Shown here: positions 1-64,000 of the stretch, piece after piece | Layout: the number at the start of each line of letters is the position of its first letter | How positions within the stretch are numbered: position 1 is the first letter of the stretch | Source of the DNA: Natronomonas halophila | GTDB taxonomy: Archaea; Halobacteriota; Halobacteria; Halobacteriales; Haloarculaceae | NCBI RefSeq assembly: GCF_013391085.1 | Contig: NZ_CP058334.1 | Location: 2,790,001 to 2,854,000, forward strand | Direction: 5' to 3' | Length of the DNA: 64,000 nucleotides | The notes under the pieces: generated by a model | Seen by the model: the letters and a program-made list of their open reading frames with translations, nothing else | Told to the model about the DNA's origin: nothing | The model's database searches: none | Program-made: the position numbers and the translations under genes

Positions 1-204
1 GAAGTACTTCCGACGGCCGTCATCGACGGTCGATTCGACGAGACCGGCCTCTTCGAGCTTTCGCAGGTGGTCGATGACGGCTTTCGGACTGACCCCCAGG
101 TACTCGCTGATCTCCGTCACGTAGCAGGGCTTCCGCGCGAGCAGCCGCAGGATGCGCCTACGGTTCTCGTTGCCCAGCAAATCCAAGAGGGCAGCCGAAT
201 CCAT
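1..204 (-). CDS. ArsR-type winged-helix regulator, C-terminus outside window
   Basis: The reverse strand from the ATG at 204 reads MDSAALLDLLGNENRRRILR and stays open to the window edge, so only the first 68 residues are visible. The pattern (LLGNENRRRILRLL, then a recognition-helix region VSPKAVIDHLRKLEEAGLV, then a basic wing with DGRRKYF) is the usual ArsR/winged-helix DNA-binding domain of haloarchaeal one-component regulators. It starts 52 nt after the stop of the secreted protein gene on the same strand, so the two probably form an operon. The ligand and target genes cannot be told. Confidence 0.85.
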   Translation of the reverse strand, partial: MDSAALLDLLGNENRRRILRLLARKPCYVTEISEYLGVSPKAVIDHLRKLEEAGLVESTVDDGRRKYF

Positions 205-256
205 TAGCTACCTCTTCGGGTTGCGTACGAAAAAGCGTGACGCGAACTCGGCGAGA

Positions 257-1066
257 TTACCCGGTCGTCTCAGCGCCGTCTTCCCCGTCCGGCTGTGAGT
301 CATTCCCGGAGTCGCTTTCGCTCCCGTCCGGTCCCGGCTCATCACCATCGGCGGGGCCGTTTCCGCTACCTCGCTCGTCGGTGCTTCCGTTCTTCGGTTG
401 GTGGTCGGCCTCGCCGCGCTCGGCGGAGCCGTTACCCGGACGGTCGATACTCGCGTTTCCCGCCCGGTCGGGTCGTTCCTCGCTGGCGTTTCCGGCCGGC
501 GAGTCGACCGGCGGGCCGCCGACGCCGGGGCGGTCACCGGGTGGGCCCGCGAGGCTACGGGCGAGTTCGGCGACTTCACCGCCCGAGAGGTCCCGGGCGT
601 TCGTCCGGAGTTGCTCCAGTCGGGTCGTGTTGACGCCGGCGCTCGCCGCGACCGGCTCGGTTTCGTTGACGGATTCGGTCAGTTGGGTGGCGCCGACGGC
701 GACGCGGACCGCCAGCGCTCGGTCACGAACGTTGCCGGTGCTCCGGATGTCCGCCCGGCGTTCTTCGAGGCGCTGTTGGCGCTCCTCGAGCCGTTGGGTC
801 CGGTTCTCGATGAGTTGACGGCGCTCCTCGGGGTCTTCGGTGCGGCTCAGCGCCGCGTCGAACATCCCGTCGTCAACCTCGCCTTCGGCCTCCGCGGTGC
901 TGGCCTGCATGAACGAGGACACCTCCGCACCGACCGACGCGTTGCCGCTGGAGGCGTTCGCCCCGGTCTCGGTGGTGTGGGTATCGGCGACGGCACCGCC
1001 CATTGCGGCCACCGCGAGGACGGCGAGGGCAACGAGGAGCCCCGCCGCGACAGCATTGGTTCTCAT
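257..1066 (-). CDS. Secreted, low-complexity acidic protein (DUF7096-like)
   Basis: The 269-residue protein begins with a clear signal peptide: MRTNAV, then a hydrophobic stretch to about residue 26 with a likely cleavage after GGAVA. Residues 30-165 form a helical region with a charged coiled-coil segment rich in E, R and Q around 80-110. The last 90 residues are a disordered tail rich in G, N, S, P, D and E, typical of exported haloarchaeal proteins. It lies directly upstream of an ArsR-type regulator, an arrangement I remember for the DUF7096 family, but that assignment is from memory. Function unknown. The AT-rich stretch at 1067-1130 probably holds its promoter. Confidence 0.75.
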   Translation of the reverse strand: MRTNAVAAGLLVALAVLAVAAMGGAVADTHTTETGANASSGNASVGAEVSSFMQASTAEAEGEVDDGMFDAALSRTEDPEERRQLIENRTQRLEERQQRLEERRADIRSTGNVRDRALAVRVAVGATQLTESVNETEPVAASAGVNTTRLEQLRTNARDLSGGEVAELARSLAGPPGDRPGVGGPPVDSPAGNASEERPDRAGNASIDRPGNGSAERGEADHQPKNGSTDERGSGNGPADGDEPGPDGSESDSGNDSQPDGEDGAETTG

Positions 1067-1303
1067 TACCTGTTTCTGAGGGACGTATATCGTAAAAACC
1101 CGCCTTCTGTTCGGACCGTTTACCGCTACTCCGAAACGCCATTAAATCGTCCAATAGCGTTCATCGGGATAGCAATCGCGACGATAGCGGAATTCAGTCG
1201 AACGTGTCAGCTGATGTGAAACAGAGGTCGCTGTTTGCCCGACGGCATAAGGGCTTCCGCGCAACGCTTATGTGTGGTAACCAATGACATGGTACTAGCG
1301 GCA

Positions 1304-1648
1304 ATGTTCGAACCGTTCTCAAGCGGCTACTACCTCGGTCGGCTCTACGTCGAGCCATACGAGGGCGACCGCGCGGTCATGCATCGCGCGGAACACGAGC
1401 AGGTCAACGAACAGTTGTACGACGGGCAAGGCGACCCGCTCGTCATGAAAATCGGGTCGGCACACGTCCCCGTCCACGGCGCCGAGGACGTCCCGGGTCG
1501 GACCATCGGCCTCCCCGAATCGGCCCTCGCGGCCACAGGCGTCGACAACCCGCCGACGCTCCGGGAGGTCCTCTTGGCGAAAGCCGACCGCGCCGCCCAA
1601 CTGCTCGGGGTCGACCCGGGGACGGACGACGGTCCCGCGGGCTTTTAG
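1304..1648 (+). CDS. Small conserved haloarchaeal protein (DUF5802-like)
   Basis: An upstream start at 1235 is possible, but I chose ATG 1304 because the protein then begins MFEPFSSGYYLGRLYVEP, the conserved beginning of this family as I recall it, giving 114 residues. The upstream segment contains the promoter-like AT content instead. The protein has no membrane segment or known catalytic motif. Conserved-looking parts are the YYLGRLYVEP beginning, the central PLVMKIGSAHVPVHG strand region, and the PPTLREVLLAKADRAAQLL helix near the end. It sits 24 nt before the Vms1-like gene and may be co-transcribed. Function unknown. Confidence 0.75.
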   Translation: MFEPFSSGYYLGRLYVEPYEGDRAVMHRAEHEQVNEQLYDGQGDPLVMKIGSAHVPVHGAEDVPGRTIGLPESALAATGVDNPPTLREVLLAKADRAAQLLGVDPGTDDGPAGF

Positions 1649-1672
1649 GCGCCTCCCTTCGTCGGTCCGGCG

Positions 1673-2551
1673 ATGCTCGACGACCTCCTCGGCCGGACGA
1701 AACTGAAAGAGCGAATTGCGGAACTCGAAGACGAGGTCGACAGCCTCCAGGCGCAACTGGAGGCCGAAAACGAGCGCCGTTCGGCGGCCGTCAGCGCCAA
1801 ACAGGAGGCCGAAGAGCGCGTCAACCGCCTCGAAGACCGCATTGCCGACCTCGAAGGCCGAGTCGACGCCGACACCGAGGAGGCCGCCGTCGGCTTCCGC
1901 CATCAATCGTCGGTCCGCGGCGCCCGCCTCGATGCCGTCCTCTCGCGACTCGACTCGTTCTACGGCGAGCCCGAAAGCGTCCTGACGGCCTACGTCGACG
2001 GGGACCTCCCGGAGGACGTCCGGGAGACCCTTGGAGACCACGCGCCGCTGGTTTCCCGGGCCGAACCCTGTCTCGTCTGTGCCGACGACGCCGGCCTGCT
2101 GGCGGTCGCCCTCCGGCCACCCATCGCACCCGACCCGTTCGTGACGTGGGAGGATTCCCCGCATATCGACCACACCTGGTTCCGTCCGAGCGGCCGCTAC
2201 GCGCTCGCATTGGTCCGCTCGGACGTCTTCGCGGTCGGCATCTACGAGGGCACCGACCGCGTCGACTACGAGGGCTTCTCCAGCAACGTCAAAAGCGACC
2301 ATTCGAAGGGCGGCTTCTCCCAGTCCCGCTTCGAGCGCATCCGCGACGAGCAAATCGCCGACCACGTCGAGAAATGTCAGGCGGCGCTGGCCGACGTGGA
2401 GGCCGACCGCACCTTCGTCGTCGGCGACCGCCGACTCATCGATGAGTTCGACGCCGACGCGACGGCGGCCGTCGACGCCACCGGCAAGCCCGAGGAGGCC
2501 CTCGACGACGCCTACGAGGACTTCTGGTCGGTCCCCGTCTACGGGCTTTAA
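1673..2551 (+). CDS. Vms1/Ankzf1-type peptidyl-tRNA hydrolase (archaeal)
   Basis: This 292-residue protein has an N-terminal coiled coil (about residues 8-65, repeating E/L/R heptads) followed by an eRF1-like domain. The loop KGGFSQSRFERIRDEQ near residue 205 matches the glutamine-bearing catalytic loop of Vms1 and related release factors, which cut peptidyl-tRNA on stalled ribosomes. Later segments (VVGDRRLIDEF) fit the rest of that domain. Such proteins act in ribosome rescue in the cytoplasm. The family call rests on this motif and the coiled coil; hydrolase activity is inferred. It follows the DUF5802-like gene by 24 nt. Confidence 0.8.
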   Translation: MLDDLLGRTKLKERIAELEDEVDSLQAQLEAENERRSAAVSAKQEAEERVNRLEDRIADLEGRVDADTEEAAVGFRHQSSVRGARLDAVLSRLDSFYGEPESVLTAYVDGDLPEDVRETLGDHAPLVSRAEPCLVCADDAGLLAVALRPPIAPDPFVTWEDSPHIDHTWFRPSGRYALALVRSDVFAVGIYEGTDRVDYEGFSSNVKSDHSKGGFSQSRFERIRDEQIADHVEKCQAALADVEADRTFVVGDRRLIDEFDADATAAVDATGKPEEALDDAYEDFWSVPVYGL

Positions 2552-2625
2552 TCGGTGGTTAGGCGGTTCCTTCGACTCGGAGATACGTATTTACTGCTGG
2601 GAATCAAGACACGAGACGACCGAAC

Positions 2626-3417
2626 ATGGGTGATTCCCTCGAATACACGGAAGCGGAAGCCAAACAGGAGGAGGCCACCTACCGGACGCCCTCGATGGGT
2701 TCCCGTCGCCGTCTCGTCAGGGACCGACTCGACCTCCGTGCGGGCGAGGACGTGCTCTCGCTGGGCTGTGGTCCGGGCTTCGAGCCGGCCGAACTCGCCG
2801 AAGCCGTCGGACCCGAAGGCCACGTTCACGCTATCGACCGAAGCGAGGCGATGCTCGCGCTTGCGAAGCGCCGCTGTGGGGGAAATCCACGGGTCACGCT
2901 GACTGAAGCCGACGTGACCGATGTCCCCCTCAGCGACGAATCCGTCGATGCGGCGACGGCCGTGCAGGTCTACGCATACGTCGATGCCCTCGATACGGCG
3001 CTTGCGGAACTCCACCGAGTATTGCGTCCCGGCGGTCGTGCCGTGGTCTACGACACCGATTTCGATTCCCTCGTGTGGCATTCATCCGATAGCGAGCGAA
3101 CCGAACGCGTTCTCACCGCGTTCGACGACCATTGTCCGAGGCCGCATCTCGGCTCCCGCCTCGGGCCGCGTCTCCGCGATGCGGGACTGACAGTCGAGCG
3201 AGTCGAACCGAACTCGATTCTCAACACGCGACTCGACGAAGACACGTTCAGCTATCATCTCATGGCGGCGATTCGAGACTACGTCGTCGACCGCGACCTG
3301 ATTGCTGTCGACGAAGCCGATGCGTGGGTCGAAGACCTCCGTCGAATCGAGGAGCGTGGCGAGACGTTCTTCAGTCTCACACAGTACCTCTACGTGGTTC
3401 GTAAGGCCGACGATTGA
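2626..3417 (+). CDS. Class I SAM-dependent methyltransferase
   Basis: The 263-residue protein shows the Rossmann methyltransferase motifs in order: motif I VLSLGCGPGFE (about residues 44-54), the acidic end of strand 2 (HAIDRSEAML), motif II/III EADVTDVPLSDESVDAA, and LHRVLRPGGRAVVYD. The C-terminal half (about 170-263) is an extra helical region that probably binds the substrate. The layout is like UbiE/arsenite-type or small-molecule methyltransferases, but the substrate cannot be told from sequence. A TATA-like stretch lies near 2585-2592 (ATACGTATTTA), about 30-40 nt before the start, so it probably has its own promoter. Confidence 0.88.
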   Translation: MGDSLEYTEAEAKQEEATYRTPSMGSRRRLVRDRLDLRAGEDVLSLGCGPGFEPAELAEAVGPEGHVHAIDRSEAMLALAKRRCGGNPRVTLTEADVTDVPLSDESVDAATAVQVYAYVDALDTALAELHRVLRPGGRAVVYDTDFDSLVWHSSDSERTERVLTAFDDHCPRPHLGSRLGPRLRDAGLTVERVEPNSILNTRLDEDTFSYHLMAAIRDYVVDRDLIAVDEADAWVEDLRRIEERGETFFSLTQYLYVVRKADD

Positions 3418-3490
3418 TGTACGTATAATGGGTTGGAACGCCTGTGCTCCCCGGGCTTATTACCGTTCGATGAACATCGGAGCCTATCGA

Positions 3491-3538
3491 ATGAGCGAGC
3501 ACGAACAGGTGACGACGGGGGTGACCGACGGATGGTAA
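3491..3538 (+). CDS. Possible 15-codon upstream ORF before the GNAT gene
   Basis: A 15-codon reading frame (MSEHEQVTTGVTDGW, stop) starts 30 nt after a TATA-like box (GCTTATTACC near 3458), the spacing expected for a leaderless start. Its stop overlaps the first codons of the acetyltransferase, whose ATG at 3532 is in another frame. It could be a leader peptide that couples translation to the downstream gene, or chance. No database support is available here. Confidence 0.3.
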   Translation: MSEHEQVTTGVTDGW

Positions 3539-3996
3539 GGATACGGGAGGCGACTGTCACCGACGCCGAGCCACTCGCGGCCGTCTATCGGAGCGCCTAC
3601 CGGGAGAATCGGGAACTCGGGTTCCCGGCAAAGGCCGAATCCGCCACTGCCGACCGGGTTTCGGGGTGGATCCGTGACCAGCGCGTCTTCGTTGCCGAAC
3701 GCGACGGAGCCATCGTCGGTGGTGTCCGCGTCGAACCGACGGCTCCCGAGCGGCTGAAAGTCAGTCGTTTCGGCGTCGATGAGACGCACAAGGGCGAGGG
3801 AATCGGGACCACGCTACTCCAACACGTCGAAGACTGGGCCCGGGCGGAAGGCTATTCGACGGTGTGGCTCACGACGCCCGGCGAGCATCCGTCACTTCCG
3901 GGATTCTACCGGGACCGGGGATACGAGAAGACGGGTGATTACCCCCTCGACCACCGGGACTACGACGAAATCGTCATGGAAAAACGCGTGCGGTAG
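3532..3996 (+). CDS. GNAT family N-acetyltransferase
   Basis: Starting at ATG 3532 the protein is 154 residues and begins directly with the GNAT first strand (MVRIREATVTDAEPLAAVY), so the longer upstream frame is not needed. The acetyl-CoA loop is visible as VDETHKGEGIGTTLLQHVE (pattern R/Q-x-x-G-x-G/A, here HKGEGIGT). The tail has the typical PGFYRDRGYEKTGDYPL strand. Members acetylate amines on proteins, small molecules or antibiotics; the substrate here is unknown. Transcription may begin upstream at the short ORF 3491-3538. Confidence 0.88.
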   Translation: MVRIREATVTDAEPLAAVYRSAYRENRELGFPAKAESATADRVSGWIRDQRVFVAERDGAIVGGVRVEPTAPERLKVSRFGVDETHKGEGIGTTLLQHVEDWARAEGYSTVWLTTPGEHPSLPGFYRDRGYEKTGDYPLDHRDYDEIVMEKRVR

Positions 3997-4069
3997 GTGG
4001 GGCCTCGAAGGGAACCGAACACCGGCCGGACTGGATGCGTTTATACCCACGGGACGCTTCGGCCGAGGT

Positions 4070-5083
4070 ATGCGCGTTGCGATTCTCGCTCACGAGCAGT
4101 TTCCCGACCGGGCGAAGACGGCCGTTGGTGTCCTCCGATACGGCAACCAGGACGTCGTTGCCGTCCTCGACCGTGACAACGTCGGCACGACCGTCGGCGA
4201 CCACCTCTCCGATATCGACTCCGATACTCCCGTCGTCGAGAGCGTCCACGACGCTCCCGACTTCGATGCGCTCATCATCGGCATCGCACCCATCGGCGGC
4301 GGCTTCGACGAGTCGTGGCGACCGGACGTCACCGAGGCCATCGAGCGCGGCGCGGACGTAATCGCGGGGCTGCATTACTTCCTCGAAGACGACGAGGAGT
4401 TCGCCCGACTCGCCGACGAGAACGGGACCGACCTCTGGGACGTCCGCAAACCGCCCGAGGACCTGACGGTCGCCGATGGCGTCGCTCGCGACCTCGATGC
4501 GGAAATCGTCCTGACGGTCGGCACCGACTGCTCGACCGGCAAGATGACGACGACGCTGGAACTCGTCGAAGCGGCCCGCGATGCCGGCCTCGATGCCGGG
4601 TTCGTCCCGACCGGCCAGACGGGCATTATGATCGACGACTGGGGCATTCCCATCGACCGCACAATCAGCGACTTCACGAACGGTGCCGTCGAGCGGATGC
4701 TCGTCGAGAAGGCCGACGAGCACGACTACCTCTTCGTCGAGGGGCAGGGCTCTATCATCCATCCCGCCTACTCTGCGGTCACCTGCGGCATCCTCCACGG
4801 GTCGATGCCCGACCACCTCGTGCTCTGCCACGAGGCCGGCCGCGAGGCGATTCACGGCTACGAGGCCTTCGACATCCCGGACCCCGGCGAGGTGGCGGAC
4901 CTCTATCTCGACCTCGCGGAGAACGTCGCGCCGACCGACGTCCTCGGCGGCGCGCTGAACACCTCGCACCTGAACGAAACCGAGGCGGGACAGGCGCTGG
5001 CCGACTACGAGGAATCCATCGGCGCGCCCGCGGTCGACCCGGTCCGAAACGACGCCGCGGCGCTTATCGACCAGCTAGAATGA
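4070..5083 (+). CDS. dgcN: DUF1611 protein, probable D-glutamate N-acetyltransferase (DgcN)
   Basis: From ATG 4070 the protein has 337 residues: an N-terminal Rossmann-like domain (MRVAILAHEQFPDRAKTAVG) and a C-terminal P-loop-like domain with TVGTDCSTGKMTTTLELVEAA (about residues 148-167) and VEGQGSIIHPAYS, both typical of DUF1611. The TTTATACC box at 4040-4047 fits a leaderless start. The family was reported to include DgcN, which acetylates D-glutamate, acting with the epimerase DgcA in marine Proteobacteria and haloarchaea. Here the next gene is exactly such an epimerase, overlapping by four bases (ATGA), which supports the call. Activity itself is inferred from this pairing. Confidence 0.85.
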   Translation: MRVAILAHEQFPDRAKTAVGVLRYGNQDVVAVLDRDNVGTTVGDHLSDIDSDTPVVESVHDAPDFDALIIGIAPIGGGFDESWRPDVTEAIERGADVIAGLHYFLEDDEEFARLADENGTDLWDVRKPPEDLTVADGVARDLDAEIVLTVGTDCSTGKMTTTLELVEAARDAGLDAGFVPTGQTGIMIDDWGIPIDRTISDFTNGAVERMLVEKADEHDYLFVEGQGSIIHPAYSAVTCGILHGSMPDHLVLCHEAGREAIHGYEAFDIPDPGEVADLYLDLAENVAPTDVLGGALNTSHLNETEAGQALADYEESIGAPAVDPVRNDAAALIDQLE

Positions 5084-6114
5084 ACGCCAGTTTCGACACC
5101 GTCGAACTGACCCTCGACGTCCCCTTTACCATCGCGCGCGGGACGACGGCCACGACGGAGAACGTCGTCGTCGCTATCGATCACGACGGCGAGACGGGTT
5201 ACGGCGCGGCCGCCCCCTCCCGCCACTACGGCGAGACGACGGCTACCGTCGAGGCGCTGCTGCCCGAGTTGTTCGAGGTCGTCGAGAACGCCGAATCACC
5301 GCACGCACGCCGGGCGATTCACGACGGGATGCTGACGGTCGCTCGCGAGAACCCCGCCGCCCGCGCGGCCGTCGACATCGCGCTGTGGGACCTCGCCGGC
5401 AAGTTGCTCGACCAACCCGTCTATCGCCTGCTCGGCCTCGGTGACGACCCCGAGGCGCGCCCGCCGACCTCCTTTACCATCGGACTCGACGAGACAGCGG
5501 CGATGAAACGCCGCGCCCGCGAGGCCGCCCGGGGCGGCTACCCGGTCCTGAAGGTGAAACTCGGGACCGACCGCGACCTGCGCATCATCGAGGCGATTCG
5601 CGCTGTCGCGCCCGACGTCGACATTCGGGTCGACGCCAACGAGGCGTGGACGCCGAAGGAGGCCGTCCGGAAGTGTCGAAAACTGGCCGACTACGACGTC
5701 GAGTTCGTCGAACAGCCGGTCCCAGCCGAGAACCCGGAGGGCCTGCGACACGTCTACGAGCGGTCGCCGCTACCCATCGCGGCCGACGAGTCCTGCAAGA
5801 CCGCCGACGACGTGCCCGCTATCGCCGACCGCTGTGACATCGCGAACCTGAAACTCATAAAGACCGGCGGCATCACGCCCGCCCTCGATTTGATTCACGC
5901 GGCGCGCGCACACGGGCTGGAGGTCATGTGCGGCTGTATGCTGGAGACGAACGCCGCCATCGCCGGCGGTGCCCACCTGCTTCCCCTGCTGGATTACGCC
6001 GACCTCGACGGGTCGCTCCTGCTGGAGGCCGACCCCTACGGCGGCGTTCCCATCTCGCAGGGCCGCTTCGACCTCGGCACGGTCGAGTCTGGAACCGGCG
6101 CGCTGCCTCGGTAA
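5080..6114 (+). CDS. dgcA: Enolase-superfamily epimerase/racemase (DgcA-like, AE epimerase family)
   Basis: The 344-residue protein has the muconate-lactonizing subgroup architecture: a capping domain (1-115) and a TIM barrel. Catalytic features are the lysine motif VLKVKLGT (KxK, about residue 158), metal-binding VDANEAW, VEFVEQPVP, and AADESC (Asp, Glu, Asp), and the second catalytic lysine in NLKLIKTGG. The late motif MCGCMLETN is typical of dipeptide epimerases. In the DgcN-DgcA pathway this enzyme would convert N-acetyl-D-glutamate to the L form; a dipeptide epimerase role is the alternative. Its start overlaps the stop of dgcN, so the two are translationally coupled. Confidence 0.88.
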   Translation: MNASFDTVELTLDVPFTIARGTTATTENVVVAIDHDGETGYGAAAPSRHYGETTATVEALLPELFEVVENAESPHARRAIHDGMLTVARENPAARAAVDIALWDLAGKLLDQPVYRLLGLGDDPEARPPTSFTIGLDETAAMKRRAREAARGGYPVLKVKLGTDRDLRIIEAIRAVAPDVDIRVDANEAWTPKEAVRKCRKLADYDVEFVEQPVPAENPEGLRHVYERSPLPIAADESCKTADDVPAIADRCDIANLKLIKTGGITPALDLIHAARAHGLEVMCGCMLETNAAIAGGAHLLPLLDYADLDGSLLLEADPYGGVPISQGRFDLGTVESGTGALPR

Positions 6115-6150
6115 TCGGCCGTCAGCCGACCCCCTTCTCGCGCTGCCGTC

Positions 6151-6159
6151 GTATTTAAG
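6151..6159 (+). promoter_or_regulatory. TATA-like box for the RuvC-like gene
   Basis: GTATTTAAG lies about 26-34 nt before the GTG start at 6185, the spacing that places transcription initiation at or next to the start codon (leaderless mRNA, common in haloarchaea). Confidence 0.55.
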
Positions 6160-6184
6160 CAGGCATCGTCCGAACCCCGAGATA

Positions 6185-6910
6185 GTGATAGTCGTCGCGA
6201 CGGAGAACTTCGAGGTTTATCACGGCGTGGTCGACGAGCTGCGGGACCGCGGCGTCCGGTTTACGACCGTCGAACCCGGCGACCCACTGCCCGAGGGCGC
6301 CCGCGTCGCCGTCGTCGGTCCCGAGGACGAACACCCGACTATCGAGACGGTCCGTGCGGACCCGGAGAACCCGCGTCGGGCCGTCGACGAGGCCCTCGCA
6401 ATTCTCCGCGGCGAGGACGGACGCACCATCGTCGGCATCGACCCCGGAGACAGACCCGGAATCGCGGTGCTGTCCGGCGATACCGTCGTCGCGGCGTTTC
6501 AGGTGCCGGCCGACGAGACCGCCGAGGTCGTCGCCCGGGAAACCGAGGACGCGGGCGACCCGCTGGTCCGCATCGGCGACGGCGCGCGCCTCGAGGGCGC
6601 CAAAATCATCGAGGCTATCGAGGACGTCCCGGTCGAACTGGTCGACGAAACCGGGACCACGCCGTATCTCGGCACCGGCGCTCGGGGGATGGGCGACGTC
6701 CTCGCGGCGGTCAACATCGCCCGGCTGGAGGGCGAGGTAGTACAGGAACGGGATATCGAGCCGACGCCCGGCGAAATCCAGCGCATCAAGGACCGCTCCC
6801 GCCGCGAGAGCGAGGCCGAACGCACCATCAGCGAACGGCTCGCGCGCAAGGTCGCGACCGGGGAGTTGCGTATGGACGAAGCGCTGGCGAAACACCGCGG
6901 TGACGAGTAG
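6185..6910 (+). CDS. RNase H-fold (RuvC/YqgF-like) protein with helical tail
   Basis: I chose the GTG at 6185, just after a leaderless-type promoter; this gives 241 residues. Residues 1-75 form a small N-terminal domain. From about residue 82 comes a RuvC-like core: TIVGIDPGDRPGIAVLSG (first acidic Asp near 86), then VELVDETGTTPYL (the place of the YqgF D-E-R-x-T-T motif), then GMGDVLAAVNIA (third acidic residue). All three acidic positions are present, so nuclease activity is possible. The last 60 residues are charged and helical. The protein may act on DNA or RNA junctions; this is inference. It has no functional neighbour, and converges on the CBS gene. Confidence 0.65.
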   Translation: MIVVATENFEVYHGVVDELRDRGVRFTTVEPGDPLPEGARVAVVGPEDEHPTIETVRADPENPRRAVDEALAILRGEDGRTIVGIDPGDRPGIAVLSGDTVVAAFQVPADETAEVVARETEDAGDPLVRIGDGARLEGAKIIEAIEDVPVELVDETGTTPYLGTGARGMGDVLAAVNIARLEGEVVQERDIEPTPGEIQRIKDRSRRESEAERTISERLARKVATGELRMDEALAKHRGDE

Positions 6911-6920
6911 TCGCGGTCAC

Positions 6921-6960
6921 GAAAAAGAAAACGGGAAACGCGTCTCGGTCCGGTTTTTTG
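6921..6960. terminator. Bidirectional T-tract terminator region
   Basis: Between two convergent genes there is an A-rich run (GAAAAAGAAAA, T-rich on the reverse strand) near 6921-6931 and a run of six T near 6954-6959. T-tracts end archaeal transcription, so each run could stop one of the two transcripts. Confidence 0.5.
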
Positions 6961-6992
6961 GTCGATTGGCGCGATGAACGCGCGGTCCTCGC

Positions 6993-8138
6993 TTAGAGTT
7001 CGCCCAGTTTGCGGAGGAGTTGGCCCTCGTATTCCTCGTCGGCGCGGGTGCCTTTGAGTTCGAGGACGTTCCGCTCCAGTTTGTCGAGGGCGACGTGGAA
7101 GGCCGTTTCCGCGCCGTAGCCCTCGCCCGTTCCGGGGGCCTGTCCGCGGTTGGTCCGGAGGCGAATCTGACACTGGATGAGCGGGGTCCCACGGAGCCGT
7201 TCCTTGTGCTCGTGGAACCGGACGTGGGCGTGCTGGACCTGCATGTCCTGGTACTTGTCGGTCACCTCGGTGATGGCGTCGGTGATGTCCGACCGCGAGA
7301 GGGTGTCCAGGAGGTTGATGTTCGTAATCTGGACGTCCATGCTCTCCTTTTCCGTGTAGGTGAGCGCCCGCAGCACGTCCGTCTTCGTGACGATGCCGGC
7401 GATGACTTCGTCGTTGTCATCGGGCGTGACGACCAGGCCGGCGTAGTCGTTCTCCAGCATCCGTTCGACGGCATTCCGAACCGTCGCATCCCGGGTAATC
7501 GTCGAGACGGGGCTGTTCATCAGGTCGTAGACCGGCAGGTCGAGCATCCGGTCGGTGTCGCCCGAGCGGTCGCCGGAGTGTTGCCGCTCCATCGTCCGGA
7601 CGGCGAAGTCGGCGATGTCGTGGGTCGTAATCATCCCCGTCAGTTTGCCGTTCTCGTTGACGACGGGCAACCGCGAGATGCCGTGTTCGCGGAGGTAGTT
7701 GATGGCCTTTCCGAGGTTGTCGTCCTCGGTGAGGGTCACCACGTCGCCGGTGAAAATCTGGTCGACGGTCAAGACTTCGAGGTTGTCGAGGACGGCTTCC
7801 AGAATGGCGTCCTCGGTGATGATGCCCCACAGTTTGCCGCCCTCGAAGACGGGCGCGACTTTCGTGTTGCCCTCGACGAGCATGCGCGCGACGTCACGGA
7901 CGTCTTCGTCCCGCTCGACCTGCGGGATGTTGCGACGGACCATCACGCTCGCCTTGGCGTCGTCCTCGATGTGGGACTGCAGGAGCTGACGCTCGGTGAT
8001 GATGCCCTCGTAGTCACCGTCGTCGGTTACGATAATCCCCTTCGAGTTCTCGCGCTCGAAAGCCGAGCGGACCTTGCCGAGACGGTCGTCGACGTCCACC
8101 TCGATAAACTCCTCGGTGGAAATATCTGCAATATTCAT
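6993..8138 (-). CDS. Four-CBS-domain protein with HPF/RaiA-like C-terminal domain
   Basis: The 381-residue protein has four CBS motifs: about 1-58 (KGIIVTDDGDYEGIITERQL), 62-120 (VAPVFEGGKLWGIITEDAIL), 125-185 (ISRLPVVNENGKLTGMITTHDI) and 205-270 (AGLVVTPDD, GIVTKTDVLRAL). Tandem CBS pairs bind adenine nucleotides. Residues about 280-381 look like a ribosome-hibernation (HPF/RaiA) domain: INLLDTLSRSDITDAITEV, a basic strand HVRFHEHKERLR, and YGAETAFHVALDKLERNVLE, close to the last helix of HPF. The likely role is nucleotide-sensing ribosome inactivation; archaeal CBS-linked hibernation factors have been described, but this match is from motifs only. Transcribed alone, divergent from the lycopene cyclase gene. 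Confidence 0.8.
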   Translation of the reverse strand: MNIADISTEEFIEVDVDDRLGKVRSAFERENSKGIIVTDDGDYEGIITERQLLQSHIEDDAKASVMVRRNIPQVERDEDVRDVARMLVEGNTKVAPVFEGGKLWGIITEDAILEAVLDNLEVLTVDQIFTGDVVTLTEDDNLGKAINYLREHGISRLPVVNENGKLTGMITTHDIADFAVRTMERQHSGDRSGDTDRMLDLPVYDLMNSPVSTITRDATVRNAVERMLENDYAGLVVTPDDNDEVIAGIVTKTDVLRALTYTEKESMDVQITNINLLDTLSRSDITDAITEVTDKYQDMQVQHAHVRFHEHKERLRGTPLIQCQIRLRTNRGQAPGTGEGYGAETAFHVALDKLERNVLELKGTRADEEYEGQLLRKLGEL

Positions 8139-8241
8139 CTCTCCCGTTTGACTTCTCCTCGATGGCTCTTCAAAGTACCCCCCAACAAACTAGCCAGCCC
8201 TCCCCTGTAGGCCTATTAGGCGCCGGCCCGACAGGGGGCGT

Positions 8242-8550
8242 ATGCGACCCGATATTACGGTCTTCGGCCGGTTTACCTACCTCGTCACCGAACTCCTGTG
8301 GGGCAGCGTCGCGCTCGCCCTGCTGCGAAAGACCGAATCGACGACGAAGGCCCTCCGGGTCTGTCTCGTCCTGTACCCCTTCGCGTACGCGTGGGACAGA
8401 TACACCCTCGGTGTAGGTGTCTTCGAGATTCCGCTTCGGACCGGCATCGAAATCGCCGACGTTCCGCTCGAAGAGCACATCTTCATGTTCGTCGTCCCGT
8501 CGATGGTCGTCGGCACCTACGAACTGCTGGCGGACCTGTTCGACGAGTAG
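8242..8550 (+). CDS. Lycopene cyclase domain protein, half-size
   Basis: The 102-residue membrane protein has three hydrophobic segments (about 8-27, 37-55 and 76-95). The segment IADVPLEEHIFMFVVPSMVV matches the conserved PLEE motif of the CrtYc/CarR lycopene cyclase domain. Active heterodimeric or fused cyclases have two such domains (about 200 or more residues), and here there is only one, with no second domain gene next to it. It may pair with a partner elsewhere, work as a homodimer, or have a different carotenoid role. GGGCGT precedes the start; the promoter is shared with the divergent CBS gene. Confidence 0.75.
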   Translation: MRPDITVFGRFTYLVTELLWGSVALALLRKTESTTKALRVCLVLYPFAYAWDRYTLGVGVFEIPLRTGIEIADVPLEEHIFMFVVPSMVVGTYELLADLFDE

Positions 8551-8619
8551 CCGGTAACGGCCGCGAGATTCCGGGGGACCGGTGCAAACATGAGGCGCTG
8601 TGAATAACGTTCACTCAAG

Positions 8620-9549
8620 ATGGCACGGAACGAAGCGGAACCGGAAGCAAAGGCGGGGGTCGAGGACGCGGACCTCTCCGGCAAAACGGTCCTCGTCACG
8701 GGGTCGACAAGCGGCGTCGGACGGGAGGCAGCCCGTTCCTTCGGCCGCCTCGGCGCGGACGTTATCGTCCACGGCCGCCGCGAGGAAGCCGGCAACAAAG
8801 TCGTCGAGGAAATCGAAGCCTCGGGCAGCAGCGCCGAGTTCATCGCCGCGGACTTCGCCGACGTCGATGCGGTCGACGCGCTCGTCGAGAGCGTTCAGGA
8901 ATCGGTCGACGAACTCGATATCCTCTGTAACAACGCTGGCGGCCTCTTCCGGGACGCCGGGACGACCGACCTCGGCGTCGAGATGACCTTCCACGTCAAC
9001 CACCTCTCGCCGTATCAACTCACCACCGGCCTCCTCGAAACGCTCGCCGAGGACGCTCGCGTGGTGACGACGGCGTCTATCGGCCACCGCGGGGCGACGC
9101 TGAACCTCGACCGCGTCGTCGAACTGGCCGGTCTCTCACCGTGGGCCGCCTACTGCCGGTCGAAACTCGCGAACATCCAGTTCTCGAACGAACTCGCCCG
9201 TCGGCTGGAGGCGGCCGACAGCGACGTGACCTCGAACTCCTTCCATCCGGGTCTCATCCCCGGCAGCGAGTTCTCCCGGGGGTTCATCGCGCCGACGAAG
9301 GGCGTGACCGACTTCCTGAAGACACTTCCCGTCGGCGACACGCCGAAGGACGGCGCCGCGACGATGGTCTATCTCGGCGCCTCCGAGGAGACAGCGGACG
9401 TCTCGGGTAAGTACTTCGCACGCTGTCGGCAGCGCCGCGCCGCCCCCTCCGCGCGCGATGAAGAAGCGATGGCTGAACTGTGGGAACGGAGCGCTGATTT
9501 GCTCGATATCGAGGAACCGCTCGCCGACGCAGTTCAGTCGGGGAGATAG
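8620..9549 (+). CDS. Short-chain dehydrogenase/reductase
   Basis: The 309-residue protein has a short charged leader, then a classical SDR fold: cofactor loop VLVTGSTSGVGREAAR (TGxxxGxG, about residues 26-33), NADP-type basic HGRREE after strand 2, CNNAGG after strand 4, catalytic serine in VVTTASIGHRG, and catalytic YCRSK (about 178-182). The sequence is most like the retinol dehydrogenase/WW-oxidoreductase-like branch (HVNHLSPYQLTTGLLE), which acts on a wide range of alcohols and ketones. The substrate is unknown. It is the last host gene before the integrated element. Confidence 0.88.
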   Translation: MARNEAEPEAKAGVEDADLSGKTVLVTGSTSGVGREAARSFGRLGADVIVHGRREEAGNKVVEEIEASGSSAEFIAADFADVDAVDALVESVQESVDELDILCNNAGGLFRDAGTTDLGVEMTFHVNHLSPYQLTTGLLETLAEDARVVTTASIGHRGATLNLDRVVELAGLSPWAAYCRSKLANIQFSNELARRLEAADSDVTSNSFHPGLIPGSEFSRGFIAPTKGVTDFLKTLPVGDTPKDGAATMVYLGASEETADVSGKYFARCRQRRAAPSARDEEAMAELWERSADLLDIEEPLADAVQSGR

Positions 9550-9689
9550 TCGACCCCGAAACAAAGTGAATGACTGCTGTCTATCGAACGTAGCGAATTG
9601 AAAAGCAAGTGGGTTCGGGCAGACACGAATAATCCGTCCGCTGCCTGCCGATTCGATTCGTTCCGCTCGTGATGTTGACATACTTGTGA

Positions 9690-10775
9690 TCATGCTTCTT
9701 CTCCGTTGATGTGGCTGAGTTCGTCGATTTCGTGACCGAGGTTGAGTCGGCTCAGTTCCGGCGCCCGGCGCTTCCGAAGCGCCTTCATCGGGTCCGGCTT
9801 GTCGTAGTGGTCTTCGATGACGTCGACCGAGACGTTCGCGCGCTCGGAGACGGTCGTCATCGAGACGCCCTGGTTGAGTTGCCAAGTAATCGAGCCCGTC
9901 CGAATCTGATGGGGGCTGCGGGTAGACGGGCACTTGCTGATGGAGTCGCTACTCCAGTATTCGCAGGCCTGGTCGGGCCGATCGTGTGGGCAGGGGTCCC
10001 GGAGACACGGCGCCGTTCCGAAGTACGAATCGGTACGGATCGTGGTTCGCGACGCTCGCCCAACCGACGTCGTGAAGAGGGGTTTGCGCCCGTTCTCGTC
10101 ACGGACGCGGTTCCGGTTGAACTTGAGATACTCGTCGAGGAGGTCGGCGACCCGCTCCGAGAGCCAAACCGGGCGTTCGCCGTCCTCCTTGTTCTTCAGC
10201 GGGGTGCCGCTCTCGGGTCGGTGCCGGAAGTAGAGGTACCGAATCCGAGACCCATCGGCCCCTTCAACGTCGTTGTAGTCGCGCAAGTCGAGCGCTCGAA
10301 GGCCGCCCATCCGGCAGCCGATGTGCCAGAGGAGTTCGAGGACGATGTGCCGTCGCGAAGCCCGGTGCTCCTCATTGTTCCGGTAGAACGCGAGTTGCGG
10401 GAGGGCGTCCTCGTCATCGAGTTTGATGTCGCTCGATTTCTGTTGCTTCGGAACGTCCGGCGGGTTGACGGCCTCCACGACCTCCTCGGAAACGAGCCCG
10501 CGGGAGGCGCACCATTCGAGCCAGTTCTGGATGGTTCCGAACTGCTTGTTCAGCGACAGAAGCTTGATCTTCGACCGCCGTTCGGCTTCGAACTCTTCGA
10601 TAGTCCACGGTGTCACGTCCTCCAACTGCTCGATGTCGTTCTCCTCGCACCACTCCCAGAACTGCTTCAGTCTGTAGTAGAGGGTGGAGATCGAGGAATC
10701 ACTCGATGGGCCGCGCTTTCGGTCAAGCCAGCGCTCGGCGGCCTCCCGAACGGTGAGATCGGGCGTGCCGGTCAT
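9690..10775 (-). CDS. Tyrosine recombinase (site-specific integrase)
   Basis: The 361-residue protein has a SAM-like core-binding domain (about 1-115) and a catalytic domain. Visible catalytic residues are the first Arg in LLWHIGCRMGGLRALD (about 158), the H-x-x-R box SPHQIRTGSITW (about 291-294), and the nucleophile Tyr in VIEDHYDKPD (about 320). A Cys/His cluster (CLRDPCPHDRPDQAC) sits between, as in many haloarchaeal integrases, and may bind zinc. The gene appears intact. It would insert or excise the 9.6-16.2 kb element, probably at tRNA-Thr. The start ATG at 10775 is the first in frame. Confidence 0.92.
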   Translation of the reverse strand: MTGTPDLTVREAAERWLDRKRGPSSDSSISTLYYRLKQFWEWCEENDIEQLEDVTPWTIEEFEAERRSKIKLLSLNKQFGTIQNWLEWCASRGLVSEEVVEAVNPPDVPKQQKSSDIKLDDEDALPQLAFYRNNEEHRASRRHIVLELLWHIGCRMGGLRALDLRDYNDVEGADGSRIRYLYFRHRPESGTPLKNKEDGERPVWLSERVADLLDEYLKFNRNRVRDENGRKPLFTTSVGRASRTTIRTDSYFGTAPCLRDPCPHDRPDQACEYWSSDSISKCPSTRSPHQIRTGSITWQLNQGVSMTTVSERANVSVDVIEDHYDKPDPMKALRKRRAPELSRLNLGHEIDELSHINGEEA

Positions 10776-10915
10776 GGGTGCGCCCTTCCCGTGGAACGGT
10801 CAGTATCCGGACTTAGTGGGTGGAGATTCCGCTTGGTTTGATTAGAAATGAGTGAGGGAGATACCCAAAGGCGTTCCAGAACACCTTCATTCCACGAGTA
10901 TGTGGCGTAGATTAG

Positions 10916-11326
10916 ATGACCAAAGTTCGGATACCCCTGTTTCCTACGTCTGTTCGGTGGATTCTGGCGTTTGGACTGGCTGCCGTCATCTTCTATCTCT
11001 CTGTACTTACAGCACCGCCTGCTCAACCGGTTGCCCCGAAGCCAGATCCGCTTCCCCTCGATAAGTGGCGCCATTTCCTCGCGTATGGAGCGTTGGCGAA
11101 TGCACTCGCGTACGCCACCGCCGATTGGGATCGACCGTCGTGGCAGCTTATGGGCCTGATTATCGGAGCCACGATATTGTATGGAGTCGGCATCGAAGCC
11201 GCCCAAGCTCTGGTCCCCTATCGGTACTTTTCGGTTCTTGATGCCTACGCCAACGCTCTTGGAGCGCTGTTCGCCATCCCTTGGTTTCTCATTCGGAGCC
11301 GGATTGAGATGGTGGATCTCTTTTGA
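10916..11326 (+). CDS. VanZ-like membrane protein
   Basis: The 136-residue protein has four hydrophobic segments (about 10-30, 50-68, 80-97 and 105-125). The motif DKWRHFLAYGALANALAYA, followed by GVGIEAAQALVPYRYFSVLDAYANALGA, matches the VanZ-like family (conserved D-K-x-x-H-F-x-A-Y and a later D-x-x-A-N-x-x-G). The role of archaeal VanZ proteins is unknown. The gene is transcribed against its neighbours, and its codon use and surroundings are AT-richer than the rest of the element, so it could be cargo or an unrelated insertion. The long reverse ORF opposite it is a shadow. Confidence 0.8.
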   Translation: MTKVRIPLFPTSVRWILAFGLAAVIFYLSVLTAPPAQPVAPKPDPLPLDKWRHFLAYGALANALAYATADWDRPSWQLMGLIIGATILYGVGIEAAQALVPYRYFSVLDAYANALGALFAIPWFLIRSRIEMVDLF

Positions 11327-11406
11327 GACTACTGATCGTACGGTATCGTTGTTGTGTGAATCAGCTTGGTTCATTTTTATTGATAAGTGGATTTATCTCG
11401 CTTTGT

Positions 11407-12135
11407 TCAGTCAGATCGGTCAGTATCCGTGCTGTCCGTGAGGCTGTTTCCGCCGTCAGTCGCCGGAAACAACCCGCGCCGTTGATGCTCGCGGTTCAGA
11501 TTCCCGACCGAGATTTTGTACGCCTGCTCGACGGCGTTCTCCATACCTGCCGGCCCGACCTTCCGCCAGCGCGGGCGGGTAGGATACCACGCCTTCGCGC
11601 CGATGGTCGCGGCCTTGTGGTGGCTGTTGCAGTCCATCGAGACGACGTTCTCGACCCACAGGTCGGCAAGCACGCGGTGCTGTTGATGCGGCGTCCCGCC
11701 GAGAATGTGGATGTCGTGGTGCGTCTCGCGGTACTTGCGGCGTTTGATGTCGGTCCCGCCGTAGTCGGTCGGGGTCGAATAGCCGACGACACACCAATCG
11801 GGGACGTGCGCGAGGTCGCCGGGCGACTTCGGGACGACGATGACGTTCTCGGCGTGCGGCCGAAGCCGCCCCGCTCGGTTGTTCACCGCTGCCACGTTAT
11901 CCTCGTCGCGGAGGTAATCGCCCGCAATCACGTACTTCGGCGTGTGCTCGCGGGCTTTCTCGACCAACAGGTCCGGTTGTGGGTCTTCCCAGTGCATATC
12001 GAGGAAGTCGACCGAGATGCCGCGGACTTCGTACTCGCCGAGTTTGTCGAGTCGAGCGCCGCGGAGGTAGCCGTATTCGGCGGCGTACTCGGTGAGGTCC
12101 GGCCGCCCCGTCGTGATAATATCAACAGAGGGCAC
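11407..12135 (-). CDS. DpdA/TGT-superfamily-like protein, putative DNA 7-deazaguanine transglycosylase
   Basis: I chose GTG 12135 because GGAGGT lies 8 nt upstream; the 242-residue protein then starts MPSVDIITTGRPDL. The pattern fits the TIM barrel of tRNA-guanine transglycosylases and the DNA-acting DpdA enzymes: strands ending in VIAGDYL and VVPKSP, WCVVGYSTPTDYGG, then HILGGTPHQQHRVLADLWV and VVSMDCNSHHKAA, where the Asp would be the nucleophile. It is much shorter than tRNA enzymes and has no PUA domain, as expected for a DNA enzyme. It overlaps the QueF homologue by 14 nt. Together they suggest insertion of a preQ0-derived base into element DNA. The family call is from motifs and context. 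Confidence 0.65.
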   Translation of the reverse strand: MPSVDIITTGRPDLTEYAAEYGYLRGARLDKLGEYEVRGISVDFLDMHWEDPQPDLLVEKAREHTPKYVIAGDYLRDEDNVAAVNNRAGRLRPHAENVIVVPKSPGDLAHVPDWCVVGYSTPTDYGGTDIKRRKYRETHHDIHILGGTPHQQHRVLADLWVENVVSMDCNSHHKAATIGAKAWYPTRPRWRKVGPAGMENAVEQAYKISVGNLNREHQRRGLFPATDGGNSLTDSTDTDRSD

Positions 12136-12469
12136 GGTCGCCCACCTCCACAGTCTCCTCGATGCCACCGCGACGTGCCTGTTCCAGTCGGATGTACAGG
12201 CGCTCCGGCACGATGGCGTCTTCGATGGCGCGGTACAGGGCGTCGGCCAGGCGTTCGGCGGTGATCTCCTCGTCGCGGTAGGATTCGAGCCGCTGTTTCA
12301 GCGACCGCGATTCGAGGCAGTAGTCCGCCGGCTCGTATTTGATAACGAGCGTGTAGTGGTCCGGGCCGCCGAAGTCGAAGGGGCACAGCGCCGTGAGTTC
12401 GTCTGTCTCGAAGGTCGTCACCTGCTCCGACGGCGGCGCCTCGAATCGCTCCATATCTTTCTCAGGCAT
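12122..12469 (-). CDS. QueF-family protein (7-cyano-7-deazaguanine reductase or amidino-transferase)
   Basis: The 115-residue protein is a short, unimodal QueF. The catalytic Cys is in LTALCPFD (Cys29), the Asp in GGPDHY (Asp37), and the substrate/NADPH segment is CLESRSLKQRLESY (Glu53, like ESKSLKxY of QueF), followed by the late RGGIEETVEVGD region. QueF reduces preQ0 to preQ1; archaeal QueF-like proteins instead make archaeosine on tRNA. The NADPH-type motif is kept, so reductase activity is plausible. Related genes occur in haloviruses with 7-deazaguanine in their DNA. It sits in the overlapping cluster next to a DpdA-like gene. GGAGGG precedes the ATG. Confidence 0.82.
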   Translation of the reverse strand: MPEKDMERFEAPPSEQVTTFETDELTALCPFDFGGPDHYTLVIKYEPADYCLESRSLKQRLESYRDEEITAERLADALYRAIEDAIVPERLYIRLEQARRGGIEETVEVGDRALC

Positions 12470-12722
12470 GGTGTCCCTCCTGTGGTTCGGCGTAGGCCGT
12501 GCAGTCGGGACACGGGGCGTCCGTCTTCACGACCCAAATCCATCCGTCATCGTTACACCGCTCGCACGGGTCAGGGCCGACGTTCCAGTCGTTTCCACAG
12601 TCGGGGCAAGCAGCCCGTCGCCCCTCGTCGACTAGCTGGGCAGGCGACCCACACCCCATACAGACGTGAGACCGCGACCGCTTCATGCCGTCCACAGATT
12701 GACCGGTCTGGTCTCCGCTCAT
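12462..12722 (-). CDS. Small protein with multiple zinc-ribbon motifs
   Basis: The 86-residue protein has paired cysteines: CMGCGSP (about 21-24), CPDCGND (39-42), CERCNDDGW (53-56) and CPDCTAY (70-73), so it can bind two or more zinc ions. It overlaps the QueF homologue downstream (8 nt) and the next zinc protein upstream (4 nt, ATGA), with GGAGGT six nt before the ATG. Such proteins in haloviral operons are usually DNA- or RNA-binding or adaptors, but no function is established. Confidence 0.75.
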   Translation of the reverse strand: MSGDQTGQSVDGMKRSRSHVCMGCGSPAQLVDEGRRAACPDCGNDWNVGPDPCERCNDDGWIWVVKTDAPCPDCTAYAEPQEGHHA

Positions 12723-12964
12723 TGCGATACCTCCGTTTTTGAACCGATTACAGCAACGAAGGTTGCCGGGCAGTCCTCGCCGTCACACTCATGAACCGCT
12801 CCGTATCCCTCTACTGGCGTGAGTTCGCCAGGACAGTACGGGCAGTCTTCCCGCTTTACCTGGTCCGCGCGTGAACTAGTTTCGTGCATAGTTTCGTTAA
12901 TCGGTGTTTGTGGGTCGTCTGCGTGCTGTTCTCGCTGGTCGCTGTCGCTGGTCTCTCGGGTCAT
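12719..12964 (-). CDS. Small zinc-binding protein
   Basis: The 81-residue protein has a disordered charged N-terminal half and a C-terminal zinc ribbon: CPYCPGELTPVEG (about 42-45) and HECDGEDCPATF (about 59-64). It starts inside the last codons of the MCM gene (ATGA overlap), so translation is coupled. Its position after the helicase hints at a replication or DNA-modification accessory role, which is inference only. Confidence 0.7.
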   Translation of the reverse strand: MTRETSDSDQREQHADDPQTPINETMHETSSRADQVKREDCPYCPGELTPVEGYGAVHECDGEDCPATFVAVIGSKTEVSQ

Positions 12965-15072
12965 TCTGAGGTCCTGTAGTGCTCGGATTTCGGCTCGTAA
13001 ATCGCGCCTTTCTCTTTCAGATTCGTGATGCTCTTCTCGACGTCAGAGCGGTCGTAGCCCTCGTCTTCGCCCAGCTCGACGACCGCCTCATGGGGCGCGC
13101 CCATCCGCTCTTCTTCCTCCAGGTCGCCGATGATGTCTTTAATCAGGTCGATGCGGTCGCGCTGGGACTTCGAGCGTCCGGTTTCCTTGATATCGGCATC
13201 GAACTCCCCCGTCTCGGGGTCGATGCCGACGTCTTCCAGACACCGCCGATGGATGGCGATGGCCCGCGTAGCGTCTTCCTCGCTAATCTGCTCGGAGAGC
13301 CGAACGCGAGCGCTGGCTTCCGCCAGTCGAATCAGCGCCTCGGTCATGCGGGCGGTCGTCGGGATCGGGCCGTCATCGTCGTTGGCCGTCCGGAGGTCGA
13401 CGTACTCGTCGGTGATGCGCTGAATCGCCTCCTTCGTCAGGACGGGGTTCAGTTGCCGTGCGTGCGCGATGTAGGCCTGCATCACCTCCGGCTCGATAGC
13501 CGGCGTCGCCGACTCCGCGTCGTCGACGCTGTATTCGTCGTTGGCAATCTTCTGGCCGACCTGGGCCACCTTCGTCATGTGGGAGGCGATTTCGCGGTCC
13601 TGCTCGGCATCCGGCGAATCCGACACCGTGAACACGAGGTCGAACCGCGAGAAAATCGCCGGATCAAGCTCGATTTGCTCGGCGACGGGGTCGTACTGGT
13701 CGAACCGGCCATCGCGGGGGTTCGCGGCCGCCAGCACCGTCGTCTTCGCCGGCAGCGTCGCGTTGATGCCGGCCTTCGAGATGCTAATCTCCTGCTCGCT
13801 CATCGCCTGCATCACGCCCGACTGGTCCTCGTCGTCCATCTTGTCGAACTCGTCAATCGCCGCGAGGCCTTTGTGAGCCTCCACGAGCGCGCCCGCGTCG
13901 ATGGTCCAGCCACCGTCGCCGAAGTCGTCCTGCACCGCGGCGCCGGTGAGGCCAGCGGCGGTCGACTGCTTCCCGCTGGTGTAGACCGCCCGCGGCGACA
14001 GGCGCTTCGCATACCGGAGAAGTGCTGACTTCCCACAGCCAGGGTCGCCGACGATGAGAATGTGCATCGTCCCGCGCTTGTGTGCGCCGTCCGGGAGCTG
14101 TTTCTCGACGCCGCCGAACATCTGGTAGGCGATGGCCTCCTTGATGGCGTCGTAACCACGGATGGACGGCGCTATCGAGTCGACGATGGTCTCGATAGGG
14201 TTCGGCTTCGAAGCGATCTCCTTGATGCGGTCGAGGTGTTCCTCAATCTCGATATCATCGAAGTCAGCCTCCAGCATGTCGATGGACTCGCCCTTGACCT
14301 CCAGGTCCAGCAGCCGGGTCGGCTGCTGGCCGTTGTACTGGAGTTCGGACTCCACGCGACCGTTGATGACCGCGCGGTCGCCCGGCGTCACCTCGTCGAC
14401 GAGGTCGCCATGCAGGACGGCGTCAATCGTCTCGTCGGTCGCCGTCGCAGCCTTCTCCGGCGGCAGTTGCAGCCGAACGCGCTGGTGGGAGTGTTTCTCA
14501 GTCTGGTCGGCGTTCTTTTTGAACTTGAACGGTCCTTGGCGCTCGCAGTTCTGACACTCTCGCGGCTCGTCGAGCGAGTCATCCGAGGACTGCGGGACGA
14601 TGGTGTAGTTCCCACAGCGGACGCATTCGAACGCCGCCGTCTCGATAATCTGTTTCTTCTGCGTACGCTTGGCAACTTGGCCGCGAATGCCGGCGAGGCT
14701 ACCGTCAATCGCATCGAGTTGGTAGTCGCCGACATCATAGACGGCGTGGTCGGGGAGGTCGGTGACCCGGACGTCCAGGGCGTTTCGCTGGAGTTCGATG
14801 GTGTCGCCGGTCTCGTGGTCGGTCCACGACCAGTCGATGCTCGCGAGACCCGTCACGAGGTCGTAACACACGCGGTCGGGCGCAACGAGGTAGTCTTCGG
14901 CGAGGTCGCTGTCCCATCGGAACAGTTTCGAGTAGCTGACCTCGAAGACGTTCCGGGTGTCGGGGTCGTAGGCTTCGAGGAACTTCCCGAGCTCGGACTC
15001 GTAGTACGTCCGATAGAACGACGAGAGTCGTTCCGGGTCATCGACGACCCCGCGGTTGGACTCAACAGACAC
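12961..15072 (-). CDS. mcm: MCM replicative DNA helicase (element-encoded)
   Basis: The 703-residue protein has the full MCM layout: an N-terminal OB region with a zinc site (CVRCGN at about 157, and CQNCERQG at about 181), then the AAA+ core with Walker A GDPGCGKSALLRY (about 343), Walker B LAAIDEFDKMD (about 405), sensor 1 AAANPRDGRFD and arginine finger IFSRFDLVF. The C-terminal winged-helix part (about 640-703: VVELGEDEGYDRSDVEKSI) is present. It would unwind DNA in front of a replication fork. I chose GTG 15072 because GGAGGTG lies 7 nt upstream. The gene lies on an integrated element and is therefore probably its own helicase, not the host one. Confidence 0.93.
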   Translation of the reverse strand: MSVESNRGVVDDPERLSSFYRTYYESELGKFLEAYDPDTRNVFEVSYSKLFRWDSDLAEDYLVAPDRVCYDLVTGLASIDWSWTDHETGDTIELQRNALDVRVTDLPDHAVYDVGDYQLDAIDGSLAGIRGQVAKRTQKKQIIETAAFECVRCGNYTIVPQSSDDSLDEPRECQNCERQGPFKFKKNADQTEKHSHQRVRLQLPPEKAATATDETIDAVLHGDLVDEVTPGDRAVINGRVESELQYNGQQPTRLLDLEVKGESIDMLEADFDDIEIEEHLDRIKEIASKPNPIETIVDSIAPSIRGYDAIKEAIAYQMFGGVEKQLPDGAHKRGTMHILIVGDPGCGKSALLRYAKRLSPRAVYTSGKQSTAAGLTGAAVQDDFGDGGWTIDAGALVEAHKGLAAIDEFDKMDDEDQSGVMQAMSEQEISISKAGINATLPAKTTVLAAANPRDGRFDQYDPVAEQIELDPAIFSRFDLVFTVSDSPDAEQDREIASHMTKVAQVGQKIANDEYSVDDAESATPAIEPEVMQAYIAHARQLNPVLTKEAIQRITDEYVDLRTANDDDGPIPTTARMTEALIRLAEASARVRLSEQISEEDATRAIAIHRRCLEDVGIDPETGEFDADIKETGRSKSQRDRIDLIKDIIGDLEEEERMGAPHEAVVELGEDEGYDRSDVEKSITNLKEKGAIYEPKSEHYRTSE

Positions 15073-15238
15073 GTGCAGCCACCTCCGTTCCCGCTGTGTC
15101 GGGTAGCGGTCCTACTACCGCGAATGGGGTGGTCGAACCCCCCGTATTCCCCGACAAGAGGAACACCGAGGACACACTCTCTGCCGTACTGTACTCTAAT
15201 CGTCCGCTGTTTACATCCGCTCGTGGCATGATTTGGAC

Positions 15239-15901
15239 CTATTTCACTCGTTCTGCGGGGTTACCCTGCACTAACCCGGTAGTAGCATCGCTACTGGGGC
15301 GTTCAACGGCGCTATCCTGGTAGGACGGCAGTTCGGCTGGGTCGATCTCCGTGACGTCGACCTTCACGGCCATTACCTCGTGGCCGTTCGGGTTCGTCTT
15401 CGTCGTCATCGCGAAGCCGGCGCCGGGCTGGAACGACGCTGGCGCGTGTTCCTCCTCACCCGACGCCCACTTCATCGCCTTGTAGCAATCCGGCTTCGAG
15501 ACCTCGCCGTGGCCGGTACGCGCGAAGAACTGCTGGACGTCTTCCCACCACATCTGGCTCTTCTGGTCGTGGGAATCGCCGCGTTCTTCGGCATCCCGAA
15601 TTAGCGCCAGCCGCAGGTCGTTGGCGCGTTTCTCGGGGTTGCTATCCTTCGCATCGTCGACACCGACAACACTATCGAGTTTCCGTTCTAATTCCGTGAC
15701 GCGGGACTGGAGCGCGTCGACGGCAGCCTGGAGCTCGACCCGCTCTTGACGGGCGTCATCGCGTTCGGCTGCCGCCGACTGCTTTTGCGGCTGATAGACG
15801 TTCTCCTTCCAGGCATCGTGGTCGTTCTGCACGAACTCGATGTACTCTTCGAGTTCGTCCAGCCGCTCGCGAAGTTCCTCGCAGTCTTCGCAGGCCGTCA
15901 T
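15239..15901 (-). CDS. Coiled-coil protein of the element, unknown function
   Basis: The 220-residue protein begins with CEDCEELRERLDELEEY, a possible zinc pair followed by a long coiled coil to about residue 80 (ELQAAVDALQSRVTELERKL). Residues about 95-150 resemble a winged helix (MWWEDVQQFFARTGHGEVSKPDCYKAM), and the last third is a beta-rich tail. A complete Shine-Dalgarno (GGAGGTGATC) precedes the ATG. Its start overlaps the stop of the 44-codon ORF upstream. The combination suggests a DNA-binding or replication-accessory protein of the element, for example a regulator or segregation factor. I do not recognise a family. Confidence 0.7.
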   Translation of the reverse strand: MTACEDCEELRERLDELEEYIEFVQNDHDAWKENVYQPQKQSAAAERDDARQERVELQAAVDALQSRVTELERKLDSVVGVDDAKDSNPEKRANDLRLALIRDAEERGDSHDQKSQMWWEDVQQFFARTGHGEVSKPDCYKAMKWASGEEEHAPASFQPGAGFAMTTKTNPNGHEVMAVKVDVTEIDPAELPSYQDSAVERPSSDATTGLVQGNPAERVK

Positions 15902-16032
15902 TCAGCGATCACCTCCTGATCGCGGGCGTGGTGGTCGCAGACGGCCCGCTGACCGTGTTCATCGTGGATAACGACCGTCGTGGCATCACGCTTGCAGCCG
16001 AGACAGCCGCAGACGGCGGTGAACCGGCTCAC
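15898..16032 (-). CDS. 44-codon Cys/His-rich small protein of the element
   Basis: A reading frame from GTG 16032 encodes 44 residues with CGCLGCKRDA near the start and CDHHARDQEV near the end, so a C-x-C-x-x-C plus C-x-H-H zinc site is possible. GGAGGTG lies about 9 nt upstream. The stop overlaps the ATG of the coiled-coil gene (ATGA), so it is probably translated and coupled. Function unknown. Confidence 0.6.
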   Translation of the reverse strand: MSRFTAVCGCLGCKRDATTVVIHDEHGQRAVCDHHARDQEVIAE

Positions 16033-16130
16033 GCCGCGACACCTCCGTTTGGCTCCGTACAATCGGGTCGGAGCCGGCCCTTGGCTACGAACGCCTCAGC
16101 GTCGGCACACGCATTGGCTTCGAACCTCAC
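16029..16130 (-). CDS. Possible 33-codon ORF at the start of the element operon
   Basis: From GTG 16130 a 33-codon frame (starts MRFEANACAD, ends GGVAA) runs to a stop that overlaps the GTG of the next small gene (GTGA). The overlap fits the coupled style of this operon, but the peptide has no motif and no clear Shine-Dalgarno of its own. It is the gene nearest to tRNA-Thr. Confidence 0.35.
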   Translation of the reverse strand: MRFEANACADAEAFVAKGRLRPDCTEPNGGVAA

Positions 16131-16206
16131 GTCGGGCTGTGCCGACGGTGCAGAAACTGCTGAACTGCCGATATCGCGCGCTACAGGCTTTGAACCTGAA
16201 GGATTA

Positions 16207-16280
16207 AGCCAGGGGTGGGATTTGAACCCACGAACTCCCGATTACAAGTCGGGTGCTTGGACCACCCAAGCTCCCCTGGC
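16207..16280 (-). tRNA. tRNA-Thr (TGT anticodon)
   Basis: The reverse strand folds into a full cloverleaf: acceptor GCCAGGG paired with CCCTGGC, anticodon stem CCCGA/TCGGG with loop CTTGTAA (anticodon TGT), T-arm GTGGG-TTCAAAT-CCCAC and discriminator T at 16207. The anticodon and the U discriminator fit threonine. No CCA is encoded and no intron is seen. The 3' end faces the integrated element, as expected if the recombinase targets this tRNA. Confidence 0.95.
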
Positions 16281-16285
16281 GCGAG

Positions 16286-16792
16286 TCACTCTTGACCGTC
16301 GCCTTTTGTGAGGCTATCGCTTTCGGCCGACTTTTCCAGTTCGATTCGGTGCGGCCGATAGCCGTGCCGACGGTAGAACGCTCGGGCGCGGTCGTTGGTC
16401 GCCATGGCTTGCAGCGCGATGGCGTCGACACCCATCGCTTCGAGGCGCTCCTCGGCGGCGGCCAGCAGGTCGCTGCCGATGCCGTTGCCGCGGTGGGCCG
16501 CCCGGACGAAGACGTTGTGAATCAGGCCGCGGGTGGTGTCCTGCTCGAAACTCTCGGATTCGGGACCGAAGGTGACGAAACCGAGGATACGGTCGCTGTC
16601 TCGGGCTACGAGGGCGGTGTCGGCGACGACGTGCTGGAGCATCGACTCGTGAATCCGGTCGTAGTTGGCGTCGGGTTCGAGGTGTGAGCCGTAGGCGCGC
16701 TGGTCCTCGGCGAGGGCGACCCACAGGTCGGCCATCGTCTCGGCGTCGTCGCTGTCGGCGGGTTCGATACGAAACGAGGCGTCGTCGCTCAC
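16286..16792 (-). CDS. GNAT family N-acetyltransferase
   Basis: The 168-residue protein has a standard GNAT fold: FRIEPADSDDAETMADLW at the start, the acetyl-CoA loop VRAAHRGNGIGSDLLAAAE (R-G-N-G-I-G, about residues 97-102), then ALQAMATNDRARAFYRRHGY, where the Asn and Tyr positions match cofactor binding and catalysis. It begins with GTG 16792, 3 nt after the stop of the phosphoglycerate kinase gene, so the two genes are one operon. Substrate unknown. Confidence 0.9.
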   Translation of the reverse strand: MSDDASFRIEPADSDDAETMADLWVALAEDQRAYGSHLEPDANYDRIHESMLQHVVADTALVARDSDRILGFVTFGPESESFEQDTTRGLIHNVFVRAAHRGNGIGSDLLAAAEERLEAMGVDAIALQAMATNDRARAFYRRHGYRPHRIELEKSAESDSLTKGDGQE

Positions 16793-16795
16793 GGG

Positions 16796-17980
16796 CTACT
16801 GGTCGAGGGCTTCGACGCCGACCAGGTTTTCGCCGGTAAGCATCTTGAGAGCGGCACCGCCGCCGGTCGAGACGTGGTCGAAGCCGTCGACGCCGAGGCC
16901 GCGAAGCGCGGCGGCGGTGTCGCCGCCACCGACGATACTCATCTCAGCGCGCGTGGCCGCGTTGTAGAGTTCGCGGGTGCCCTCCTCGAAGAGCGGGTCC
17001 TCGAAGACGCCAGCGGGGCCGTTGAGGATGGCGGTGCCGGCATCTTCGAGGATGTCGGCGTAGGCCGCGAGCGTCCGGGCGCCGATGTCCATGGCGGGTT
17101 CCTCGGCGGGGAGTTCGTCGAGGCCGATTTCGACGCGCTCGCCGTCGCGCTCGATAGCGACGTCCCGCGGCATGTAGATGCGGTGGCTGAAGTCGTCCAG
17201 CAGGTCGCCGGCCTGTCGGACGGCTTCGTGGGTGCGTTCGTTGACGACTGCGGCGGAGGCGGCGCCAAGCGAGACGCCGTCGGCGAGCAGGAAGGCGTTG
17301 CCGACGATGCCGGCGGTCAGAATGGCGTCGGCGAGGCCGCGTTCGAGCACCGAGCGGGCGACGTCGATTGAGTCGTCGACCTTGGCGCCGCCGAGGACGT
17401 AGACGCGCGGTTCGGGGCTTTCGTCGATGTTGCCGAGGACGTCGATTTCCTCCTCCATGACGCGGCCGGCGTAGGCGGGCAGGGTTTCGGGGAAGCCGAC
17501 GATGGAGGGCTGGCGGCGGTGGGCCGCGGCGAAGGCGTCGTTGACGTAGGCGTCGAGGGCGGGGGAGAGTTTCGCGACGAGGTGGGTTTCGGCGGCCTCG
17601 TCGGAGTCGAGGGACATGTACTCCTCCGAGTAGAAGCGGGTGTTCTCCAGCAGGACTGCTTCGCCGTCGTCGAGGTCGTCGATGCGGTCGCGGGCGCCCG
17701 ACGAGAAGGTGGTATCACAGTAGTCGACGGCGCAATCGAGGAGTTCGTCGAGGCGGTCGGCGTGCGTCGAGAGGTCGGTGAACTCGTCGCCCCCGGGGCG
17801 GCCCTGATGGGCCAACAAGGCCACGCGGGCGTTTCGGGAACAGAGTTCTTCGACGGTATCGACGTGGGCGCGGAGCCGAGCATCGTCGGCCAACTCGCCG
17901 TCCTCGAGTGGGCTGTTGATGTCGACGCGGACCCCGAGTGCCGCCCCCTCGGCATCGAGGTCGTCGAGCGTCCGTATCAT
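16796..17980 (-). CDS. pgk: Phosphoglycerate kinase
   Basis: From ATG 17980 the protein is 394 residues, normal for PGK. It shows the N-domain substrate site VRVDINSPLEDGELADDARL, ALLAHQGRPGG, and AVLLENTRFYSEE; the hinge and C-domain with VLGGAKVDDSI (about 193-200); and the nucleotide site NGPAGVFEDP followed by VGGGDTAAAL and HVSTGGGAAL. The enzyme makes or uses ATP at the 1,3-bisphosphoglycerate step; in haloarchaea it serves the lower glycolytic and gluconeogenic path. The longer upstream frame is not supported. It shares its upstream region with the divergent amino acid transporter operon. Confidence 0.96.
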   Translation of the reverse strand: MIRTLDDLDAEGAALGVRVDINSPLEDGELADDARLRAHVDTVEELCSRNARVALLAHQGRPGGDEFTDLSTHADRLDELLDCAVDYCDTTFSSGARDRIDDLDDGEAVLLENTRFYSEEYMSLDSDEAAETHLVAKLSPALDAYVNDAFAAAHRRQPSIVGFPETLPAYAGRVMEEEIDVLGNIDESPEPRVYVLGGAKVDDSIDVARSVLERGLADAILTAGIVGNAFLLADGVSLGAASAAVVNERTHEAVRQAGDLLDDFSHRIYMPRDVAIERDGERVEIGLDELPAEEPAMDIGARTLAAYADILEDAGTAILNGPAGVFEDPLFEEGTRELYNAATRAEMSIVGGGDTAAALRGLGVDGFDHVSTGGGAALKMLTGENLVGVEALDQ

Positions 17981-18108
17981 ACTGTGGGCTCCCCGCGGGG
18001 CCCGCATAGGCGTTTTGTTCCTCGACTGTTCCGGCCGACCGCCGATTACGGTCGTTGCGGCCGTCAATATCCGACAATTAAGGCAATCGAGCGGAGTGGT
18101 AACGAAGG

Positions 18109-18117
18109 TTTATTTAT
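18109..18117 (+). promoter_or_regulatory. TATA-like box of the liv operon
   Basis: TTTATTTAT lies about 40 nt before the livH ATG at 18154, implying a short 5' leader. It is the only AT-rich box in the divergent pgk-livH region on this strand. Confidence 0.55.
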
Positions 18118-18153
18118 TGCTTGGAATCCGAAGGTACCGCGTGAACTCGACTC

Positions 18154-19290
18154 ATGGATGTAGCTGAGACATACTCGACCAGCAGGCGAGTCCTCGTTGA
18201 ACGTCCGGCTGTCGCGCTGTTGGGCGTCGTGCTTCTGTACCTGCTCGTCGACTTGATACTGAAAGCGGCGAACGTGTCCGTACAACCCCGCGGCGTTCAC
18301 CTCATCGGTGGTGAACTCCCGCTTACGAATCTGGCCCGCTTCCTGCTTGATGGCCTCATCGTCGGGTTGGTCGTCGGCCTTGCCGGGGTCGGACTTTCGA
18401 TGACGTACAGCATTCTCAACTTCGCCAATTTCGCTCATGGGGATTACATCACGACGGGCGCCTTCTCCGGCTGGCTCGTGGCGTACATCGTCGGGTTCGC
18501 CACGCTCTCGGTCGACGCGCCGTTCCGTGATATCTTCATGTTCAACGAAACGTCTCTCATCTCGGTCACGAACGCACCGCTTGCGGTCGTGCTCGGCCTC
18601 ATCGCGTCGGGGCTTGGGACCGTCGCCGTCGTCCTCCTGCTCGACCGGTGGGTCTACCGGCCGATGCGCGACAAGGGCGGTATCCCGCTTTTGATTGCCT
18701 CTATCGGTGTCGCGTTGGCGCTGCGGTACGCCATCGTCTTCGTCTTCGGCACCAGTTCGTCCGGGCTGACGTCGACCAGCGCCATCCCGCAGTTCGATAT
18801 CCCGGTCGGTGAGGGGTCGGTTCCTATCGACCTCCACGAAATCACGCTTATCATCGCCGCCGTCGCGCTCATGTTCGGCATCCACTTCCTGCTGCAGCGG
18901 ACGAAACTCGGCAAGGCGATGCGCGCGATGGCTGACAACAAGGACCTCGCGCAGGTGACCGGCATCCCGACCGAACGCGTCATCCGCGCGACGTGGATTA
19001 TCGGCGGCGGCCTCGCCGGTATCGCCGGCTTCCTCATCGTGCTCGAACGGGGCGTCATCAGCTTCAACATGGGCTGGCGGCTACTGCTGCTCATCTTCGC
19101 CGGCGTCATCCTGGGCGGTATCGGCAGCGTCTACGGCGCGATGGCCGGTGGCATCATCATCGGTATCGCCTCCCGGCTCTCGCTCGTGTGGATTCCGTCC
19201 GACTTCGCTCGCGTCGCTGCCTTCACCGTCATGATTCTCGTCTTGCTCTATCGGCCCGAAGGGCTGTTCGCGGGGGTGAAGACCGCATGA
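18154..19290 (+). CDS. livH: Branched-chain amino acid ABC transporter permease, LivH type
   Basis: The 378-residue membrane protein has eight or so hydrophobic segments and the LivH signatures: GLSMTYSILNFANFAHGD (about residues 84-101) and KLGKAMRAMADNKDLAQVTGIPTERV (the EAA-like loop that meets the ATPase), then GGIGSVYGAMAGG. It is longer than bacterial LivH because of an N-terminal extension and a periplasmic loop (about 120-140). With LivM, LivG, LivF and the lipoprotein downstream it forms an importer for branched-chain amino acids or related amides. Its stop overlaps the next start (ATGA). Confidence 0.92.
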   Translation: MDVAETYSTSRRVLVERPAVALLGVVLLYLLVDLILKAANVSVQPRGVHLIGGELPLTNLARFLLDGLIVGLVVGLAGVGLSMTYSILNFANFAHGDYITTGAFSGWLVAYIVGFATLSVDAPFRDIFMFNETSLISVTNAPLAVVLGLIASGLGTVAVVLLLDRWVYRPMRDKGGIPLLIASIGVALALRYAIVFVFGTSSSGLTSTSAIPQFDIPVGEGSVPIDLHEITLIIAAVALMFGIHFLLQRTKLGKAMRAMADNKDLAQVTGIPTERVIRATWIIGGGLAGIAGFLIVLERGVISFNMGWRLLLLIFAGVILGGIGSVYGAMAGGIIIGIASRLSLVWIPSDFARVAAFTVMILVLLYRPEGLFAGVKTA

Positions 19291-20675
19291 GCGTCGGTCA
19301 GCGGCTCTGGAGTGCCGTCCCCGACTCCATCAAGGAGGACGACAAACGACTCATCATCGCGCTTTTGGCCGGTACCTACCTCGTCTACGCCCTCTCACAG
19401 GTTTACCTCTCGTTCATGGCGAACGCGGCAATCGTACCGGCAGTCGCCAACTCCCTGCAGAACCTCACTTTCCTCATCGCCGTCTACGCCATCATGGCGC
19501 TGGCGTTGAACCTGCACTGGGGCTACACCGGCCTCTTCAACATCGGGATTGCCGGCTTCATGGCCGTCGGCGTCTACTCGATGTCGATTCTGGCCGGGCC
19601 GCCGGGTGGTTCCCCGCCCGGCTTCGGCCTGCCCGTCCCGATTGCCATCCTCGGCGCGCTCGTCATCACGGCAATCATCGGCGGCATCGCGGCGCTGCCG
19701 GCGCTCCAACTCGAAGCCGACTATCTCGCTATCGTGACGGTCGGCCTCTCGGAGATTATCCGACTCGTGCTCAACGCGGACTACTTCTCGGGGACGGTCA
19801 CCGACCCCGAATCCGGCAGCTACAACGTCGTCGAGATATTCGGCCTCAAGTTCGGGACTGGGGGCGGACAGGGCATCAACACGCCGCTTTCCTCGCCGAC
19901 GTCGTACATCTACGGGCCGGGGAGCGACCCGAACGCGCTCGGTCAGTTCGTCTACAGTCTCGGCGGATCACTCGGCGTCAACACCAGCGTCGTCAACGGC
20001 GCCACCTACGGCCTGTTCCTGCTGGTGTTCGTCATGACGGCCTACTACGTCCTTCTGGTCCGTATCGGGAACTCCCCGTTCGGGCGCGTCCTGAAAGCGA
20101 TTCGGGAGGACGAACTCGTCGCCCAGTCGCTCGGCAAGGACACCCGCTGGTTCAAAATCAAGGTCTTCATGGTCGGCTGTGCGCTGATGGGTCTCGGCGG
20201 CATCCTCTGGCAGGGTTCGTACGGCTTCGTCAATCCCAACACGTTCCGCCCCATCGTGACCTTCTACATCTTCACGGCGCTCATCGTCGGCGGGTCGGGC
20301 TCGAACACCGGCAGCGTCGTCGGCGGCGCCGTCTTCGCGGCGTTCCTCTTCGAGGGGCCGCGGCAGTTGGCACGGGTCATCGAAGCCGGCATCGAGGCGC
20401 TTCTGGTCACGCTTTCCGGCCCCGGTGCCTCGATGCCCTCGCCGAGCAACTTCTATGTGGCCTTCACCACGCTGGACCCGCTGGGCTGGCTCGGGTACAC
20501 CATCGGCAACATCAGTTCCCTGCGGTTCGTCTTCCTCGGTGTCGTACTCGTCTACCTGATGCAGAACCGCTCGGATGGCCTGCTCGGCCACCGGAAGGAA
20601 ATCGCTGCCAGCGTCAACCTCAGTGAACGCGAGGGCAGCGCTGCGGCAGCCGACGGAGGTGAGACCGATGAGTGA
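19287..20675 (+). CDS. livM: Branched-chain amino acid ABC transporter permease, LivM type
   Basis: The 462-residue protein has about ten membrane segments and LivM signatures: LALNLHWGYTGLFNIGIAGFMAVG, ALPALQLEADYLAIVTVGLSEI, and the coupling loop SPFGRVLKAIREDELVAQSLGKDTRWFKI. A long insert at about residues 165-235 (GTGGGQGINTP) lies outside the membrane, and the C-terminus has a charged cytoplasmic tail (HRKEIAASVNLSERE). It overlaps both neighbours, so the four genes are one coupled operon. I chose ATG 19287 because it gives the ATGA overlap; the longer frame upstream is inside livH. Confidence 0.92.
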   Translation: MSVGQRLWSAVPDSIKEDDKRLIIALLAGTYLVYALSQVYLSFMANAAIVPAVANSLQNLTFLIAVYAIMALALNLHWGYTGLFNIGIAGFMAVGVYSMSILAGPPGGSPPGFGLPVPIAILGALVITAIIGGIAALPALQLEADYLAIVTVGLSEIIRLVLNADYFSGTVTDPESGSYNVVEIFGLKFGTGGGQGINTPLSSPTSYIYGPGSDPNALGQFVYSLGGSLGVNTSVVNGATYGLFLLVFVMTAYYVLLVRIGNSPFGRVLKAIREDELVAQSLGKDTRWFKIKVFMVGCALMGLGGILWQGSYGFVNPNTFRPIVTFYIFTALIVGGSGSNTGSVVGGAVFAAFLFEGPRQLARVIEAGIEALLVTLSGPGASMPSPSNFYVAFTTLDPLGWLGYTIGNISSLRFVFLGVVLVYLMQNRSDGLLGHRKEIAASVNLSEREGSAAAADGGETDE

Positions 20676-21543
20676 CACACCGAACGCCGCGGGCGGCCCC
20701 GAGGCGAAAGACCCCGAAGAACTGCCCGACGTCGAGGAAAGCGAAATCGAGAAAGCCGCACAGGAGACCCCCCGCGGGCTTCCCCTGCGCGTGCAGAACC
20801 TCGAAAAGCACTTCGGCGGTATCACCGCCGTCGACGGCGTCTCCTTCGAAGTCGAGGAGGGTTCGCTGACGGGCCTTATCGGCCCGAACGGCGCCGGCAA
20901 ATCGACGACGTTCAACTGCATCACCGGCGTCCACGACGCCGACGGCGGGACGGTCCTGTTCAAAGGCGAGGACATCACGGGACAGAAGCCCTACGAAATC
21001 GCCAACCGCGGGCTGGTCCGGACTTTCCAGATCGCCCGCGAACTCGAGGAGATGACCGTCCTCGAAAACCTGATGCTCGCACCGCGCGGACAGATCGGCG
21101 AAAAGCTCTACAAATCGGTGACGCCCGGCCTTCGCGGCGACGTCATCGAACAGGAGGCGGACCTCCGGGAGGAGGTCTGGGAGACGCTGGAGTTCTTCGA
21201 AATCGACCACCTCGCCGAGGAGTACGCCGGGAACCTCTCTGGCGGCCAGCGGAAATTGCTCGAACTCGCCCGAGCGCTGATGGTCGACCCCGACGTCCTC
21301 CTGCTGGACGAGCCGTTTGCGGGCGTGAACCCGTCGCTGGAGGAGAAACTCCTCGACCGGATTCACGCACTCCGCGAGCAGGGCTACACGTTCCTGCTCG
21401 TCGAACACGACATGGACCTCATCATGGAGAACTGCGAACACGTCATCGTCATGCATCAGGGCAAGCTCCTCGCGGAGGGGCCGCCCGAAGAGATTCGGAG
21501 CAACGAACAGGTCATCGAGGCATATCTGGGTGAGGACGTATGA
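20668..21543 (+). CDS. livG: Branched-chain amino acid ABC transporter ATPase, LivG type
   Basis: The 291-residue protein has an acidic N-terminal extension (about 1-35) and a complete ABC ATPase: Walker A GPNGAGKSTTFN (about 72-83), LivG-type RTFQIARELEEMTVLENLML, signature NLSGGQRKLLELARALM, Walker B VLLLDEPFAGVNP and switch His in LLVEHDMD. The insertion GLRGDVIEQEADLREE after the Q-loop is normal for LivG. It binds the cytoplasmic loops of LivH/LivM. GGAGGTGAG lies just upstream of ATG 20668, and the end overlaps livF. Confidence 0.94.
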   Translation: MSDTPNAAGGPEAKDPEELPDVEESEIEKAAQETPRGLPLRVQNLEKHFGGITAVDGVSFEVEEGSLTGLIGPNGAGKSTTFNCITGVHDADGGTVLFKGEDITGQKPYEIANRGLVRTFQIARELEEMTVLENLMLAPRGQIGEKLYKSVTPGLRGDVIEQEADLREEVWETLEFFEIDHLAEEYAGNLSGGQRKLLELARALMVDPDVLLLDEPFAGVNPSLEEKLLDRIHALREQGYTFLLVEHDMDLIMENCEHVIVMHQGKLLAEGPPEEIRSNEQVIEAYLGEDV

Positions 21544-22319
21544 GCTCGGGAACTGGCGACCAGCGGGACGTCTCGGAAGCGAACGTCAATGCGACGGACT
21601 TCACGACGGCCGACGAGAGCCTCCTGCAGGTGGGTGACCTCGATGCCGGATACGGTGACCTGCAAATCCTCGAAGGCGTCGACATGAACGTCGAGGACGG
21701 CGAGTACGTCACCATCGTCGGCCCGAACGGCGCCGGCAAATCGACCGTGATGAAGTCCATCTTCGGGTTGACGAACCACATGGGCGGCACCATCGAGTTC
21801 GACGGCAAGGACATCACTGGCGAAAAGCCCGAGGACATCATCCACAAGGGGCTGGGCTACGTCCCCCAGTCGGACAACATCTTCTCGACGCTGACGGTGC
21901 TGGAGAACCTCGAAATGGGCGCCTACATCCTCGATGAGGTGCCACAGGAGCGCCTCGATGAGGTGTTCGACCGCTTCCCGATTCTGGAGGAACGGAAGGA
22001 CCAGAAGGCCGGCACGATGTCCGGCGGCCAACAGCAGATGCTCGCGATGGGCCGGGCGCTGATGCTCGACCCCGACCTGCTGATGCTGGACGAACCCTCC
22101 GCCGGACTGGCACCCGACCTCGTCGACGATATGTTCGACCGCATCGACCGTATCAACGAGGCCGGGACGGCCGTCCTCATGGTCGAGCAGAACGCCAAGG
22201 AAGCCCTGCGACGCTGTGACCGCGGATACGTCCTCGTGCAGGGGCAGAACCGCTTTATGGACTCCGGGGACGCGCTGCTGAACGACGAGCAGGTCCGCCA
22301 GGAGTTCCTCGGCGGCTAA
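21540..22319 (+). CDS. livF: Branched-chain amino acid ABC transporter ATPase, LivF type
   Basis: The 259-residue protein is the second ATPase of the importer. It has Walker A GPNGAGKSTVMKSI (about 60-73), the LivF sequence GLGYVPQSDNIFSTLTVLENLEMG, signature TMSGGQQQMLAMGRALM, Walker B LLMLDEPSAGLAP and VLMVEQNAKEAL. Start overlaps the livG stop (ATGA). The operon ends here at a T-rich terminator. Confidence 0.94.
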   Translation: MSSGTGDQRDVSEANVNATDFTTADESLLQVGDLDAGYGDLQILEGVDMNVEDGEYVTIVGPNGAGKSTVMKSIFGLTNHMGGTIEFDGKDITGEKPEDIIHKGLGYVPQSDNIFSTLTVLENLEMGAYILDEVPQERLDEVFDRFPILEERKDQKAGTMSGGQQQMLAMGRALMLDPDLLMLDEPSAGLAPDLVDDMFDRIDRINEAGTAVLMVEQNAKEALRRCDRGYVLVQGQNRFMDSGDALLNDEQVRQEFLGG

Positions 22320-22349
22320 CCCGGTTGCGGACGGCGGACTGTCGGTTTG

Positions 22350-22372
22350 CGGCTCTTTTTGAAAGAAAAAAC
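22350..22372. terminator. Bidirectional T/A-tract terminator between livF and livK
   Basis: In the 63-nt gap between convergent genes, CTTTTT (22355-22360) ends the forward livF transcript and the A-run in GAAAGAAAAAA (T-rich on the reverse strand, 22361-22371) could end livK. Confidence 0.6.
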
Positions 22373-22382
22373 TGGGTTTCGC

Positions 22383-23618
22383 TTACTGACCGAACGCGAC
22401 GGAGTCGACTTCGGTGAAGTCGCGGTCCTGAACCTCGTAGATACCGTAGGAGACGGCGACCATGTCACCGTTGTCGTCGAAGTTCGTCGCCGACGAGGCA
22501 CCCTGGTAGTTGATGTCGTCGCCGGCGTCGGCGGCCTCGATGGCCTCCGCGAGTTCGCCGGGGCCGAACTCCTCGCCTTCGGGGTTGGCGGCCCGCCGCA
22601 TGTTGTCGCGGACGCCGGTCCCATCGTTTTCGCCGGCGTAGACGTTCGCGAGCAGACAGATGGCGGTTCCGTCGTACGCCTGGGCGTTGAAGACGCCGGG
22701 TGCGCGGTCGTACTCGTTCTCGTAGAGTTCGTCGAAGGTCTCGCGGCCGGGACCGCTGGATTTCGGCGCGGTACCGGTCACGTTGGCCATGTCGTTGTCG
22801 ACGTTGTCCGGGAGTTCGTTGTCGATGAGGCCGTCCGTGACGACGATGTCCTCGCCGCTGTCGAAGTCGCTGTAGTAGTCACGGAACAGCTGGTTCCCCG
22901 ACTCGGGGTAGCCGATGACGACCAGTAGGCTCGGGCTGTCGTTGAGCGCGGACTCCAGCTGGGAGGTGTAGGAGCTCTGCTGCTGCTCGAAGGAGACCTG
23001 CTGTTTGACCTCGCCGTCGTATTCGCTTTCGAACGTGTCGGCGAACGATTGCGAGAGCGCCTGCCCGTAGTCGTTGTTGACGTACATCGTCGCGGCGTCG
23101 GAGTTGCCGAGTTCTTCGGCGCCGACCTGCGCGATGACCTGTCCCTGCAGGGCGTCGGACGGGCACGTCCGATAGATATAGTCGTCGTCTTCGAGAGTCG
23201 TCACCGCAGGCGCCGTGGAGGACGGCGAACAGCCGACCGTCGAGTTCGGGATGAGCGACTGCTGGGTCACCTGCAGGTTCACACCCGAGGAGGCCGGCCC
23301 CGTAACTGCCGGATAGCCCGCGTCAATGAGGGCGTCGGCCCCGGAGATACCGGCTTGCGGGTTCGTCTCCGTGTCCTCCTCGCTGATGTCGATGGTGTAG
23401 TCGGTTTCGCCTTCCAGTTCCGCGGCCGGCAGAATGGCGCCGTCACGGATGGGCTGACCGAGGTTCGCGAGGTCGCCCGAAAGCGGGAGCAGGACCCCCT
23501 GTTTGAGCGCGCGGCTTCCGTTGCCGTTCCCGCCGCCGAGACAGCCGGCGAACGCGACGGTGGCCCCAGCGGCCCCGGCACCCTTCAATACATCACGTCG
23601 TTTGACGTTGCGTGGCAT
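22383..23618 (-). CDS. livK: Branched-chain amino acid ABC transporter substrate-binding lipoprotein
   Basis: The 411-residue protein has a Tat signal with twin Arg (MPRNVKRRDVLKGAG) and a lipobox AFAGCLGG, the usual haloarchaeal route to a membrane-anchored binding protein outside the cell. The mature part has the periplasmic-binding fold of Leu/Ile/Val receptors: GVLLPLSGDLANLGQPIRDG, VTGPASSGVNLQVTQQ, and TCPSDALQGQVIAQ. It faces the livHMGF operon tail to tail, so it has its own promoter (TATA-like TTTATAAG at 23645-23652, about 30 nt upstream). Substrate is likely branched-chain amino acids or urea/amide. Confidence 0.92.
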   Translation of the reverse strand: MPRNVKRRDVLKGAGAAGATVAFAGCLGGGNGNGSRALKQGVLLPLSGDLANLGQPIRDGAILPAAELEGETDYTIDISEEDTETNPQAGISGADALIDAGYPAVTGPASSGVNLQVTQQSLIPNSTVGCSPSSTAPAVTTLEDDDYIYRTCPSDALQGQVIAQVGAEELGNSDAATMYVNNDYGQALSQSFADTFESEYDGEVKQQVSFEQQQSSYTSQLESALNDSPSLLVVIGYPESGNQLFRDYYSDFDSGEDIVVTDGLIDNELPDNVDNDMANVTGTAPKSSGPGRETFDELYENEYDRAPGVFNAQAYDGTAICLLANVYAGENDGTGVRDNMRRAANPEGEEFGPGELAEAIEAADAGDDINYQGASSATNFDDNGDMVAVSYGIYEVQDRDFTEVDSVAFGQ

Positions 23619-23731
23619 ACCGGGTGGCTATATATACCGGTGGCTTATAAATGTGAGCCTCATACACATGGGTTGGGTATTTGAATCCCCGGTTGTTTCT
23701 CACCGGCGAGTCGTGGCGGTTGCGGGGGCGT

Positions 23732-24493
23732 TCAGTCGCTGAACTCGACGGCCGTGTTCTCCTCACGGCAGGTCTCCAGCGCGTGTTTCGCGGCCATGCC
23801 GGCCGACTGGGGGTTGTCCGCGGCCCCAACGCCGACCTTCAGGTCGACGCCGACGGCCTCCCGGACGTGTTGGATGGCGTCCGAGAAGCCCTCGTGGTCG
23901 ATGTCGCTGCAGACCGAGATGATGTTGTCGCCGCCGACGAAAAACGAGGGCGATTCGTGGGCCCGCCACATGTACCGCATTAACTCGGCGTAGCCCTGTT
24001 CGATGTTGATGAACGAGTCGAACTCGTTGAGGCGGTCGGTGTATTTGCTGGTCGCGTCGTTGACGTCGAAGTGGGCGACCTGCACGTCCTCGTCGGTACG
24101 GGCCGACTCCGGCACTGGGTCCCCGCGGAGAATCTCGGTCCGGCCGCGGTCCTGTGCGCTGCCGGCCTCCTGCAACTGGTCGGTCGCGGTCCCGAGGGCC
24201 TGCCCCGGCGAGGGGTCGGCGGCGATGCTCAGGCTGACCGTCACCGGGTACCGGTTGCCCACCGATTCCTGAATCAGCGCGTGGGCGTCGGTATCCAGGC
24301 CGTTCGTCACTGCGATCATGTTGTCGAAGCGGGTAAAGAAGACGTAGCCGTCGCGGTTGCCGATGAGCTGCGAGAGGTCGGCGTAAAGTCGGGATTGCAG
24401 CGTCTGAAGGTCCGGCTCGCGGCGCGGCTCGGGCGTGACCGTCCACGGCCCGTAGTTATCTATCTGGATGAGCGTTACCTGCGTGTTCGTCAC
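23732..24493 (-). CDS. arfA: GTP cyclohydrolase III (IIa), riboflavin/F420 pathway
   Basis: I chose GTG 24493, which gives 253 residues starting MTNTQVTLIQIDNYGPWTV, the family's typical beginning. Other family features are FFTRFDNMIAVTNG (about 57-70), TVSLSIAADPSPGQALGTATDQLQ, and GYAELMRYMWRAHESPSFFVGGDN with IISVCSD. This archaeal enzyme opens GTP to the formamidopyrimidine FAPy, the first step to riboflavin and coenzyme F420. The upstream part of the frame belongs to the antisense of uridine kinase. It shares a short divergent promoter region with that gene. Confidence 0.93.
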   Translation of the reverse strand: MTNTQVTLIQIDNYGPWTVTPEPRREPDLQTLQSRLYADLSQLIGNRDGYVFFTRFDNMIAVTNGLDTDAHALIQESVGNRYPVTVSLSIAADPSPGQALGTATDQLQEAGSAQDRGRTEILRGDPVPESARTDEDVQVAHFDVNDATSKYTDRLNEFDSFINIEQGYAELMRYMWRAHESPSFFVGGDNIISVCSDIDHEGFSDAIQHVREAVGVDLKVGVGAADNPQSAGMAAKHALETCREENTAVEFSD

Positions 24494-24560
24494 GCGTGGT
24501 GATTCGCGACGCGCCGGTATTTGCCTTACCATCCCGAGCGACCACGACGGCCTTTTGAGG

Positions 24561-25166
24561 ATGCCAACCGAGCGTTCCCGCATGCTCATCGGTATCGCCG
24601 GCGGGTCGGGGGCCGGCAAGACCACCATCGCCCAGCAGGTCACCGAGGATGTCGCGGACGTCCGGGTGCTCCCCCTCGACAACTACTATCGGGACCGTTC
24701 GGCACTCCCGCCCGAAGAACGCGCCCGCATCAACTACGACCACCCCGACGCCTTCGACTGGGACCTCGTGCGTGACCACCTCGACGCCCTCGAATCCGGC
24801 GACCCAATCGAGATGCCGCAGTACGATTTCGAGGAGCACCGTCGCACCGACGAGACTGTCCACGTCGCTCCCGGGTCCGTCGTCGTCATCGAGGGTATCC
24901 TCGCCCTCTACGACGACGAGGTCCGGGAGCGTCTCGACCTCCGTCTCTACGTCGAGACCGACGCCGACGTGCGCGTCCTCCGGCGTATCCAGCGCGATGT
25001 CGAGGAACGTGGCCGCGACCTCTCCGGTGTCATCGACCAGTACCTCTCGACGGTCAAACCGATGCACGAACAGTTCGTCCGCCCGACCAAGCGGGACGCC
25101 CACCTCATCATCCCCGAGGGCGCCAACGAGAAAGCCGTCGAGTTGCTCAGGAATCGTATCGCGTAA
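24561..25166 (+). CDS. udk: Uridine kinase
   Basis: From ATG 24561 the protein has 201 residues, the normal size for Udk. It has the P-loop IGIAGGSGAGKTTIAQ (about residues 9-24), the substrate loop PLDNYYRDRSALPPEERARINYDHPDAFDW, PQYDFEEHRR, VVVIEGILALYDDEVR and the lid DADVRVLRRIQRDVEERGR. It phosphorylates uridine and cytidine with ATP or GTP (pyrimidine salvage). The frame upstream of 24561 is part of the divergent promoter. Its stop is followed within 3 nt by a palindrome-rich repeat whose T-tract may end transcription. Confidence 0.93.
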   Translation: MPTERSRMLIGIAGGSGAGKTTIAQQVTEDVADVRVLPLDNYYRDRSALPPEERARINYDHPDAFDWDLVRDHLDALESGDPIEMPQYDFEEHRRTDETVHVAPGSVVVIEGILALYDDEVRERLDLRLYVETDADVRVLRRIQRDVEERGRDLSGVIDQYLSTVKPMHEQFVRPTKRDAHLIIPEGANEKAVELLRNRIA

Positions 25167-25168
25167 CT

Positions 25169-25358
25169 CCACTTTTTGCACCTCCTTCGCGCGCCTTCGG
25201 CGCGCTCACTCGGGCAAAAACGTGGTGAAAATATGCGCGACTCGCTCCTGCCGCGGGCCTACGGCCCGCGGTAGTCGCTCGTCGCTACGGCGCCTCACTA
25301 CGTTCGGCGCCGGGAACCGCCTTGGGGGCGCTTGAAAAGCGCCCCCAAGGCGGATGCT
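25169..25358 (-). repeat. Palindrome-rich dispersed repeat, copy A (reverse orientation)
   Basis: Read on the reverse strand this 190-bp block starts AGCATCCGCC, then a long stem-loop, GGCGGTTCCCG, a second hairpin, CGACTACCGCG, a third hairpin, CGCGCATATTTTC, CCACGTTTTTGCC, a final hairpin and GTGCAAAAAGTGG. The same ordered blocks occur in copy B at 32279-32531; the linking stems differ in sequence but remain palindromic. The tail begins 2 nt after the uridine kinase stop and provides a T5 run. It lies in a convergent gene gap. Confidence 0.75.
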
Positions 25359-25532
25359 GACCAAGATTCTTATATCAGCCTGCTAACGTCCAGTTCTCGT
25401 GTCGGTTATCTCGGCAGAGAATTGATGATGTCCGCGAGCGCGCTGAAAGCGCGCGAGCGGTTCGCCGCGCGACCGAAGGGAGCGCGGGACCAAGGCCCGA
25501 CCATCGGGAGGGCCGCCGTGTCTTTTTCATCG

Positions 25533-25598
25533 AAGTTTTTGCCGCGAGGCGCGGCGAAGCCGCGCCGAGCGTGCAAAAAGTTCGCGTGCGAAAAGTGG
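25533..25598 (+). repeat. Palindrome-rich dispersed repeat, partial copy C
   Basis: This block repeats the tail end of copies A and B: GTTTTTGCC, a hairpin (GGCGCGGCGAAGCCGCGCC), GTGCAAAAAG and AAAAGTGG, and ends immediately before the stop codon of the convergent gene at 25599. The stretch 25420-25530 between copies A and C has further hairpins (for example GCGCGCTGAAAGCGCGC) but no gene that I can support. Confidence 0.6.
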
Positions 25599-25901
25599 CT
25601 ATGCGTGCTTCTTCACGTCGATTTCCCACATACCTGCCGACCGCATCGCGCGGCCGGTGGCCTTGTGGAAGTCGACGATGTCCTCGAACTCGTCTTCCTC
25701 GACGTGTTCGAAGATGTCGTCGACGCTGACGACTCGTTCGTGGTTGAGACGGACGGGTTCGTCGCCGTGGTCTTCGACGAAGTCCGCCTTCTGCAGGGGG
25801 AAGTCCTCTTCTTCGTCGAGTTTCTTTGCGAGAACTGCCTGCCCGTACTTGCGTTTCCCCTCGGAGCCTTCCTCGCCGTCGGGGTCGTGGGGCCAATCCA
25901 T
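25599..25901 (-). CDS. Small conserved haloarchaeal protein (DUF5785-like)
   Basis: The 100-residue, very acidic protein starts MDWPHDPDGEEGSEGKRKYG and has a central part KKLDEEEDFPLQKADFVEDHGDEPVRLNHERVVSVDDIFEHV, ending FHKATGRAMRSAGMWEIDVKK. These segments match the DUF5785 family as I remember it. There is no membrane segment or known active site. Its stop adjoins repeat copy C. Function unknown. Confidence 0.75.
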   Translation of the reverse strand: MDWPHDPDGEEGSEGKRKYGQAVLAKKLDEEEDFPLQKADFVEDHGDEPVRLNHERVVSVDDIFEHVEEDEFEDIVDFHKATGRAMRSAGMWEIDVKKHA

Positions 25902-26027
25902 ACCTATGAGTCGGACACCCGTCCCAAAAGCGTTTCCGCTCCCGGTTGACGTTCGCGACGTTTGGACGGTTTTGTCAGAACCTTAAATCCCCGTCCTAAC
26001 CCGGATGCTGACAGACCGGATTACCCC

Positions 26028-26678
26028 ATGCAATACCTGAAACTCAGCCTCTCGCCGACGGAGCGTGCTGTTCACCCGATAGATCGATTTATCGGGGGTC
26101 ACGATGCGATATCGCGTGAAGCGCTCTTGCACGTCGACGCCCGTGCGGACGGGACGACGGTCCTGTTATACCGTGTGACGGGCGACGGCGAACGGTTCGC
26201 CGAGGCCCTCGACGAGCGTCCGGACATCCACGACTACGAGGCCGTGGACCTGGCGGGCAACGGCTATCACGTCTTCGTGCAGGCCGACCAGACGTCCCGG
26301 GGGAACGTCCTGCTCGATGTCGCCCACGAACACGCACTCATCGTCGATACGCCGCTGAAGTTCACCGACGAGGGGCTCCGGGCGACGCTGGTCGGGACCC
26401 ACGAGAACCTCCGGAACGCCCTCGGGGCGATTCCGGATACCATCGATTTCTCGGTGGACAACGCCGGGACGTACGTCCCGGGCAACGAGGACCTGCTGTC
26501 GCCGCTGACCGAGCGCCAACTGGAGGTCTTCGAGACGGCCGTCGAGGAAGGCTACTACGACGTCCCGCGACGCGCGACACACAAGGACATCGCCGACAAC
26601 CTCGGCTGTGCGCCGTCGACGGTCGACGAACACCTCCGGAAGGCCGAGTCCCGCGTCGTGAGCGGATTGATTCAGTAG
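26028..26678 (+). CDS. Bat-type HTH transcriptional regulator
   Basis: Starting at ATG 26028 the protein has 216 residues (MQYLKLSLSPTERAVHPID). Residues 1-150 are a sensory domain of the bacterio-opsin activator (Bat) type, and residues 160-216 are the HTH_10 domain: LLSPLTERQLEVFETAVEEGYYDVPRRATHKDIADNLGCAPSTVDEHLRKAE. This family is expanded in haloarchaea; targets and ligand are unknown. The AT-rich CCTTAAATCC box near 25981-25990 lies about 40 nt upstream. Confidence 0.9.
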   Translation: MQYLKLSLSPTERAVHPIDRFIGGHDAISREALLHVDARADGTTVLLYRVTGDGERFAEALDERPDIHDYEAVDLAGNGYHVFVQADQTSRGNVLLDVAHEHALIVDTPLKFTDEGLRATLVGTHENLRNALGAIPDTIDFSVDNAGTYVPGNEDLLSPLTERQLEVFETAVEEGYYDVPRRATHKDIADNLGCAPSTVDEHLRKAESRVVSGLIQ

Positions 26679-26732
26679 GCCGACTTGTCGTTTAGAAGGC
26701 GGAAAAACGGAAGACGACGACGTGGCCCTTAT

Positions 26733-27188
26733 CTACAGTTCGACGCCGCTGGGGATGAGGCTCTCGCCGCGGAGGAGGTTCCCGTCGGCGTCGTAGACCA
26801 GCAGCGACGACATGTCGTAGGTGGCCAGATGGCTGCCGTCGGTTTCGAGGACGATGCGATACCGGTTGTCGTTGTCCTGGTCGGCGCCGAACTCGCGGGC
26901 GGCCTCGATGAACTCGAAGACGGAGTCGGCGTCGGCGTTCAACTCGAGGACGTACTCGCCGGTCATCCGGTCGGCGAGGGCGATGACGCCCTCGGGGTCG
27001 TCAGTTTCGAGGGGCTCTTTGAGACGGAAGGCGACGTCGACTTCGTCCTCGGAGAGGACCTCTCCGCCCTTGGTAAGCCGCGATTCGAGCTGGTCGGTCG
27101 GCCCCTCGTACGTAATCGTGACGACGGGCCGCTGTGGCTCGTCGGTAGCAACACCGTCGACGGTCAGAGTGAAATAATCACGCCGCAT
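26733..27188 (-). CDS. Small conserved haloarchaeal protein (DUF5793-like)
   Basis: I chose ATG 27188, giving 151 residues beginning MRRDYFTLTVDGVA, the family's usual start as I recall it; the longer frame adds 12 weak residues. The protein is beta-rich and acidic, with VTITYEGPTDQLESRL, MTGEYVLELNADADSVFEFIEAAREFG and RYRIVLETDGSHLATYD. There is no catalytic motif. It is divergent from the next membrane protein gene. Function unknown. Confidence 0.72.
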   Translation of the reverse strand: MRRDYFTLTVDGVATDEPQRPVVTITYEGPTDQLESRLTKGGEVLSEDEVDVAFRLKEPLETDDPEGVIALADRMTGEYVLELNADADSVFEFIEAAREFGADQDNDNRYRIVLETDGSHLATYDMSSLLVYDADGNLLRGESLIPSGVEL

Positions 27189-27296
27189 CCCTTTTGTATC
27201 GGTGCGTAGGGTGGCCGCGGACATGAACGTAACGCCCCAGGCGACGCCATCTCCCGATGCGATATCTTTTACCCGTTGCCCGGCGCGCGGTGGGGT

Positions 27297-27785
27297 ATGT
27301 GGGTCCGCTCGGAGTACGCCGGAGAACTCGCCGTGTTATCAGCGTGGCTGTGCTCGCTCATGCCATGGGTCGTCACATACATCCCCGCCGGCACCCAGAT
27401 TCGCATCCACTTCCCGTACGTCTTCGTCCAGTTCACCCCGACGCTGGCCAATTTCCGCGCGTTTTCGGTCTTCGTTCACGAGGGTCCGGGCGGCGCGGCA
27501 GCGGCGGCGACGGCGACGGCCTACCAACTGTGGGGCGTCGGCGCCGTCGTGTTGACGCTCGCGCTCGCATTGAGTATCGTCTACTACGTCTACGAGGAGC
27601 GACTCGAAGCCAAGGCACCGGTCGACCCCGTTCGGGTCATGGGCGTGCTTCTGGTCGGGGCGGGCGTGCCGCTGGCGGTCGGCTGTTATTACCTCTGGGT
27701 CGGGCTTGCCGTGTTCACGATTCCGGTGGGCGTCCTGTTCATGTTCTTCCTCGGTGGGTCGCTGCTGGCCGTCGAGCGGACGTGA
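27297..27785 (+). CDS. Conserved haloarchaeal membrane protein (DUF7549-like)
   Basis: The 162-residue protein starts at ATG 27297 (MWVRSEYAGELAVLSAWLC) and has four hydrophobic segments: about 10-35, 75-97, 112-131 and 135-155. Between the first two is a loop with RIHFPYVFVQFTPTLANFR. A TATCTTTTA stretch about 28-35 nt upstream is a plausible leaderless promoter. No known transport motif is visible; the DUF7549 label is from memory. Confidence 0.7.
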   Translation: MWVRSEYAGELAVLSAWLCSLMPWVVTYIPAGTQIRIHFPYVFVQFTPTLANFRAFSVFVHEGPGGAAAAATATAYQLWGVGAVVLTLALALSIVYYVYEERLEAKAPVDPVRVMGVLLVGAGVPLAVGCYYLWVGLAVFTIPVGVLFMFFLGGSLLAVERT

Positions 27786-27883
27786 GAACACGAGCACGTT
27801 TCCGTCCCGTAACGGGCGGGTGTTTTATACTGGGTGGCCGACTACAGAGGAACGAAACTGGGGGCTGTCAGGGAACCTAACAG

Positions 27884-29506
27884 ATGGCACGCAATCAAAG
27901 CAAGGGGCCACTCGATTCCGTTCGTGAACAGTTGGTTCGGACCGTCGAGATGCTCCGTGGGTCACGCGTCCCCGACGAGCTATACCGTCCCGGCGAACAC
28001 GAACACGTCGTCGAGGACCGGCCCTTCGAGGGCCGAGAAATCGACCGATACTGGTTGAACGCGCCGTTTTCCTACGCGGTCATCACCTATCAGGAGGACG
28101 ACGACGAGCACCTCTATCACGCGGTCGAACCGCAACTGGACGGCTTCGAGACGGAACTGGTCGGCACCCTCTACGATGACGTTCGGACGCCGCTGCTCTA
28201 CAACACGCGGGAAGGCAGTCCCGAGGAGGTCCTCCGGAAGGAACTCCGGACGCGTCTCGAACAGTACGGCATCGAGGTCGACGTCGCTGGCTTCTATCGG
28301 CTGTTTTACTACCTCTATCGACGGTTTCAGGGCTTCGGCCGGCTCGACCCCCTGATGCACGACCCCTACATCGAGGACATCTCCTGTGACGGCTACGACA
28401 TCCCCCTCTATGCCTACCACGACGACTATCTGGACATCAAGACGAACGTCTCCTTCGCACAGGAGGAGCTCGACAGTTACATCGTTCGGATGGCCCAGCA
28501 GGCCGGCCGTCACATCTCGGTCGGCAATCCCGTCGTCGAGACGACGCTGCAGGACGGTTCGCGTGCCGAACTCGCTCTCGGCGAAGAGGTAACGCCGCGC
28601 GGGTCGGCCTTCACGATTCGGAAATACAGCGAGGAGCCGTTCACGCCAATCGACCTGCTGGATTTCGGCACCTACTCGCTGCAGCAGATGGCCTACCTCT
28701 GGATGGCCATCGAGCACAACAAGAACATCATCTTCGCGGGCGGGACGGCGTCCGGGAAGACGACCTCGATGAACGCCATCTCGATGTTCATCCCGCCGCG
28801 GTCGAAACTCATCACCATCGAGGACACCCGGGAACTCGCCCTGTACCACGACAACTGGCTGTCCTGTGTGACCCGCGAACGGCTCGACGAGGCTGCTAAC
28901 GTCACGATGTACGACCTGCTGCGGTCGGCGCTCCGTCACCGGCCGGAGTATATCATCGTCGGCGAGGTCCGGGGCGAGGAGGCGATTACGCTCTTTCAGG
29001 CGATGAACACGGGCCACACCACGCTGTCGACGATGCACGCCGATTCGGTCCAGACGGTCATCAACCGCCTCGAAAACGAACCCATCAACGTCCCGCGGCC
29101 GATGGTCCAGTCGCTGGACGTGCTCTGTGTGCAGACGCTGGCCCGGTTCGGCGGCGAACGCGTCCGCCGCGCCAAATCGATCGCGGAAATCGAGGGTATC
29201 GACCAGCGGACCGGCGAACTCGACTACGCCAGCGCCTACGAGTGGCGGTCGGCCGACGACACCTACCGGGAGGGCAATCGGAACCTCATGGACGAAATCC
29301 GCGAGGAGCGGGGCTGGAGTCAGTCCGAACTGCTCCGGGAGATGAAGCGCCGCCGGACGTTCCTCAAATACCTTCAGGAGGAAAGCGTCAACCAGTACGA
29401 GCAGTTCACCGCGATGGTCAACAAGTACTACGCCGACCCCGAGACGGTAATGGACAAAATCGAAGGCGTCGAACTGGAACCGACCGAAGCCGAACCGAAC
29501 CCATAG
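27884..29506 (+). CDS. Type IV pilus/secretion ATPase (PilB-type), operon 1
   Basis: The 540-residue GspE/VirB11-type ATPase has an N-terminal domain to about 190 (YRRFQGFGRLDPLMHDPYIEDISCDG is the conserved archaeal segment), Walker A GGTASGKTTSMNA (about 286), an Asp box IEDTRELAL, Walker B YIIVGEVRGEEA and the His box GHTTLSTMHADS. The C-terminal 100 residues are a helical extension. Archaeal PilB-type ATPases drive assembly of adhesion pili together with the platform protein encoded immediately downstream (start one base after this stop). A second, diverged copy lies at 33091. Confidence 0.92.
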   Translation: MARNQSKGPLDSVREQLVRTVEMLRGSRVPDELYRPGEHEHVVEDRPFEGREIDRYWLNAPFSYAVITYQEDDDEHLYHAVEPQLDGFETELVGTLYDDVRTPLLYNTREGSPEEVLRKELRTRLEQYGIEVDVAGFYRLFYYLYRRFQGFGRLDPLMHDPYIEDISCDGYDIPLYAYHDDYLDIKTNVSFAQEELDSYIVRMAQQAGRHISVGNPVVETTLQDGSRAELALGEEVTPRGSAFTIRKYSEEPFTPIDLLDFGTYSLQQMAYLWMAIEHNKNIIFAGGTASGKTTSMNAISMFIPPRSKLITIEDTRELALYHDNWLSCVTRERLDEAANVTMYDLLRSALRHRPEYIIVGEVRGEEAITLFQAMNTGHTTLSTMHADSVQTVINRLENEPINVPRPMVQSLDVLCVQTLARFGGERVRRAKSIAEIEGIDQRTGELDYASAYEWRSADDTYREGNRNLMDEIREERGWSQSELLREMKRRRTFLKYLQEESVNQYEQFTAMVNKYYADPETVMDKIEGVELEPTEAEPNP

Positions 29507-31588
29507 ATGCTGCGTCTACTGCCGCTTTTCGCCGCGGTGTTGATCCTCTGTACGTTCCTCGTCGTGCCCTACAGCGCGCGCCTCGACGCTCTCCTCTCGC
29601 GGATAGCGTTCACGCTCTTCGACGGTGGACGGTTCCCGGTCAACAAGCGGCGCGAGCGGACGCTTCGTACCGCCTCCATCGGAACGCCCTATCGGGAGTA
29701 CGCGACCAAAACGTATCTGTACACGTTCGGTACGGCGCTTTCGGGGGCTATTATCGGCATCTACATCGGGGCGGCGATACTCGCCGTCGCCGAGACGCTC
29801 GATATTTCGGCCCCGCCCTCGCTTGGGGTGTTCACCAACCTCCCCGACCTCTCGTGGGTGCCGTCGCTGCCCGGGATTTCCGGCATGGTCACCTTCGATA
29901 GCCTCGTTTTCCTGCTGTTTCTCGGGTCAAGCGCCGTCGTTGGATTCATCGGCGGCGTCGGTGCCTACACCGTGCGCTGGAAACTGCCGGAAATCCGCTC
30001 GGACACCCGCCGCCGACAGATCGACGCCGGGATGCCGCGGATGGTGGCGTTCATCTACGCGCTGACCCGCGGCGGGATGGCCTTTCCGGACGTGATGCGG
30101 GCGCTGTCCCGCAACGAGGGCGTCTTCGGTGAGGGCGCCTCCGAGGTCGGTATCGCCGTCCGAAACATGGACCTGTTCAGCGTCGACCTGGTGACGGCGG
30201 TTCAGGGCCTCTCCCAGCAGACCCCCTCCAACCAGTTCGAGCGGTTCTCGGAGAACCTCGGGAGCGTCCTCCAGAGCGGCCGCAACATTTCCACGTTCCT
30301 CAAGGAGGAATACGAGCGCTACCGGGAGGAAGCCGAAGAACAGCAGGAGGAAATCCTCGAATTGCTCGCGACGACCGCCGAGGTGTACGTGACCACCGTC
30401 GTCGCCGGGATGCTCTTTCTGGTAACCATCCTGCTTATCATCGGGTTGACCACGGGCGATACGCTGTTGATTATCCAAGCCATCGCCTACATCATCCTTC
30501 CGGCGGGGAACCTACTGTTTCTGGCCTACCTCGCCGAGATTACACAGCCGCTCCGCGCCTCGCGGGACAGCAGTCGCATCCTCGCGGCGGGTGAGGACAC
30601 GGTCGGCCACGAACAGACGCTGGAGGCCGACGGCGGCCACGAGCGAGCGGGCTCGCGGGCGAACTGGGACCGGCTTCGCGCTTACGACCGGATTCGTTCG
30701 CTCCGAAGCACGCTGGCGGCACCGGTCCAGTCGGCCATCAACCAGCCGACGCTCGTCTTCTACGTGACCGTCCCGCTCGTCGTCGCCATTACCGCCTATC
30801 GGCTCCCCTCGGCGTTCGCCGACGGCACGCTGGACCCTCGCGTCCTCGACGACATCCTCGTGCAGTCGGCCCTCGTTCTGATGGCGACGTTCGCGGTCGT
30901 CTACGAGACGAGCCAGCGCCGTCTCCGCCGCCTCGAAGAGGCGGTACCGGACCTGCTGGAACGGCTGGCCAGCCTCAACGAGGCCGGTATCGCGGTCGTC
31001 TCCTCGTTCGACCGCGTCCGGAGCAGCGACGTCGGCGCTCTCGACGAGGAGGTCGACCGCATCTGGCGGGACATCCAGTGGGGCGCGACCGTCGCGCAAG
31101 CGCTGGACCGCTTCGAGGACCGCGTTCGGACGCCCTCGATTACGCGCGTGGTCACGCTCATCACGAACGCGATGCGCGCCTCGAACGAAATCGGGCCGGT
31201 GCTCCGTATCGCCGCCGAGCAGGCGCGGGCCGACCAGCGCCTCCGCCGGCAGCGCCGACAGGAGATGTTCACGTATCTCGTCGTCATCTACGTCTCCTTC
31301 ATCGTCTTCCTCATCGTCATCATCGCACTGGATTACGTCCTCATCCCGAACCTGCCGGATACCGGCGCCATCTCCGGCCCCGGAACCGGTAGTTCCGGCT
31401 TCATCGGCGGCTTCGAGAGCGGCGACGTCGACGACTATCGACTGGCCTTCTTCCATACCGCCATCATCCAGTCGGCGCTTTCGGGGCTGGTCGGCGGGAT
31501 GATGGGTGCGGGTTCCATCAAGGACGGCGTCAAACACTCGACCATCATGCTGACGGTAACCTACGTCATCCTGACGCTTTTGGGCTAA
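29507..31588 (+). CDS. Type IV pilus platform membrane protein (PilC/TadC-like), operon 1
   Basis: The 693-residue protein has two repeats of the T2SSF domain. The first covers about 180-300 (MPRMVAFIYALTRGGMAFPDVMRALSRNEGVFGEGASEVG), the second about 480-600 (VPDLLERLASLNEAGIAVVSSFDRV). Around ten hydrophobic segments are spread as groups near 1-20, 70-160, 285-350, 410-460, 595-620 and 640-693. It anchors the pilus ATPase to the membrane. The gene follows pilB with no gap. A charged linker (residues about 360-400) separates the halves. Confidence 0.9.
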   Translation: MLRLLPLFAAVLILCTFLVVPYSARLDALLSRIAFTLFDGGRFPVNKRRERTLRTASIGTPYREYATKTYLYTFGTALSGAIIGIYIGAAILAVAETLDISAPPSLGVFTNLPDLSWVPSLPGISGMVTFDSLVFLLFLGSSAVVGFIGGVGAYTVRWKLPEIRSDTRRRQIDAGMPRMVAFIYALTRGGMAFPDVMRALSRNEGVFGEGASEVGIAVRNMDLFSVDLVTAVQGLSQQTPSNQFERFSENLGSVLQSGRNISTFLKEEYERYREEAEEQQEEILELLATTAEVYVTTVVAGMLFLVTILLIIGLTTGDTLLIIQAIAYIILPAGNLLFLAYLAEITQPLRASRDSSRILAAGEDTVGHEQTLEADGGHERAGSRANWDRLRAYDRIRSLRSTLAAPVQSAINQPTLVFYVTVPLVVAITAYRLPSAFADGTLDPRVLDDILVQSALVLMATFAVVYETSQRRLRRLEEAVPDLLERLASLNEAGIAVVSSFDRVRSSDVGALDEEVDRIWRDIQWGATVAQALDRFEDRVRTPSITRVVTLITNAMRASNEIGPVLRIAAEQARADQRLRRQRRQEMFTYLVVIYVSFIVFLIVIIALDYVLIPNLPDTGAISGPGTGSSGFIGGFESGDVDDYRLAFFHTAIIQSALSGLVGGMMGAGSIKDGVKHSTIMLTVTYVILTLLG

Positions 31589-31625
31589 TCGTCGCGCTCT
31601 TGTGACCGCCGTGGATACGTCGGGT

Positions 31626-32252
31626 ATGGACGACCGGCAGGGCGTGCGGGACACCTACGAACACATCGCCGAACACTTCGCGACGACGCGGGAGTACCCC
31701 TGGCCCGAAGTCGAATCCTTCTGTGCCGACCGGACGGCCGAAACCGCGCTGGACCTCGGCTGTGGCAACGGCCGCCACGTCGAACTCTTGACCGACCACG
31801 CCGACCGAGTCGTCGGCCTCGATATCAGCCACGAGTTGCTGACGATTGCCGCCGACCGCGTCCCGACGGCGGCACTCATCGAGGGCGATGCCTCACGACT
31901 GCCGCTTACCGACGATTCGGTCGGCCTCGCGGTCTACGTCGCGACCCTCCACCATCTGCCGAGTCGGTCGCTTCGTCGGGCGAGTCTGGACGAACTGGCG
32001 CGCGTCCTCGACGGTCCGGCGCTGGTCAGTGCCTGGAGTACGGCCCACGACCGCTTCGAGGCCGACGCGGATGCTGACGAGGGATTCGATACGGACGTCG
32101 ACTGGACGCTTCCCGGTGGCGAGACGGTTCCTCGGTTCTACCACATCTATGCGCCCACGGAGTTCGATGCGGACCTCGATGCCAGCGCGCTGGCCGTCGA
32201 ACGTTCCTGGATTTCGAGCGGGAACTGCTATGCCGTCGTCGAATCGGATTGA
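31626..32252 (+). CDS. Trm9-like class I methyltransferase
   Basis: From ATG 31626 the protein has 208 residues. The N-terminus VRDTYEHIAEHFATTREYPWPEVESF followed by motif I ALDLGCGNGRHVE matches the Trm9/ALKBH8 methyltransferases, and the C-terminal WTLPGGETVPRFYHIYAPTEF and ERSWISSGNCYAVVE match the conserved end of that family. Yeast Trm9 methylates carboxymethyl-uridine at the wobble position of tRNA. The archaeal copy may act on tRNA, but neither a partner nor activity is visible here. It is 38 nt after pilC1 and lies just upstream of repeat copy B. Confidence 0.78.
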   Translation: MDDRQGVRDTYEHIAEHFATTREYPWPEVESFCADRTAETALDLGCGNGRHVELLTDHADRVVGLDISHELLTIAADRVPTAALIEGDASRLPLTDDSVGLAVYVATLHHLPSRSLRRASLDELARVLDGPALVSAWSTAHDRFEADADADEGFDTDVDWTLPGGETVPRFYHIYAPTEFDADLDASALAVERSWISSGNCYAVVESD

Positions 32253-32278
32253 CGAGAGGGCGATTAGAGTTTAGAGAT

Positions 32279-32531
32279 AGCATCCGCCGAGCGGGGCGTT
32301 CGGAGAACGCCCCCGAGGCGGTTCCCGCTGGCGAGGCGCGGAGCGCCGAGCCAGCGTAGCGCGCGACGACTACCGCGCCCACGAGCGTAGCGAGTGGGCG
32401 CGACTGGAGGAGCGGGTTGCGGGCGGAGCCCGCAACCGCATGGACGTGGCGGCGAAGCCGCCACGCAGCGCGCATATTTTCCCCACGTTTTTGCCGGCCG
32501 CTCGCGGAGCGAGCGGCCGTGTAAAAAGTGG
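32279..32531 (+). repeat. Palindrome-rich dispersed repeat, copy B
   Basis: The 253-bp block has the ordered conserved boxes of copy A but on the forward strand: AGCATCCGCC, GAGGCGGTTCCCG, CGACTACCGCG, GCGCGCATATTTTC, CACGTTTTTGCC, GTGTAAAAAGTGG. Between them are hairpins such as GCGCGGAGCGC, GTGGCGGCGAAGCCGCCAC, GCGGGTTGCGGGCGGAGCCCGC and GGCCGCTCGCGGAGCGAGCGGCC. These stems differ from copy A while remaining palindromic. It contains no gene and separates the convergent Trm9-like gene from the tRNA-Gly region. Confidence 0.75.
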
Positions 32532-32534
32532 TAG

Positions 32535-32559
32535 TGCGCGGTCCGGGATTTTGAACCGG
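32535..32559 (-). pseudogene. Broken copy of the tRNA-Gly 3' end
   Basis: On the forward strand TGCGCGGTCCGGGATTTTGAA with its next four bases repeats the 3' end of the intact tRNA-Gly (32706-32730) in the same direction, with one extra T and one missing C. The rest of the cloverleaf is absent. It is a relic of a duplication or of an integration event at tRNA-Gly. Confidence 0.65.
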
Positions 32560-32613
32560 AGCAAGACAGTCCGGGCGTGCGGCCCTGCGGGCCGTTCCGG
32601 GCTGTGACTTGCA

Positions 32614-32642
32614 GGGTTCAAATCCGGGGCGAGATTTCTGCC
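32614..32642. repeat. Inverted partial copy of the tRNA-Gly T-arm and flank
   Basis: GGGTTCAAATCCGGGGCG and the following AGATTTCTGCC are an imperfect inverted copy of 32694-32728, which holds GGCAGAAATATGCGCGG and the T-arm. The pair could form a cruciform next to the tRNA gene. Confidence 0.6.
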
Positions 32643-32705
32643 TCACGGGGTTCCAGCAGCGCTTCGCAGACACTCAGCGCTGCTGGCGTTGGTTCGGCAG
32701 AAATA

Positions 32706-32776
32706 TGCGCGGTCCGGGATTTGAACCCGGGTCGATGGCTTGGAAGGCCATAGTCATACCGCTAGACCAACCGCGC
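32706..32776 (-). tRNA. tRNA-Gly (TCC anticodon)
   Basis: The reverse strand forms a full cloverleaf: acceptor GCGCGGT/ACCGCGC, anticodon stem ATGGC/GCCAT around CTTCCAA (anticodon TCC), T-arm CCGGG-TTCAAAT-CCCGG and discriminator A at 32706. No intron and no encoded CCA. Two partial copies of its 3' half lie just downstream (32535-32559 and 32614-32642). Confidence 0.95.
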
Positions 32777-33090
32777 AAGCAGGTGATTCTTCGCCATCTC
32801 CGTTTAAGTCAATTTTCCTTTGGGTCGGCCACCCGGGTCCAAAACGAATCATGAATCTCGCGAAGATTTATTGGTGGTGAAGTGTGTCAACGGTAATCAA
32901 CGACCACACGCGCGGGAATTTAGAGCATGCCCTCTTCCCGTGTGAGACGAACAGCACTAAAAAAGACAGGTAAATTCGGGCAATAACATTAAATGCACAT
33001 TTACGAATCAACAAGTAGATCGCATGAACGACGTATGTGGAGGGTTCTCTCATCACGCTGGAAATCGGTCAGTGATCGAACGGGGGGACT
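32777..33090 (+). other. Intergenic promoter region before pilus operon 2
   Basis: No gene is seen. The stretch is distinctly AT-richer than its surroundings. A TATA-like ACATTAAATGCACATTTA lies at 32987-33004, and a second AT-rich box at 32956-32972 (CTAAAAAAGACAGG). The operon start at 33091 is preceded by GGGGGGAC, so the transcript probably has a leader of about 60 nt with a Shine-Dalgarno-like G-run. Confidence 0.4.
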
Positions 33091-34893
33091 ATGAGCAGCG
33101 ACAGTGATTCGGGGGAGGGGGATGAACTGGAGGAATTCGAGTTCGGAAAGCCGAAAGACGAAGACGAACGGCCGGACGACGAGGAGTTGGCTGACGAGGG
33201 GCCCGGCCAAGAACCCGCCGTCAACCGCGATGTCGACGACGAGCGGATGCTCGTCTCCGACCACCCGATAAAGGGCGAAATCCTCCGGGAGGTAAACGAG
33301 TACTTCGAGGAGACGGATATCGACGAATCGTTCGCGGAACGGCCGGACCTCGACTTCATCAAGGGTCGATTCTTCGATTTCTCGTATCTCGACAACCACG
33401 AGGAAATCGACCGCCTCTGGGTCAACAAGCCGTACGCCTACGTCTCGATTCTCCGACGTGACGGCGAGGACAAACTCCGATATCACGTCCACGAACCGCA
33501 TCTGACGGAGTTCGAGGAGTACGTCCGCGAGGACCTCGTCAAAATCCTCCGGAACAGCCTGATGTATCAGGACCTCGAGGACGAGGACGACCGCGAGGAA
33601 ATCTTCGAGCAGAAGGCCAAGGAGATTATCTCCGACCACGCCGCCGCGACCATCGAGGACGGGTCGCTGCTCAAACTCAAATACTACCTCCTCCGGGACT
33701 TCGTCCATCTCGGTCCCATCGACCCGGTGATGCGGGACCCGAACATCGAGGACGTCTCCTGTGACGGTATCGACATCCCGGTCTACGTCTACCACTTCGA
33801 GCACCGGGACCTGCCGTCGAACATCACTTTCGACAAGCAGGAATTGTCCTCCTTCGCGCTCCGATTGGCTCAGCGTGCAGGCGAGCAGGTGTCGGTTTCC
33901 GAACCGCTGATGGACGGGACGCTGCCGGACGGGTCTCGGGTCCAGTTGACCTTCGGCTCGGACGTGGCGACACGGGGGTCGAACTTCACGATTCGGAAGT
34001 TCGCGAACATCCCCTTCACGCCCATCGACCTCATCGACAGCGGTACCTTCAGCGTCGAGCAGATGGCCTACTTCTGGCTGGCCATCGAGAACAACCGCTC
34101 GCTCATCTTCTCCGGCGGGACGGGGTCCGGGAAGACCACCTCGATGAACGCGGTGTCGATGTTCATCCCCGAGGACGCGAAGGTGGTCTCCATCGAGGAC
34201 ACCCGGGAGATCAAACTCCCGCACGACAACTGGATTCAGAGCCTGACGCGGGAGTCGCTGACCGCCGAGGGCCGCGGGCAGGTGTCGATGTACGAACTCC
34301 TGCAGGCGGCGCTCCGACAGCGGCCCGAATACCTGCTGGTCGGTGAGATTCGAACCGAGCAGAACGTCGCGTTCACGTTCTTCCAGGCAATCGGGACCGG
34401 CCACACGGCCTACACGACGATTCACGCCGAAAGCGTCGAGGGCGTGCTCAATCGGCTGGAGAACAAGCCGCTGAACGTCCCCGTCCAGATGATTCTGGAA
34501 CTGGACATCATCTCCATCCAGAAGCAGACGTTCCAGGACGGTGACCGCGTGCGCCGCAACGACGGCGTGACCGAAATCCTCCCCAGCGGCGACGGGGAGG
34601 ATTCGATTCGCGCCATCGACATCTTCGACCGCGACGCCGAGGCCGACACCATCCAGCGGGTGAACAACTCGCAGGTGCTGCAGGAAATCGCCGACGACCG
34701 CGGGTGGAGCGGCCGCGAACTCGCCGAGGAACTCCGGGAACGCCGGGAGTTCCTCCAGTATCTCGTCGACAACGACATCGACGGCTACGACAACGTGACC
34801 TCTGCCATCCACATGTTCGGTAACAACAAGTCCAACCTGATGGAGAAAGTCGAGGCGGGTACCCTGACCGTCGAGGACATACGAGAGGAATGA
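33091..34893 (+). CDS. Type IV pilus/secretion ATPase (PilB-type), operon 2
   Basis: The 600-residue ATPase has a disordered acidic N-terminus (about 1-55, many E and D) and a conserved domain HLGPIDPVMRDPNIEDVSCDGIDIPV at about 208-233. It has Walker A SGGTGSGKTTSMNA (about 341-354), Asp box IEDTREIKLP, Walker B YLLVGEIRTEQN and His box GHTAYTTIHAES. It is a paralogue of the 27884 gene but with its own N-terminus and a longer C-terminus (WSGRELAEELRERREFLQYL). It powers the machine together with the downstream platform protein, which overlaps its stop by 4 nt. Confidence 0.92.
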   Translation: MSSDSDSGEGDELEEFEFGKPKDEDERPDDEELADEGPGQEPAVNRDVDDERMLVSDHPIKGEILREVNEYFEETDIDESFAERPDLDFIKGRFFDFSYLDNHEEIDRLWVNKPYAYVSILRRDGEDKLRYHVHEPHLTEFEEYVREDLVKILRNSLMYQDLEDEDDREEIFEQKAKEIISDHAAATIEDGSLLKLKYYLLRDFVHLGPIDPVMRDPNIEDVSCDGIDIPVYVYHFEHRDLPSNITFDKQELSSFALRLAQRAGEQVSVSEPLMDGTLPDGSRVQLTFGSDVATRGSNFTIRKFANIPFTPIDLIDSGTFSVEQMAYFWLAIENNRSLIFSGGTGSGKTTSMNAVSMFIPEDAKVVSIEDTREIKLPHDNWIQSLTRESLTAEGRGQVSMYELLQAALRQRPEYLLVGEIRTEQNVAFTFFQAIGTGHTAYTTIHAESVEGVLNRLENKPLNVPVQMILELDIISIQKQTFQDGDRVRRNDGVTEILPSGDGEDSIRAIDIFDRDAEADTIQRVNNSQVLQEIADDRGWSGRELAEELRERREFLQYLVDNDIDGYDNVTSAIHMFGNNKSNLMEKVEAGTLTVEDIREE

Positions 34894-36920
34894 GCCAGGA
34901 AAACCTCGAAGACGCGAGTCCGATTCCGGACTACGAGCTAGAGCAGTACTTCCCGGAACGGCACGACCTCTCGGAGTCCGACCGCGAGCGCCTCCGCGAA
35001 CAGCACGGCCGCATCCGCACGTGGTTCCTGATGAACCCCGAACGGTTCCGGGACCTCCAGCGGTGGCTCAATCAGGCCCGCATGGGGTATACCTACGACA
35101 TCTATCTCACCCGTATCGTCGGGTACACCCTGATGGCCGCCGCCGTCGGGCTCTTCCTCGGCGCGCTGTTCGCCGTCCAGATGATTACATTCGGTGGCTT
35201 CGCCGCCGTCGGCATCGAGTCGATGCCCGTCGCGGTCGTTCTGAGCCTCCTCATCGTCGTCTTCTCGACGGCCCTCTTCGCCGTCGGCGCCTTCGGGACG
35301 GGGTATTACTACCCCAGAATGCAGGTCAGCAGCCGCGAGCGGAACATCAACGTCCTCCTGCCGCACGCCATCGTCTACATGTACGCCCTCTCCCACGGCG
35401 GCATGAACACCTTCGAGGTGGTCAAAGAACTCGCGGACGCCGAGGAGGTTTACGGCGAGGTTTCCAACGAGTTCGACATGGTCGTCCGCGACGTCGAGTT
35501 GTTCGGTAACGACCTCTTTACGGCGCTTCGTGACGCGCGAAACCTGACGCCCAGCGAGAACCTCGAACAGTTCATCGACGACATGATATCGGTGCTGGAC
35601 TCGGGGAGCGACTTCGCTGCCTTCCTCGAAGACGAAGCCGAGACCTACATGGACGAGGCCCGCGACGAACAGGACAGTTTCCTCGGGACGCTGTCGATTC
35701 TCTCCGAGATTTTCGTCGTCGCCTTCGTCGCCGCGCCGCTGTTCCTCATCGTCACGCTGCTGGTCATCAGCCTGCTCGGCGGTGAGGCGCTCCTGCAGAC
35801 GTATTTCCTCGTCTACGTCGGCCTGCCGTTCGGGATGCTCGCCTTCCTCGTGGCCGTCGACATCCTCTCGAAGCCCTACGCGGAACACACCGACCAACTG
35901 GAAGTCGACGAGGGCGAATTCGAACGCGAGTGGGGGACGCAGGTCACCGAACACCCGCTCTACGAGGATTACGAGACCGAAAAGCAACGGAACGCCCGTC
36001 GGGAGATGCTGGCGAACCCGATCCAGCACATCCGCGACCGGAGCCCGCTGCTTTCCCTCGTCGTGAGCGTTCCCATCGCGCTGTTCAGCCTGCTCTTCCT
36101 GCTCGGAACGGGCGCCGTACCCCGATCGTTCAGCGGAATGCTCGAGATGCCGATTCAGTCGACGATTGGCCTCTTCGTCATCCCGTTCCTCATCACGACG
36201 GTTCCGCTGGCTATCTTCTATGAGGGCAAGCGGCGCCGCCAGAAGAAAATCGAAAAGCGATTCCCGGACACGCTGAACATCCTCTCCAGCGCCAACCAGA
36301 TGGGGATTCGCCTCGTCGACGCGCTGAACCTCGTCGCGCGGTGGTCCGAGGGCGTCCTCGCGGAGGAGCTCCGCAAGGTGCGCAACGACATCCGCTGGAA
36401 TCACGACATCGAGCGGGCGCTGTTGCAGTTCGCGAACCGCCTGCGCGTCCCGCAGGTCACGCGGACGATGAAACTCATCGCCAAGGGTAACTACTCCTCC
36501 GGCGACCTCGCGGAGATCATCTCCATCGCCGCGGAGGACACCCGCAACCGCCACCAGATCGAACGCAAGCGACGCAGCGAGATGAGCGCCTACACGGCCA
36601 TCGTCATCATCGGCTTCCTCGTCTATCTGGCGGTCGTCGTCATGCTGGATACCAGCTATCTGACGCCGATTAGCCAGTTGACGACGGATGCTGCCGAGGG
36701 CGTGAGCCAGAATCAGGCGGCCGGCGGCGCCGCTGGCGTCATCAACGTGGGGCAGGTCCCCGTCCAGATTTACCGGACGGTGTTCTTCCACTCGGCGCTC
36801 ATCCAGGGTATCGGTAGCGGCCTGCTGGCCGGGAAACTCGCGGAGAACGAAGTCCTCGCGGGACTGAAATACAGCATCGGCCTCGTGGTCATCACCCTCG
36901 TGGTCTTCATGCTCATCTAA
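34890..36920 (+). CDS. Type IV pilus platform membrane protein (PilC/TadC-like), operon 2
   Basis: The 676-residue protein has two T2SSF domains: about 150-270 (LLPHAIVYMYALSHGGMNTFEVVKELADAEEVYGEVSNEFD) and about 460-580 (FPDTLNILSSANQMGIRLVDALNLVARWSEGVLAEEL). Hydrophobic segments lie near 72-140, 270-330, 388-445, 570-595 and 645-676. The start codon overlaps the ATPase stop (ATGA), and the pilin-like gene begins 4 nt after its stop. It is the inner-membrane platform of the second pilus system. Confidence 0.9.
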   Translation: MSQENLEDASPIPDYELEQYFPERHDLSESDRERLREQHGRIRTWFLMNPERFRDLQRWLNQARMGYTYDIYLTRIVGYTLMAAAVGLFLGALFAVQMITFGGFAAVGIESMPVAVVLSLLIVVFSTALFAVGAFGTGYYYPRMQVSSRERNINVLLPHAIVYMYALSHGGMNTFEVVKELADAEEVYGEVSNEFDMVVRDVELFGNDLFTALRDARNLTPSENLEQFIDDMISVLDSGSDFAAFLEDEAETYMDEARDEQDSFLGTLSILSEIFVVAFVAAPLFLIVTLLVISLLGGEALLQTYFLVYVGLPFGMLAFLVAVDILSKPYAEHTDQLEVDEGEFEREWGTQVTEHPLYEDYETEKQRNARREMLANPIQHIRDRSPLLSLVVSVPIALFSLLFLLGTGAVPRSFSGMLEMPIQSTIGLFVIPFLITTVPLAIFYEGKRRRQKKIEKRFPDTLNILSSANQMGIRLVDALNLVARWSEGVLAEELRKVRNDIRWNHDIERALLQFANRLRVPQVTRTMKLIAKGNYSSGDLAEIISIAAEDTRNRHQIERKRRSEMSAYTAIVIIGFLVYLAVVVMLDTSYLTPISQLTTDAAEGVSQNQAAGGAAGVINVGQVPVQIYRTVFFHSALIQGIGSGLLAGKLAENEVLAGLKYSIGLVVITLVVFMLI

Positions 36921-36924
36921 ACCA

Positions 36925-38466
36925 ATGACATTCACAAACGACACCAGAGGCGTATCGGAGGTCGTCGGCGCGATTCTCGTCTTCGGCGTGCTGGTCGCGC
37001 TGTTGGCGATTATGCAGACCCAAGCGGTGCCGGCCGCAAACCAGCAGGTCGAATTCGAGCACAGTCAGGACGTCCAAGGTGACTTCGCCGGATTTCATGC
37101 AACCGCCTCCGAAGTGGCGAACAGCGGTGACAAGCAGTCGGTTAGCATAAAAACCGGAACGGGCTATCCGACGCGGATGCTGTTTTTCAATCCGCCACGG
37201 GTACAGGGGTCACTATCGACCAGCGAGAATCAAACCGTAACGATAGAAAACGCGACAGCGACTGACCCAGAGGTTGACGATTATCTCAACGGAAGCGACG
37301 TCAAGGTCGATACCCGTACCCTTCACTACAACGTCACGTACAACGAACTGCAGAACGCGCCACAGATTCGTTACGAATACGGAATCCTCTACAGCAGATT
37401 CCGGAGCGGTACGACCGTCCAGAACCCCGGCTCCGTCATCGACGATACGGATATCAATCTCCTCTTTATGGCGGGAGACTATTCGCGGACCGCGGGCGAT
37501 ACGCAGTCGGTCGACGTTCGGCCGGTGAGTGCGCCGGCACGGCCGGTGACGATTGAAGGGGAAGGTAACAACGATATCACGCTGGAACTTCCGACGGACC
37601 TGCCGGTTTCGGTCTGGCAGGAATACTACGGGGACCAAAGCCACGTTACTATCCAAAACGGGACCGCAGGAACCGTCAGAATAACGCTCGATGGCGACAG
37701 ACGGTACACGCTCAGGATGGCCGGTCTCGGACTGGAGTCGGGTGTCGATAAGCCCGATGCGCACTACATCGTTCCTGCTGAAGACGCGGTTACGGACGTC
37801 GGTGCTGGCGGGAACACTAGCGTCATCTTCGAAGTACGCGACAAATACAATAATCCGGTAGCAGGTGAAGAAGTCGAAATCGAACTTGACGGGAACACAC
37901 AGACCGTAAACACGTCGAGCGAGGGACATGCCGTGATGTCGGTTTCGCCGTCCACGACTGGGACCGCCGTCGGTACGATAGTGGGTTGTTCTGGTGGTGA
38001 CCGATGCAGCGCTGAGTACGATGTGAACGTGCTCGCACCCGGCGGCGTGATTAATCCCAGTGGCGGTGTTCGGTTGCAAGATGCATGGATAAATACGGAT
38101 ATCTGGGATGATATCGGGAATTTCCTTAACCCGGACGACAGTACTGGCTCGGGAGTTACTATGGAATTTAACGCTTCGAATAACCTTGAGTTCGAAGCTG
38201 TACGAGTGAATTACTACAGTCCAGGTGGAGGCAGTACTCCTCCGGATGAGTGGGAGATGACCGACGGCTCCAACACGCTAAGTGGTGAAGTGTCTGGAGA
38301 GTTTGAAAGTAGCAATAGCCTTGACCCGGCCTCAAATATTCAAGTAGGGTTCGTTAATGGGGGTGATTCGTATGATGTCACTACTGACGATTACTTCGTC
38401 ATGACGGTGATTCTGTCTAACGGCGAGCAATCCATATATTTCGTTTCTCCGAGAGATAATTCTTAG
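36925..38466 (+). CDS. Pilin-like surface adhesin with Ig-like domain (DUF7289-like)
   Basis: The 513-residue protein starts with an archaeal type IV pilin/archaellin-like N-terminus: TRGVSEVVGAILVFGVLVALLAIMQTQAV, a hydrophobic helix preceded by a charged head, then QVEFEHSQDVQGDF. The rest is extracellular and beta-rich; around residues 285-365 an Ig-like repeat is visible (VIFEVRDKYNNPVAGEEVEIELDG). The last 130 residues (38080 on) have lower GC and a different style (PGGGSTPPDEWEMTDGS). It closes operon 2, 4 nt behind the platform gene. It is probably a large surface subunit or tip adhesin; processing by the prepilin peptidase is inferred from position. Confidence 0.78.
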   Translation: MTFTNDTRGVSEVVGAILVFGVLVALLAIMQTQAVPAANQQVEFEHSQDVQGDFAGFHATASEVANSGDKQSVSIKTGTGYPTRMLFFNPPRVQGSLSTSENQTVTIENATATDPEVDDYLNGSDVKVDTRTLHYNVTYNELQNAPQIRYEYGILYSRFRSGTTVQNPGSVIDDTDINLLFMAGDYSRTAGDTQSVDVRPVSAPARPVTIEGEGNNDITLELPTDLPVSVWQEYYGDQSHVTIQNGTAGTVRITLDGDRRYTLRMAGLGLESGVDKPDAHYIVPAEDAVTDVGAGGNTSVIFEVRDKYNNPVAGEEVEIELDGNTQTVNTSSEGHAVMSVSPSTTGTAVGTIVGCSGGDRCSAEYDVNVLAPGGVINPSGGVRLQDAWINTDIWDDIGNFLNPDDSTGSGVTMEFNASNNLEFEAVRVNYYSPGGGSTPPDEWEMTDGSNTLSGEVSGEFESSNSLDPASNIQVGFVNGGDSYDVTTDDYFVMTVILSNGEQSIYFVSPRDNS

Positions 38467-38656
38467 AGAAACTTCGCCTTTGATGCTTCTGGCGTATTAA
38501 TGAATCCGCTCTCTCAGAATCAATAACCCATGCCGACGGATATCTAATACAGTCGGTATTCCCATCGATTCTCTGAATACGATTCTAAGTCACGTTTCTG
38601 TATCATATGTCGAAGCCAAGTTATAGGTCCCTAGAGGGGAAATACCGGATAACTGA

Positions 38657-39274
38657 ATGACCGAGGACGAGAAACCGACGGTGCTCGTAGTCGAGGACGA
38701 GCGAGCACTTATCGAACTATACGTACGGTGGCTGGAGGGTGAGTACGACGTCCGGACTGCCGGGGGCGGCGAGGAGGCCCTCGAAAAGATGGACGAGGAC
38801 GTCGAGGTCGTCCTTCTGGACCGGCTGATGCCGGGGATGAGCGGCGACGAGGTACTGGAGGAGGTCCAAGAGCGGATTCCCGACTGTAAGGTCGCGATGG
38901 TGACTGCGGTCGAACCGGATTTCGACGTCATCCGGATGGGCTTCGACGATTACCTGACCAAGCCGGTCGAACGCGAGGAGTTGCTGCAGACGGTCGAACG
39001 CCTGCTCGGGCGCTCGGAGTTCGCCGAACTCGAACAGGAACTGTACGCGCTCGTTTCGAAGCAGGCGGCGCTGCAGTCGACGAAATCCGAGGAGGAACTG
39101 CAGGAAAGCGAGGAGTTCGCCGAACTCGAAGAACGCATCGCGAAACTCCGGGCGGATCTGGATGCCGCGTTGCCGGATATGGAAAGCGACGAGTTCGTCG
39201 CGATGGTTAGGGATATCGAGGAAGCGGACGAGGAGGGAAGCGAGGGTGATAGGGCCGACGATGGGGGTGACTGA
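38657..39274 (+). CDS. Response regulator with HalX domain
   Basis: The 205-residue protein has a receiver domain (about 1-118) with the acidic pair VVEDER, phospho-acceptor Asp55 in LLDRLMPGMSG, Thr in MVTAVEP and Lys in YLTKPVE. Residues about 120-185 are the HalX domain (FAELEQELYALVSKQAALQSTKS, EEFAELEERIAKLRADLDAA), followed by an acidic tail. HalX proteins are haloarchaeal and their output is not well known. Two nt after its stop comes the DUF7504-like gene, so the pair is an operon. No kinase is adjacent. A TATA-like AAGTTATAGG lies about 30 nt upstream of the start. Confidence 0.9.
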   Translation: MTEDEKPTVLVVEDERALIELYVRWLEGEYDVRTAGGGEEALEKMDEDVEVVLLDRLMPGMSGDEVLEEVQERIPDCKVAMVTAVEPDFDVIRMGFDDYLTKPVEREELLQTVERLLGRSEFAELEQELYALVSKQAALQSTKSEEELQESEEFAELEERIAKLRADLDAALPDMESDEFVAMVRDIEEADEEGSEGDRADDGGD

Positions 39275-39276
39275 CC

Positions 39277-39861
39277 GTGTATGGCGTCGCCGAACTCGGA
39301 GCCGGTCTGTCGTTCGACCCGGGGACGAGCCTCCTGTTGACCGGGCCGACTGCCGAGAGTGAGGCGCGGCTTCTCGATGCGGTTGCGCCGGCCGACGACG
39401 AGCGGTGTATCGTCATCACGACGAACAAGGGGGCCGACCGGGTCACCTCCGAACTCCTCGACCGGGGGGTCGAACGGGAGCAAATCGGTATCATCGACTG
39501 TACGAGCCACGACGCGACCGTCGAGGACGTCGAGGTACGACATCTGAGTTCGCCCGGCGACCTGACTGGTATCAGTCTGGAATTCGCCAAACTGGTCGAC
39601 AAGTGGGACGACTCGGTGCCGACGCGAATCGGCTTTGCTTCGATTTCGACGGCGCTCATGTACGCGGAGACGCGGACGATGTTCCGGTTCCTGCACGTCT
39701 TCACCGCGCGCATCCGCTCGGGTGAGATGTTCGGCGCCTTCGCTATGGACCCGAGCATGCACGAGGACCAGACGTACAACACGATTCGGGCCGTCTTCGA
39801 CTGTGAGGCCCAACTCACCGACGGGAACGCGGAGTTGCGCGGGACCGGGTTTCAGGAGTAG
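39277..39861 (+). CDS. DUF7504/RecA-KaiC-like protein paired with HalX regulator
   Basis: From GTG 39277 the protein has 194 residues beginning MYGVAELGAGLSFDPGTSLLLTG. It looks like a RecA/KaiC-like fold whose P-loop is broken: GPTAESEARLL lacks the Lys of a Walker A. Later parts include RIGFASISTALMYAETRTMFRFLHVFTARIRSG and MFGAFAMDPSMHEDQTYNTI. Such proteins commonly sit next to HalX regulators in haloarchaea and may be non-ATPase signalling partners. The function is unknown. DUF7504 is a label from memory. Confidence 0.72.
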   Translation: MYGVAELGAGLSFDPGTSLLLTGPTAESEARLLDAVAPADDERCIVITTNKGADRVTSELLDRGVEREQIGIIDCTSHDATVEDVEVRHLSSPGDLTGISLEFAKLVDKWDDSVPTRIGFASISTALMYAETRTMFRFLHVFTARIRSGEMFGAFAMDPSMHEDQTYNTIRAVFDCEAQLTDGNAELRGTGFQE

Positions 39862-39893
39862 CGCGGTTTCATCGCGCGATTACGCCTCCGCGA

Positions 39894-40712
39894 TTACATC
39901 TCGATGCGTTCTATCAGTTCGTCGGTGTCGGTCTGTGTTTTCACGGCGACGATGCGGACGTCCTCCTCGATGCGGGAGTCGTGGAGTTTGTGCTTCAGGA
40001 GTTCATCGACCTGATAGACGCCGGCGGCGTCGGTCATCTCGATTTCGACCATCACGGGCGTTTCGTCGCCGGGCTGGAGCGACACCTTCCGGATGGCGCG
40101 ACTGGAGATGGTGTTGATGCCGCGTCCGCCCTTCTCGTAGGGGATGCGCGAACGGCCGCGCTCCATATCGAGTGCGTCGGCGACGCGGACGACGCCGGCC
40201 TCGTGGGTCAGGGGCTGTTCTTCGGTGTGATGACAGAGAATCGCGTGGAGGATTTCGCCTTTCATCCGGACGGTGTCGGCGGTATCGTAGACGTCCATCT
40301 CGTCGAGGAGTCGGTCGAGAATGTCGGCCGCAAGCGGAATGGAGTAGTAGGGGTGGTCGTCGCGGTGGACGACGTGGCCGATGTCGTGCAGCGTCGCCGC
40401 GAAGGCGATGATGACGCTCTCGTCGGCCTCGTCGAGGCCCTGCTGGACGGCGCCGTTGAAGCCGACGCCGCCGGCTTTCAGGAGGTCGTACAGTTGGAGG
40501 GCGCGGTTCCGGACGATTTCGATGTGTTTCGCGCCGTGGTCGTTGTACCCCTTCCGGGCGACGGGGTTGACGTTCTGGGCTTCGAGATACGCCGTGATTT
40601 CTGGGTCGTCTCTGATGAGGTCGAGGGCATCGTTGAGGCGCTCGTCGGGGAAGGCGTGGTCGGCGTCGGGGTCGTAGACGCGCCCCTCGTCGCCGTCGGT
40701 GTCGCTGCTCAT
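39894..40712 (-). CDS. HD-domain phosphohydrolase
   Basis: From ATG 40712 the protein has 272 residues. It shows the metal-binding HD pattern: HGAKHIEIVRNRA (first His), LHDIGHVVHRDDH (His-Asp), and LCHHTEEQPLTHEAGVVRVADALDMERG (later His and Asp). The C-terminal part from about 195 (RKVSLQPGDETPVMVEIEMTDAAGV) is a beta domain of unknown use. HD enzymes hydrolyse phosphate esters such as nucleotides; no substrate can be named. The longer upstream frame is arginine-rich and unlikely to be translated. Confidence 0.88.
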   Translation of the reverse strand: MSSDTDGDEGRVYDPDADHAFPDERLNDALDLIRDDPEITAYLEAQNVNPVARKGYNDHGAKHIEIVRNRALQLYDLLKAGGVGFNGAVQQGLDEADESVIIAFAATLHDIGHVVHRDDHPYYSIPLAADILDRLLDEMDVYDTADTVRMKGEILHAILCHHTEEQPLTHEAGVVRVADALDMERGRSRIPYEKGGRGINTISSRAIRKVSLQPGDETPVMVEIEMTDAAGVYQVDELLKHKLHDSRIEEDVRIVAVKTQTDTDELIERIEM

Positions 40713-40750
40713 GGCGGCGAGAGGTGCGCCGGCGAGAAAAAACGACCGCC

Positions 40751-41230
40751 CTATGCGTCGGCCGCGGCGGCTTCGACCTCGTCGTAGTCGGGTTCGACGC
40801 CGGGGTCGTCGGAGACCCACGCGTAGGTGACGGTGCCGGATTCGTCAACCACGAAGACCGCGCGCTTGGCGACGCCGGTCAGGCCGAGTCCCTCGAAGTC
40901 CATCTCGACGTCGTAGGCGTCGATGAGTTCCTTGTTCGAGTCGCTGATAAGCGGGAAGTTCAGTTGGTTCACGTCGGCGAACTCGTCGAGGGCGAAGGGG
41001 GTGTCGATGCTGATACCGTAGAGGTCGGCGCCGGCTTCCGTGATATTGTCGAGGCGGTCGCGGAACGTGACCATCTCGCCGGTACAGACGCTCGTGAACG
41101 CGCCGGGGAAGAACGCCAGAACGGCGGGGCCGTCGTCGATGAGGTCCGAGAGGGCAACCTCCTCGATATCGCCGTCGGGGTGTGCCATCGGTGCCGTGAA
41201 GTCGGGTGCGTCGTCGCCTTCGTTGACCAT
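40751..41230 (-). CDS. Peroxiredoxin (1-Cys or atypical)
   Basis: From ATG 41230 the protein has 159 residues, standard for peroxiredoxins. The peroxidatic Cys49 is in FFPGAFTSVCTGEM, with the nearby Thr and a downstream Arg. The motif KRAVFVVDESGTVTYAWVSDDP is the family C-terminal core. Only one Cys is visible, so resolution would use an external thiol. It reduces hydrogen peroxide or organic peroxides in the cytoplasm. It is separate from its HD neighbour by 38 nt. Confidence 0.92.
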   Translation of the reverse strand: MVNEGDDAPDFTAPMAHPDGDIEEVALSDLIDDGPAVLAFFPGAFTSVCTGEMVTFRDRLDNITEAGADLYGISIDTPFALDEFADVNQLNFPLISDSNKELIDAYDVEMDFEGLGLTGVAKRAVFVVDESGTVTYAWVSDDPGVEPDYDEVEAAAADA

Positions 41231-41373
41231 ATCCGACGCAAACGGTGGATACGGCTTCAAGGTATGGCTTTCGGCGTGGGACATGTTCCGGCAGGTATGT
41301 GGATACTTACTGTATGTATCGAGTAAACACGGCGCGGCGAAAGGCCTACAAGTGGTGCCGCGAAGTGGGAGAT

Positions 41374-41628
41374 ATGGAAACGCTACTGTTCATCGGTGGG
41401 CTCGGACCCATGGAACTCGGCCTCGTGGCCCTGGTGCTAATCCTGCTGTTCGGCGCCAGCAAACTCCCCGACCTCGCGCGGTCGATGGGGTCGGCGACCG
41501 GCGAGTTCAAGAAAGGGCGACAGGAAGTCGAAGAGGAACTCGAAGAGATGCAGGAAGCTCCCGAAGCCGAGGCCGACGAGGTCGAGGAAGCCGAGCCGGC
41601 CGGTGACACCGAACGTTCGAACGCCTGA
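41374..41628 (+). CDS. tatA: TatA component of the twin-arginine translocase (1)
   Basis: The 84-residue protein has a single N-terminal membrane helix (GPMELGLVALVLILLFG), the FGASKLPDLARSMG hinge, an amphipathic helix (ATGEFKKGRQEVEEELEEM) and an acidic disordered tail. This is the TatA/TatE signature. Haloarchaea export most secreted proteins by Tat, and two Tat-type lipoproteins are seen in this window. It starts at ATG 41374. Confidence 0.9.
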   Translation: METLLFIGGLGPMELGLVALVLILLFGASKLPDLARSMGSATGEFKKGRQEVEEELEEMQEAPEAEADEVEEAEPAGDTERSNA

Positions 41629-41696
41629 CCGATACGTCTCTTTTCGCGGGACCGAGGAAAAAGCCTATAATCGCGTCTGGACTAGCCCGAAATACG

Positions 41697-42008
41697 ATGG
41701 TAGACCTGATCCCACTGCAGTTCGGGCTTCCGGGTGGTCCCGAACTGCTCATCATCCTGTTGATCGCCGTCCTACTGTTCGGCGCGAACAAGATTCCGAA
41801 ACTCGCTCGCTCGACCGGCGAGGCGATGGGCGAGTTCCAGAAGGGCCGCGAGGAAGTCGAACAGGAACTCCAAGAGATGCGCGATGGCGCGACGGGCGAC
41901 AGTACCGAGGACGCCGGCACCTCGACCACCGACGACGAGACCGAGGAATTCGAGGTCGCGGACGCCGAATCCGAGACCGAATCGGAACCCGAAGAAGAAA
42001 CCAACTGA
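41697..42008 (+). CDS. tatA: TatA component of the twin-arginine translocase (2)
   Basis: The 103-residue protein is a second TatA, close in sequence to the gene 70 nt upstream: GGPELLIILLIAVLLFGANKIPKLARSTGEAMGEFQKGREEVEQELQEM, then a long acidic tail. The two copies are tandem paralogues and may be co-transcribed or regulated apart (an AAAAAGCCTATAATCG stretch, possibly a promoter, lies at 41658-41673). No TatC gene is in the window. Confidence 0.9.
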   Translation: MVDLIPLQFGLPGGPELLIILLIAVLLFGANKIPKLARSTGEAMGEFQKGREEVEQELQEMRDGATGDSTEDAGTSTTDDETEEFEVADAESETESEPEEETN

Positions 42009-42046
42009 CGCCCGGTTTTGCGCATCCGTTTTTCGCTTCGATAGTC

Positions 42047-42120
42047 GGGCGTGTGGCCTAGTGGACGACGGCGAGAGGTTCCTAACCTCTAGAGCGCGGG
42101 TTCGAATCCCGTCACGCCCG
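42047..42120 (+). tRNA. tRNA-Arg (CCT anticodon)
   Basis: A complete cloverleaf: acceptor GGGCGTG/CACGCCC, anticodon stem AGAGG/CCTCT around TTCCTAA (anticodon CCT), T-arm GCGGG-TTCGAAT-CCCGT and discriminator G. It is not split by an intron and has no encoded CCA. Its last 22 bases are repeated at 42223-42244. Confidence 0.95.
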
Positions 42121-42222
42121 TGCAGCGACGCACGAGCGCAGCGAACGAGGAGCGAACCGGAACGTGATTCGGACCCGGGGAATCGCAGCGGCCGAGCGAA
42201 GCGAGGCCGACCGTCTCCACTC

Positions 42223-42244
42223 GGTTCGAATCCCGTCACGCCCG
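42223..42244 (+). repeat. 22-bp direct copy of the tRNA-Arg 3' end (att-like)
   Basis: The bases GGTTCGAATCCCGTCACGCC and the following CG are identical to 42099-42120, the 3' end of tRNA-Arg. The 102 bp between the two copies hold no gene. This is the classic footprint of a tRNA-targeted integration, with the inserted DNA since lost. Confidence 0.75.
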
Positions 42245-42344
42245 CTTGCTCACTTCGATCGCTCGCTCCCGCTGTGCCCGCTTTGTCTCGGTAATCTCCC
42301 ACCTTGGCGTACATACTTAATGACGGCCGGAGATTTCCCCTTTA

Positions 42345-43994
42345 ATGGACGGCTTGCAGTCCCTCACGTTCGCCCCGATTTGGGGGTACGTGCTGGCGTT
42401 CGGCGTCGCTGCGACCCTCTGTTTCGGCGGTCTGCCGCGTGCGCGCTATATCGAGGATGCCGATTCGCGGCGAGGCCTTGCTTCCTTCCTCCTGTTGAGT
42501 GGTGGCTGGGCGCTCGCACACGTCGGATATCTGGTCGCCCCGACACCGGCCACCCAGTATGCGTTGTACGTCGTGGGACTCGTCGTCGGGTTCGCCGCCG
42601 TCGGCCCGTGGCTGTACTTCTGTTCGGCCTACACCGGGCGGTCGCTCCACCGCAATTCGACCGTCCGCTGGGCCGCCGTCGGCGTCTTCCTCGCCGTCAC
42701 GGCCCTCAAGGTCACGAACCCGCTGCACGGCCAGTACTTCACGACGGGGATGGCGACCACGCCGTTTTCGCATCTGGTGATTCATCATGGCCCGCTACAC
42801 TGGGTCGTGATGGGGCTGGCCTACGCGTTGGCCTTCATCGGCGTTTTCATGCTTTTCGAGTTGTTCGCACAGGTTAGCTACGACACGAAACCCCTCTTCG
42901 TCGTCGTCTCGGTGACGGGGCTTCCGGTCGCCCTCGACGTGCTCGGCGCGACTACCCCGTATCTCCTCCCGCTTACGTACTCGCCGCTGGGTGTGGCTGC
43001 CTTCGCCGTCGGCGTGTCCTACGTCTATCTGGAGCGATTTCAGGCCATTCACCTCACGGGCGAGACGGGCGACCCGATGATATTGGTCGATGCGGAGGGG
43101 AAGGTTCGTGATTGGAACCGCGCTGCTCAGCAGCTCTTTCCCGCCCTTGGGGACACGCGGGGCGACTCCCTCACGGCTGTCCTCCCGTCGGTTGCCGACG
43201 TATCGGACGATTCCGATTCGATACTTGAACTCGACAGGTACGGGCGGACGCGGTATTACCGGGTGACGGTGAACCAGTTTTCGGCCAACACCGCCCGGTT
43301 GGGCCGGCAGATTACGCTCACGGATATCACCAACCGAGAGCAGTACCGGCGGCAGTTGGAGCGGCAAAACGAGCGATTAGAGCGGTTCGCGAGCCTCGTT
43401 TCCCACGACCTGCGGAACCCGCTGTCGGTGGCCAAAGGCCGCGTCGAGTTGTCGCTGGAGGAGGGCACCCAGCCGGAGCATCTGGAGCCGGCGAGGGATG
43501 CCCTCGACCGGATGGAGGAACTCATCGATGAGTTGCTCACGCTGGCTCGCACCGGTCGACAAATCGACGAAACCGAGACCGTGCGGGTGGCTCCCCTCGC
43601 GACGAGGAGTTGGGAGATGGTGGATGCCCCCGATGCCTCGTTGGTGGTCGAAGACGGGCTTGATACGTCGGTGGAAGCCGACCCCGAGCGGCTCCAGCAG
43701 TTGTTCGAGAACCTCTTTCGGAACGCTGTCGAACACGGTGGGCCCGACGTTACGGTCACGGTCGGAGCGCTGGCCGAAGCGCCGGGCTTCTACGTTGCTG
43801 ACGACGGGGGCGGGATTCCGGCCGAGGTTCGAGGGGAGGTGTTCGAGCCAGGGTTTTCGACGGCCGAACAGGGGACCGGATTCGGACTGCCAATCGTCCG
43901 GGAGATCGTCGAAGCCCACGGCTGGAGGATTCACATAACGGAGGCCGCCGGTGGCGGGGCACGGTTCGAGATTCGGACGGACTCGTCACGGTAG
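42345..43994 (+). CDS. Sensor histidine kinase with 7TM receptor domain
   Basis: The 549-residue kinase has an N-terminal seven-helix membrane domain (about 10-232; histidine-kinase 7TM type), then a PAS-like domain (about 240-330: DPMILVDAEGKVRDWNRAAQQLFP), a HisKA helix with His354 in ASLVSHDLRNPLS, and an ATPase domain with N box NLFRNAVEHGG, G1 VADDGGGIPAEV and G2 GTGFGLPIVREIVEAH. Input signal unknown. There is no response regulator next to it, so it belongs to the orphan kinases typical of haloarchaea. A TACTTAATG box lies about 35 nt upstream of the start. Confidence 0.92.
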   Translation: MDGLQSLTFAPIWGYVLAFGVAATLCFGGLPRARYIEDADSRRGLASFLLLSGGWALAHVGYLVAPTPATQYALYVVGLVVGFAAVGPWLYFCSAYTGRSLHRNSTVRWAAVGVFLAVTALKVTNPLHGQYFTTGMATTPFSHLVIHHGPLHWVVMGLAYALAFIGVFMLFELFAQVSYDTKPLFVVVSVTGLPVALDVLGATTPYLLPLTYSPLGVAAFAVGVSYVYLERFQAIHLTGETGDPMILVDAEGKVRDWNRAAQQLFPALGDTRGDSLTAVLPSVADVSDDSDSILELDRYGRTRYYRVTVNQFSANTARLGRQITLTDITNREQYRRQLERQNERLERFASLVSHDLRNPLSVAKGRVELSLEEGTQPEHLEPARDALDRMEELIDELLTLARTGRQIDETETVRVAPLATRSWEMVDAPDASLVVEDGLDTSVEADPERLQQLFENLFRNAVEHGGPDVTVTVGALAEAPGFYVADDGGGIPAEVRGEVFEPGFSTAEQGTGFGLPIVREIVEAHGWRIHITEAAGGGARFEIRTDSSR

Positions 43995-44086
43995 CCGTAA
44001 CGGGACGAACGGGTCCTTCTCGTGGTTCGCGGCCTATTCAATCAGCACTACGCCCCCAAGCGACGCGGGAGTTTCCGGTAATGGCC

Positions 44087-44236
44087 TTATGTCGCCGTCC
44101 CATCGACGAGTCGGGTAAACGAGACCGCATACCGGGACCCACAGTTCTCACACATGAAGTGGACGTCGTCCTCCGCATTCCGGTCAGGCTTCCAACACGT
44201 CGCCTCGCCACACGGACATTCGAATTCGATTTTCAA
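44087..44236 (-). CDS. Small zinc-ribbon protein
   Basis: On the reverse strand a 49-codon frame from TTG 44236 encodes ECPCGEATCWKPDRN and MCENCGSRYAVSF, four cysteine positions of a zinc ribbon, in a compact protein typical of haloarchaeal one-domain zinc proteins. GGAGGGG lies about 6-10 nt upstream of the TTG and supports this start. It is shorter than ordinary gene callers accept. Function unknown; such proteins often affect regulation. It is convergent with the histidine kinase gene. Confidence 0.65.
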   Translation of the reverse strand: MKIEFECPCGEATCWKPDRNAEDDVHFMCENCGSRYAVSFTRLVDGTAT

Positions 44237-44436
44237 CGTACCCCTCCGTCTACCGATTTTCTGCATAGTACATCAGCGTTCTCGCGTGAAAATACGGCCT
44301 TTTATCCATTTTGTGAAACGATTGACTTATTCCGATGTATGTATGCTGCCCCGGCTATCGCCGAGTGAAGCCGTATACGTAGTTCGTCCATCGGTCCGAC
44401 ACAGGCAAGTCGATAGCCGTGCTTTCGCAACACGAC

Positions 44437-44799
44437 ATGGAGAAAGTCGATTTGAGCGATGCGTTCGACTCGTTCGACGAGCCGTGGTCACCACGTCTGG
44501 CGGGCGAACTCAACGGGCAGGCAGTCAAACTCGCCAAGGCCGACGGTGAGTTCGTCTGGCACCAGCACGACGATGCCGACGAGCTATTTCTGGTGGTCTC
44601 GGGCCAACTCCGTATCGAGTTACGCGAGGAGTCGGACGTCGTGCTTCGGGAGAGTGAGTTCGTCATCGTACCGCGGGGCGTCGAACACCGGCCGGTCGCC
44701 GACGAGGGGGCGGACATACTGCTGTTCGAGCCGAGCGGGACGCAGAACACCGGGAACGTCGACGACGAGTTGACGGCCGAGGTCGAACGAATCGAGTAA
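44437..44799 (+). CDS. Cupin-domain protein
   Basis: From ATG 44437 the 120-residue protein has a single cupin barrel: the metal-binding motif 1 is FVWHQHDDADELFLVVSGQLRI (about 43-64; His, His, Glu) and motif 2 is FVIVPRGVEHRPVADEGADIL. The protein may be an isomerase, dioxygenase or binding protein; no substrate can be named. It ends 5 nt before a convergent ASST-like gene. Confidence 0.85.
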   Translation: MEKVDLSDAFDSFDEPWSPRLAGELNGQAVKLAKADGEFVWHQHDDADELFLVVSGQLRIELREESDVVLRESEFVIVPRGVEHRPVADEGADILLFEPSGTQNTGNVDDELTAEVERIE

Positions 44800-44804
44800 C
44801 CGCG

Positions 44805-46157
44805 CTATTCGTCCTTGCGGTAGACCGGCGACCGAACGCTAATCCCGGGGAACCGCCAACTGAGTTCGGCGCCCAGCCAGCCGAGGCCGACGATGGCACC
44901 GACGCCGACCGCGAAGAACTCCAGTCGGCCCATCCACGCTGGGCCGACATAGAGGACGCCGTTGACGACGCGATGGGGAACGACGGCGTGGACGGCAGCC
45001 GAGAGGCCCGCGAGCGGGTCGAAGCCGCTTTCGGTGTCGGCGGGGCTTTCAGCGGTCCGGGATTCGAGGCCGAGTGACCGAGCGCTCTGGCCCCCCGAAC
45101 TCTCGTCACCGGTTCCGAGGCGTTCGACGTCGTAGGGGTGGGTCATCGGGACCTGCCAGACGATATCGCCGTCGTGGCCGACCTCGATGACGCGCTTGCC
45201 GTTGGTGTCGGCGATGAGCGTGTTGCCGTTGGGGAGGCGGTCGGCGTCCCGCGGCCACTGGAGGCGGTCGTCGGCCCACTGCCAGGAGCGTTCCCATTCG
45301 CCGTCGACGCGCTGGAACTCCTGCACCCGGCCGTTTTCGGAGTCGGCGACGATGACGGCAGGCCCACCCTGTTCTTCGGGGATGTAATCGGGGTTGTGCT
45401 GTTCGTACTGGATGTCGTAATCGTCCTCTTCACCGAGCGTCCAGTCGTCGACGCGGCCCGTTTCGCGGTCGAGGAAGACGACCTGGTCCTGATTGCGGAG
45501 GCTGACCATGATGCGGCCGTCATCGAGCACCTCGACGTCGTTGACGTGGGCCCAGTCCTCGGGATAGGGGCCGCCGCCTTCCACGGGGTATTCGGACTGG
45601 GCGTCCCAGAGCCATTCGACGACTTCGGTTTCGGTGTTGACGATGAATACCTGGTCGGCGACGATGTCGGCGACGACGAGGCGGTTCTCGTCGATGCGGT
45701 CGGCGTCGTGCCACTCCCCGGCGGTCTCCTTGTAGTCGTAGCGACCGTAGAGTTCGGTCACCTCACCGGTCGAGAGGTTGGCGCGCTCGATGGTGTTGTA
45801 CGCACAGGGCGGGTCACTGCAGGTCGGTCCCTGCGTGTGGATGGTGTCGGTCGCGGTGTACTCGACGGTCATGGCGTCGCCTTCGACAGGGTCGACGTCG
45901 AAGTATTTCGTGCGACTGTTGTTGTAGTAGAGGACGCTCCCGTTGGGCGCGTAGGCGATGAGCGTGCCGGCGCGGGCGGATTCGGTGACGACGGTGACGT
46001 TGTCCGTCGGCGGCGCTTCGGGCACGTCGGCCGCAGTCTGGGTGGAGAGGCCGGTCGTCGCGGCGTGGGCGAGGGTCACTCCGACCAACAGCAGAACGAG
46101 GATGGAAAACAGCCTGATGGCGGTTTTGCTGGTCGCCATCTCGCGAAAGCGGTCCAT
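44805..46157 (-). CDS. Exported arylsulfotransferase-like beta-propeller protein
   Basis: The 450-residue protein has an N-terminal membrane anchor (about 15-33) and a C-terminal membrane helix near 410-430. Between them are repeating beta-propeller blades (EWHDADRIDENRLVVAD, VEVLDDGRIMVSLRNQDQ, IVADSENGRVQEF, DADRLPNGNTLIADTNGK), as in the arylsulfotransferase (ASST) family or related quinoprotein-like sensors. The TLIADTN and DWAHVNDVEVL motifs are the most similar. Whether it transfers sulfate is not clear. An alternative start lies at 46139 (MATSK). Confidence 0.75.
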   Translation of the reverse strand: MDRFREMATSKTAIRLFSILVLLLVGVTLAHAATTGLSTQTAADVPEAPPTDNVTVVTESARAGTLIAYAPNGSVLYYNNSRTKYFDVDPVEGDAMTVEYTATDTIHTQGPTCSDPPCAYNTIERANLSTGEVTELYGRYDYKETAGEWHDADRIDENRLVVADIVADQVFIVNTETEVVEWLWDAQSEYPVEGGGPYPEDWAHVNDVEVLDDGRIMVSLRNQDQVVFLDRETGRVDDWTLGEEDDYDIQYEQHNPDYIPEEQGGPAVIVADSENGRVQEFQRVDGEWERSWQWADDRLQWPRDADRLPNGNTLIADTNGKRVIEVGHDGDIVWQVPMTHPYDVERLGTGDESSGGQSARSLGLESRTAESPADTESGFDPLAGLSAAVHAVVPHRVVNGVLYVGPAWMGRLEFFAVGVGAIVGLGWLGAELSWRFPGISVRSPVYRKDE

Positions 46158-46220
46158 ACGGTCCCCGAGGGAAGGGGGATTAAAAAAGCGTTCGTGGTCG
46201 GCGGCTTCCTCGCGACCGCC

Positions 46221-46472
46221 TCAGGCGGTCGGCGCTTCGGTCCCGGCGTCGACGGCGGTGTAGGTCGACTTCCGGGCGTCCATCAGGTAGACGGATTCCT
46301 CGACGACGCCGGCATTATCGAGCTTTTTGAGGGCGTGGCGGACGGTCCGCTGGGGGAGCAGGGATTCCTCGGCGAGTTGGGACTGGGTGAGAGAGCCCTC
46401 GTACTCGAGTGTTTTATAAACGAGCTTCGCGCTCGGTGGCAGGGACTCGACTGGCGATTCCGTTTCGGACAT
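46221..46472 (-). CDS. Small winged-helix (MarR-like) regulator
   Basis: Starting at ATG 46472, the 83-residue protein is almost only a winged helix: PSAKLVYKTLEYEGSLTQSQLAEESLLPQRTVRHALKKLDNAGVVEESVYLMDARKSTY. It lies behind the MBL gene on the same strand but 73 nt away. It is probably a one-domain haloarchaeal transcription factor; ligand and targets unknown. The longer frame upstream is antisense shadow. Confidence 0.88.
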   Translation of the reverse strand: MSETESPVESLPPSAKLVYKTLEYEGSLTQSQLAEESLLPQRTVRHALKKLDNAGVVEESVYLMDARKSTYTAVDAGTEAPTA

Positions 46473-46545
46473 ATCCAATAGAACGGCGGGGACCCGTTTA
46501 ATGGTCGTTCGGTGTGGTGGCGGCGACACACATCCGGTGCTGGTT

Positions 46546-47583
46546 TTATATATCGGGGTGGTGCTCGGCCCCTGCGGAGACGTCGGGGAACAGCGCATCG
46601 AGGTCGGGGTCGTCCTCCAGCAGGGCGAACGCGCGGCCTTCGCGTCGCACGATACCGGCGTCTTCGAGGTGTTCGAGGTGGGCGAAAGCCTCACCGGGGC
46701 CGTGGAGGATGTGAATGTACGATAGCGACCCGAACAGTTCGGCGCTGATTTCCCACGGGGTAGCGGGCCCGGATTCGAGGACGCCGATGACCCGTTCGGT
46801 CCGTTCACGGTGGTGGTGGACGATGTCCGCGGCGCGTCCCGACGGGTCGATGATGGGGCCGCGGTGGCCGGGCCACGCGCGGGTGTAGCCGCGGTCGACG
46901 ATGCCGGCGAGGGTATCGAGATACTTCGCGAGGGCATCGTCGACGCGGGTGTCGGCGCCGCCGACGTTCGGCGTGTAGTAGGGCAACAGCGCGTCGCCGC
47001 TGAACACCTCCTCGCCGTCGCGGCCGTCGAAGGCGTAGCCGGCGAGGCCGGCGGCGTGGCCGGGCATATGGACGGCTTCGAGTTCGGTCGCGCCGATATC
47101 GAAGGTTTCGCCGCCCTCGAAGGTGGTCACCTCGGCCGGGTCGCCGTCGATGCCCGACGTCGAATCGAGGAAGGCCAGCAGTTCCTCCTGTTTGTCCTCG
47201 GGCATGCCCCACTCGTCGATGCAACTCCGGAGGCGGTCCTCCGAGGCCGCCATCGCGTCCGGGTCCTGTTCGACCAGCGGCGCGTCAGCCTCGTGGACGT
47301 AGACCGCACAGCCGCTTTCGGCCTGTATCTCCCCGGCGAGGCCGGTGTGGTCGGCGTGGTGGTGGGTGAGGAAGACTCGGTCGATATCCGCAAAGTCGAG
47401 GCCGTAGTCGGCGAGTCCCTCGCGCAACTGCTCGCGCGTTTCGGGGACGCCGACGCCGGTATCGATGAGCGTCGTCTCGGCGCTTTCCTCCAAGCCGAGC
47501 ACGTAGCAGTTGTTGTTCCCCTCGAAGGCGGTGTTGCCGAGCGAGACGATGCCCAACTCGAACCCGAGCGCGGGGTCGGTCAT
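46546..47583 (-). CDS. MBL-fold metallo-hydrolase with C-terminal winged helix
   Basis: From ATG 47583 the 345-residue protein has the metallo-beta-lactamase metal motif FLTHHHADHTGLAG (HxHxDH, about 76-83), MPGHAAG, the phosphodiester-type VFSGDALLPYYTP and AWPGHRGPI. The C-terminal 90 residues look like a winged helix (RTERVIGVLESGPATPWEISAELFG, LEHLEDAGIVRREGRAF), as in LACTB2-like proteins. It is a hydrolase for thioesters or phosphodiesters. Its start overlaps the stop of the MoaD-like gene (ATGA), so the pair is coupled. Confidence 0.87.
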   Translation of the reverse strand: MTDPALGFELGIVSLGNTAFEGNNNCYVLGLEESAETTLIDTGVGVPETREQLREGLADYGLDFADIDRVFLTHHHADHTGLAGEIQAESGCAVYVHEADAPLVEQDPDAMAASEDRLRSCIDEWGMPEDKQEELLAFLDSTSGIDGDPAEVTTFEGGETFDIGATELEAVHMPGHAAGLAGYAFDGRDGEEVFSGDALLPYYTPNVGGADTRVDDALAKYLDTLAGIVDRGYTRAWPGHRGPIIDPSGRAADIVHHHRERTERVIGVLESGPATPWEISAELFGSLSYIHILHGPGEAFAHLEHLEDAGIVRREGRAFALLEDDPDLDALFPDVSAGAEHHPDI

Positions 47584-47900
47584 GGTCGGGCCTCCGTGGG
47601 GGCGCCGGTGCTCATCCCCATCCCGCCCGAGACGCCGGGCGAGAGGACGACGGTGTCGCCGTCGGACAACTCGATATCGGCCGGGTCGGTCTGGTTCATC
47701 GGTTGGCCGTTCACCGCGACGGTGACGTTCGGACGAACGGCGCCGTTGGCCCGGAAGACTAGCGACTCCAGTCCTTCGTACACATCGGCGACGGCGTGCA
47801 GCGCCGTCTCGACGGAGGTTCCCGCTTCGAGGTCGCGAACGACCGCCTTCTCGCCGACGGCGTCGCGAAGGGTGGCGTAGAACTCGAACTCGACACGCAT
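47580..47900 (-). CDS. MoaD/ThiS-like ubiquitin-fold protein with C-terminal extension
   Basis: From ATG 47900 the 106-residue protein has the beta-grasp pattern MRVEFEFYATLRDAVGEKAVVRDL and VAVNGQPMNQTDPADIELSDGDTVVLSPGVSGGMG. Normal MoaD, ThiS or SAMP proteins end with a GG needed for adenylation. Here GG is followed by 13 more residues (MGMSTGAPTEARP), so the tail is not free. It may be trimmed, or may not be activated. It overlaps the MBL-fold hydrolase, a coupled pair that may form one sulfur- or modifier-related unit. Confidence 0.8.
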   Translation of the reverse strand: MRVEFEFYATLRDAVGEKAVVRDLEAGTSVETALHAVADVYEGLESLVFRANGAVRPNVTVAVNGQPMNQTDPADIELSDGDTVVLSPGVSGGMGMSTGAPTEARP

Positions 47901-47971
47901 ACACCTTCGTGGGTCCCGCCGTGGCAAAAGGTTTCGTTCGCGGGTGGTTTCGGTCAGTTTCGCAGGGGCCA

Positions 47972-48580
47972 TCAGACGCCGGCCCCGGTCGGCGCGTCGC
48001 CCGCGAACTGGGGTTCGGGATCGAGGCCCAGTTCGTCGAGGGCTTCCTGCATGTGTTCGTCGTCGACGAACCCGGCGCCGGCCTCGACGCGCTTTTCGTG
48101 GGCCAGCGCCAGCACCTCGCCGCGTCGGTCGTCGGGGATGTCGTACTTCTCGACGACCAACTCGACGATAAGGCCGCCGGGGTCCTGCGTGTACAGCGAG
48201 TGGAAGGCGCCGCGGTCGAACTCGTTGAAGCCGTAGCCGGCCGCCTGCAGGGCCTGCTTGGTGTCGTCGAACTCCTCGGGCGCGATGGAGAAGGCGAGGT
48301 GGTGGACGTTGCCGGGGCCGCGCTGGGGGCGGGTGCGCTGGCCTTCCTTCGTGAAGAAGGTGAGGATGCGGCCGTCGCCGGTGTCGAAAAACAGGTGTGT
48401 CAGTTCGGGCTGGTCGAGGTTGGGCTGTTCGAGGACCAGCGGCATCCCCAGCAGGTCCCGGTAGAAGGCGATGGTCCCGGCGGAATCGCCGCCCATGACC
48501 GTCATGTGGTCGGTTCCGATGGTGTGAACGGGGCTGTCCGGCGCCTCAGCGGTCACGTCGAACTCCGGTGTGTGTTCCAT
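47972..48580 (-). CDS. VOC superfamily protein (glyoxalase/dioxygenase-like)
   Basis: From ATG 48580 the 202-residue protein has a VOC barrel: TIGTDHMTVMGGDSAGTIAFYRDLLGMPLVLEQPN, THLFFDTGDGRILTFF, VHHLAFSIAPEEFDDTKQALQAAGY, and SLYTQDPGGLIVELV (metal-binding His, His, Glu). The last 45 residues are a helical tail (LALAHEKRVEAGAGF). It could be a dioxygenase or isomerase; the substrate cannot be told. Transcribed alone, divergent from the dehalogenase-like gene. Confidence 0.85.
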   Translation of the reverse strand: MEHTPEFDVTAEAPDSPVHTIGTDHMTVMGGDSAGTIAFYRDLLGMPLVLEQPNLDQPELTHLFFDTGDGRILTFFTKEGQRTRPQRGPGNVHHLAFSIAPEEFDDTKQALQAAGYGFNEFDRGAFHSLYTQDPGGLIVELVVEKYDIPDDRRGEVLALAHEKRVEAGAGFVDDEHMQEALDELGLDPEPQFAGDAPTGAGV

Positions 48581-48684
48581 ATCGGCCGTACGGACTGGTC
48601 CCACAAGTAGACAAGGCTAAGCAATGTTATTGCGTGGCGAGGTATAACCTAACAATTATAATCCATCCCGCGGATTACCCCTCC

Positions 48685-49596
48685 GTGACTTACATTAGCA
48701 CGCCCGAATCGGCCTTCGAGGACGTCCCGAACTACGAGTATCCCCACGACAAGGTACCCGTCACCGACGACGGCGCGGAGATGGCCTACGTCGACGTCGA
48801 GCAACGTGGCAGCGGCCACGCAGGCGATGAAACGTTCCTCCTCATGCACGGCGAACCGACGTGGGGCTTCCTCTACCGCAAACTCATCCCGACGCTCTCG
48901 GAACACGGTCGCGTCATCGTCCCGGATTTCCTCGGTCTTGGCCGCTCCGACAAGTACACCGACCCCGACGACTACGGGTTCGACCTCCACTACGAGTGCT
49001 TCGAGACGCTGCTGTTCGACGAACTGGACCTCGAAGACGTCACCCTCGTCTGTCAGGACTGGGGCGGCCTCATCGGGTTGGCGCTTGCGGGCCACCACCC
49101 TGAGCGATTCGCCCGCCTCGTGGCGATGAACACCGGCATCCCCGACGGGACACAGGAGATGTCCGACGCCTGGCACGAGTTCGCGGATTTCGTCGAGAAC
49201 GTCGACGAGTTGCCCATCGGCATGCTCATCCAGAACGCGACCGGGACCGAACTCCCCGAGGAGGTCGTCGCGGCCTACGAGGCGCCGTTCCCGACCGAGG
49301 AATCGAAGGCGTGTGCCCGGTCGCTGCCCTTCGATATTCCCCACTCGCCGGACGACGAGGGCGCCGACACCATGCGCGAGGCCAAGGAACGCCTCAGCGA
49401 GTGGCAAAAGCCCGCCTTCGTCCTCTTCTCGGATTCGGACCCCATCACGCGGAACGCCCGGGACCCGCTCCGGGAACTGATTCCGACCGCGAAGGAACAG
49501 CCCGATACGTGGATCGAGGGTGCGATGCACTTCCTGCAGGAGGATTCGGGTGAGGAAATCGCCGAGGAAGTCGTCGAGTTCGTTCAGCGGACCTGA
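48685..49596 (+). CDS. Alpha/beta hydrolase of the haloalkane dehalogenase type
   Basis: I chose GTG 48685, 27 nt after the AATTATAAT box at 48654-48662, so it is leaderless; the protein is 303 residues. It has the oxyanion-hole HGEPTWGFLYRK (about 52-63), the nucleophile Asp in LVCQDWGGLIG, the acid SDSDPITRN and catalytic His in GAMHFLQED. The C-Q-D-W-G-G nucleophile elbow and HGEPTW motif are those of haloalkane dehalogenases. Natural substrate unknown; dehalogenase activity is inferred from these motifs. Confidence 0.87.
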   Translation: MTYISTPESAFEDVPNYEYPHDKVPVTDDGAEMAYVDVEQRGSGHAGDETFLLMHGEPTWGFLYRKLIPTLSEHGRVIVPDFLGLGRSDKYTDPDDYGFDLHYECFETLLFDELDLEDVTLVCQDWGGLIGLALAGHHPERFARLVAMNTGIPDGTQEMSDAWHEFADFVENVDELPIGMLIQNATGTELPEEVVAAYEAPFPTEESKACARSLPFDIPHSPDDEGADTMREAKERLSEWQKPAFVLFSDSDPITRNARDPLRELIPTAKEQPDTWIEGAMHFLQEDSGEEIAEEVVEFVQRT

Positions 49597-49830
49597 GGCG
49601 CGACGGTAACGGCCGCCGGACTGCGGGGTTCGCGTTCATATAGGAACGCGAACAGAAACCGCGTTCTGCAAATACTGTTTTAGGGTGACCACGTATCTCG
49701 CAACGAGACCGATGTTGCGCCCTCCCCGACTACGCACGCGCCGTCAGGTATCGACCGTGACTGCCTTCCATCGCGTCCAGCGATGGCAGCCACGACGGAG
49801 GTTTACATGAACTCACGCAGTCCATCCGGT

Positions 49831-50808
49831 ATGTCCGAGCAGGCGGGATCTCCGCTGGAAGACCTCACAGCGGGTGGCCCGGCTATCGACGCCTTCGAAC
49901 TACTGGCCAACGAGACCCGACTCGCCATTCTGGTTACGCTCTGGGAGAGCTATCGGCCTTTCGCGGAGGATACCACGCTCCAGTTCTCCGAGTTGCGCGA
50001 ACGCGTCGGGACGGCCGACAGCGGCCAGTTCAACTACCACCTCGACCGCCTCACCGACCACTTCGTCGACGCGACCGATGACGGATACCGACTCAGCGAC
50101 GCCGGACTCACCGTCGTCCGGTCGGTTATCGCCGGCACGGGAATCGAGGAGCGGACTCTCGAACCGACGACGGTCGATATGGACTGTAAACTCTGTGGTA
50201 GTCCCGCCGAAATCGCCTACGAGGACGGGTGGGTCTACGTGTTCTGCACCGAGTGTGATGGCCTCTGGACGGACCGCAGCGACGACGAACGCGGCCAACT
50301 CGCGCGCTTTTCGCTGCACCCGGCGGCGCTGGCCGACCGCACGCCCGAGGAGATTTACGCCGCGGCGTGGCTGACGACCTACCAGAAACTCCACAGCATG
50401 ATCGAGGGGGTCTGTCCGACGTGTTCCGGGCCCATCGAGCGGTCGGTCGTCGTCTGTGAGGACCACGAGGACGACGGCATCTGTGGGAACTGCGGTCGGA
50501 ACGGTCGGGGGGCCGCGCGGCTATCCTGTGCGGTCTGCAAGGAGTGGGTCCAGTCGACGCTCGGGAGCATCGCGAAGTACCATCCCGCTGTGGTCGGGTT
50601 CTGCTACCGACACGGCCTCGAACTGCAGTACGGCGTCGAGAGCCTAGCACAAATCGAGCGCCGGTTGGACGAGGCCACTTCGAAGGTGGACCTAGTCTCG
50701 GAGACCCCGCCGCGTGTCGACGTGACGACCGAGATGGACGGTGACGAAATCCGCGTGCGACTCGCCGAGGACCTGACCGTACTGGAGGTCAGCGAACGAA
50801 CGGCCTGA
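49831..50808 (+). CDS. ArsR-like HTH regulator with zinc-binding C-terminal domain (DUF7351-like)
   Basis: I chose ATG 49831 (MSEQAGSPLEDLTAGG), giving 325 residues; an upstream ATG at 49807 is possible. The winged helix is at about 15-95 (ELLANETRLAILVTLWESY, FSELRERVGTADSGQFNYHLDRLTDHFVDA). Next come a zinc site (CKLCGS, CTECDG), a middle region, and another Cys group (CPTCSG, CGNCGR, CAVCKE). The family is haloarchaeal; the name DUF7351 is a recollection. It probably senses a metal, redox state or ligand. A TGTTTTAGGG stretch upstream near 49676-49685 may be promoter. Confidence 0.82.
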   Translation: MSEQAGSPLEDLTAGGPAIDAFELLANETRLAILVTLWESYRPFAEDTTLQFSELRERVGTADSGQFNYHLDRLTDHFVDATDDGYRLSDAGLTVVRSVIAGTGIEERTLEPTTVDMDCKLCGSPAEIAYEDGWVYVFCTECDGLWTDRSDDERGQLARFSLHPAALADRTPEEIYAAAWLTTYQKLHSMIEGVCPTCSGPIERSVVVCEDHEDDGICGNCGRNGRGAARLSCAVCKEWVQSTLGSIAKYHPAVVGFCYRHGLELQYGVESLAQIERRLDEATSKVDLVSETPPRVDVTTEMDGDEIRVRLAEDLTVLEVSERTA

Positions 50809-50844
50809 AAAGAGGAACCGGACGCTCGGTCCCTCAGAGCCGAT

Positions 50845-51735
50845 TCAGAAGTGGGGAGCGTCGATTTCCATGATTTCGGCGGCCTCCTCGGGCGTCGCGG
50901 GTTCGCGGCCGACGTTGCGAGCCATCTCGGCAGCCTTGCCGACGAGTTCGGGATTGGTCGCCATCTCACCGTTCGGCAGGTAGAAGTTGTCTTCGAGGCC
51001 GACGCGGACGTTGCCGCCCATCGAGAGGGCGGCGGCGACGAGTTGCCACTGGTCCTCGGAGATGCCGATGACCTGCCAGTTGGCGTCGTCGGGCAGTTGG
51101 CGGACCTGATGAGCGAGGTTCTCGACGCTCGGGGGGATGCCGCCCAGAACGCCCATGATAAGGGAGAAATGAATCGGGTGTTCGAGGGTGCCGGATTCGA
51201 GGAACGGGCGGATGTTCCCGATATGCCCCGTGTCGAAACACTCCAGTTCCGGCTTGACGCCCGATTCGTTCATCGCTTCGAGGAACTGCTCGATTTCGTT
51301 GAACGGGTTCTCGAAGACCATATCGAAGACGAAGTCGTCGCGCGATTCGCTGTACTTCGCGTAGTTCATCGACCCCATGTTCAGGGCGGCGATGTCGGGC
51401 TGGACACCCTCGACGTACTGGAGGCGGGTGTCGACGGGTTCGTGGAGCGCGCCCGTCGAGAAGTTGATGAGGATGTCCGTGCGGTCGCGAATCTCGTCGT
51501 AAATCTCCTGATACACCTCCTCATCGAAGGTCGGCGAGCCGTTGTCGGTCCGGGCGTGGATGTGCGCGACGGCGGCGCCGTTCTCGCGGGCTTCGGCGGC
51601 GTCTTCGGCGATTTCTTCCGGTGTGTAGGGAATGTGCTCACACTGGTCGCGCGTGGTGAGCGCGCCGGTCAGCGCCGCGCTAATAATCGCTTTGTCGGGG
51701 TCGTTGCCTTTGACGGATTCTTGTTCGATTGCCAT
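50845..51735 (-). CDS. BKACE family enzyme (beta-keto acid cleavage), copy 1
   Basis: The 296-residue protein is a TIM-barrel BKACE. It shows IISAALTGALTTR, the metal ligands AVAHIHARTDNG (His-x-His), LINFSTGA, ALNMGSMNYAKY, PELECFDTGH, and the conserved NVRVGLEDNFYLPNGEMATN (Glu ligand). Family members join a beta-keto acid and acetyl-CoA to give acetoacetate and a new acyl-CoA; subfamilies differ in substrate. Its substrate is unknown. It follows the enoyl-CoA hydratase gene by 43 nt (same strand), which suggests a catabolic acyl-CoA pathway. A second copy lies at 61103. Confidence 0.9.
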   Translation of the reverse strand: MAIEQESVKGNDPDKAIISAALTGALTTRDQCEHIPYTPEEIAEDAAEARENGAAVAHIHARTDNGSPTFDEEVYQEIYDEIRDRTDILINFSTGALHEPVDTRLQYVEGVQPDIAALNMGSMNYAKYSESRDDFVFDMVFENPFNEIEQFLEAMNESGVKPELECFDTGHIGNIRPFLESGTLEHPIHFSLIMGVLGGIPPSVENLAHQVRQLPDDANWQVIGISEDQWQLVAAALSMGGNVRVGLEDNFYLPNGEMATNPELVGKAAEMARNVGREPATPEEAAEIMEIDAPHF

Positions 51736-51778
51736 GATTGGAGTTTGGTGTTGGTTGGTTCGTCGTGCGGTTAGCGGG

Positions 51779-52630
51779 CTATTCGTCGTCGGTGGCGTCG
51801 GCGTCGTCCTCGCCGTCCTCGTCGGGGCGGCCCTTCCAGTCGGGTTCCTCGCCGGTGAGGAAGGAGTTGAACCCCTCCTCGGCGTCGTCGCTCATCGCCA
51901 GCATCGTGACCATCTCGCGCATGTAATCCAGCGACTCGGAAAAGCCCATCTCGCGCTGGTTGTAGAAGGACTCCTTGCCGATTTCGATCATAAATGACGA
52001 CGGCGTGGCGAGGTCGTCGACGAGCGAATCGAGTTCGTCGTCGAATTCCTCGGGGGCCACGAGGTCGGTGGTAAAGCCGATATCGTGGGCAGTCCCGGCG
52101 TCGAAATGTTCGCCGGTAAAGAGGTATTTGAGAGCCTGTTTTTCGTTGACTGTGCGCATGATCGGCACGAGCGCCTGTGCGGGGAAGATGCCGATGTCGA
52201 CCTCGGGCGTGCCGAAGGTGGCCTCCTCGCTGGCGACGATGACGTCGCAGGCGGCGGCCAGTCCCATCCCGCCGGCCAGACAGTAGCCTTCGACGGCGGC
52301 GACGGTGAGCGCGGCCGTGTCGACGGCCTTCTCGATGAGTTGTTTCATGCCCGCAAATCCCTCGCGGTAGGCCTGCGAGCCCTGACCGACGGCGCTTGCC
52401 ATCGACTTGATGTCGCCGCCGGCACAGAAGGTGCCCTCGGCGCCGCGGATGACGACGACGCGGGCCGGGCCGTCGTCGGCGAAATCGAGCACTGCCGACA
52501 ACCCGTCGATGACGTTTCCGTTCAGGGCGTTGCGGTCCTCCGGGCGGTCGATAGTCGCCCGGACGACGAGGTCGTCGTCGGCTACCTCGACGTCGAGGTC
52601 GTCGTTGGAAAGGTCCTCGCTCGTGACCAT
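51779..52630 (-). CDS. Enoyl-CoA hydratase/isomerase
   Basis: From ATG 52630 the 283-residue protein has the crotonase fold: RATIDRPEDRNALNGNVIDGL, the oxyanion-hole loop FCAGGDIKSMAS, CLAGGMGLAAACDVIVASEEATFGTPEVDIGIFPAQALVPIM, and a disordered acidic tail (DEDGEDDADATDDE). The catalytic Glu of a normal hydratase is expected in the FGTPEVDIGIFP region. It could be a hydratase or an isomerase of an acyl-CoA. The start faces the divergent acyl-CoA dehydrogenase, so both may share control. Confidence 0.87.
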   Translation of the reverse strand: MVTSEDLSNDDLDVEVADDDLVVRATIDRPEDRNALNGNVIDGLSAVLDFADDGPARVVVIRGAEGTFCAGGDIKSMASAVGQGSQAYREGFAGMKQLIEKAVDTAALTVAAVEGYCLAGGMGLAAACDVIVASEEATFGTPEVDIGIFPAQALVPIMRTVNEKQALKYLFTGEHFDAGTAHDIGFTTDLVAPEEFDDELDSLVDDLATPSSFMIEIGKESFYNQREMGFSESLDYMREMVTMLAMSDDAEEGFNSFLTGEEPDWKGRPDEDGEDDADATDDE

Positions 52631-52721
52631 GCTGTCATACGGATGCGGTGGCGGTACTATGATGATTTCGGACGGTTGTAAACGAACAATTAGTTTAACC
52701 GTGAAAAGTGGAACAGCGGTT

Positions 52722-52737
52722 GTCGAACGTGTTCGAC
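52722..52737. promoter_or_regulatory. Perfect inverted repeat between divergent acyl-CoA genes
   Basis: GTCGAAC-GT-GTTCGAC is a perfect palindrome (7-bp arms, 2-bp spacer) in the 143-bp gap between the enoyl-CoA hydratase (start 52630) and the acyl-CoA dehydrogenase (start 52774). It lies just upstream of the dehydrogenase's TATA-like GAATTTATG (52743-52751). It is a good candidate operator for a dimeric regulator of both genes. Confidence 0.5.
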
Positions 52738-52773
52738 GGGGGAATTTATGCCGGGGCATCCAAAGCATGACGC

Positions 52774-54606
52774 ATGGCAACTGACCCCATCGACTACGGG
52801 GAACTGGACGAGGGTCGAAACTGCAACTACTGGGCGCTGGACCCGACGTTGCAGTTCGAGGCCCAGCGCGTCTACCCCGACGACGAGTTCGAATGGGCCG
52901 AGGACCTGCTGTCAGAGTTCGGCGAGGCGCTCGGCCATCGGATGGCCGATACCGCCGACCGCATCGACAAAGCGGGCCACGAACTGAAGTCCTTCGACAA
53001 GTACGGCGAGCGCCTGAACGAGGTCGAATACCACCCGCTCATCCACGAGCAGGAGGAAATCGCCTACGAGGAGTTCGGCATCACGCACGACGCCTTTCAT
53101 GCGCCACCGGGCCGCGATGAGCCGGTCGGGCTCTCGCACGCGCTGATGATGCAGGCGCTTCTGTCCTACGTCGATATGGGCTTTTGCTGTCCCGTCTCGA
53201 TGACGAACGGCGCCGCCATCGTCCTCGATAAGTTCGACGACGGCACACTCGATGACTATTTCGAGGGGCTGACCGCCCGCGACCTCGAGGAGCACATCGA
53301 GGGCGCGATGTTCCTCACCGAAGAGCAGGGTGGCTCCGACGTCGGCGCGAACGAGGTTCGCGCGGAGCGGACCGACGAGGACAGCGAGACGGCGGAGACG
53401 TCTCGGAGAGGAGGCGGCGTCGCCGCCGACCGCGTCTACGAACTCTACGGCGAGAAGTGGTTCTGCTCGAACATCGACGCCGAGGGCGCGCTCGCCCTCG
53501 CGCGCACGCCCGACGCTCCCGAGGGTGTCGAGGGCCTGTCGCTGTTTCTCGTGCCCCGAACCAAGCCGAACGGCGAGGTCAACGAATCGCACTTCCGCCG
53601 CCTGAAGGACAAACTCGGCACCACCTCCGTACCGACCGGCGAAATCCAGTTCGAGGGCGCCGAGGCCTACCTCGTCGGCGAGGAGCAGGAGGGCTTCAAA
53701 TACATGGCCGAGATGATGAACTTCGAGCGGCTCACCAACGCGACGGGCTCTGTCGGCGTGATGGGCCGGGCCCTGCTGGAGGCCAAGGTCCGGGCCGCCC
53801 AGCGGGAGGCCTTCGGCGACACCATCGACGAGTACCCGCTGATGCGCCGGGACCTGGTAGACATGGCCGTCGACTACGAGGCCGCCGCCGTCTTCTCCTT
53901 CGAGGGCGCCCGCCTGCTGGACGAGCGCGAGCGAACCGACGCCGGCCCCGGTGACGACGTCTACCAGCTCATGCGCCTGTTCATCCCCGTCGCCAAGTAC
54001 AAGACCGCGCGTATGTCCGTCGAGACGACGTCCTACGCGATGGAGATTCTCGGTGGCAACGGCTACGTCCGCGAGCATACGACCGAGCGCCTGCTTCGGG
54101 ACGCACAGGTCCTGCCCATCTGGGAGGGACCGTCGAACATCCTCGCGCTCGACACCCTCCGGGCGCTGAACCGCGAGGACGCACACGAGGCCCTGCTGCC
54201 GTACGTGCAGGCGAAACTGGATGCCGTCGAACATCCCCACCTCGACGAACTGGCCGACGACGTCGAGGAGCGATTCCTCGAACTCCAGAACGCGCTGGCG
54301 ACGTTGGCGACCGAGGACGGCGACTACGCGCAGTACCACGGCAAGCGCTTCGCCGACCTCATCTTCGACGTCGTGACCGCGGCGCTCCTGCTCGAGGAAG
54401 CCCAGACGCAAATCGACGAGGACGGCGATGCTCGGAAGGCCCTCGTCGCCGAACGGTTCGTCAGCACGCGATTCGGTGATGACGAGGCCTACGGCGTCAC
54501 CTCCGGCGAGCGCTTTGCTATGGAGGACGACGCCTTCGCGGCCATCGTCAAATACGCGAGCGTCGAACCCGAGGCGCTGGTCGACGCGGCGCCGGCCGAC
54601 GACTGA
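52774..54606 (+). CDS. Acyl-CoA dehydrogenase (AidB-like subfamily)
   Basis: The 610-residue flavoenzyme has the acyl-CoA dehydrogenase core: EGAMFLTEEQGGSDVGANEVRAE (FAD/substrate strand), YELYGEKWFCSNIDAEGALALARTPDAPEGVEGLSLFLVPR, RLTNATGSVGVMGRALLEAKVRAAQREAFGDTIDEYPLMRRDLVDM, and MEILGGNGYVREHTTERLLRDAQVLPIWEGPSNILALD, where the catalytic Glu is expected. The long length and C-terminal helical region fit the AidB/ACAD11 type. An acidic, Arg/Gly-rich insert (TDEDSETAETSRRGGG) sits between strands. Leaderless promoter GAATTTATG about 27 nt upstream. Confidence 0.9.
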   Translation: MATDPIDYGELDEGRNCNYWALDPTLQFEAQRVYPDDEFEWAEDLLSEFGEALGHRMADTADRIDKAGHELKSFDKYGERLNEVEYHPLIHEQEEIAYEEFGITHDAFHAPPGRDEPVGLSHALMMQALLSYVDMGFCCPVSMTNGAAIVLDKFDDGTLDDYFEGLTARDLEEHIEGAMFLTEEQGGSDVGANEVRAERTDEDSETAETSRRGGGVAADRVYELYGEKWFCSNIDAEGALALARTPDAPEGVEGLSLFLVPRTKPNGEVNESHFRRLKDKLGTTSVPTGEIQFEGAEAYLVGEEQEGFKYMAEMMNFERLTNATGSVGVMGRALLEAKVRAAQREAFGDTIDEYPLMRRDLVDMAVDYEAAAVFSFEGARLLDERERTDAGPGDDVYQLMRLFIPVAKYKTARMSVETTSYAMEILGGNGYVREHTTERLLRDAQVLPIWEGPSNILALDTLRALNREDAHEALLPYVQAKLDAVEHPHLDELADDVEERFLELQNALATLATEDGDYAQYHGKRFADLIFDVVTAALLLEEAQTQIDEDGDARKALVAERFVSTRFGDDEAYGVTSGERFAMEDDAFAAIVKYASVEPEALVDAAPADD

Positions 54607-54847
54607 CGTTCGCGTCGAATCACTCACTGGATACCGCTGTCCCGAGCGCTTCTCCTTTCCTACGATCGTTTCCCGCTCATACTACGGTTTGAGAAGCCGA
54701 CAACCGACAGCCGGGTTTGAATTTACGTTTCGAATCGGGATAGAACATAGTTGTCGAAGAGTTTCGCTCATTATAGGTGAAGAATATTAAGCACAATTGC
54801 ATTGGATACTGAACCCGTATTATCCGATACCGAGGTCTGAAAAATAT

Positions 54848-55522
54848 ATGTCCGAGAAAATCGAGACGGCAGCGCGGAGGGGCGTGACGGCGCAAGCTAC
54901 CCTCCCCAACTGGTTGGACCGATATGCGACACTTGGCCTCTATGGCTTACTGGTTGGAACGGGGCTCTGTCTGGTTGCCTTCGTCACCAATCCGGTCCCC
55001 GACCCCTCGTTTCCGTGGGCAACGCTGCCGGCGTCGTTTCGATTCCCGTTCGAACAACCACGAATCGAACACTGGCCGGTGACCTACACCGTCGGGATCT
55101 GGCTCTGGGTCGCTGGCTTCCCGGCGCTGTTTCTGGCGGGCTATCGACGGTACGGACTCAGCACCCCATTCGGACCGACGGCGTGGCTCGCCGGCTTGCC
55201 GACGCTCGCAATGTTTGGCCTGACGACCTATTGTCGGTTCTTCTGGCCGAAACTCTACCCGCCGACGTGGAACGCACCGTCCTACACGTTCGTCTGCTGG
55301 CTGTACTGTTCGTCCTACGACCCGGTCTGGAGTAACCTCGCATACGCGATTGCCACGCTCGGTGCCATCGTCGTACTCCTGGGGGCTCGATACGGCCGGG
55401 GCAGGGAATACGGACTCGCGGTCTTCGGAGTGCTCTCGTTGCCCCTCGGCGTTCCCGTCCTCTACGAGGCGTATCGACGACGTGCGAATCGAGTGACCGA
55501 TTCCCGACGGGTGTCCTCGTGA
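54848..55522 (+). CDS. Membrane protein, unknown
   Basis: From ATG 54848 the 224-residue protein has five hydrophobic segments: about 25-45, 77-96, 112-130, 160-180 and 185-205. Loop sequences such as TYCRFFWPKLYPPTWNAPSYTFVCW are rich in aromatic and Pro residues. No family was recognised. Its stop overlaps the start of the next membrane protein, so the two may act together. The gene is preceded by an AT-rich region at 54720-54845 that has no other gene; a TATA-like AAAATATATG lies right before the start. Confidence 0.7.
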   Translation: MSEKIETAARRGVTAQATLPNWLDRYATLGLYGLLVGTGLCLVAFVTNPVPDPSFPWATLPASFRFPFEQPRIEHWPVTYTVGIWLWVAGFPALFLAGYRRYGLSTPFGPTAWLAGLPTLAMFGLTTYCRFFWPKLYPPTWNAPSYTFVCWLYCSSYDPVWSNLAYAIATLGAIVVLLGARYGRGREYGLAVFGVLSLPLGVPVLYEAYRRRANRVTDSRRVSS

Positions 55523-56220
55523 TGGCTCAGGGGTCGTCCACTACACCGTCGGCGGTCACGCGGGTCCGTTCTTCGCTCACGCGACGGGACGTCCTCGTCG
55601 GGGGCTGGATGGGTCTCACCGTCCTCGCCTACTATCACAACTTCCTCTTCGTCCAATCGACGGCGCTCTCCTACGCTTATGCGATTTCTTCCTACGGAGT
55701 CGGCGTGTTGTTCGCCCGGTACGATGCGACGGTGAAACACCTCCTCGTCATCGGCACGATTGGCGGCGTTCTGGAACTACTCGCTGACTACTTTCTGGTC
55801 GAAATTGCCGGGACGCTGGCGTATCCGTCGGGATATCCGTTCGTCTTGCGGTCTCCTGCCTACATGCCGTTCGCGTGGGCGATCCTCATCGCCTTCATGG
55901 GATACGTCGGGCTTCGCCTCGCTGACGAGGTGGGGCGAACGGCTGCGTATCTCGGGCCTGCGGTGTTCGCCTTTGTCGCCGAGAGCGGCTACGAATCGCT
56001 CGCCAGTCGAGGCGGTGGCTGGACGTATACTGATGCGCCACTTGGGTGGGTCGGACACGCACCCCTGTTCGTCCTGGTCGCAGAGGCAGCCATGTTCGCG
56101 TCGGTGTACTACTGGGTGCGGCGGGATTCGGTCACAGGCGGCATCGGGATCGGGATGACAGTCATCGCGAGTTACGCGGGCGTCTATTATCTGTTCACAC
56201 TCCTCGCGGTAATCACCTAA
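55519..56220 (+). CDS. Membrane protein, unknown, coupled to the preceding one
   Basis: The 233-residue protein has six or seven hydrophobic segments (about 28-45, 55-72, 77-95, 112-132, 140-155, 178-195 and 205-228). GTG 55519 and ATG 55522 are both possible starts; either overlaps the previous stop. Conserved-looking parts are YAYAISSYGVGVLFARYDATVKHLL and LELLADYFLVEIAGTLAYP. No known transporter or enzyme motif was recognised, and no neighbour explains it. Confidence 0.7.
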   Translation: MMAQGSSTTPSAVTRVRSSLTRRDVLVGGWMGLTVLAYYHNFLFVQSTALSYAYAISSYGVGVLFARYDATVKHLLVIGTIGGVLELLADYFLVEIAGTLAYPSGYPFVLRSPAYMPFAWAILIAFMGYVGLRLADEVGRTAAYLGPAVFAFVAESGYESLASRGGGWTYTDAPLGWVGHAPLFVLVAEAAMFASVYYWVRRDSVTGGIGIGMTVIASYAGVYYLFTLLAVIT

Positions 56221-56289
56221 GGGCCGAAACCGAATCCCGAGGGCTGTCGCTGTCGGCTACTGAAAACGGTAGAATACCTTGATAATGCC

Positions 56290-56415
56290 CTAGAGGCGGT
56301 GGCTGAATACGGTCTCTTCGAGGGTTTCCTCGCTGAGCGACGAGGGGAGGGAGTCGTCAGTCTTGATCGGGACCATCGGAGCGCCGGTGTTGGTTTCGTC
56401 CGTATAGCGGGTCAT
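56290..56415 (-). CDS. Small 41-residue protein, unknown
   Basis: On the reverse strand ATG 56415 opens a 41-codon frame: starts MTRYTDETNTGAPMVPIKTD and ends EETVFSHRL, with a stop at 56290. An AT-rich block (TTTATTATC near 56465-56474) is about 50 nt upstream and could be its promoter. Pro/Ser/Thr- and acid-rich, with no Cys and no membrane segment. The surrounding 480-nt gap (56221-56702) otherwise has no gene. Confidence 0.5.
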   Translation of the reverse strand: MTRYTDETNTGAPMVPIKTDDSLPSSLSEETLEETVFSHRL

Positions 56416-56702
56416 TTGTTGTCGGGCGCTTTCGCGCTGTATCGCATGAACGACGATGGATGATAATAAAGTTAATGAACGATAATGTTAATATACTCCA
56501 ACCAATTTAAGGACGTATTCATATTTGGACGTCCGTCTCAGTAAGCGGACAAAATATCAGATACGTCCATCCTGTACGCGATAACTGGCCGTGTAATTGG
56601 CTAAATATCCACGGCGGGAACGGGAAAATCGTTGGTCCTATCCCCGGTCGGGGTCTCGCCCTCAATCAGCAGCGGTAAGTTCTCCGGGAGGCAACCTCGA
56701 CT

Positions 56703-57098
56703 ATGGACGCCGAGGCGACCGTGCGAGCGTACTACGACGCGCTCCGTGACGGCGAGCCGTTACATCCCTTCTTCGCCCGCGACGCATCGACCGTCAAGTT
56801 CGGTATCGGCGAGCGACTGACAGGCTACGAGGAAATCGAGGCCGGCCTCCGCGCACAGACGCAGACGACCGAGGGCTGGGCCGTCGACAGCGACCGACTC
56901 GTCGTCGAGGAACGCGACGAACACGCGTGGTTCTCCGACGACGTCTTCATGGCCTGGAACAGCCTCGAACACGGCATCCGCTACGAGTTCGAAACCCGCT
57001 GGAGCGGAACGCTCGAACGCCGCGCGGACGATGACCGACTGGAGACCGATTGGCGGTTCGTCGGGATGCACGTTTCTACCGAAGGGGGGACGCGATGA
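56703..57098 (+). CDS. NTF2/SnoaL-like protein
   Basis: The 131-residue protein has the cone-shaped fold of the SnoaL/NTF2-like family: MDAEATVRAYYDALRDGEPLHPFFARDASTVKFGIGERLTGYEEIEAGLRAQTQTT, then EERDEHAWFSDDVFMAWN and RYEFETRWSGTLERRADDDRLETDWRFVGMHVST. Family members bind small molecules or catalyse isomerisation or dehydration; none can be named. The stop overlaps the next gene (ATGA), so the two are coupled. Confidence 0.85.
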   Translation: MDAEATVRAYYDALRDGEPLHPFFARDASTVKFGIGERLTGYEEIEAGLRAQTQTTEGWAVDSDRLVVEERDEHAWFSDDVFMAWNSLEHGIRYEFETRWSGTLERRADDDRLETDWRFVGMHVSTEGGTR

Positions 57099-57331
57099 CC
57101 GGGCCGATATCCGGCGAGGACCGCGCCAAGACGATGCGCTGGGTGAAGGTCATCTTCGTCCTGCTGGTCGGAGCCTCGGCGGGCCTCATCACCTCGCAGG
57201 GTGACGCGTCGCTGAAAATCGTCGTGGGCGCCGTCGTCGGTGGCCTGCTCGTCGGCATCGCGCTCGTGTGGTATCTCTTCCCCGACCCGGAGGCGCTGGC
57301 GCCGGCGACCGACTACGAGTACCGGAAATAA
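57095..57331 (+). CDS. Small two-helix membrane protein
   Basis: From ATG 57095 the 78-residue protein has two membrane helices (about 15-32 and 39-60; VKVIFVLLVGASAGLI and IVVGAVVGGLLVGIALVWYLF) with a short loop. GAAGGGGGGACG precedes the start. It is coupled to the NTF2-like gene by an ATGA overlap. Function unknown; the N-terminal MTGPISGEDRAKTMRW is cytoplasmic. Confidence 0.75.
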   Translation: MTGPISGEDRAKTMRWVKVIFVLLVGASAGLITSQGDASLKIVVGAVVGGLLVGIALVWYLFPDPEALAPATDYEYRK

Positions 57332-57379
57332 GCTTCGCGGACCGTACGGATTATTAGCGGTGTTCCCCCATGTCTCGGT

Positions 57380-58546
57380 ATGGCACGAGCCGCGGTCGTC
57401 GGCGCCGGCATGACGAAGTTCGGCGTCCACGACACACCGCTACAAGAACTGTTCGGGCGCGCCGCCCTCGACGCGTTCGACGACGCCGGAATCACCCCGG
57501 ACGACGTCGATGCCTTCTACTTCGGCAACGCGATGGGCGGCCAGACCGAGAACGACACCCACCTCGGGCCGAAACTCGCCTCCCACGTCGGGATGGCGGG
57601 CATCCCGGTCCAGCGCTACGAGGACGCGTGTGCGACCTCCTCGAACGCCTTCAAGAACGCCGTCGAGGCCGTCGAAGCGGGCGTCCACGACGTCGCTTTG
57701 GTCGGCGGTGTCGAGCGGTGTACGCCCGAGACGGGCAAGGACACGCCGGAGATGACCCGCATCTTCGCCTCCGCCTCTCACCGGCAGTACGAACAGCCGA
57801 CCGGCCTCACGTTCCCGGGCGTCTTCGCGCTGTTCACCCAGCGGCACATGCACGAACACGGGACGACCGAAGAGCAGTTGGCTCACGTCGCGGTCAAGAA
57901 CCACGGCAACGGCAGTCTCAATCCGAACGCCCACTTCGGCAAGCAGACGACAGTCGAGGAGGCGCTGGATGCGCCGAAAATCGCCGACCCCTTCCGCTTG
58001 ATGGACTGCTGTCCGTTCTCCGACGGCGCGAGCGCCGTCGTCATCGTCAGCGACGACTACGCCGACTCCTTCGATGCCCCCGTCGACGTCTCGGGCATCG
58101 GTCACGCGACGGACGTGGTCCCCATCGGCGACAAGGACCAACCGCACGTCACGCAGGCGGCCCGCGATGCGGCCGCACAGGCCTACGAACAGGCCGACAC
58201 GACCGCCGACGCGATGGATTTCGCGGAGGTCCACGACTGCTTTACCGGCGCGGAAATCCTCGCCAGCGAGGCCCTCGGCCTCGTCGCGGAGGGTGAAGGT
58301 GGCCCCGCGGCCGCAGAGGGTCGCACCGCCCGCGACGGCGACATCCCTATCAACCCCTCCGGCGGCCTGAAGGCCAAGGGCCACCCCATCGGCGCGACCG
58401 GCACCGCTCAAATCGTCGAGTTGACCGAACACCTCCGCGGCGACGCGGGCGAGCGCCAACTCGACGGCGTCGAACAGGGCGTCGCGCACAACCTCGGCGG
58501 GGACGCCGCTACCACCGTTGTGACCGTCATGGAGGCCCGACAATGA
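57380..58546 (+). CDS. Thiolase family protein (SCP2-like)
   Basis: The 388-residue protein has the thiolase core: active Cys in YEDACATSSNAFKNA (about 86), VEVHDCFTGAE (His) and GGLKAKGHPIGATGTAQI. It is the SCP-x-type thiolase that in archaea works with a DUF35/OB-fold partner, encoded here directly downstream with a 4-nt overlap. Such pairs in archaea carry out acetoacetyl-CoA or 3-ketoacyl-CoA synthesis or cleavage. No HMG-CoA synthase gene is next to it, so the pathway is open. A short TATTAGCGGTG stretch lies upstream of ATG 57380. Confidence 0.9.
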   Translation: MARAAVVGAGMTKFGVHDTPLQELFGRAALDAFDDAGITPDDVDAFYFGNAMGGQTENDTHLGPKLASHVGMAGIPVQRYEDACATSSNAFKNAVEAVEAGVHDVALVGGVERCTPETGKDTPEMTRIFASASHRQYEQPTGLTFPGVFALFTQRHMHEHGTTEEQLAHVAVKNHGNGSLNPNAHFGKQTTVEEALDAPKIADPFRLMDCCPFSDGASAVVIVSDDYADSFDAPVDVSGIGHATDVVPIGDKDQPHVTQAARDAAAQAYEQADTTADAMDFAEVHDCFTGAEILASEALGLVAEGEGGPAAAEGRTARDGDIPINPSGGLKAKGHPIGATGTAQIVELTEHLRGDAGERQLDGVEQGVAHNLGGDAATTVVTVMEARQ

Positions 58547-58911
58547 GCGACCGACTCACCCACGCCGAATGGAGCGATGCGGTCGAAGACGGCGACCTGC
58601 TCGGCCAGGAGTGTCCCGACTGCGGAAAGGTTCAGGGCACGCCGAAGGCGGCCTGTCCCGACTGCGGGTCGAGAGGCCTCGAAACCGTCGAACTGCCGAG
58701 CGAGGGGACCGTCTACACCGAAACGACGATTCACGTCCCGCCGGCACCCATCGAGGAGCGCGGCTATCAGGTCGTCGTCGTCCAGTTGGGCGACGCCCGC
58801 GTGATGGGGCGGCTGACCGACGGCGAGGTCGATATCGGCGATTCCGTCTCCGTCTCGGGGTTCGTCGAGGACCACGAAGGCTACGTGGCGCCGACCTTCG
58901 CCGCGGAATAG
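58543..58911 (+). CDS. DUF35 (zinc ribbon plus OB-fold) thiolase partner
   Basis: The 122-residue protein has the rubredoxin-like zinc ribbon (CPDCGKVQGTPKAACPDCGS, about 24-43) followed by an OB-fold (TVYTETTIHVPPAPIEERGYQVVVVQLGDARVMGRLT). DUF35 proteins bridge thiolases and other acyl-CoA enzymes and channel substrate. The start overlaps the thiolase stop (ATGA), which strongly supports a complex with it. Confidence 0.92.
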   Translation: MSDRLTHAEWSDAVEDGDLLGQECPDCGKVQGTPKAACPDCGSRGLETVELPSEGTVYTETTIHVPPAPIEERGYQVVVVQLGDARVMGRLTDGEVDIGDSVSVSGFVEDHEGYVAPTFAAE

Positions 58912-58947
58912 AAGCTACGCGTCCCTTTTTGCCTCCGCGAAAGCGTC

Positions 58948-59259
58948 TCAGTTGCCGAGGCGGTCGGCCCCGTTGGCGGCGGCATTGGCCGCTGACCCTC
59001 CCGAGAGGTCGCTGATACAGCGGCGGCAGAAGCGATAGCTCGGGTCGTTCGGCGTCCCGCAGGTCGGACAGGCGATGCGCTCGTCGTCTCGGCCCGCCGA
59101 CTCCTCGACTGAGGGCCTGTCATCCTGCTGGGTGTGGGTCTCAAGCAGGTCCATCGCGTCGGTCGAGTCCGTCGCCCTGCGGTAGAGGTAGACGACCACC
59201 GCCGCATGGAGGCCGAAGAGCAGCGCCGCCAGCGCGACGAGCCAGACGAACTGTTCCAT
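58948..59259 (-). CDS. Membrane-anchored zinc-ribbon protein (DUF7577-like)
   Basis: The 103-residue protein has an N-terminal membrane helix (about 3-27), a polar acidic middle, and a C-terminal zinc ribbon CPTCGTPNDPSYRFCRRC (about 66-83). The architecture is common in haloarchaea and may serve as a regulator of membrane complexes; the DUF name is from memory. Convergent with the DUF35 gene. Confidence 0.75.
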   Translation of the reverse strand: MEQFVWLVALAALLFGLHAAVVVYLYRRATDSTDAMDLLETHTQQDDRPSVEESAGRDDERIACPTCGTPNDPSYRFCRRCISDLSGGSAANAAANGADRLGN

Positions 59260-59404
59260 AACGGTCGATACTACGGACTTCTGTTACTTAGGCGTTCGCG
59301 GGAGATACGAGGGTGGGTTCGAACGCGTCGGTGGATGGTCTGATGCTTCAGTCGGGCTGAGGGATTTAAAGCGATTATATACCCGTAGCTTCTCGTACTG
59401 GCGT

Positions 59405-59857
59405 ATGAATCGTCGGCAGTACCTCGCGACGATCGGGTGTGCGGCGAGTGCGTTCCTCTCTGGGTGCCTTAACGACCCCGGCACTGAAGGTGGCCTGTTG
59501 GAAGCGCTGGAGGTCGACAAACCACCAAACGCGTCGGTTACTGCGGCGACCGATGACCGAATCAGCGGTGTTGCCCCGGTACAAGACGTCATTCAGCGCG
59601 TGAGTCAGAACGAAAGTGGTGTCGGAGAAGTCGAGGTTTCCGAAAGGGAGTACGATAGCGTAGCGCAGGCCCTCTCGAACCTTCCGTGGTACGACCGGAG
59701 CGAACACGGTTCCAGCTATCCGTCCGGGATATATATCCAACACGACGGGGAGGTTTTCGTGGTCGTCCTTACTCCGTTCTGCACGGATTCGATGTTCGTA
59801 GACGCACAGAGCGACCGCGGCGAGTACGGCTGGGGTGGCTGTATAAACAGTAGCTGA
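59405..59857 (+). CDS. Tat-type lipoprotein, unknown
   Basis: The 150-residue protein starts with a Tat-like RR motif (MNRRQYLATIG) and a lipobox (FLSGCLND), so it is exported and anchored by lipid. The mature part has a conserved-looking core (SEREYDSVAQALSNLPWY, YIQHDGEVFVVVLTPFC) with two or three Cys. A TATA-like GATTATATACC lies 20-30 nt upstream. It has no sequence link to transport or binding proteins that I recognise. Confidence 0.75.
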   Translation: MNRRQYLATIGCAASAFLSGCLNDPGTEGGLLEALEVDKPPNASVTAATDDRISGVAPVQDVIQRVSQNESGVGEVEVSEREYDSVAQALSNLPWYDRSEHGSSYPSGIYIQHDGEVFVVVLTPFCTDSMFVDAQSDRGEYGWGGCINSS

Positions 59858-59872
59858 GCCCCAAAATCCCGG

Positions 59873-60817
59873 TCAGGCGACCCGCGAAAGCCACAGCGAC
59901 GGGTCGTCGAGTTCCTCGTCGGTCGGCAGGTTGTCGGGGTCCTCCCAGACGATGCCGGCCGCGGCGACGCCCCGAGCGTCGGCGACGGCGTCGAAGAACT
60001 CCTTGCCGCGTTCGTACTGCTTGCGCTTCATATCGAAGCCCAGCAGCTTCCGGATGAGACCGGAAATCGGGCCGGCGTTCTGCCGGCGGGCGTCGAGTTT
60101 CTCTCGCAAATCCTCGTATTCGCGGTCGAAGGCGCGGTCCATGACGAGTTCCGCGTAGCCCTCGACGGCGGTCATCGTCACGGTGAGTTCCCGGAGGGCC
60201 TCGCGGTCGATATTACCGGCGGCGAGGTCCGAGACGGCGTCTTCCATCTTGTCTTCGAGGTGCGGGCCGAGCCACGGGGCGGCGCCGAACTCGGCGGCAT
60301 GCGAGACCTCGTGGAAGGCGATCCAGCGCCGGAAGCGGTCGCGGTCGACGTCGAGGCTCTCAGCTACTTTCTCGATGTTCGGGTGGACGAAGTAGAGTTC
60401 GTGGTCGCCGTCGCCGAGCAGGAGGGGGTCGTACTGTCCGAGGACGTTGTTGGCGAGAAAGCCCAGCGTGACGGCCATCGACCCGGTGTTGGCGGTCCGG
60501 GTCAGCGACGGCGCCAGCGACGCCTGGGATTCGAGCGGGCCGAGCAGTCGCTCGAAGGTGCCGATGTTGGCGTCGATCCAGTGGTGACGGTTCTGAATCT
60601 GGACGCTGTGGGGCAGGTCGAAATCGATGGCGGCGGCCTCGCGAATGCCGTCGCGGGCGTCGGCCACGTCGTCGGCGTAGCCGTCGCGTTCGGCCTCCAA
60701 GAGGGTCAGATCGCCGGCGTCGGTCGCCGCGTGGGCCGCGGTGCTGACGGCGGTCCAGTCGACTGGGCCGTCGCCCTCGGTGTCGGCGACGGCGCGGGCG
60801 GCGCGAAAGAGGTTCAC
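59873..60817 (-). CDS. Zinc metalloprotease-like protein (DUF2342 family)
   Basis: The 314-residue protein has the Zn site WIAFHEVSHAAEFG (HExxH, about 167-171) with the family's later Glu in MTAVEGYAELVMD, and NIDREALRELTV. The N-terminal half is helical (DFDLPHSVQIQNRHHWIDANIGTFERLLGPL). Members were once called F420-associated or coenzyme-related, but they have zincin folds. Substrate unknown. It overlaps no other gene and is convergent with the lipoprotein gene by only 15 nt. Confidence 0.85.
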   Translation of the reverse strand: MNLFRAARAVADTEGDGPVDWTAVSTAAHAATDAGDLTLLEAERDGYADDVADARDGIREAAAIDFDLPHSVQIQNRHHWIDANIGTFERLLGPLESQASLAPSLTRTANTGSMAVTLGFLANNVLGQYDPLLLGDGDHELYFVHPNIEKVAESLDVDRDRFRRWIAFHEVSHAAEFGAAPWLGPHLEDKMEDAVSDLAAGNIDREALRELTVTMTAVEGYAELVMDRAFDREYEDLREKLDARRQNAGPISGLIRKLLGFDMKRKQYERGKEFFDAVADARGVAAAGIVWEDPDNLPTDEELDDPSLWLSRVA

Positions 60818-60908
60818 GCTTTGACTACCCTACCGGGAGCCAAAGGCCTTCCGGGTGGGTACATCGCCGTCCGCGAACGGTTTTATCATCGCCGGCCGTG
60901 GTGCCTGC

Positions 60909-61106
60909 ATGGCCTGTCCGTATCTCGACTACCGCGACGAGGGCGAGGACCGCTCGTTCGACACCGAACGCGCCTACTGTACGGCGGTCGATGCGTTCGT
61001 CCAGCCGATGCGAGCCGACATCTGCAACGACCGCTACGACCTGCATCACGCCGAGGACTGCGAGTTTTACAAGGAAGCGGCAGGGGAGGGAAGCGACGAC
61101 GCATGA
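60909..61106 (+). CDS. Cys-rich small protein coupled to BKACE copy 2
   Basis: From ATG 60909 the 65-residue protein has Cys at 3, 24, 39 and 51 (ACPYLDYRD, AYCTAVDAF, DICNDRYD, EDCEFYKEA), so a zinc or iron-sulfur site is possible. The TTTTATCATC box about 25-30 nt upstream fits a leaderless start. Its stop overlaps the start of the second BKACE gene (ATGA). The tight coupling suggests a related function or stabilising partner, which is inference. Confidence 0.7.
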   Translation: MACPYLDYRDEGEDRSFDTERAYCTAVDAFVQPMRADICNDRYDLHHAEDCEFYKEAAGEGSDDA

Positions 61107-61945
61107 GTTACGAGGCCTACCAGCGCGGCGAGCCGGTCATCATCACGGCGGCGCTGACCGGCGGCGTCCACGGCAAGGAAGCGAGCCAACACCTTCCGGA
61201 GACGCCCGAGGAAGTCGCCGAGGCGGCCGAAGCCTGCGAGGAAGCCGGCGCCAGCGTCGTCCACCTGCACGCCCGGAAGGAAAACGGCGAACGGACCTTC
61301 GAACGCGAACGCTTTCAGGAACTGACCGAGGCCGTCCGCGAGCGAACCGACCTCATCGTCCAGCACTCGACGGGCGGCACCGGCGCGCCCGACGACCTTC
61401 GGCACGAACCCCTGCGGACGGACCCGGCGCCCGATATGGCGTCGCTGGACATGGGGCCGCTCAACCGGTACCAGCACCTCACGTCGGAGAACACGCGTGC
61501 GCTCGTGGAGGCCCTCGGCGAGGAGATGCGCGAACGGGGTATCAAACCAGAGGTGGAGGTGTTCAACGGCGGCCATCTCAACGAGGTCCACGGCCTGCTG
61601 GACCGGCGGCCGGACCTGCTGGAGGAGCCGTATCACACGACGCTCATCTTCGGCGGCGGAACGACGGCGATGCCGACCCCGAAAAACTTCTTGAACCTCA
61701 TCGAGCATCTGCCGGAGGGCGCGACGTTCAACACGCTCGCGTTCGGCCCCCACCAGTTGCCATTCACGGCGATGGGTATCGTCTTCGGCGGCCACGTCCG
61801 GGTCGGCCTCGAAGACAACCGCTACTTCCGGCAGGGCGAACTCGCGACCAACGAGCAGTTAGTCGCACGGGCGGCGACGCTCGCGGAGACGCTGGAACGG
61901 CCCGTCGCCTCGCCCGACGAGGCGCGGGAGATACTCGGTTTATAA
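61103..61945 (+). CDS. BKACE family enzyme (beta-keto acid cleavage), copy 2
   Basis: The 280-residue protein is a second BKACE barrel, diverged from the 50845 gene. Landmarks: ITAALTGGVHGKEASQHLPETPEE, VVHLHARKENGERTF (His-x-His), IVQHSTGGTG, SLDMGPLNRYQHL, PEVEVFNGGHLNEVHG, and GHVRVGLEDNRYFRQGELATN with the Glu ligand. The two copies share the metal ligands but differ around the substrate site (GGTGAPDDL against GALHEPVDT), so they probably act on different beta-keto acids. Start overlaps the Cys-rich gene. Confidence 0.9.
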   Translation: MSYEAYQRGEPVIITAALTGGVHGKEASQHLPETPEEVAEAAEACEEAGASVVHLHARKENGERTFERERFQELTEAVRERTDLIVQHSTGGTGAPDDLRHEPLRTDPAPDMASLDMGPLNRYQHLTSENTRALVEALGEEMRERGIKPEVEVFNGGHLNEVHGLLDRRPDLLEEPYHTTLIFGGGTTAMPTPKNFLNLIEHLPEGATFNTLAFGPHQLPFTAMGIVFGGHVRVGLEDNRYFRQGELATNEQLVARAATLAETLERPVASPDEAREILGL

Positions 61946-62203
61946 ATCAGGCGCGATATCGTCGGTGTCGAACGCGTTTTCGTCCTCGTCGGCATCGAGG
62001 AACTTCTTCTTCGCGAGATAGGCGACCGCCGCGAGGAAGAGTAGGCCGACAACCGCAGCAAGGGCGCTGCCTTTCTTCGAACCGCCGGTTTCGGCCGGTG
62101 GCTCGTCGCTGGCGACGACGTCCTTTTCGCCGTGGCTGTAGGGGGCGTTGGCGGTCAGCGAGGAGTCATCGAGATGGACTTCGAGGAAGGTGAACTCGAC
62201 CAT
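61940..62203 (-). CDS. Small single-helix membrane protein, unknown
   Basis: The 87-residue protein has one C-terminal membrane helix (about 46-63, GSALAAVVGLLFLAAVAYLAK) followed by a basic then acidic tail (KKKFLDADEDENAFDTDD). The N-terminal part VEFTFLEVHLDDSSLTANAPYSHGEKD is polar. Its end overlaps the end of the convergent BKACE gene by 6 nt. The sequence AVAYLAKKKFL resembles haloarchaeal DUF proteins but I cannot name one. Confidence 0.7.
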   Translation of the reverse strand: MVEFTFLEVHLDDSSLTANAPYSHGEKDVVASDEPPAETGGSKKGSALAAVVGLLFLAAVAYLAKKKFLDADEDENAFDTDDIAPDL

Positions 62204-62327
62204 ACCGATGGTTCGGCGGTCGGATACTTATATACTCGTGTGACGCCGCGTGCGGCCGAACGGTCCGTAGCGGGGGTTGAGCGGTCCATGCCGGGACGTT
62301 CTTATATCCGACGCCCGAGGAGACGAT

Positions 62328-63392
62328 ATGAACGAGCGTCAACGGACGTTCCTCGACGACCTTCTGTCGACCGCTACCCCCTCGGGATTCGAGACCCCGG
62401 GACAGCGCGTCTGGCTGGATTACGTCGAGGAGTTCGCCGACGAAACCCGCGTCGACGACTACGGCAATGCCGTCGCCGTCTACGAGGGCGCCCCCGAGGC
62501 CCCCTCTATCGCGCTCGCCGGCCACGGCGACGAAATCGGCCTGATGGTCCGCGATATCACCGACGACGGCTTCCTGAAACTCACCCGAATCGGCGGGTCG
62601 GACAAGACGGTCACCCGCGGCCAGTACGTCACGGTTTACACCAGCGACGGACCCATCGAGGGCGTCGTCGGACAGGTCGCCATCCATCTCCGGGAGGCCG
62701 ACGACAACGAGTACGACGACATCAACGAGCAGTACGTCGATATCGGCGTCGAAGACGAGGCGGAAGCCCGCGAACTCGTCGACGTCGGCGACCCGATTAC
62801 CTTCGATACCGAGATAACGGACCTCGCGGACCGCCGCGTCGCGGCCCGCGGGATGGACAACCGGGTCGGCATCTGGACGGCTGCCGAGGCGTTCCGCCGC
62901 GCCGTCGAGGCCGAGCCGGACGCGACGGTGTATGCCATCTCGACGGTTCAGGAGGAAATCGGCCTCAAGGGTGCCCGGATGGTCGGCTTCGACCTCGCGC
63001 CGGATGCAGTCATCGCGACGGACGTGACCCACGCGACGGACCAGCCGGATTCGCCCGGAAACAAGGGCGGCGATATCGACCTCGGGGCCGGCCCCGTGGT
63101 CGCCCGCGGCAGCGCGAACCATCCGAAACTGGTGGCTGCGGCCCGGACCGCGGCCGACGATGATGACATCGACGTCCAGTTGCAGGCCTCCGGTTCCTAT
63201 ACCGGAACCGATGCTGACGCCTTCTATACGGCCAAGGGCGGCATCCCGTCGCTAAACGTCGGCCTGCCGAACCGCTATATGCACACGCCCGTGGAGGTAA
63301 TCGACCTCGATGACCTCGATGAGGCGGCCGACCTGCTGGCGGCGGTCGCCGCCCGCGCCGCCGAGTTCGGGCCGTTTTCGGTCGACGTATAG
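62328..63392 (+). CDS. M42 family metallo-aminopeptidase
   Basis: From ATG 62328 the 354-residue protein has M42 features: ALAGHGDEIGLMVRDI (His metal ligand), an inserted beta domain at about 80-160, AARGMDNRVGIWTA (bridging Asp), STVQEEIGLKGARM (catalytic Glu-Glu) and ATDVTHATDQPD, SANHPKLVA, with the late His in NRYMHTPVEVI. Length and order match M42 peptidases that form large self-compartmentalising shells and cut N-terminal residues. CTTATATCC at 62301-62309 is about 20-27 nt before the start, a leaderless promoter. Confidence 0.92.
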   Translation: MNERQRTFLDDLLSTATPSGFETPGQRVWLDYVEEFADETRVDDYGNAVAVYEGAPEAPSIALAGHGDEIGLMVRDITDDGFLKLTRIGGSDKTVTRGQYVTVYTSDGPIEGVVGQVAIHLREADDNEYDDINEQYVDIGVEDEAEARELVDVGDPITFDTEITDLADRRVAARGMDNRVGIWTAAEAFRRAVEAEPDATVYAISTVQEEIGLKGARMVGFDLAPDAVIATDVTHATDQPDSPGNKGGDIDLGAGPVVARGSANHPKLVAAARTAADDDDIDVQLQASGSYTGTDADAFYTAKGGIPSLNVGLPNRYMHTPVEVIDLDDLDEAADLLAAVAARAAEFGPFSVDV

Positions 63393-63459
63393 CCGCGTTC
63401 GGCCGCCGTCGCCGCCGTATGCCGGTGCGTTTATACTATCGGCGTGAGCGACTTCCAGT

Positions 63460-63645
63460 ATGACTGACCGTCCGCTCGACGTGCTCGAAGAAACGCTGGG
63501 TTCCGAAGTAAGCGTCACGCTGAAAGGCGGCGAGGTGTACGATGGCGAACTCGCCGGCTACGACCAACACATGAATCTCGTCCTCGAGGAGGGCGACAAC
63601 GTAACCATTATCCGCGGCGATAACGTCGTTTCGATAGAACCATGA
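63460..63645 (+). CDS. LSm family RNA-binding protein (archaeal Sm-like)
   Basis: The 61-residue protein has only the Sm fold: motif 1 [34 protein letters not shown] and motif 2 [12 protein letters not shown]. Archaeal Lsm proteins form six- or seven-membered rings and bind U-rich RNA. It overlaps the L37e gene by 4 nt (ATGA), a conserved archaeal arrangement. A TTTATACT box lies about 25-30 nt upstream at 63429-63436. Confidence 0.95.
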
Positions 63646-63815
63646 CCGGAGCCGGGACCCCAAGTCAGGGTAAGAAGAACAAGACGACACACGTGAAATG
63701 CCGACGCTGCGGCGAGAAGTCCTACCACAGCCGAAAGAAGGTCTGTGCCTCCTGTGGGTTCGGCAAGTCCGCCAAGCGTCGCGACTACGCGTGGCAGTCG
63801 AAGCAGGGCGAATAA
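63642..63815 (+). CDS. rpl37e: Ribosomal protein L37e (eL37)
   Basis: The 57-residue, basic protein begins [20 protein letters not shown] and has a C4 zinc site ([22 protein letters not shown]). Both length and sequence are those of the archaeal large-subunit protein eL37. It is too short for many ORF callers but overlaps the LSm gene exactly by ATGA. It is co-transcribed with LSm. Confidence 0.96.
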
Positions 63816-64000
63816 CGCCTCGATTTTCCTGCGTTCTCCACCTCGCGTAGCCACGGCACCGTTCTGACGCGCCGAACGCCCCGCGTAGCGCCAGCGATGC
63901 GGTGGCTGTCGGTTTCGACTTAATTATACAGAATCGTGCATACACACGTCCGTGATTACCACCAAAGCACGCACGATGGAGTATGCTTTTACCCTTGGAC
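63816..64000. other. Intergenic end of window with promoter-like box
   Basis: No complete gene is seen. TTAATTATA at 63921-63929 is a TATA-like box. An ATG at 63975 (then EYAFTL) could begin a gene running off the window, but the later GCTTTTACCC may instead be another promoter for a gene outside. Confidence 0.35.

Follow-up and report, generated by a model that had tools for sequence, protein, structure and literature searches.

The gene pair and the element that carries it

The window analysed here, a 64,000-nucleotide stretch of the Natronomonas halophila genome, contains within positions 11407-12469 two overlapping open reading frames on the minus strand. The upstream frame (12122..12469) encodes a 115-residue protein, identified as a QueF-like 7-cyano-7-deazaguanine reductase by Pfam, TIGR03139, a PDB match and alignment; the downstream frame (11407..12135), which begins with GTG, encodes a 242-residue DUF6610 protein characterized by its Pfam match, by an AF2 model, by residue conservation and by its homologue gp69 in the virus HVTV-1. 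According to the ORF coordinates, the 3′ end of QueF and the start of DUF6610 share 14 nt (12122..12135, minus strand), an overlap that may provide translational coupling. The presence of both ORFs and the Pfam match of the first one to QueF bear out the first-pass annotation, which had described a 115-residue QueF homologue with Cys29, Asp37 and Glu53 overlapping a 242-residue ORF that contains the segment HILGG...SMDCN.

The pair closes a longer run of minus-strand genes, the first of which encodes an MCM replicative helicase of the plasmid/virus type (703 aa; 12961..15072; Pfam MCM, 1.7e-84; phrog_10371, 2e-195) and the last of which is DUF6610, with QueF just upstream of it. Between helicase and QueF lie the genes of an 81-aa Cys-rich protein (12719..12964; ORF list and Pfam search), which shares 4 nt with its neighbours, and of an 86-aa zinc-ribbon protein (12462..12722; weak zinc-ribbon matches below the cut-offs), which overlaps QueF by 8 nt. 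Given the overlaps of 4 to 8 nt among MCM, the two small Cys-rich ORFs and QueF, the series MCM-zn-zn-QueF-DUF6610 can be read as a single operon. A 220-aa coiled-coil protein of the element is encoded at 15239..15901, likewise on the minus strand (ORF list and Pfam search).

That these genes belong to an integrated element, as first proposed, is well supported by an integrase, by a tRNA-Thr edge and by synteny, the ends being not fully fixed. A XerC-like tyrosine recombinase (9690..10775, minus strand; phrog_1 integrase, 2e-25) stands at the left end, and the inserted DNA is bounded on the right by the 3′ end of a tRNA-Thr(TGT) gene (16207..16280, minus strand), recognised by ARAGORN and by synteny within the genus. 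Synteny with relatives of the genus ends at 9527 on the left and resumes on the right at the tRNA-Thr 3′ end (16206/16207), so that the foreign segment amounts to at most ~6.7 kb. An attachment-site repeat was looked for at the element ends and none was found. The two flanks are not adjacent to each other in the relatives, where the SDR gene of the left flank (window 9527-9690 boundary) is followed by tRNA-Val or by another integrase instead of the element integrase found here, indicating that a rearrangement between element and chromosome has occurred. Elsewhere in the host genome there are two 99.9% identical copies (~438.7-450.8 kb and 479.9-492.0 kb) of a segment no shorter than 12,074 bp, each containing an integrase 58% identical to that of the window; the two copies are a recent duplication of another element.

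The same pair, in the same order and with the same 14-nt overlap, occurs on a free 47.6 kb plasmid of Natronosalvus halobius (NZ_CP099999). Amino acid identity between window and plasmid is 81% for QueF and 69% for DUF6610 but only 41% for MCM, from which it can be deduced that QueF-DUF6610 travels as a module. Comparison of the two pairs yields a dN/dS of 0.18 for QueF and 0.22 for DUF6610, and these values of ~0.2, together with the recurrence of both pair and overlap on the plasmid, identify QueF and DUF6610 as real, selected genes. The missing attachment repeat and the rearranged flanks would also suit a decaying relic whose genes no longer act; however, the intact overlapping ORFs, the dN/dS and the invariant catalytic-type residues described below render such a decay hardly credible.

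Sequence and predicted structure of QueF and DUF6610

QueF scores 48.6 bits against Pfam QueF PF14489 (E 1e-12), above the curated cut-off of 27.3 bits, and 65.3 bits against TIGR03139 (QueF-II; E 4e-18), which is below the 86.9-bit equivalog cut-off. C29 in ALCPFD, D37 in GGPDHY, E53 in ESRSLK and E72 are invariant in the QueF alignment and correspond to the catalytic Cys and Asp, to the ESxSLK NADPH motif and to the preQ0-binding Glu. The His of the His-Glu pair is absent, T-A-E standing where bacterial QueF (B. subtilis) has F-H-E, and the alignment reveals the same loss in the Natronosalvus plasmid QueF and in a second type of QueF from BRC defence loci (see below). The latter is also the nearest relative of the window QueF, plasmid QueF aside (56-62% identity).

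This loss is a sign of an altered site in the QueF subgroup and could be taken in favor of a reversed order of events, in which DUF6610 would insert preQ0 and QueF would then reduce dPreQ0 within the DNA, leaving the same final mark. Indeed, QueF-L acts on preQ0-tRNA (PMC5485725), and the authors who studied HVTV-1 could not exclude insertion of preQ0 followed by its reduction in DNA (PMC6884629). Against this order, which appears quite improbable, speak the ESxSLK motif and a similarity closer to NADPH-dependent QueF, the closest solved structure (7e-5), than to QueF-L, which comes second (0.0087). Furthermore, reduction of the free base is the rule for bacterial QueF.

The 242-aa ORF matches Pfam DUF6610 (E 1.1e-41), a family outside Pfam TGT, and no TGT or DpdA profile match (PF01702, DpdA models) was obtained for it in Pfam, NCBIfam or PADLOC; the HMM search thus recovered QueF as expected but assigned its partner to DUF6610 and not to TGT/DpdA. 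The AF2 model of the window protein (53 sequences; pLDDT 75.6, pTM 0.72, core mostly >90 pLDDT) is a (β/α)8 barrel with eight alternating strand-helix units, and this predicted fold can be regarded as well supported. The residues conserved in the family are D46, D73, P102-K103, G118, H143-x-L-G-G-x-P and D168, with D46, D73 and D168 each missing from at most one of the 53 homologues. In the model D46, D73, K103, G118, HxLGG and D168 sit on strands 3, 4, 5, 6, 7 and 8, the same strands that in Z. mobilis TGT carry D102, D156, Q203, G230, LMGVG and D280. D46, D73 and D168 would be placed as the active-site Asp residues of TGT, an equivalence that is one of strand order only. The zinc site, the DSGG motif and the Gln of TGT are absent from the window protein, which has DMHW and Lys/His instead and no Cys cluster; the longer, plasmid form of DUF6610 has a C-terminal Cys/His cluster (CxxC...CxxCxxxC...HRHR) resembling a zinc site, in a region of low model confidence.

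Comparisons of profiles and folds point to TGT to different extents. With hhalign, the strand 7-8 segment HILGG..MDCN of DUF6610 is aligned onto VHAFGVGG..FDTT of BRC TGT/arcTGT with an E of 0.0028, and the other alignments of DUF6610 with TGT gave 0.02-0.05, which is the level of decoys (GNAT 0.024, QueE 0.01-0.029). A sequence search of the PDB with the DUF6610 profile gave no match. Foldseek against the PDB ranks generic or sugar-isomerase-like TIM barrels first for DUF6610 models, ahead of TGT, which for the window protein is not among the first 50 hits and for the plasmid form is at rank 39; in a search of a viral structure library, entries for TGT came at ranks 7, 14, 36 and 44, an uncharacterised nt-1 protein being at rank 12. 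Of the TGT/DpdA-like barrel originally suggested, the barrel itself and the TGT-like placement of its invariant residues were recovered, with TGT/DpdA among the nearer viral-library structures, but neither a significant TGT/DpdA sequence match nor a PDB ranking of TGT above generic barrels was obtained. The TGT affiliation of DUF6610 is plausible, proven by neither sequence nor fold.

Genomic partners of DUF6610 and of QueF

HVTV-1 gp69 is a DUF6610 homologue (38.7% identity over 181 residues) whose gene adjoins FolE (gp70) and the QueE, QueD, QueC and QueF genes, and the DUF6610 homologue of HCTV-1 likewise adjoins FolE in a preQ0-QueF region. The DNA of HVTV-1 contains 88,607 dPreQ1 per million nt, i.e., ~30% of G, and resisted every restriction enzyme tested, yet no DpdA was recognised in this virus by its authors in 2019 (PMC6884629). 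Among mycobacteriophage records, only three (Funsized, Knocker and Rinkes) match DUF6610 and only these three match QueF. In Funsized, DUF6610 directly adjoins QueF, the gene order being ParB-like protein with a DUF6610 domain (Pfam 4.9e-32), QueF, DpdA, QueC, QueD, QueE and FolE; the ParB-like DUF6610 protein is present also in Knocker and Rinkes. There are three mutually unrelated settings in which DUF6610 is linked to QueF or to preQ0 genes.

The ParB-like protein of Funsized is the product of gene 1 (1-1299) and co-occurs with QueF and an annotated DpdA, so that this phage may possess two base-exchange enzymes or DUF6610 might have another role. The second possibility leads to an alternative in which DUF6610 is a barrel of other chemistry in the same pathway, removing, tailoring or recognising 7-deazaguanine in DNA, and insertion is left to another enzyme; a metal site might also be built from D46, D73, H143 and D168, and the nearest PDB folds, being generic or sugar-isomerase-like, would be compatible with such a role. 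On the other hand, HVTV-1 has dPreQ1 with no DpdA recognised, the element offers no other candidate inserter, the only TGT-family genes of the host are arcTGT and an ArcS-like one, and DUF6610 and TGTs share an H-x-x-G motif on strand 7, all of which makes this alternative rather unlikely.

The DUF6610 family extends well beyond these cases, with a match in 140 of 391 haloarchaeal genomes, mostly on plasmid-like contigs. At 80 sampled loci of a 333-aa form (mostly plasmid contigs) the gene is usually followed downstream by a 115-aa ORF and an ArdC-like gene, an ArdC-like anti-restriction gene being nearby in 73, and no QueF or preQ0 gene was found in the retrieved flanks of the 80 loci. If active, these 333-aa forms would draw on host preQ0, and haloarchaeal plasmids would commonly have 7-deazaguanine in their DNA. 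A search for related loci with a single DUF6610 protein or a mixed alignment gave no match; subfamily alignments did recover loci, but for the plasmid form none of the relatives was on a viral contig. Hafunaviridae such as HF1 also encode DUF6610; in the literature nothing useful was found on DNA modification in HF2.

QueF, by contrast, is present in only 11 of the 391 haloarchaeal genomes. Eight of these coincide with the full set of genomes that have a BRC-type TGT (p = 1.3e-14 for the overlap), QueF being located in the BRC locus, two have QueF beside DUF6610, namely the N. halophila element and the Natronosalvus plasmid, and one has it alone. The distribution of QueF beside either BRC TGT (8) or DUF6610 (2) suggests that DUF6610 fills the transglycosylase slot. 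The solitary QueF (genome G031, 9032-9472 of the locus) lies in a housekeeping region near proteasome alpha-like and HflX-like genes, with no TGT or DUF6610 beside it.

The same distribution bears on the possibility that the pair modifies tRNA, with QueF making preQ1 and DUF6610 acting as a tRNA transglycosylase. The precursor would be available, since haloarchaeal tRNA carries archaeosine made from preQ0; however, the 242-aa DUF6610 has neither a zinc site nor a PUA-like domain, the pair is linked with viruses that modify their DNA and with an MCM operon, and in haloarchaea QueF is found almost nowhere but in BRC defence loci and QueF-DUF6610 elements, making a tRNA substrate highly improbable. 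A function of QueF in tRNA queuosine was set aside because archaea use archaeosine in their tRNA.

In haloarchaea QueF is a regular constituent of the TGT-bearing BRC loci, being present in all 8 sampled genomes that have them, and comes in two types: the type that stands beside TGT keeps the His-Glu pair, the other has T-A/G-E. The paper of January 2026 that introduced BREX-related capture (BRC), with its TGT and GNAT, goes no further than to propose dPreQ0 and is silent on QueF (PMC12839542); the connection with QueF and the prediction of dPreQ1 therefore come from the present analysis. No BRC ORFs were found within 9.6-16.2 kb of the window (ORF list, Pfam search), and the host genome has no BRC TGT, which also gave no match in the phage collection.

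A candidate DNA-modification cassette and its relation to known systems

As to the precursor, the host genome (99.9% complete) contains arcTGT, an ArcS-like gene and the transporter YhhQ, but no QueC; three QueC-family matches were rejected as sources of preQ0 synthesis, their sequences reading as ArgG, NadE and a LarE-like PP-loop protein. Since the host lacks QueC and has YhhQ, preQ0 is probably imported, both for archaeosine and for the element. It had been suggested that the element, having no preQ0 synthesis genes, could rely on preQ0 made by the host: these genes are indeed absent from the element and supply through the host is probable, but by YhhQ import, since the host does not make preQ0 itself.

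Taken together, the data favor, with a probability of about 0.7, a minimal DNA-modification cassette in which QueF makes preQ1 and DUF6610, DpdA-like in function, inserts it into DNA. Genomic context is the strongest evidence for this function. Modification of DNA by a 7-deazaguanine, suggested from the outset, emerges as the most likely job of the pair from the linkage of DUF6610 to QueF and preQ0 genes, from the dPreQ1 of HVTV-1 and from the TGT-like placement of residues; for control of integration, the other role then suggested, we found no evidence. In the proposed pathway preQ0 would enter the host through YhhQ, normally for archaeosine, QueF with NADPH would reduce it to preQ1, and the DUF6610 barrel would exchange DNA guanine for preQ1 by an aspartate-centred base exchange, as in DpdA. 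DUF6610 is the probable inserter, preQ1 rather than preQ0 the probable inserted base, and the DNA of the element the probable target; so marked, the latter would be poorly cut by restriction enzymes. Import and restriction resistance are backed by known families and by HVTV-1, whereas the exchange step is inferred. The position of the cassette at the operon end behind a replicative helicase suggests that the mark would be laid on element DNA at replication or movement.

A disguise of DNA against restriction by preQ1 has so far been a matter mainly of viruses and of bacterial defence islands. More tentatively, and with the odds against it, DUF6610 could be a broad 7-deazaguanine writer of archaeal mobile elements, with QueF and DUF6610 counterfeiting, from imported preQ0, a preQ1 self-mark of the BRC system, whose own QueF is, plasmid QueF aside, the one that the cassette QueF most resembles. 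The analysis also predicts that preQ1 is the mark of TGT-bearing BRC loci and that mobile elements copy it. The cassette reading, for its part, would supply a likely inserter for HVTV-1, in whose heavily modified DNA the base had been reported with no such enzyme, and offers a two-gene system small enough for testing in Haloferax.

Among known systems, HVTV-1 and the Druskaviridae share DUF6610 and QueF with the element, dPreQ1 having been measured in the DNA of the virus; they differ in that the virus makes its own preQ0 (FolE, QueD, QueE, QueC), whereas the element has only QueF and DUF6610, and gp69 is longer (386 aa vs 242 aa). The Natronosalvus plasmid, like the element, has an MCM gene on the same replicon as the cassette but is free and encodes in addition a protein with DUF6884 (22435-23334 of its locus; Pfam 2.6e-11), which corresponds to the DpdC domain (PMC11888242), and downstream a protein weakly resembling PCNA. 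With the haloarchaeal BRC loci, in which QueF stands next to TGT, the element has in common a QueF, close to their second type; BRC, however, is a multi-gene defence locus, and the element is without its restriction parts. Bacterial and phage DpdA (DpdA1/DpdA2) resembles DUF6610 in its barrel, predicted for the latter, in the apparent placement of Asp residues and in genomic partners, but DUF6610 has no significant sequence match to it and is without the zinc site, DSGG and Gln motif. Finally, a subfamily DpdA4, specific to archaeal viruses, was reportedly named by Cui et al. in 2023 (NAR); DUF6610 and DpdA4 may be the same family, in which case the cassette would be a plasmid- or element-borne two-gene variant of DpdA4.
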